13,137 bases of DNA from Anaerolineales bacterium UBA6663 (GTDB lineage: Bacteria; Chloroflexota; Anaerolineae; Anaerolineales; UBA6663), in NCBI GenBank assembly GCA_002455335.1, contig DKKP01000333.1, positions 1-13,137 of the forward strand, written 5' to 3'. The translations under genes were made by a program, and so were the position numbers. The notes beneath the pieces are model-generated. The model saw only the letters and a program-made list of their open reading frames with translations, searched no databases and was not told where the DNA came from. This document shows, piece by piece, positions 1-13,137 of the stretch; the first letter of the stretch is position 1, and each line of letters starts with the position of its first letter.

Positions 1-2
1 GC

Positions 3-434
3 CAGGCAGGCGGTCCGGCCTGGCGCTCAAGCTTGCTCGTGGCGGCCGGGCCGTTCGCAAGTGGGGCGGCCGGCGGCGCGTTCTTGTCGCTGTTCATGAC
101 GTTTGGCGACGGCTCGCTTGCCACGCGTCTGCAGGGGGCCGTGATCTGGGGGTTGGCCTGCGGCGTGCTGGCATTGATCGGTAGCCAGATCGGGTACCGC
201 CTGGGCTATGCGGCGCGCGGTGAGCGTGGGCCGCGCTCGGGCTGGGTCTCGCTGGCGGCGCTTATGGCGACGCTGTTTGGCCTGCTTCTGACGCTCGTGA
301 TCGGGCTGCCGCCGCTCCTGACTTTCTGTGGCGGGCCGTTCGTCGTCACCGTCCTGGTCGCCGCGATCCCGGTTCGGCAGCCCGTGGCCGAGACGGTCGA
401 GGAAGCGATTGGCGTGCCGCAGACGGTCATCTAG
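3..434 (+). CDS. Partial small membrane protein, C-terminal part, unrecognised
   Basis: The frame is open to the left edge of the window, so the gene is cut at its 5' end; 143 codons are visible before the TAG. A TTG at 33 could start it, but no Shine-Dalgarno sequence precedes it and the frame continues upstream without a stop. The product is strongly hydrophobic, with about three to four membrane segments: around LVAAGPFASGAAGGAFLSLF, VIWGLACGVLALIGSQIGY, WVSLAALMATLFGLLLTLVI and FCGGPFVVTVLVAAIPV. A short polar stretch (YAARGERGPRSG) separates the middle segments, and the protein ends in an acidic tail (AETVEEAIGVPQTVI). I do not recognise the family. It converges on the regulator gene to the right with only 9 bases between the stop codons, so it belongs to a separate transcription unit. 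Confidence 0.6.
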   Translation, partial: QAGGPAWRSSLLVAAGPFASGAAGGAFLSLFMTFGDGSLATRLQGAVIWGLACGVLALIGSQIGYRLGYAARGERGPRSGWVSLAALMATLFGLLLTLVIGLPPLLTFCGGPFVVTVLVAAIPVRQPVAETVEEAIGVPQTVI

Positions 435-443
435 GCCGATGGA

Positions 444-2417
444 TCAGACATCCAGACCGAACGCCTTCATCTTTCGCCACAGCGTGCTACGGCCGATACC
501 GAGCAATTTGGCAGCCTGGCTGGCGTTGTGCCCGGTCGCGGTCAGGGCGTGGCGGATCGCGCGCCGTTCGACCTCATCCAGTGCGACCACGGGCTCGTCG
601 GCTGCAGCGATCCCGGGCGGAGGCGCGACTGGTCCGCGCGGCTGGCGCACGCTTTGAGGCAGATGCGTCTGATCGATCTCGGGCGCCTCGACCGTCAACG
701 CCAGGCGTTCGAGCAGGCTTTGGAGCTCGCGAACGTTACCGGGCCAGGGGTAGGCCAGCAACGTCGCCCGCGCCGCCGAGGTGATGATGAGTGGCCGGCC
801 AAGCTGGGTGCGCAGGCGCGTCAGCACCCGGTCGATCAGCGGGCCGATATCCTCGGGCCGATCGCGGAGCGGCGGGATGGTGATGATCACGGCGCTGAGC
901 CGGAAGAACAAGTCGCGGCGGAAGCCACCGTCGTCGACCATGGCCTCCAGGTCGTGGTGGCTCGAAGCGATGATGCGTGTGTCGACCGGCCAGACCCGTT
1001 TGCCGCCCAGCCGGATGACGTCGCCGGCCTCGATGACGCGCAAGAGCGCGGCCTGCATATCAAGCGGCAGGGCGTCGACCTCCTCGAGGAAGAGCGTGCC
1101 TCCGTCGGCGAGTTCGAACTTGCTCGGTTGGTCTCCCACGCCGCTTGTTCCAAAAACACCGGCTTCGTAGCCCAGGAACTCCTGGAGGGCCAACTCACGC
1201 GGGACGGCGCGGCAGTTGATCGCCAGGAAGGGCCGGGCGGCCCGGCGACTGCTGTTGTGGATGGCTCGGGCCAGGATGTTCTTGCCTGTGCCGCTCTCGC
1301 CAAGGAGCAACACGCTGGCCTTGGCGTCGGCGATGGCCAGCGCCTGCCGCCGGACGCGTTGGGCCGCCGGCCCATCGCCGCCGAGGTCGTCGATCGTCAG
1401 GTGCGCCTGCGCGCCGACCATCTGGGTCACCAGCTGACGCACGGTCTCGGCCTGCCGCAGCGTGGCGATGTAGGTGGCCGGCTGTTGGGCCGGCCCGTGT
1501 ACGATCCGCAAGCTGAGCAGACACTCGCGCGACTCGCCGGCCACGTTCAGGTTGACCAGCACGTCGCTGAGCTCCTGGCCGCGTGACAGCGCCCGCGCCA
1601 CGCCCTCGGGCAGCGTGACGAAGTCGGCCAGGGCGCGCCCAAGCAACTCCGAGGGCATCACCCCGAGCATCTGTCCGGCCTGTCGGTTGAGATGCGTCAC
1701 CCGGCCCGTGGTCGCGTTCCAGGCCAACACGCCCTCGGAAATCGCGTCGATCGTGGCGTTGAGCTCGGTGGATTGCAGATGTGTTTCGAGCAGCAGCTGA
1801 TCGGCGGTCAGCTGGTTCTCGATCGACTTGGCGGTGGCCACAACCAGGCTGAGCATCTGGCCGGCGCTCGAGCCTGCCTTGCCGATCACGCCGATGGCGC
1901 CTTCGGCATGGCCATCGAGCCCGAAGATCGGGGCCGCGGCCGTGGCGATCTCGTGCCAGACCGTCAGGAAGTGTTCGCCGCCGACCACACAGGCCGGACA
2001 GGCCTGGAGTTGCGTGATCCCAAAGGCGTTGGTGCCGATGTGGCTTTCGTCGAGGAAGACGCCCGGGCGCAGACCGGCCGGCGCGAGCGCCTGGCTCTCT
2101 CCGACCACGAGGAGCACGCAGTTGGTGCTGTCGACCAGCAACAGCGCCGCCCCTGTGCCTTCGAGGGTCTGCTGGAGATCTTCGAGCAGGGGCTGAGCCT
2201 GGCGGATCAGGTCTTTGTGCTGGTTGAGGTTGAGCCGAAAGACCTCGGCATTGAGCGAGGTCCAGCGGGGCGGGGCGAACGGGTTGAGCCGTGGGCTGCA
2301 GCGCTGCCATGAGGCGATGACCAGCGGGTCGAGCAGCCGGGGCAGGCGCCCGGTGCGCACGAAGTGGTCGTGCGCGGCGTGCAGTTCATCAAGGCTCCAC
2401 GGCAGGTTGGGCTGCAT
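444..2417 (-). CDS. AcoR-like transcriptional regulator (GAF-PAS-AAA+-Fis HTH)
   Basis: About 657 residues from ATG 2417; a GTG at 2432 would add five residues. Neither start has a convincing ribosome binding site. Numbering from the ATG, the order is an AcoR-type N terminus with the SWQRC motif (about 36-40), a GAF domain (about 65-215), a PAS domain (about 217-325), an AAA+ domain (about 340-585) and a Fis-type helix-turn-helix at the C terminus (615-657, GHNASQAAKLLGIGRSTLWR). Walker A is GESGTGKN (373-380), Walker B GTLFLEEVD (440-448), and the arginine region RRDLFFRL is present. The usual GAFTGA loop reads GVFGTSG (420-426), so normal sigma54 contact is doubtful. The GAF domain holds a CPAC motif (140-143). 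Relatives sense small metabolites such as acetoin and activate dehydrogenase operons. Lying last after modA and modB, it may control the molybdoenzyme system in this window; that is inference. Confidence 0.9.
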   Translation of the reverse strand: MQPNLPWSLDELHAAHDHFVRTGRLPRLLDPLVIASWQRCSPRLNPFAPPRWTSLNAEVFRLNLNQHKDLIRQAQPLLEDLQQTLEGTGAALLLVDSTNCVLLVVGESQALAPAGLRPGVFLDESHIGTNAFGITQLQACPACVVGGEHFLTVWHEIATAAAPIFGLDGHAEGAIGVIGKAGSSAGQMLSLVVATAKSIENQLTADQLLLETHLQSTELNATIDAISEGVLAWNATTGRVTHLNRQAGQMLGVMPSELLGRALADFVTLPEGVARALSRGQELSDVLVNLNVAGESRECLLSLRIVHGPAQQPATYIATLRQAETVRQLVTQMVGAQAHLTIDDLGGDGPAAQRVRRQALAIADAKASVLLLGESGTGKNILARAIHNSSRRAARPFLAINCRAVPRELALQEFLGYEAGVFGTSGVGDQPSKFELADGGTLFLEEVDALPLDMQAALLRVIEAGDVIRLGGKRVWPVDTRIIASSHHDLEAMVDDGGFRRDLFFRLSAVIITIPPLRDRPEDIGPLIDRVLTRLRTQLGRPLIITSAARATLLAYPWPGNVRELQSLLERLALTVEAPEIDQTHLPQSVRQPRGPVAPPPGIAAADEPVVALDEVERRAIRHALTATGHNASQAAKLLGIGRSTLWRKMKAFGLDV

Positions 2418-2484
2418 GGCGCCATTATGCACCAGGTAATGGTGGCTGCGGGCTCAGGCGGATCGGTTACCGCCAGGACGAGAT

Positions 2485-2499
2485 GAGTGCCAGGCACTC
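2485..2499. repeat. Short palindrome between modB and the regulator gene
   Basis: GAGTGC-CAG-GCACTC is a perfect inverted repeat with six-base arms and a three-base centre, followed by CTCCGAGG. It lies in the 112-base gap between the modB stop and the ATG of the regulator gene. Similar AGTGCCAGGCACT motifs are, from memory, scattered through intergenic regions of many Chloroflexota and other environmental genomes, so this may be a degenerate interspersed repeat. It could instead be an operator for the regulator gene, and nothing in the sequence separates the two. No T-tract follows it on the minus strand, so it is not a standard intrinsic terminator. Confidence 0.4.
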
Positions 2500-2529
2500 C
2501 TCCGAGGTCTTCGCGGCCGACCGGGCGGC

Positions 2530-3420
2530 CTAATCCCCTGGGCCGTTCTCGACGGGCTGGCGTTGCAGCAAACCCTTGGCCACGATCAACACGAGGCAGG
2601 AACTGGCGATCAGGATCACCGAGAGCGTCAGGGCCACGTCGAGATCGAGCTCGAAGCCGATGTAGATCGCGAGCGGCATCGTCTGGGTACGACCCGGGTA
2701 GTTGCCCGCGAAGATAATCGTGGCGCCAAATTCGCCGAGCGCGCGCGCCCAGGTCAGCACGGCGCCGCTGAGCAGTGCCGGCCAGGCCAGAGGCACCGTG
2801 ATCAGTCGAAACACAGCCCAGCTCCCGGCGCCGTCGAGCGTGGCCGACTGCTCGAACTCACGCTCGACGGCAGTGAAGCCGACGAGCGCGGACTTGATGT
2901 AGAGCGGCGCGGCGATGAAGGTCTGGGCGATGACGACTGCGGTCTGAGTGAAGGCGATGCTCAGCCCCCAGTCCTCGAGCAAGCTGCCGACGATCCCGCG
3001 TCGGCCGAAGGCCAACAGCAGGGCGACGCCCGCCACAGCCGGCGGAAGGACGGTCGGCAGATCGATCAACGTGTCGAGCACGCGCTTCAGCCGGAACGTG
3101 CGTCGGGCCATGAGATAGGCGAGCGGCGTGCCGAAGACGATGGTGATCAGGACCGACATGCTGGCCGTGGTCAGGCTGAGGCTGATCGCGCGATAGACCT
3201 CTTCGCGTACGAGCGTTGCGGCCAGTTGATCGACCGATACCCGCGACAGTAGCGCTCCGAGCGGCAGGATCAGGAAAAGCAGAAAAGGCGCGTTGACCAG
3301 CCATAACCCGTCGAACCGGCGCGGCCGCGAAGAGGGGCGGTAACCGCCAAGACGCAACGCGTTCCAAGCATCAGCTGGCGCCCTTGGCGTTTTTGTGGTT
3401 TCACCCTCTCGCGTGACCAT
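2530..3420 (-). CDS. modB: Molybdate/tungstate ABC transporter permease (ModB type)
   Basis: A 296-residue inner-membrane permease that would carry molybdate or tungstate delivered by the binding protein encoded just upstream. Six membrane segments are visible, at about 38-60, 79-105, 115-140, 157-180, 206-235 and 260-288. The cytoplasmic EAA-type loop that docks the ATPase is at about 186-212 (SATLDGAGSWAVFRLITVP). LPPAVAGVALLLAFG and ARALGEFGATIIFAG are typical of ModB/CysT-type permeases. It starts 11 bases after modA stops, so the two are probably co-transcribed. The ATG at 3418-3420 has no good ribosome binding site. The first 30 or so residues are poorly conserved in character and partly encoded by a palindromic repeat (3342-3401), so the ancestral start may have been different. 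No ATPase gene follows. Specificity between molybdate, tungstate and sulfate cannot be read from the permease alone. Confidence 0.9.
   Translation of the reverse strand: MVTREGETTKTPRAPADAWNALRLGGYRPSSRPRRFDGLWLVNAPFLLFLILPLGALLSRVSVDQLAATLVREEVYRAISLSLTTASMSVLITIVFGTPLAYLMARRTFRLKRVLDTLIDLPTVLPPAVAGVALLLAFGRRGIVGSLLEDWGLSIAFTQTAVVIAQTFIAAPLYIKSALVGFTAVEREFEQSATLDGAGSWAVFRLITVPLAWPALLSGAVLTWARALGEFGATIIFAGNYPGRTQTMPLAIYIGFELDLDVALTLSVILIASSCLVLIVAKGLLQRQPVENGPGD
3341..3401. repeat. Interspersed palindromic repeat inside modB 5' end
   Basis: The segment begins AACCGCCAAGACG and ends CTTGGCGTTTTTGTGGTTT. The arms CGCCAAG (3345-3351) and CTTGGCG (3383-3389) are exact inverted repeats, and the outer bases (AACC / GGTTT) are nearly complementary. 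This type of AACCGCCAAG...CTTGGCG element is, from memory, a common intergenic repeat in Chloroflexota, Acidobacteria and Planctomycetes. Here it overlaps the codons for about residues 7-27 of the predicted permease. Confidence 0.55.
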
Positions 3421-3431
3421 GTGGGTGTTGC

Positions 3432-4316
3432 TTAGCGCCAGCCGCTCTCGCTGAGCGAGGCCGCCGGGTGGCTCACCTGCGAGCCACCGCCGGCCGGGAG
3501 GAAGCCGTAGTTCTCGAGGATCGCCTGGCCCTCGGCACTCAGCACGTAATCGATAAACGCCCGGGCCAGTTCGGCCCTGGCACTATCGACCACCGGCGCG
3601 ATCGGGTAAGTCGCGATGGTGTTGAGCGCATCCGGGATCTCCAGGCTGACGACGTCTTTGGCCGGGTCGCCGACGATGTCGCTCGTATAGACGATGCCTG
3701 CGTCTCCCTCGCCCAGCGCAACCTTGGTCAGCACCGAACGGACGTTATCCTCGTACGAAACGACGTTGGCCAGGACGGCGTCTTTGAACACGGCCCCAAA
3801 GCTGGCATCGGCTGCAGCCTTGTCGAGGAAGTCCAGCGAATACTGCCCGACCGGCACGTCCCTGGCGGCCAAGATGAGCTTGAGGCCGGGATTCGCCAGA
3901 TCTCGTAGGGTTGCGACGTCGGCCGTGCTGTCTGCTGGCGTGATCACGACCAGGCGGTTGCGGACGAAGACCTGAGCGCTCTCGGGCGCAACGCGGCCGG
4001 ATTCCACAGCTACCTCCATCTGCCTGGAGTTGGCGCTGGCGAACACATCGGCGGGAGCGCCCTCGCCGAGTTGCTGGGCGAGCGCATTCGAGCCGCCGAA
4101 ATTGTAAATCACTGTGACGCCTGGATGCGCCGCCTCGAAGTTCGTTTTGATTTCGGCATAGGCATCGGTCAGCGACGCGGCCGCGAAGACCGTCAGATCG
4201 ACAGGCTGGGCAGCCGCGGAGGGCGGCACCGCGGTGAGCGCGGGGGTGGCCGCCGGGGCGCAGGCCGCCAGGAGGAGCGCTGCCGCCGCCAGGATCGAAG
4301 CCAAATCGCGTTTCAT
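3432..4316 (-). CDS. modA: Molybdate/tungstate-binding lipoprotein ModA
   Basis: A 294-residue periplasmic-type substrate-binding lipoprotein of the ModA family that captures molybdate or tungstate for the permease. The ATG at 4314-4316 is preceded by AGGAGA six bases upstream, which fixes the start. The frame stays open further upstream, but only across the padR gene. The N terminus is a lipoprotein signal (MKRD, then a hydrophobic stretch ending LLLAAC), with the lipid-bearing cysteine at residue 19, followed by an Ala/Pro/Thr linker. The mature domain shows ModA landmarks: TVFAAASLTDAY, FGGSNALAQQL with EGAPADVFASA, NRLVVITP, DVPVGQYSLDFL and EGDAGIVYTSDIV. These segments carry the serine, valine, alanine and tyrosine oxyanion ligands in the family. 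It follows padR by 38 bases and precedes modB by 11, so it is the middle of one operon. Confidence 0.95.
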   Translation of the reverse strand: MKRDLASILAAAALLLAACAPAATPALTAVPPSAAAQPVDLTVFAAASLTDAYAEIKTNFEAAHPGVTVIYNFGGSNALAQQLGEGAPADVFASANSRQMEVAVESGRVAPESAQVFVRNRLVVITPADSTADVATLRDLANPGLKLILAARDVPVGQYSLDFLDKAAADASFGAVFKDAVLANVVSYEDNVRSVLTKVALGEGDAGIVYTSDIVGDPAKDVVSLEIPDALNTIATYPIAPVVDSARAELARAFIDYVLSAEGQAILENYGFLPAGGGSQVSHPAASLSESGWR

Positions 4317-4354
4317 ATTCTTCTCCTGCAGAGTAAGGGTGAGGCCGGGCGTCG

Positions 4355-4924
4355 TTACCGGCCGGGCAAGTGATCGATCGGCAGCCGGGCCGTCTCTTCC
4401 ATGAGATCGAGCCAGGTCAACATCGACTCGATCTGACCGATGCGGAACTGACAGACCTTCCACTCGAAGGGCCGCGCATCGCGCGCCGACTCGGCCTGGC
4501 GCTGCTGCTGGCTCAACCAATCCTGGCAGATCGTGCGCTGTGCCTGGATGAGCTTCTCGGCAACGGCCCGGCCTTCGCGCTCGGCGAAAAAATACCGGGT
4601 CAGGAAGTCGAGCCGGATATCGCGGCCGCGCGACACCGGCGCGCGTACCCACGCGCGAAAGGTCGAGCGGCCGACCCGGGTCAGGCGGTAACGTCGCCGG
4701 TTGGGCCGTGTCTCCTGGGGCTCGAGGGTCGAGGTGAGATACCCTTCCTCTGCCAACCGGGTGAGCAGGGCGTAGAGGTGGCTTTGCTTCAAGCGCCAGA
4801 CTTCGCCCAACCCGGCCGGGTCGGAGAGCCGCCGATGGATCTCATAGCCATGAAGCGGCCCCTCGCGCAAGAAGCCGAGGAGCGCCAGTTCTACAGTTAG
4901 CGGCAGGCGGATCATCGGGCTCAT
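4355..4924 (-). CDS. PadR-family transcriptional regulator
   Basis: 189 residues from ATG 4924, which is preceded by GGAG six bases upstream. An ATG at 4948 would add eight residues but lies within the promoter region and has no ribosome binding site. Residues about 8-85 form a PadR winged helix (ELALLGFLREGPLHGYEIHR, SHLYALLTRLAEEGYL, then RRRYRLTRVGRSTFRAWV). The C-terminal half (about 95-180) is the helical PadR dimerisation domain (RLDFLTRYFF, KLIQAQRTICQDWL). PadR proteins are usually repressors released by small ligands. It is the first gene of the padR-modA-modB block, and a perfect inverted repeat overlaps its own candidate promoter, so it probably represses itself and the transport genes. 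A PadR rather than a ModE regulator ahead of modAB is unusual. Its ligand is unknown. Confidence 0.9.
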   Translation of the reverse strand: MSPMIRLPLTVELALLGFLREGPLHGYEIHRRLSDPAGLGEVWRLKQSHLYALLTRLAEEGYLTSTLEPQETRPNRRRYRLTRVGRSTFRAWVRAPVSRGRDIRLDFLTRYFFAEREGRAVAEKLIQAQRTICQDWLSQQQRQAESARDARPFEWKVCQFRIGQIESMLTWLDLMEETARLPIDHLPGR

Positions 4925-4948
4925 GGATGTCTCCACGTATTCATGCAA

Positions 4949-4977
4949 TGTATACTCATTGATTGAGTATGAGTCTA
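4949..4977 (-). promoter_or_regulatory. padR-modAB promoter with inverted-repeat operator
   Basis: Read on the minus strand, TAGACT (4977-4972) and TATACA (4954-4949) sit 17 bases apart, each matching the sigma70-type consensus at four of six positions. Between and over them lies a perfect inverted repeat, ATACTCA-TTGAT-TGAGTAT (4952-4970). Its outer ATACT and AGTAT half-sites resemble PadR-type operators. The -10 candidate ends 25 bases before the chosen padR ATG. A repressor bound here would block RNA polymerase directly, so this is most likely the PadR autoregulatory site. Confidence 0.6.
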
Positions 4978-5203
4978 AACGTCCGGGCCTGTTTCGTCAA
5001 ATATCGGATCCCTCCCGCTGGGCGCCTTCAAGGCGTGCGAGCATGAATCGTCAGCCGGAAACTCGGGCAGCGGATCGCACGGATGATGTGGATGGCCTGC
5101 AGTCTGGCCAATGGGTACGTTTGGGCAGGACGATGCCTCAGTGGAGCCAATCTGCGCAAGCCGCGGCAGTAATACGGCGCTGGCCACTCGCATGTACATG
5201 CCC
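4978..5203. other. Divergent intergenic region without a supported gene
   Basis: This is the central part of the 402-base region between padR (minus) and the trmO-like gene (plus). I see no convincing gene: open frames on either strand lack ribosome binding sites and protein-like composition. Small hairpins are possible, such as GCGCC-TTCA-AGGCG near 5025 and TGGCC/GGCCA at 5093-5097 and 5106-5110 with an eight-base loop. I could not match the region to a known riboswitch, including the molybdenum-cofactor RNA. Confidence 0.4.
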
Positions 5204-5248
5204 TTGACGTTCTGTCTGTGGTCCACATGTAATGCGTGTACCATGTGG
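5204..5248 (+). promoter_or_regulatory. Promoter and overlapping operator-like palindrome for trmO
   Basis: TTGACG (5204-5209) and TGTAAT (5228-5233) are separated by 18 bases. Each matches the sigma70-type consensus at five of six positions, which makes this the best promoter in the window. A perfect inverted repeat, CCACATG (5223-5229) and CATGTGG (5242-5248) with a 12-base spacer, covers the -10 element and the expected start of transcription near 5240, where a repressor would act. The leader to the trmO start codon would be about 85 bases. Confidence 0.55.
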
Positions 5249-5326
5249 CTGCGGTCAGCGCCTAGCGACTGCGCGCGGCTGAGAGCACAGCTCTTACTCG
5301 CACCTCTGACGATGATTGAAAGGTCT

Positions 5327-5833
5327 ATGGACGGCATCTGCTATCACCCGATCGGCGTCATCCGCTCGCCCTATACGCAGCCCAAGGGTATGCCGATCCA
5401 GAGCGCGGCCGCCCGGGGTGTGACCGGCCGGATCGAGCTCGACTCAGCGTATGCCGATGGGTTGCACGATATCGCCGGTTTCTCACATCTCTGGCTGATC
5501 TATCACCTGCACTGCATGACCCCTGGGCCACTGACGGTCACGCCGTTCCTCGACGACCGGCCGCATGGCATCTTCGCGACCCGCTCACCCCGACGCCCTA
5601 ACGCGATCGGGCTCTCTGCGGTCCGTCTGCTCGCCGTCGACGGCTCGATCCTGCACATTGAGGAGGTCGACGTCCTCGATGGAACGCCACTCCTCGACAT
5701 CAAGCCGTATGTCCCGGAGTTCGACCACCGCGTCGTCGAGCGGATCGGGTGGTTCGCGAGCAACATCGGGCGCCTGACCGACACGCGCTCCGACGACCGC
5801 TTCAGGGCTCTACCGCCGGATGCGCCGGCGTGA
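5327..5833 (+). CDS. trmO: TrmO/TsaA-family SAM-dependent methyltransferase
   Basis: A 168-residue protein of the TrmO (YaeB/TsaA, UPF0066) family. The characterised E. coli member N6-methylates threonylcarbamoyladenosine at position 37 of tRNA. The family core is clear: YHPIGVIRSPYTQPKGMPIQ at the start, FSHLWLIYHLH, RPHGIFATRSPRRPNAIGLS and LDGTPLLDIKPYVPEFDH. The protein is shorter than E. coli TrmO (about 235 residues) and lacks its C-terminal extension, like many archaeal and anaerobe homologues. ATG 5327 has GAAAGG just upstream at short spacing; an in-frame ATG at 5312 is the alternative. A good promoter lies about 100 bases upstream. It is the first gene of a likely pair with the DUF1349 gene, divergent from the Mo/W transport block. 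Short TrmO-like proteins may have substrates other than tRNA, so the family call is firm but the substrate is not. Confidence 0.9.
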   Translation: MDGICYHPIGVIRSPYTQPKGMPIQSAAARGVTGRIELDSAYADGLHDIAGFSHLWLIYHLHCMTPGPLTVTPFLDDRPHGIFATRSPRRPNAIGLSAVRLLAVDGSILHIEEVDVLDGTPLLDIKPYVPEFDHRVVERIGWFASNIGRLTDTRSDDRFRALPPDAPA

Positions 5834-5866
5834 GTCCGTCTACATCTAAACGCTCAGGGGGTAACG

Positions 5867-6478
5867 ATGTCTTTTGTCGAACAATTCACCGAACTCACAC
5901 GGCCCGAACGATTCGTCTGGCTCAACGAACCCTCCGTCAGCCGCTTTGGCGCGGGTCTGGAGATCGTCACCGATGCCCGGACCGATTTCTGGCAGCGCAC
6001 GCACTACGGTTTTCAGCGCGACGACGGCCACGCGTTGCTCACCCGTCTGCGCGGCGACTTCGCGCTGACGACCCACGTGCGCTATCAGCCGCAGACCCAG
6101 TACGACCAATGCGGGCTGATGATCCGGATCGACGCGAACTACTGGATCAAGGCTTCGACCGAGTTCGAGAACGAGTCGCACAGCCGGCTGGGATCGGTCG
6201 TGACCAATCGCGGCTACTCGGATTGGGCCACCCAGGACGTGCTCTCGAGCCACACCGAGATGTGGTATCGCATCAGCCGGCGCGGGCCCGATTACCTCAT
6301 CGAGGCCTCGTTCGACGGCGCGCGCTGGCTGCAACTGCGCGTCGCGCACCTGCACAAGAATGCCAATGTGGTCCTCGGGGGCGTGTACGCCTGCAGCCCG
6401 ATCGGCAGGGCCTTCCGCTGCGTCTTCTCCGAGGTGATGGTCGGCAAGAGCACGTGGAGCGGCGGCGAGGGAGGGTAG
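5867..6478 (+). CDS. DUF1349 domain protein (concanavalin-like fold)
   Basis: 203 residues, nearly all one DUF1349 domain, a jelly-roll family related to yeast Ree1, the regulator of enolase. Characteristic stretches are TDFWQRTHYGFQRDDGHALL (about 39-58), YDQCGLMIRIDANYWIKAS, NESHSRLGSVVTNRGYSDWA and the late YLIEASFDGARWLQLR. No signal peptide or membrane segment is present, so it is cytoplasmic. The start has a strong ribosome binding site (AGGGGGT, five bases before the ATG) and lies 33 bases after trmO stops, so the two are probably co-transcribed. The biochemical role of bacterial DUF1349 proteins is not known to me. The end of the gene (SGGEGG, then TAG) runs directly into a GCGAGGGGCGAAGAGCG repeat, so the final residues may be repeat-derived. 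Confidence 0.88.
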   Translation: MSFVEQFTELTRPERFVWLNEPSVSRFGAGLEIVTDARTDFWQRTHYGFQRDDGHALLTRLRGDFALTTHVRYQPQTQYDQCGLMIRIDANYWIKASTEFENESHSRLGSVVTNRGYSDWATQDVLSSHTEMWYRISRRGPDYLIEASFDGARWLQLRVAHLHKNANVVLGGVYACSPIGRAFRCVFSEVMVGKSTWSGGEGG

Positions 6479-6506
6479 CGAGGGGCGAAGAGCGCCGAGT
6501 CCTCGC
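6464..6506. repeat. GAGGGGCGA repeat fragment between convergent genes
   Basis: The run GCGAGGGAGGGTAGCGAGGG continues into GCGAAGAGCG and shares its units (GCGAGGGGCGA, GCGAAGAGCG) with the large repeat at 10376-10492. GCGAGG (6478-6483) and CCTCGC (6501-6506) can pair. It fills the 32-base gap between the stop codons of the DUF1349 gene and the CoA ligase gene. No T-tract is present on either strand, so terminator function is uncertain. Confidence 0.45.
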
Positions 6507-6510
6507 CTTC

Positions 6511-7884
6511 CTACGCCAGCTTGATCGATCGCTTGGCAAGCGTGGGCGGCGCGACGGGCTCGGTCGTGAGATGAAGGTCGAGGCTGAGGCGGGGCGCGGC
6601 GGTGAGGGGCGGCAGAGCGCGCAGCGCGTTCAGTGCTTCGGCTCGAACGGTGTCCGGGTTCGCCGTCGGCGTGATCTGGATCGCCACCGACACGCGTGGG
6701 CCTGCTTCGGCGCGCGCGACTACTGTGGCGAAGTTGAGGATCCCGTCCACGGCAAAGAGCACTTCGTCGAGATCAGGCTGGGTCAGCCACAAACCGCCAC
6801 CCAGATCGACCGGGCCGCTCAGCCGGGTGGTGATGTGTGACAGCGTCCGCAGGCTGGTGCCACAGGGGCAGGGCGTCTCGATCCAGTGGCCATAGTCCCC
6901 GGTGCGATAGCGGATCAGGGGCATGCCTTCGCGCGTCAGTGTGGTGAAGACGACCTCGCCCGGTTCGCCGGGAGCAGCCGGCAGGCCGGTGGCCGGATCA
7001 ATCACCTCATAGAGCAGGTCGGCTTCACGCAGGTGATAGCCGCGTCGGGCCTCGCAGTCGACGCCCCCGCCCAGACCAGTCTCCGTCATGCCATAGTGGT
7101 TGTAGACCGTGCAGCCCCAGGCGCCCTCGATGGCGTGCACGATCGCCTGCGGCACATGATCGGTGCTGAGCAGCACGCTGTGCACGGGTGGCACGGGCTC
7201 GCCCGGCGCCATCGTGCGCACCAAGCGCACAAGATGCGTGGGCACGCCGACCATCACTGTCGCGGCCTCGCGAACTGCGACGGCACGGGTGGCCACCGGG
7301 TCGCGCACCGGGCCGTGTTTGATCGGCACAGCGCCGATCCGCTCCAGGCCCTTCGCCAGTAGATCTCCCACACTGCCCGGCGTCTCTCCAGGCAGCAATA
7401 TCAGCACACGATCGCCCGGACCCGTGAACGTCGACATACCGACGCCGAAGAAATCGATCGTGAGTTCTTGATCGGTCTTCGTGAAGTACAGGCGCTTTGG
7501 TGTGCCCGTCGTGCCCGAGCTGTCGAGCGTCACCACGCGCGCGATCTCGTCCTGCGACACGCACACGAACGCCAGAGGATCTGCGCGCACATCCTCGGCC
7601 GTGGTGAACGGCAACCTTTCAAGATCGTCGAGCGACGTGATCTCGGGTACCCCCGCCAGTGGTTCGCGGTAGAAACGACTTTTTGTGCGCGCGAGCTCGA
7701 CTGTGGCTTTGAGACGCGCGATCTGGTAGGACTCAAGGGCGGAGCGACGAAGGTCGGATGGCCGTTCAACCATCGTCCTTTGTTCTTCGTCGTTCGTCAG
7801 CGGCGAAGACTCATCGTCCACGGTCCGAGGTCCGCGGTCCGCAGTCTTCTGGGCAATCCACGGCTCAAGCGGAGTCAGGCTCAT
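6511..7884 (-). CDS. PaaK-like AMP-dependent CoA ligase (DVU_1553-like)
   Basis: 457 residues of the phenylacetate-CoA ligase/coenzyme F390 synthetase branch of adenylate-forming enzymes, which activate a carboxylate with ATP. The start ATG 7884 overlaps the radical SAM stop by four bases (ATGA), so translation is coupled; the open frame upstream of it is only a shadow. Visible motifs are the ATP loop SSGTTGTPK (121-129), HYGMTE (262-267), YRTGD (325-329), a cysteine pair in PCPCG (337-341) as in many PaaK relatives, and KRSIKLA at the C terminus with a possible catalytic lysine. Residues about 13-43 are encoded by a low-complexity repeat placed between PLEPWIAQK and RRSALESYQIARLKATVELA, which would normally be nearly adjacent. 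From memory, homologues in this gene order are RefSeq's DVU_1553 family beside molybdenum aldehyde oxidoreductases. The substrate is unknown; aromatic acid activation is only the family default. Confidence 0.88.
   Translation of the reverse strand: MSLTPLEPWIAQKTADRGPRTVDDESSPLTNDEEQRTMVERPSDLRRSALESYQIARLKATVELARTKSRFYREPLAGVPEITSLDDLERLPFTTAEDVRADPLAFVCVSQDEIARVVTLDSSGTTGTPKRLYFTKTDQELTIDFFGVGMSTFTGPGDRVLILLPGETPGSVGDLLAKGLERIGAVPIKHGPVRDPVATRAVAVREAATVMVGVPTHLVRLVRTMAPGEPVPPVHSVLLSTDHVPQAIVHAIEGAWGCTVYNHYGMTETGLGGGVDCEARRGYHLREADLLYEVIDPATGLPAAPGEPGEVVFTTLTREGMPLIRYRTGDYGHWIETPCPCGTSLRTLSHITTRLSGPVDLGGGLWLTQPDLDEVLFAVDGILNFATVVARAEAGPRVSVAIQITPTANPDTVRAEALNALRALPPLTAAPRLSLDLHLTTEPVAPPTLAKRSIKLA
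7765..7850. repeat. Low-complexity repeat inserted in the CoA ligase N-terminal coding region
   Basis: On the plus strand the segment has CTTTGTTCTTCGTCGTTCGTC, then GAAGACT (7805-7811), three GGTCC units spaced seven bases apart, and AGTCTTC (7843-7849). The two outer heptamers are exact inverted repeats around a 31-base loop. The composition is unlike the surrounding codons. Translated, it gives a polar, acidic, proline- and threonine-bearing stretch (TADRGPRTVDDESSPLTNDE) with no resemblance to the ligase fold. The insertion keeps the reading frame. Confidence 0.6.
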
Positions 7885-9302
7885 GCGACGGCCACCGGTT
7901 GCTGGCGATAGAGCGACCGGCCATGTCGATCGGTGAGGTTGTAGGCGCAGAAGGGGTAGCAGGCGCCGTCGTCCTCGGCGATGTGGATGTGGCAGTCGCG
8001 CAGGCGATCGAGGTCGAGCGTCCAGGCGTCCTGGAAGGCCATGCCCGAGATGCAGAATTGATGCGTGCGCATGCGATCGAGGAACACGTCCCACTCGCCA
8101 AAGCTTGGGCCGTTCGACGTTGCTGTCGCCTCGTGCGGCGCGGACCAGGCTTTGGCGACGAAGTCGCGCGCCCGGGCCATGGCCAGGCCGGCGGGCTCGA
8201 GGTCGAGCTCAAGTGGAGCGCTGACCGGCGCGCCCGTGGGCGTGCAGCAGGCCGAGGCGTTTTTGGGCTGCGAGAGTTGACGCAGCGTGCCGTCGGGCAT
8301 CGAGACGAAGTTGCCGTTGAACGAGCACAGCGCGTTCTCGGCGCCGGCCGGCTGGAAGTGCGCGATCCTGACCAGGCCGTTCGTCTGGGCCTCGAGCCCG
8401 GCGATGATCTCGGGCAGCGTGATGCGATCGGCGTCGGTCGGAGCCTGCGGATAGCGGCCGAAGTAGCTGACGGGCTGGAAGTGCACGCCGCGCACAATCG
8501 GCTGGTGAGCCAGGCCGAAGCGAACGATCTCGCCGAGGTGGTCGGCGTTGACGCCCGGCACCACCACGGGCACGAGCACGACACCCAGGCCGGCTTCGCC
8601 GCAGTTGGCGATGGCGCGCTCTTTGTGGATCTGCAGGGCACGACCGCGCATCCGCTCGTGGATGTCGTCGCGCGTGCCGTCGAACTGCAGGAACACGGTC
8701 GAGACGCCCGAGGCCTTGAGCCGCCGCGCGAAGTCGATGTCGCAACCGAGGCGCAAACCGTTGGAGTTGACCTGGATGAACGTGAAGCCGATGTCGCGGG
8801 CCAGCGCCGCGATCTCGGGCAGATCGTCGCGGACGCAGGGCTCGCCGCCCGAGAGCTGCAGGTTGGCGCCACCTGTGCGATCCATCAGCGCGCGCAGCCG
8901 GGCCTCGATGGTGGTCCTGTCGAGCTCGAAGGCGACGCTGGCCGCGCCGCCCGCGCTTGCGAAACAGAACGAGCAACTCAGGTCGCAGCGCCGCGTGACT
9001 TCGAGGAGGACGCAGCACGACGAGATGCGATGGTCCGGGCACAGCCCGCAGTCGTACGGGCAGCCGCGCGAGACCTCGGTGGCGGGCCGCGTCGGCGGCG
9101 ACGGCCGCTTCGCGCGCACCCAGCTCGAGAAGGCCGGCTTGCCGCGCCAGATGATCGTCTGAGTGATGCCGTGGGTCGGGCAGGCCTTCTTGAGGTAGAC
9201 ATTCTCGCCGCGCGCGACGCGCACCGCCGGGACGCGTGCCAGACACTCGGGGCAGACGCTCTCGGTCTCGCTCAGGATGGTGTCGAGCTCAAGCATCATC
9301 AT
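7881..9302 (-). CDS. trsS: Multi-cysteine radical SAM protein (TrsS-like)
   Basis: 473 residues of a radical SAM enzyme in the branch that includes the archaeal tetraether-lipid synthase. Cysteine groups occur in order: CPEC (17-20) with CPTHG (41-45), probably a zinc site; CPYDCGLC (81-88), a likely auxiliary iron-sulfur or metal site; adjacent C96 and C97; the radical SAM motif CDLSCSFC (106-113), which binds the SAM-ligating 4Fe-4S cluster; and CYPFC (448-452) near the C terminus. GGEP (152-155) is the SAM-contacting motif. Three consecutive ATG codons (9302, 9299, 9296) could start it. The first overlaps the upstream gene by 14 bases with only a weak ribosome binding site. It ends in an ATGA overlap with the CoA ligase. 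From memory, RefSeq names this neighbour of the C-GCAxxG-C-C protein 'radical SAM (seleno)protein TrsS'. No selenocysteine is apparent here. The reaction is unknown; context suggests maturation of a molybdenum hydroxylase. Confidence 0.88.
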   Translation of the reverse strand: MMMLELDTILSETESVCPECLARVPAVRVARGENVYLKKACPTHGITQTIIWRGKPAFSSWVRAKRPSPPTRPATEVSRGCPYDCGLCPDHRISSCCVLLEVTRRCDLSCSFCFASAGGAASVAFELDRTTIEARLRALMDRTGGANLQLSGGEPCVRDDLPEIAALARDIGFTFIQVNSNGLRLGCDIDFARRLKASGVSTVFLQFDGTRDDIHERMRGRALQIHKERAIANCGEAGLGVVLVPVVVPGVNADHLGEIVRFGLAHQPIVRGVHFQPVSYFGRYPQAPTDADRITLPEIIAGLEAQTNGLVRIAHFQPAGAENALCSFNGNFVSMPDGTLRQLSQPKNASACCTPTGAPVSAPLELDLEPAGLAMARARDFVAKAWSAPHEATATSNGPSFGEWDVFLDRMRTHQFCISGMAFQDAWTLDLDRLRDCHIHIAEDDGACYPFCAYNLTDRHGRSLYRQQPVAVA

Positions 9303-9741
9303 CGTCGCGTCCCGCCAGGTCGTAGCCGTTCTCGACCAGGAGTTCTTTGACCTTCTGGAGCGTGCCGGCCACCATCAACGGGCAGCGCGTGGTGGTGCCG
9401 TTCGAGACGCCGGTGAGGATGTCGTCGCAGCGGATGCCGCCGAAGTCCTTGCCGTAGCCTTCCTTGAACCACTTCACGAGGTCTTCGACCATGAAATTCA
9501 ACCGCGGATCGTCCTCGTCGCTTTCCTTGCCCTTGCCCGCGTACATCCCGAGCACGACAGCACCGCCGGTCAGGGCGCCGCAGGTCTCGCCGGTGAAGCC
9601 GAGGCCGCCGGCCAGCGCGTGAGTGGCGCGCACGAGCGGTGCATTCTCCCGGCCCTGCAGGTCGAGCGCCATGAGCATCAGGATCTGGCTGCAGAAGAAC
9701 CCCTGACGCTTCAATTCGATCATGCGATCCTGATCAGACAT
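9289..9741 (-). CDS. C-GCAxxG-C-C family redox protein (DVU_1555-like)
   Basis: 150 residues. Four cysteines match the family pattern: C17 (FFCSQ), C54 in GETCGALTGG, C105 (GGIRCDD) and C120 (TTRCP). The glycine-rich GGLGFTGETCGALTGGAVVLG segment (about 45-65) is the defining core. The family is thought to bind a metal or iron-sulfur centre or act as a redox carrier, but no member has a firmly established role that I know of. It starts three bases after the methyltransferase stops, with GAGGTGA as a near-perfect ribosome binding site overlapping that stop, and ends inside the start of the radical SAM gene, so all three are translationally linked. The C terminus (GRDDDDA) is acidic. There is no signal peptide, so it is cytoplasmic. 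Confidence 0.92.
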   Translation of the reverse strand: MSDQDRMIELKRQGFFCSQILMLMALDLQGRENAPLVRATHALAGGLGFTGETCGALTGGAVVLGMYAGKGKESDEDDPRLNFMVEDLVKWFKEGYGKDFGGIRCDDILTGVSNGTTTRCPLMVAGTLQKVKELLVENGYDLAGRDDDDA

Positions 9742-9744
9742 GAG

Positions 9745-10497
9745 TCACCTCTTCCGCGCCACGAGCAGGAAGTAGCTGGGCCGCGCGGCCTTGAGCGCGG
9801 CCTGAGCGTCGGGCTGATCGGCGCCGACGCCCAGCAGCGGCGCCAGTGAACCCTGCCTCCAGATCATCTGAGCCGCGTACGCATTCAGCGCGGCCACGTG
9901 ATCCTCCCAGGCCATCGTCTCGAAGCCTGCGTCCTTGAGCGCATCGCGTACATCGCGCTCGATGGGCAGTCCGCCCCAACACGACGTCGCGCACTCCAAG
10001 GGCAAGGCCATCGCATGGCGGGCATAGACGTCGGTCAGCGCCAGCCAGCCGCCGGGCCGCAGCGCTCGATGCCACTCAGCCAGCGCGCGGCCCCCCGCGC
10101 AGACCGACCACACGCACTCGGCGAACACGGCATCAAGGCTGGCGCTGGCGCAGGGCAGGGCCATGGCCGACGCCTGAGCGAAGCACGCCTCGCCCGCTCG
10201 CGTTCGCGCTTCCACCAACCGGGCCAATGACAGATCAACGCCGCCGGCTCGAAAGCCGCGTTGCGACAGATGCGCCACCGTCTCGCCGTACCCGCAGCCG
10301 ACGTCCCACACGCGCGCGCCTTCGGGCAACGCGCAGTGAGCCAGCGCGCGGTCAGTCAGTTCGAGGCCGCCGGGACGAAGAGCGAGGGGCGAGCAGCGAG
10401 GAGCGAAGAGCGAGGGGCGAGGGGCGAGGGGCGAACGCTGCCGCGCGGTAGCGTTCGCTCCTCGCTCCTCGCTTCTCGCTCCTCGCTCCTCGATCAC
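9745..10497 (-). CDS. Class I SAM-dependent methyltransferase with repeat-derived N terminus
   Basis: 250 residues. Residues from about 41 form a class I methyltransferase: LRPGGLELTDRAL, motif I VWDVGCGYGETV (63-74), GGVDLSLARL (motif II region), FAQASAMALPCASASLDAVF and the motif IV/V region WHRALRPGGWLALTDVYARH. The start is GTG 10497, which shares bases with the TGA of the preceding gene (GTGA) and has a strong GGAGG four bases upstream. Residues 3-40 (MIEERGARSEERG and onward, rich in Arg, Ser, Pro and Ala) come from a long inverted repeat and are not part of the fold. The DVU_1556/TrsM-like families occupy this place in related clusters, from memory. The substrate is unknown. The large hairpin just after the start codon may lower translation. 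Confidence 0.85.
   Translation of the reverse strand: MIEERGARSEERGANATARQRSPLAPRPSLFAPRCSPLALRPGGLELTDRALAHCALPEGARVWDVGCGYGETVAHLSQRGFRAGGVDLSLARLVEARTRAGEACFAQASAMALPCASASLDAVFAECVWSVCAGGRALAEWHRALRPGGWLALTDVYARHAMALPLECATSCWGGLPIERDVRDALKDAGFETMAWEDHVAALNAYAAQMIWRQGSLAPLLGVGADQPDAQAALKAARPSYFLLVARKR
10376..10492. repeat. Long near-perfect inverted repeat (hairpin) at the methyltransferase start
   Basis: Arms 10397-10439 and 10450-10492 (43 bases each) pair around a ten-base loop, GCCGCGCGGT. The inner CGAACGCT/AGCGTTCG is exact. On the plus strand, 38 positions are Watson-Crick, four are G-T (10430, 10423, 10416, 10415) and one is an A/C mismatch (10407/10482). In the transcribed minus strand the G-T positions become C/A mismatches and the A/C one becomes a G-U wobble. 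The arms consist of 7-9-base units of the GAGGAGCGA/GAGGGGCGA type, and similar units continue left to about 10376. The hairpin spans exactly 96 bases, so it leaves the frame intact, and it begins three bases after the GTG start codon. Confidence 0.9.
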
Positions 10498-10694
10498 TTA
10501 TCCTCCAACTGCTTCTCGACGTCGATCATCTTGCCGAGCGCCAGATCTTCAGGGATGAAGACCTGGCCGCAGGTCGGGCACTTGAGCAACTCGACCGGGA
10601 AGGCATTGCCGAGATAGGCGACGTTGACCTGGGCCGGTTCGAGCTCGCGGTTGCACAGCGCGCACATCACGATCGGCTTGTCTGGCGTGCTCAT
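10494..10694 (-). CDS. Small double-CxxC redox or zinc protein (DVU_1557-like)
   Basis: 66 residues with two CxxC pairs, C11/C14 (MCALC) and C39/C42 (KCPTC), in a rubredoxin- or zinc-ribbon-like arrangement, then FIPEDLALGKMIDVEKQLED. Four cysteines this close in so small a protein would bind one zinc or iron. The start ATG 10694 overlaps the stop of the large flavoprotein gene (ATGA), with AGGGG eight bases upstream. The stop overlaps the methyltransferase GTG. It is thus firmly embedded in the operon. From memory, RefSeq calls the equivalent protein the 'DVU_1557 family redox protein'. A role as an electron carrier or metal-handling partner of the flavoprotein upstream is inference. Confidence 0.88.
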   Translation of the reverse strand: MSTPDKPIVMCALCNRELEPAQVNVAYLGNAFPVELLKCPTCGQVFIPEDLALGKMIDVEKQLEDK

Positions 10695-13066
10695 GGGTTT
10701 TGCCCCTGCTTCGGCGGATCCTCGACGATCTCCATCCGGTGGCTGTAGGCGTTGAAGATCTCGTACGCCTCGCCGACCGGCGCGTACTCGACCCAGTAGG
10801 TCACGGCCACGGGTTTGTGAGTGGCCAGGAAGTGGCCGGTGTCGGGATGCACGAGGCGTCGTCCGGTGCGCTCGGCATGCGCGATCACGCGGCGCATGTC
10901 TTCGTCGAGGATCAGGCGCTTCTCGAGGCGCGCGCGCACCGTGTCGGAGACGATCAGCTGGATGGTGTCGATGGGATCGGGTCCGTCCATGTCTTCTCCC
11001 CAGACGTTCTTCAGAATCTGACGCTTGAGCCGGGCGCGGTTCTCGTGCCGCTCCGACCAGCCCAGCGCCGGCCGCTGGGCTTTGGCTTCAAACTCGCCGC
11101 CTTCGGTGCCGAAGATCAGGTCGAGCAGATGTACCGTCGGTTTGCCGCCGCGCGCCAGGAAGTCGCGGCACATGGCGCAGTAGGCGACGTAGTCCGCCGG
11201 CCCTTCCTCGACACGCTTCGCCACGACCTTGTCGGCGACTTCGGGGTTGGCCAGCCACTGCACGCCGCCGTAGCCGCAGCACGTCGTGCGCGCCCGGCTG
11301 CGCGGCAGTTCGTCGACCGTGTAGCCGAGCCAGTCGAGCACCGTGCGAACGCTGTTCTGCAGCCCGGCTTCATGCCGTGTGGCGCAGGCGTCGTGCACGC
11401 TGATTGCTCGGCCGCCGCCGGGTTTCGCGCCCTCGGGCAGGCCGCGCTCGACCATCAGGTCCCACAACGACAGCACCTGCGCTTCCGGCAGATGCGCCTT
11501 GAACGAGCGCATGCAGCTCGAACAGGCCAGCACCACCTTTGGATTGCCCATGCTCTGCAGTTGTTCGCGCAGGCCGCTCAGGTTCTCGGCGAACAGATCC
11601 TTGCGGCCGGCCCAATCGGCCGGGGCACCGCAGCAGCCGAGCAGCAGCCCGAGCTTCGTGCCTTCTGGCAACGCGCCGCCGAGGTAAGCGTACACCTGCT
11701 CGACCTGTTCAGGCGAGGCCGAGCTGAGCTGGCAGCCCGGGAAGAAGACCACGTCGCTGGCCGTCGTGCCGGGCGCGTTGCGGGCAACCGAGAACGCGTC
11801 GCTGCGGCTGAAGGCCATGTCGCGCAGCGCGAAGTCGTGGGCCGACGGCGGCATGCGCTTCTGTTCGACCATCAGTTCGCGGGCACGCTGGTTGACGGTG
11901 CCCGTGTCCAGGTCCGTCGGGCAGACCTCGGCACACAGCCCGCACAGGCTGCACGAGTTGATCAGCTGGTTGCTGTAGCGCGTGCCCTTGACGATGGCGA
12001 GGTTGTTGTAGACCTCGCGCACGAGCTTGCGCGGGTAGCGTTTGTAGTGCGCGAGATACTCGCAGACCTTGACGCATTCCATGCACTCGCACTGCAGACA
12101 GCGCTGGGCTTCGCGCTGGGCGTTGGCCTTGGTGTAGCCGCGCACCTCATCGAGTTGGATGATCGTCGCTGAGGCCCTGTCGTCGGTGCGCGTGTACAGA
12201 CAGGACTCGATCGAGCCCTCGCCGACGCGCGCGGCCGTGAGCGACACGCCCTGCAGATAGCGGTCGATCGAGATCGCGGCGCGCCGACCGTCGGCGATCG
12301 AGTCGATGGCGCGGGCCGCGTGCCCGCGCAGCAAACTGCCGCCCGCGAACACGCCGTCGCGGCTCGTTGCGAAAGTCATGGGATCGACCGCGATCCGGCC
12401 GCCCGCGTCGCGGGTCAGCCCGAACGTCGCGCCGGATTCGGCGCCGACCGCGAGATAGACGGCCTCGTTGTGATCGCGCAACTCGTCGAGCGTCAGCGCC
12501 GCGCCGACCGGCGAGTTGAGATGGATCTCGATGCCGAGCGCCTCGATCGCGCCGACCTCGGTCGTGATCAGGCTGTGAGGCAGGCGCTCTTCGGGATAGC
12601 TCCACAGCCGGCCGCCGAGTGGATCAATGGCCTCGTAGATGGCGACGATATAGCCTTTGCGGGCGAGGTCATGCGCGGCGGTCAGGCCGCTCAAGCCGCC
12701 GCCGACAATCGCCACATGTTTGTTGCGCTTCGGCACCGGCCGGGCCTTCTCGGCCTTGAGCGCCCCGAAATCCACGCAGGCGCGCTCGAGGGCCGCGATC
12801 TCGATGGCGGCGTCCTTGCCGCCATCAGTGGTCGACACATCTCCGCGCTTGCAGACAGGTCGGCAGGGTTGTTCGCAGATGCGGCCGATGATGCCGGGGA
12901 AGGGCAGGGTCTTGCGCAGCGTTTTCAGGGCGGCGTCGGCGTCGCCTTTGCCGAACTCGAGCAGCACGCCGCGCACGTCGACGTGGATCGGGCAGGTCGC
13001 CGTGCACGGTGGCGCGCAATCCTGAATGCACTGCTCCTCGAGGGCGCGCAGTTCGTTTTGTTCCAT
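10691..13066 (-). CDS. FAD/iron-sulfur oxidoreductase with two CCG domains (DVU_1558-like)
   Basis: 791 residues. In order: a GltD/dihydropyrimidine dehydrogenase-type N-terminal iron-sulfur domain (C13, C17, C21, C25; C64, C68, C72); an FAD Rossmann motif GGGLSG (122-127) with GGRLWSYPEERLP; GVFAGGSLLRG (238-248) where GVFAAGD is usual; a ferredoxin-like domain (C323-C335, and CSLCGLCAEVC at 372-382); then two heterodisulfide-reductase-type CCG domains (C445, C478-C479, C515, C518; C561, C596-C597, C630, C633); and a C-terminal domain of about 120 residues I cannot assign. I see no second Rossmann motif for NAD(P)H. The start ATG has GAGGGAG just upstream. RefSeq names the family, from memory, 'pyridine nucleotide-disulfide oxidoreductase/dicluster-binding protein'. 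It probably moves electrons to or from a molybdenum aldehyde oxidoreductase or its maturation system. First gene of the visible operon. Confidence 0.9.
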   Translation of the reverse strand: MEQNELRALEEQCIQDCAPPCTATCPIHVDVRGVLLEFGKGDADAALKTLRKTLPFPGIIGRICEQPCRPVCKRGDVSTTDGGKDAAIEIAALERACVDFGALKAEKARPVPKRNKHVAIVGGGLSGLTAAHDLARKGYIVAIYEAIDPLGGRLWSYPEERLPHSLITTEVGAIEALGIEIHLNSPVGAALTLDELRDHNEAVYLAVGAESGATFGLTRDAGGRIAVDPMTFATSRDGVFAGGSLLRGHAARAIDSIADGRRAAISIDRYLQGVSLTAARVGEGSIESCLYTRTDDRASATIIQLDEVRGYTKANAQREAQRCLQCECMECVKVCEYLAHYKRYPRKLVREVYNNLAIVKGTRYSNQLINSCSLCGLCAEVCPTDLDTGTVNQRARELMVEQKRMPPSAHDFALRDMAFSRSDAFSVARNAPGTTASDVVFFPGCQLSSASPEQVEQVYAYLGGALPEGTKLGLLLGCCGAPADWAGRKDLFAENLSGLREQLQSMGNPKVVLACSSCMRSFKAHLPEAQVLSLWDLMVERGLPEGAKPGGGRAISVHDACATRHEAGLQNSVRTVLDWLGYTVDELPRSRARTTCCGYGGVQWLANPEVADKVVAKRVEEGPADYVAYCAMCRDFLARGGKPTVHLLDLIFGTEGGEFEAKAQRPALGWSERHENRARLKRQILKNVWGEDMDGPDPIDTIQLIVSDTVRARLEKRLILDEDMRRVIAHAERTGRRLVHPDTGHFLATHKPVAVTYWVEYAPVGEAYEIFNAYSHRMEIVEDPPKQGQNP

Positions 13067-13075
13067 GCTCCCTCA

Positions 13076-13089
13076 CTTCCTGAAGGAAG
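13076..13089. other. Small hairpin next to the flavoprotein ribosome binding site
   Basis: CTTCC-TGAA-GGAAG on the plus strand (CTTCC-TTCA-GGAAG in the minus-strand message) forms a five-base stem with a four-base loop. It ends beside the GAGGGAG ribosome binding site. It is short and could be chance, or it could keep the site exposed. Confidence 0.3.
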
Positions 13090-13108
13090 CTAACCCGGAA
13101 CCGATGCC

Positions 13109-13137
13109 CTGCCGCCGGGGCAAAACCCCGGCGGCAG
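13109..13137. terminator. Strong 12-bp GC hairpin at the right edge
   Basis: CTGCCGCCGGGG (13109-13120) and CCCCGGCGGCAG (13126-13137) are exact inverted repeats around CAAAA. In the minus direction no T-run follows, so it would not be a classic intrinsic terminator for an upstream gene read into this operon. In the plus direction any T-run would fall outside the window. It lies 42 bases before the flavoprotein start and could be an intercistronic mRNA structure, an attenuator or a terminator. Confidence 0.5.

Follow-up and report, generated by a model that had tools for sequence, protein, structure and literature searches.

A conserved six-gene radical SAM cluster in a Chloroflexota genome and its possible role as a self-standing electron-consuming module

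What is served by a set of six genes that usually lies beside an aldehyde-oxidising molybdenum enzyme, and does it work for that enzyme or stand on its own? To our knowledge, the corresponding Desulfovibrio region, DVU_1553–DVU_1559, is known only as named families with no function described. The question is raised by a stretch of 13,137 nucleotides (hereafter the window), which is the entire contig of a Chloroflexota MAG. In it the initial annotation had recognized, on the minus strand, the set and order of DVU_1558 to DVU_1553, and had taken the cluster to be probably for a molybdenum aldehyde oxidoreductase (AOR). A profile search upheld the former: all six genes (6511–13066) scored above the curated NCBIfam cut-offs (given below as bits/cut-off), and their order on one strand, checked against the maps of 80 loci, is that of the DVU families.

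10691..13066, minus strand: DIC, dicluster flavoprotein (NF045663, 1005.2/530; Pfam Fer4_20 plus FAD domain)
10494..10694, minus strand: DVU1557, DVU_1557 family small protein, DUF7479 (NF045645, 97.8/60; two CxxC motifs, tail LEDK)
9745..10497, minus strand: DVU_1556 family SAM-dependent methyltransferase (MT), related to ArsM/UbiE (NF045667, 208.5/155)
9289..9741, minus strand: DVU_1555 family C-GCAxxG-C-C protein (CGA; NF045669, 163.1/103; PF09719)
7881..9302, minus strand: TrsS, radical SAM enzyme with conserved ligands (NF045646, 624.7/490)
6511..7884, minus strand: DVU_1553 family AMP-forming, PaaK-like ligase (LIG; NF045666, 449.1/300)

The genes are tightly packed, with 4-nt overlaps at three junctions, a 14-nt overlap between the C-GCAxxG-C-C and TrsS genes and a 3-nt gap between the methyltransferase and C-GCAxxG-C-C genes. 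The ligase, whose best PDB relative is PaaK (4r1l, E 4.5e-32), most likely starts at ATG 7884, which overlaps the TrsS stop as ATGA and replaces the GTG at 8094 of the ORF list; a palindromic repeat at 10397–10492 encodes the N-terminal part of the methyltransferase. Where TrsS loci in other species offered at least 4.5 kb of upstream and at least 1.5 kb of downstream sequence, 38 of 59 contained all six families, and the grouping is therefore more than chance. In C. ragsdalei the set is split: one locus has TrsS by itself, another has AOR-DIC-1557-LIG, and the methyltransferase and C-GCAxxG-C-C protein are at neither, so that these two may be dispensable. As the initial annotation had foreseen, the set extends beyond Deltaproteobacteria, with relatives in Bacillota, Acidobacteriota, Rhodoplanes and Pleomorphomonas besides the Chloroflexota window. 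The six genes are thus a real, widely conserved bacterial gene set, usually located beside an aldehyde-oxidising molybdenum enzyme. Its biochemistry had been thought undescribed, and a literature search likewise turned up neither biochemical nor mass-spectrometric work on the steps of the system.

The right flank could not be read, as only 71 bp of contig follow the first gene, DIC, and they end in a perfect hairpin, likely the reason why the assembly stopped before the expected AOR gene. The molybdenum hydroxylase that had been expected nearby or elsewhere in the genome was found on contig C207 as an AOR (NF045668, 1602/1100), the sole match over cut-off in the genome. Its 3′ end points towards the end of C207, and no shared sequence was found between the ends of the two contigs; from the gene order elsewhere, they would be adjoining. 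The window genome resembles the DVU_1553–DVU_1559 region in the six families above cut-off, their order and an AOR in the genome, but differs in having the AOR on a separate contig; MocA/HD (NF045665) and XdhC_rel_AOR (NF045664) proteins over cut-off were not found in it. The remaining features of the window are as follows.

13109..13137, no strand: hairpin at the contig end (12-nt perfect inverted repeat)
3432..4652, minus strand: ModA, molybdate-binding protein (TIGR01256, 171.7/62.5; the homologous part begins after about residue 113)
2530..3420, minus strand: ModB, molybdate ABC permease (TIGR02141, 211.9/182.6)
444..2432, minus strand: DhaR/PrdR-like sigma-54 activator (NF008485, 502.5, below the cut-off of 551)

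ModA, downstream of the six genes, possibly reflects a linked metal supply; ModA/ModB are also close to some AOR operons elsewhere, and so are relatives of the activator (cluster C37, at 12 loci including the window).

The presumed association with AOR was confirmed by counting: TrsS is also present in 178 of 189 AOR-bearing Desulfovibrionaceae (AOR–TrsS odds ratio 162), and given this tight co-occurrence an AOR-centred role is possible within that family. Moreover, among 28 searched genomes without a visible AOR at the TrsS locus, 17 have one over cut-off elsewhere. Together with the Moco genes in the operons (NF045664, NF045665, MoeA-like, ModA/B), these counts favor the alternative that the six genes assist in making, inserting or protecting the AOR cofactor, molybdopterin cytosine dinucleotide, jointly with MoeA-, MocA/HD-, XdhC- and CobC-like genes, which we nevertheless consider unlikely. 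TrsS and the ligase are kept in eight Chloroflexota genomes in which no NF045668 AOR over cut-off was found, a count for which a completeness figure is available for G121 only (86%); no AOR-family match at all was found in G316, G321, G868, G990, G732 and G991, and only other family members in G963 and G121. The AOR of D. gigas (1SIJ, 1VLB), which matches the G549 protein at 100% over 309 aa, likewise speaks against maturation: its own gene lies inside a six-gene-type cluster (MoeA-AOR-DIC-1557-MT-CGA-TrsS-LIG-XdhC-PGM), but the native, crystal-characterised enzyme is described with an ordinary cofactor in the consulted parts of PMC10223205 and PMC3877041. As far as these parts go, a non-standard cofactor in the AOR of a cluster-bearing organism was not borne out. 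Because AOR-less genomes keep TrsS and the ligase and, on these partial sources, the D. gigas cofactor is ordinary, the module appears not to be simply an AOR accessory, and the initial view that the cluster is "for" the AOR is not supported in that form. The absence of NF045664 and NF045665 over cut-off from the AOR-less G316 and G321 is not decisive on maturation, because the AOR-bearing G000, G328 and G301 also lack them.

The AOR-less branch is a natural experiment in which the module can be viewed apart from AOR. TrsS, methyltransferase and ligase exceed the NCBI cut-offs at L092 and L107, and DIC does so at L092; no AOR was found by tblastn at L092, L107 or L129, each extending at least 8.6 kb to either side. 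In a tree of 79 TrsS proteins, the three AOR-less members included form the sister group of all others (FastTree supports 0.985/0.938). DVU1557 is present at five of the eight AOR-less loci (the L092 copy has no NCBIfam match at E 1e-10), the methyltransferase was not found at G732, and the C-GCAxxG-C-C protein was seen only at G121, with a relative at G732. The electron part is variable: a dicluster-CCG unit is found at G316, G321, G868, G990 and G991 and was not seen at G121 or G732, and the G963 locus ends at a contig end. L107 carries a NuoF-like gene, and G990 carries NuoF-, HdrA- and sulfhydrogenase-type genes (relatives of some at G868 and G991), both with a separate dicluster-CCG gene, and tungsten-AOR, HdrA- and HdrBC-like genes divergently adjoin L045. 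It appears that the module can draw its electrons from several sources, AOR being one of them.

DIC combines a 4Fe-4S dicluster with two HdrB-type CCG motifs and a C-terminal domain, DICc, which some other loci encode as a gene of its own. It shares with the HdrCB/CCG proteins a dicluster that precedes two complete CCG motifs (C-Xn-CC-Xn-CxxC; both in the window and in 54 of 56 DIC proteins), but here this part is joined to a GltD-type FAD domain and to DICc. By these motifs DIC is HdrB-type, with a predicted disulfide reductase activity. By motif search and spacing, a second Rossmann motif, as expected for NAD(P)H binding, is lacking in 55 of the 56 proteins, including that of the window, which in this respect does not fit its NCBI name, pyridine nucleotide-disulfide oxidoreductase. 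The one DIC having it is that of the AOR-less L092, and this pattern also argues against the module being just an accessory of AOR. With a looser motif, four scattered matches appeared in other DIC proteins, which we read as chance, and the genome of L063 (G310) has no AOR over cut-off, yet its DIC also lacks the second motif. The motif was not found in D. gigas DIC either. The operon of an AOR studied for almost 40 years, for which the consulted part of PMC10223205 gives flavodoxin as the proposed partner, itself encodes a flavoprotein, apparently without a nucleotide site, that ends in heterodisulfide-reductase-type centres and is a more specific partner candidate.

The AlphaFold model of TrsS (pLDDT 88.9) matched Tes, the GDGT-MAS tetraether lipid synthase MJ0619 (7TOL, 7TOM; PMC9433317), with a TM of 0.77 to 7TOL. 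All four metal-site motifs of Tes (one rubredoxin-like site, three 4Fe-4S clusters) were found in TrsS: the rubredoxin-like C-X2-C-X20-C-X2-H motif, an N-terminal 4Fe-4S motif with His, the radical SAM motif, and three conserved Cys plus Met in the C-terminal part. M421, by residue offset, may be the counterpart of the labile Met439 of Tes. The window's TrsS differs in an Ile where Tes Tyr459 aligns (our own numbering) and in a flexible linker that carries a Cys-Cys patch around 351–353, and it scored 330.8 against the Tes model NF045702, below the cut-off of 450, so that it was not taken as a Tes lipid synthase proper. A selenoprotein was also discarded, with no in-frame TGA and no stop inside the match.

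The small protein DVU1557 carries an E-x-K near its C-terminal end in 292 of 295 homologues, with 1–5 residues following the lysine in 25 of the 292. The tail is present in 64 of 64 alignment rows, the LEDK end in 174 of 175, and the last-residue entropy is 0, compared with 3.3–3.8 bits in nine partner families, while the synonymous codons of the tail vary. At least one CxxC is missing in 56 of the 295 homologues; 12 homologues in the whole set have fewer than 55 aa and may be truncated. Since the E-x-K tail is kept better than the CxxC motifs, the module again appears to be more than an AOR accessory. A docking function of the tail is conceivable, as a conserved C-terminus can serve binding and the NCBI name of DVU1557 is redox protein; that the tail is a docking or assembly motif only, the module being a plain redox accessory for AOR, is nonetheless improbable in view of the less conserved CxxC motifs and of DVU1557 at AOR-less loci. 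In LysW-type amino-group carriers and lipoyl/biotinyl carriers, a small protein or domain bearing a conserved acceptor residue is served by a ligase that uses ATP and, in the case of lipoate, also by a radical SAM enzyme. DVU1557 is similar in its conserved putative acceptor and accompanying ligase, but the acceptor would be a C-terminal Lys and no sequence relationship emerged (LysW, E 0.54, not significant). Judged from its sequence, DVU1557 is possibly a carrier protein, with the tail lysine as the candidate cofactor site.

We tentatively favor, as the best of several uncertain readings, that the six genes form a self-standing electron-consuming module, fed by AOR in AOR-bearing genomes, rather than an AOR-cofactor assembly line, with DVU1557 as a possible carrier. 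Electrons from an aldehyde would flow from the [2Fe-2S] of AOR, through contact with DIC, to its FAD and on via the 4Fe-4S dicluster and the HdrB-type CCG centres to DICc/DVU1557/TrsS. The substrate, a carboxylic acid, would be activated by the ligase, and TrsS would alter an unactivated carbon, forming a C-C or C-S bond at its C-terminal auxiliary cluster. The intermediate would most likely be held or presented on the tail lysine by acylation, and the methyltransferase would complete the product. The early hunch of small-molecule or cofactor work agrees with this. In a bolder version, which we regard as quite unlikely, a cofactor of a new kind would be bound to the lysine of DVU1557, a sulfur-containing swinging arm that is analogous to lipoate without being related to it. 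Here the acid would be loaded onto the C-terminal lysine by the ligase, TrsS would insert sulfur or form a C-C bond with the help of its C-terminal cluster, the methyltransferase would finish the cofactor, and the HdrB-type DIC would cycle the cofactor's disulfide; aldehydes (through AOR) or NAD(P)H/Hdr-type complexes would supply the electrons.

It is also doubtful that the operon is catabolic, with AOR oxidizing an aldehyde to an acid, the ligase forming the acyl-CoA, electrons passing to DIC, and either the acyl-CoA or a by-product serving as substrate for TrsS and the methyltransferase. The PaaK-like ligase fits this, as do CoA-type neighbours at some AOR-less loci (a MaoC-like gene at L107; double-cubane/HgdBC-type genes at G321, which have relatives at G732; an MFS gene of the monocarboxylate type that follows the ligase at G990, with a relative at G868). 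However, two SAM-consuming enzymes would be expensive for a bulk pathway, the neighbours vary among loci while TrsS and the ligase are constant, and the DVU1557 tail is left unexplained. A peptide modification, RiPP-like or a maturation event at E-x-K, in which DVU1557 is the substrate of TrsS (with or without the methyltransferase) and electrons come from DICc and the CCG centres, agrees with the strongly conserved tail and with the small protein adjoining the radical SAM gene at most loci, but is very doubtful, given that the TrsS fold is that of a lipid enzyme (the best peptide maturase match, SkfB, reached a TM of 0.38), that DVU1557 is conserved along its length and not as leader plus core, and that the ligase has no role.

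If the favored reading holds, many anaerobes would use the oxidation of aldehydes to power a biosynthetic or redox pathway arranged around DVU1557, a small protein of 7 kDa with a conserved lysine tail.

Profile searches of the window, which is contig C296 of a source genome of 4.79 Mb in 451 contigs (86% complete), matched its six minus-strand genes in order to the NCBIfam models for DVU_1558 to DVU_1553, each above the curated cut-off, and so bore out the gene set and order claimed in the initial annotation. These genes encode a dicluster/CCG flavoprotein (DIC), a small two-CxxC protein (DVU1557), a methyltransferase (MT), a C-GCAxxG-C-C protein (CGA), a Tes-like radical SAM enzyme (TrsS) and a PaaK-like ligase (LIG). 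The remaining genes are a TrmO-domain gene, ModA, ModB and a DhaR/PrdR-like sigma-54 activator; searches of the window for tRNAs, and for Rfam families at gathering score, found none. Its features are as follows.

3432-4652: modA open reading frame as called, with an N-terminal extension of ~110 residues that matches no family; the true start is probably near residue 113
6511-13066, minus strand: the six-gene set
10376-10495: palindrome of 48 nt, 88% complementary, with 14-nt repeats, coding for about residues 2-38 of the MT
13109-13137: perfect hairpin at the contig end

Relatives of the MT have a different N-terminal segment ahead of the LRPGG motif, where the window MT has the palindrome-encoded residues, and this gene may have been altered recently in its own genome. 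Against the PDB, no significant match was found for CGA, or for the DIC C-terminal domain (DICc, a separate gene at some loci) by fold (best E 0.038) or by profile. Searches of the open-licence PMC literature for DUF7479, NF045645 and DVU1557 came back empty, and no listed title took the six-gene set as its subject; TrsS was met as a single table row (PMC13188914), the word DVU1558 occurs in PMC3114432, and DVU_1559 is listed as Aor (PMC10920352).

The window contig breaks off at the edge of the hairpin, 71 bp upstream of the first gene. The molybdenum hydroxylase called for by the proposed link to a molybdenum aldehyde oxidoreductase (AOR) is present in the source genome, whose only AOR above the NF045668 cut-off lies on another contig, C207, with its 3′ end toward the contig end. 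No end overlap was found between C207 and C296; a second perfect hairpin lies downstream of the AOR (C207, locus L128, 45-105), and the two hairpins perhaps explain the assembly break. The TrsS loci of other species were the best 80 among the relatives of one query, which number at least 578. An AOR gene, whole or fragmentary, was found at 52 of the 80, and at 44 of the 54 that extend 8 kb or more upstream; for the remaining ten, eight genomes carry an AOR above cut-off elsewhere. Recurring operon companions were MocA/HD (NF045665), XdhC-like (NF045664), CobC-like phosphatase, MoeA-like, cysteine desulfurase and ModA/B genes.

The expected co-occurrence was likewise seen across 288 Desulfovibrionaceae genomes, in which AOR and TrsS occur together in 178, AOR only in 11, TrsS only in 9 and neither in 90 (Fisher 6.7e-51, which overstates the evidence because related genomes are not independent); the queries were an AOR segment and TrsS, the thresholds were chosen after the values were known, and the genome lists were copied by hand. 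TrsS exceeded its curated cut-off in 183 of the 288. Four of the 11 AOR-only genomes were inspected: in G357, G358 and G438 contig ends fall in or beside the cluster, and in G429 the operon is eroded, its AOR containing a stop and TrsS being absent. At two loci of this family, L142 (G363) and L146 (G503), the TrsS gene is longer or splits into two matches, as though it held an insertion.

The initial annotation had assigned the set to a molybdenum AOR; the association stands with these counts, and a purpose restricted to the AOR is not supported, given eight genomes in which this AOR was not found and the ordinary cofactor described for the Desulfovibrio gigas enzyme. D. gigas AOR, represented by 11 PDB entries of a single sequence, has its gene at G549, where the order is MoeA-AOR-DIC-1557-MT-CGA-TrsS-LIG-XdhC-PGM. 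According to the available parts of PMC10223205 and PMC3877041, the enzyme purified from D. gigas contains a pyranopterin cytosine dinucleotide with an equatorial oxo in place of the sulfido ligand, and those parts mention no other modification of the cofactor.

Among 28 searched genomes without an AOR at the TrsS locus, 17 carry one above cut-off elsewhere, four (G303, G308, G314, G327) gave a weaker or partial match, and seven (G121, G310, G312, G315, G316, G321, G325) gave neither a full nor a weaker match. Only G316, G321 and G121 of these seven were counted as AOR-less, on the grounds that the module in them is sufficiently complete and well inside its contig; G325 was not counted, though it had no AOR-family match, because the contig with its TrsS starts within the cluster, and G310, G312 and G315, with no AOR above cut-off, were likewise excluded. 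Across 393 genomes from the same class as G316, eight had TrsS above cut-off, namely G316, G321 and six new ones. No AOR-family match was found in G868, G990, G732 or G991, G963 has only AOR-family members other than this AOR, and G825 has the AOR in two pieces on its TrsS contig, each alone below cut-off. These searches therefore give eight genomes without this AOR, six of them without any family match.

At the loci of these eight, TrsS and LIG are present in all, MT in seven (none seen at G732), stand-alone DICc in seven (G963 is cut by the contig end), DVU1557 in five (with no copy found at G321 or G732) and a dicluster-CCG unit in five (G316, G321, G868, G990, G991). Tungsten-type AORs, a common type, are present in G316, G321 and G121, the three of the eight that were examined for them. 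TrsS, MT and LIG of G121 and of the AOR-less loci L092 and L107 exceed their curated cut-offs, as does DIC of L092, with the MT of L107 barely above (156/155). The TrsS of L092, L107 and G121 branch together as sister to all remaining TrsS (supports 0.985 and 0.938), in a tree with an all-TrsS stem of 0.786, a root of 12 Tes-like proteins that are not one clade, and the later-found genomes left out; nearest to the window TrsS is L039, from a Chloroflexi MAG, one of the grounds for taking the source genome, which shares its phylum with G121, as probably Chloroflexota. In the module of G868 and G990, two TrsS genes stand in tandem; after them come the ligase and an MFS transporter gene, of monocarboxylate type as judged by the G990 copy.

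In 79 TrsS sequences (4 of 81 had been removed beforehand by a length filter), C17-X2-C20-X20-C41-X2-H44, C81-X3-C85-X2-C88-X2-H91, C106-X3-C110-X2-C113 and C326 are invariant, and C437 (77/79), C452 and M421 (78/79 each) nearly so. The spacing and ligands of the first two motifs agree with Tes as described in the available part of PMC9433317, and the AlphaFold model (pLDDT 88.9) resembles Tes (7TOL) with a TM of 0.77, the next different protein being SkfB (0.38). TrsS is set apart from Tes by a variable linker, modelled at low confidence, that carries a Cys-Cys patch near 351-353. Its Pfam name Zn_ribbon_HMPTM, which we take to denote a pterin link, prompted the idea that TrsS modifies the pterin of the molybdenum cofactor. 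This was set aside because PMC9433317 assigns the Tes protein MJ0619 to lipid synthesis and rejects its annotation as a pterin methylase, and because the cofactor described for D. gigas AOR is ordinary. Tes-like proteins in many Chloroflexota (L011-L038 and others) score ~310-390 bits with TrsS, short of the cut-off, and are possibly bacterial membrane-spanning-lipid enzymes.

Over 64 aligned rows of DVU1557 (locus L092 twice), Y27, C39, C42, E64 and the terminal K66 do not vary; the last residue is K at 58/58 loci, with an entropy of 0 compared with 3.3 to 3.8 bits in nine other cluster families. One homologue search listed 120 of 771 matches and another, for the AOR-less type, 120 of 138. 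Among the matches listed, 174/175 homologues pooled from the former and a further search end in LEDK, 94/120 of the AOR-less type are K-terminal, and E-x-K lies near the end in 292/295, exactly terminal in 267; both CxxC motifs are kept in 239/295, and 12 are shorter than 55 aa. A Shine-Dalgarno artefact was rejected, since the codons (GAA 22/GAG 36, GAT 28/GAC 27, AAA 33/AAG 25) vary, all three stop codons and four different next genes occur, and a Shine-Dalgarno-like string is found at 35/58 tails; because codon choice varies, the constraint acts on the protein. The better conservation of the tail than of the metal-site motifs suggests that the tail matters most. Lipoate and LysW systems offer analogues of a ligase-loaded carrier, and by this analogy the PaaK-like ligase would attach an acyl group to DVU1557; a match of DVU1557 to LysW was not significant. 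That DVU1557 is a carrier we regard as conceivable if rather doubtful, and a lipoate-like sulfur cofactor as improbable.

An arsenic role gained no backing from the recurrent families with annotated representatives, among which no arsenic family was prominent. The MT is related to ArsM, and L053 has an ArsM-like gene upstream of DIC; upstream of the AOR on C207 (locus L128, 6343-8923) are a SaoE-related permease and MTH895/ArsE family thioredoxin-like and arsenite-methyltransferase-like proteins.

The DIC set comprised 56 proteins of more than 550 residues, 49 of which come from loci where an AOR was visible. Only in that of L092 was a second Rossmann motif found, and its FAD-to-CCG spacing is 484 compared with a median of 327 for the 25 other proteins in which the two motifs could both be located. 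No second motif was found in D. gigas DIC, and four scattered matches to a looser motif in other DIC were read as chance. L107 has a NuoF-like gene, and G990 NuoF-, HdrA- and sulfhydrogenase-type genes, followed in both by separate dicluster-CCG and DICc genes; BLAST found relatives of some of these at G868 and G991. At L045, a module with stand-alone DICc is divergent beside a tungsten-type AOR and HdrA- and HdrBC-like genes; elsewhere in that genome lies a Mo-AOR operon (MoeA-AOR-DIC-1557-XdhC-MocHD-PGM), with no TrsS, MT, CGA or LIG seen within the part covered. In two further genomes TrsS stands alone, apart from the locus that holds the AOR and DIC: in Clostridium ragsdalei (L057) it lies beside a CobW-like GTPase and ModA/ModB-type genes, and in Desulfosporosinus BRH_c37 (L050) beside ABC and, by eye, CbiM-like genes.

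From these arrangements we infer that the core module would consume electrons, with the AOR as one donor; it is possible that electrons run the opposite way. With the AOR as donor, the module would be separate from the AOR and fed by it, a reading that we hold as a real possibility somewhat short of probable.
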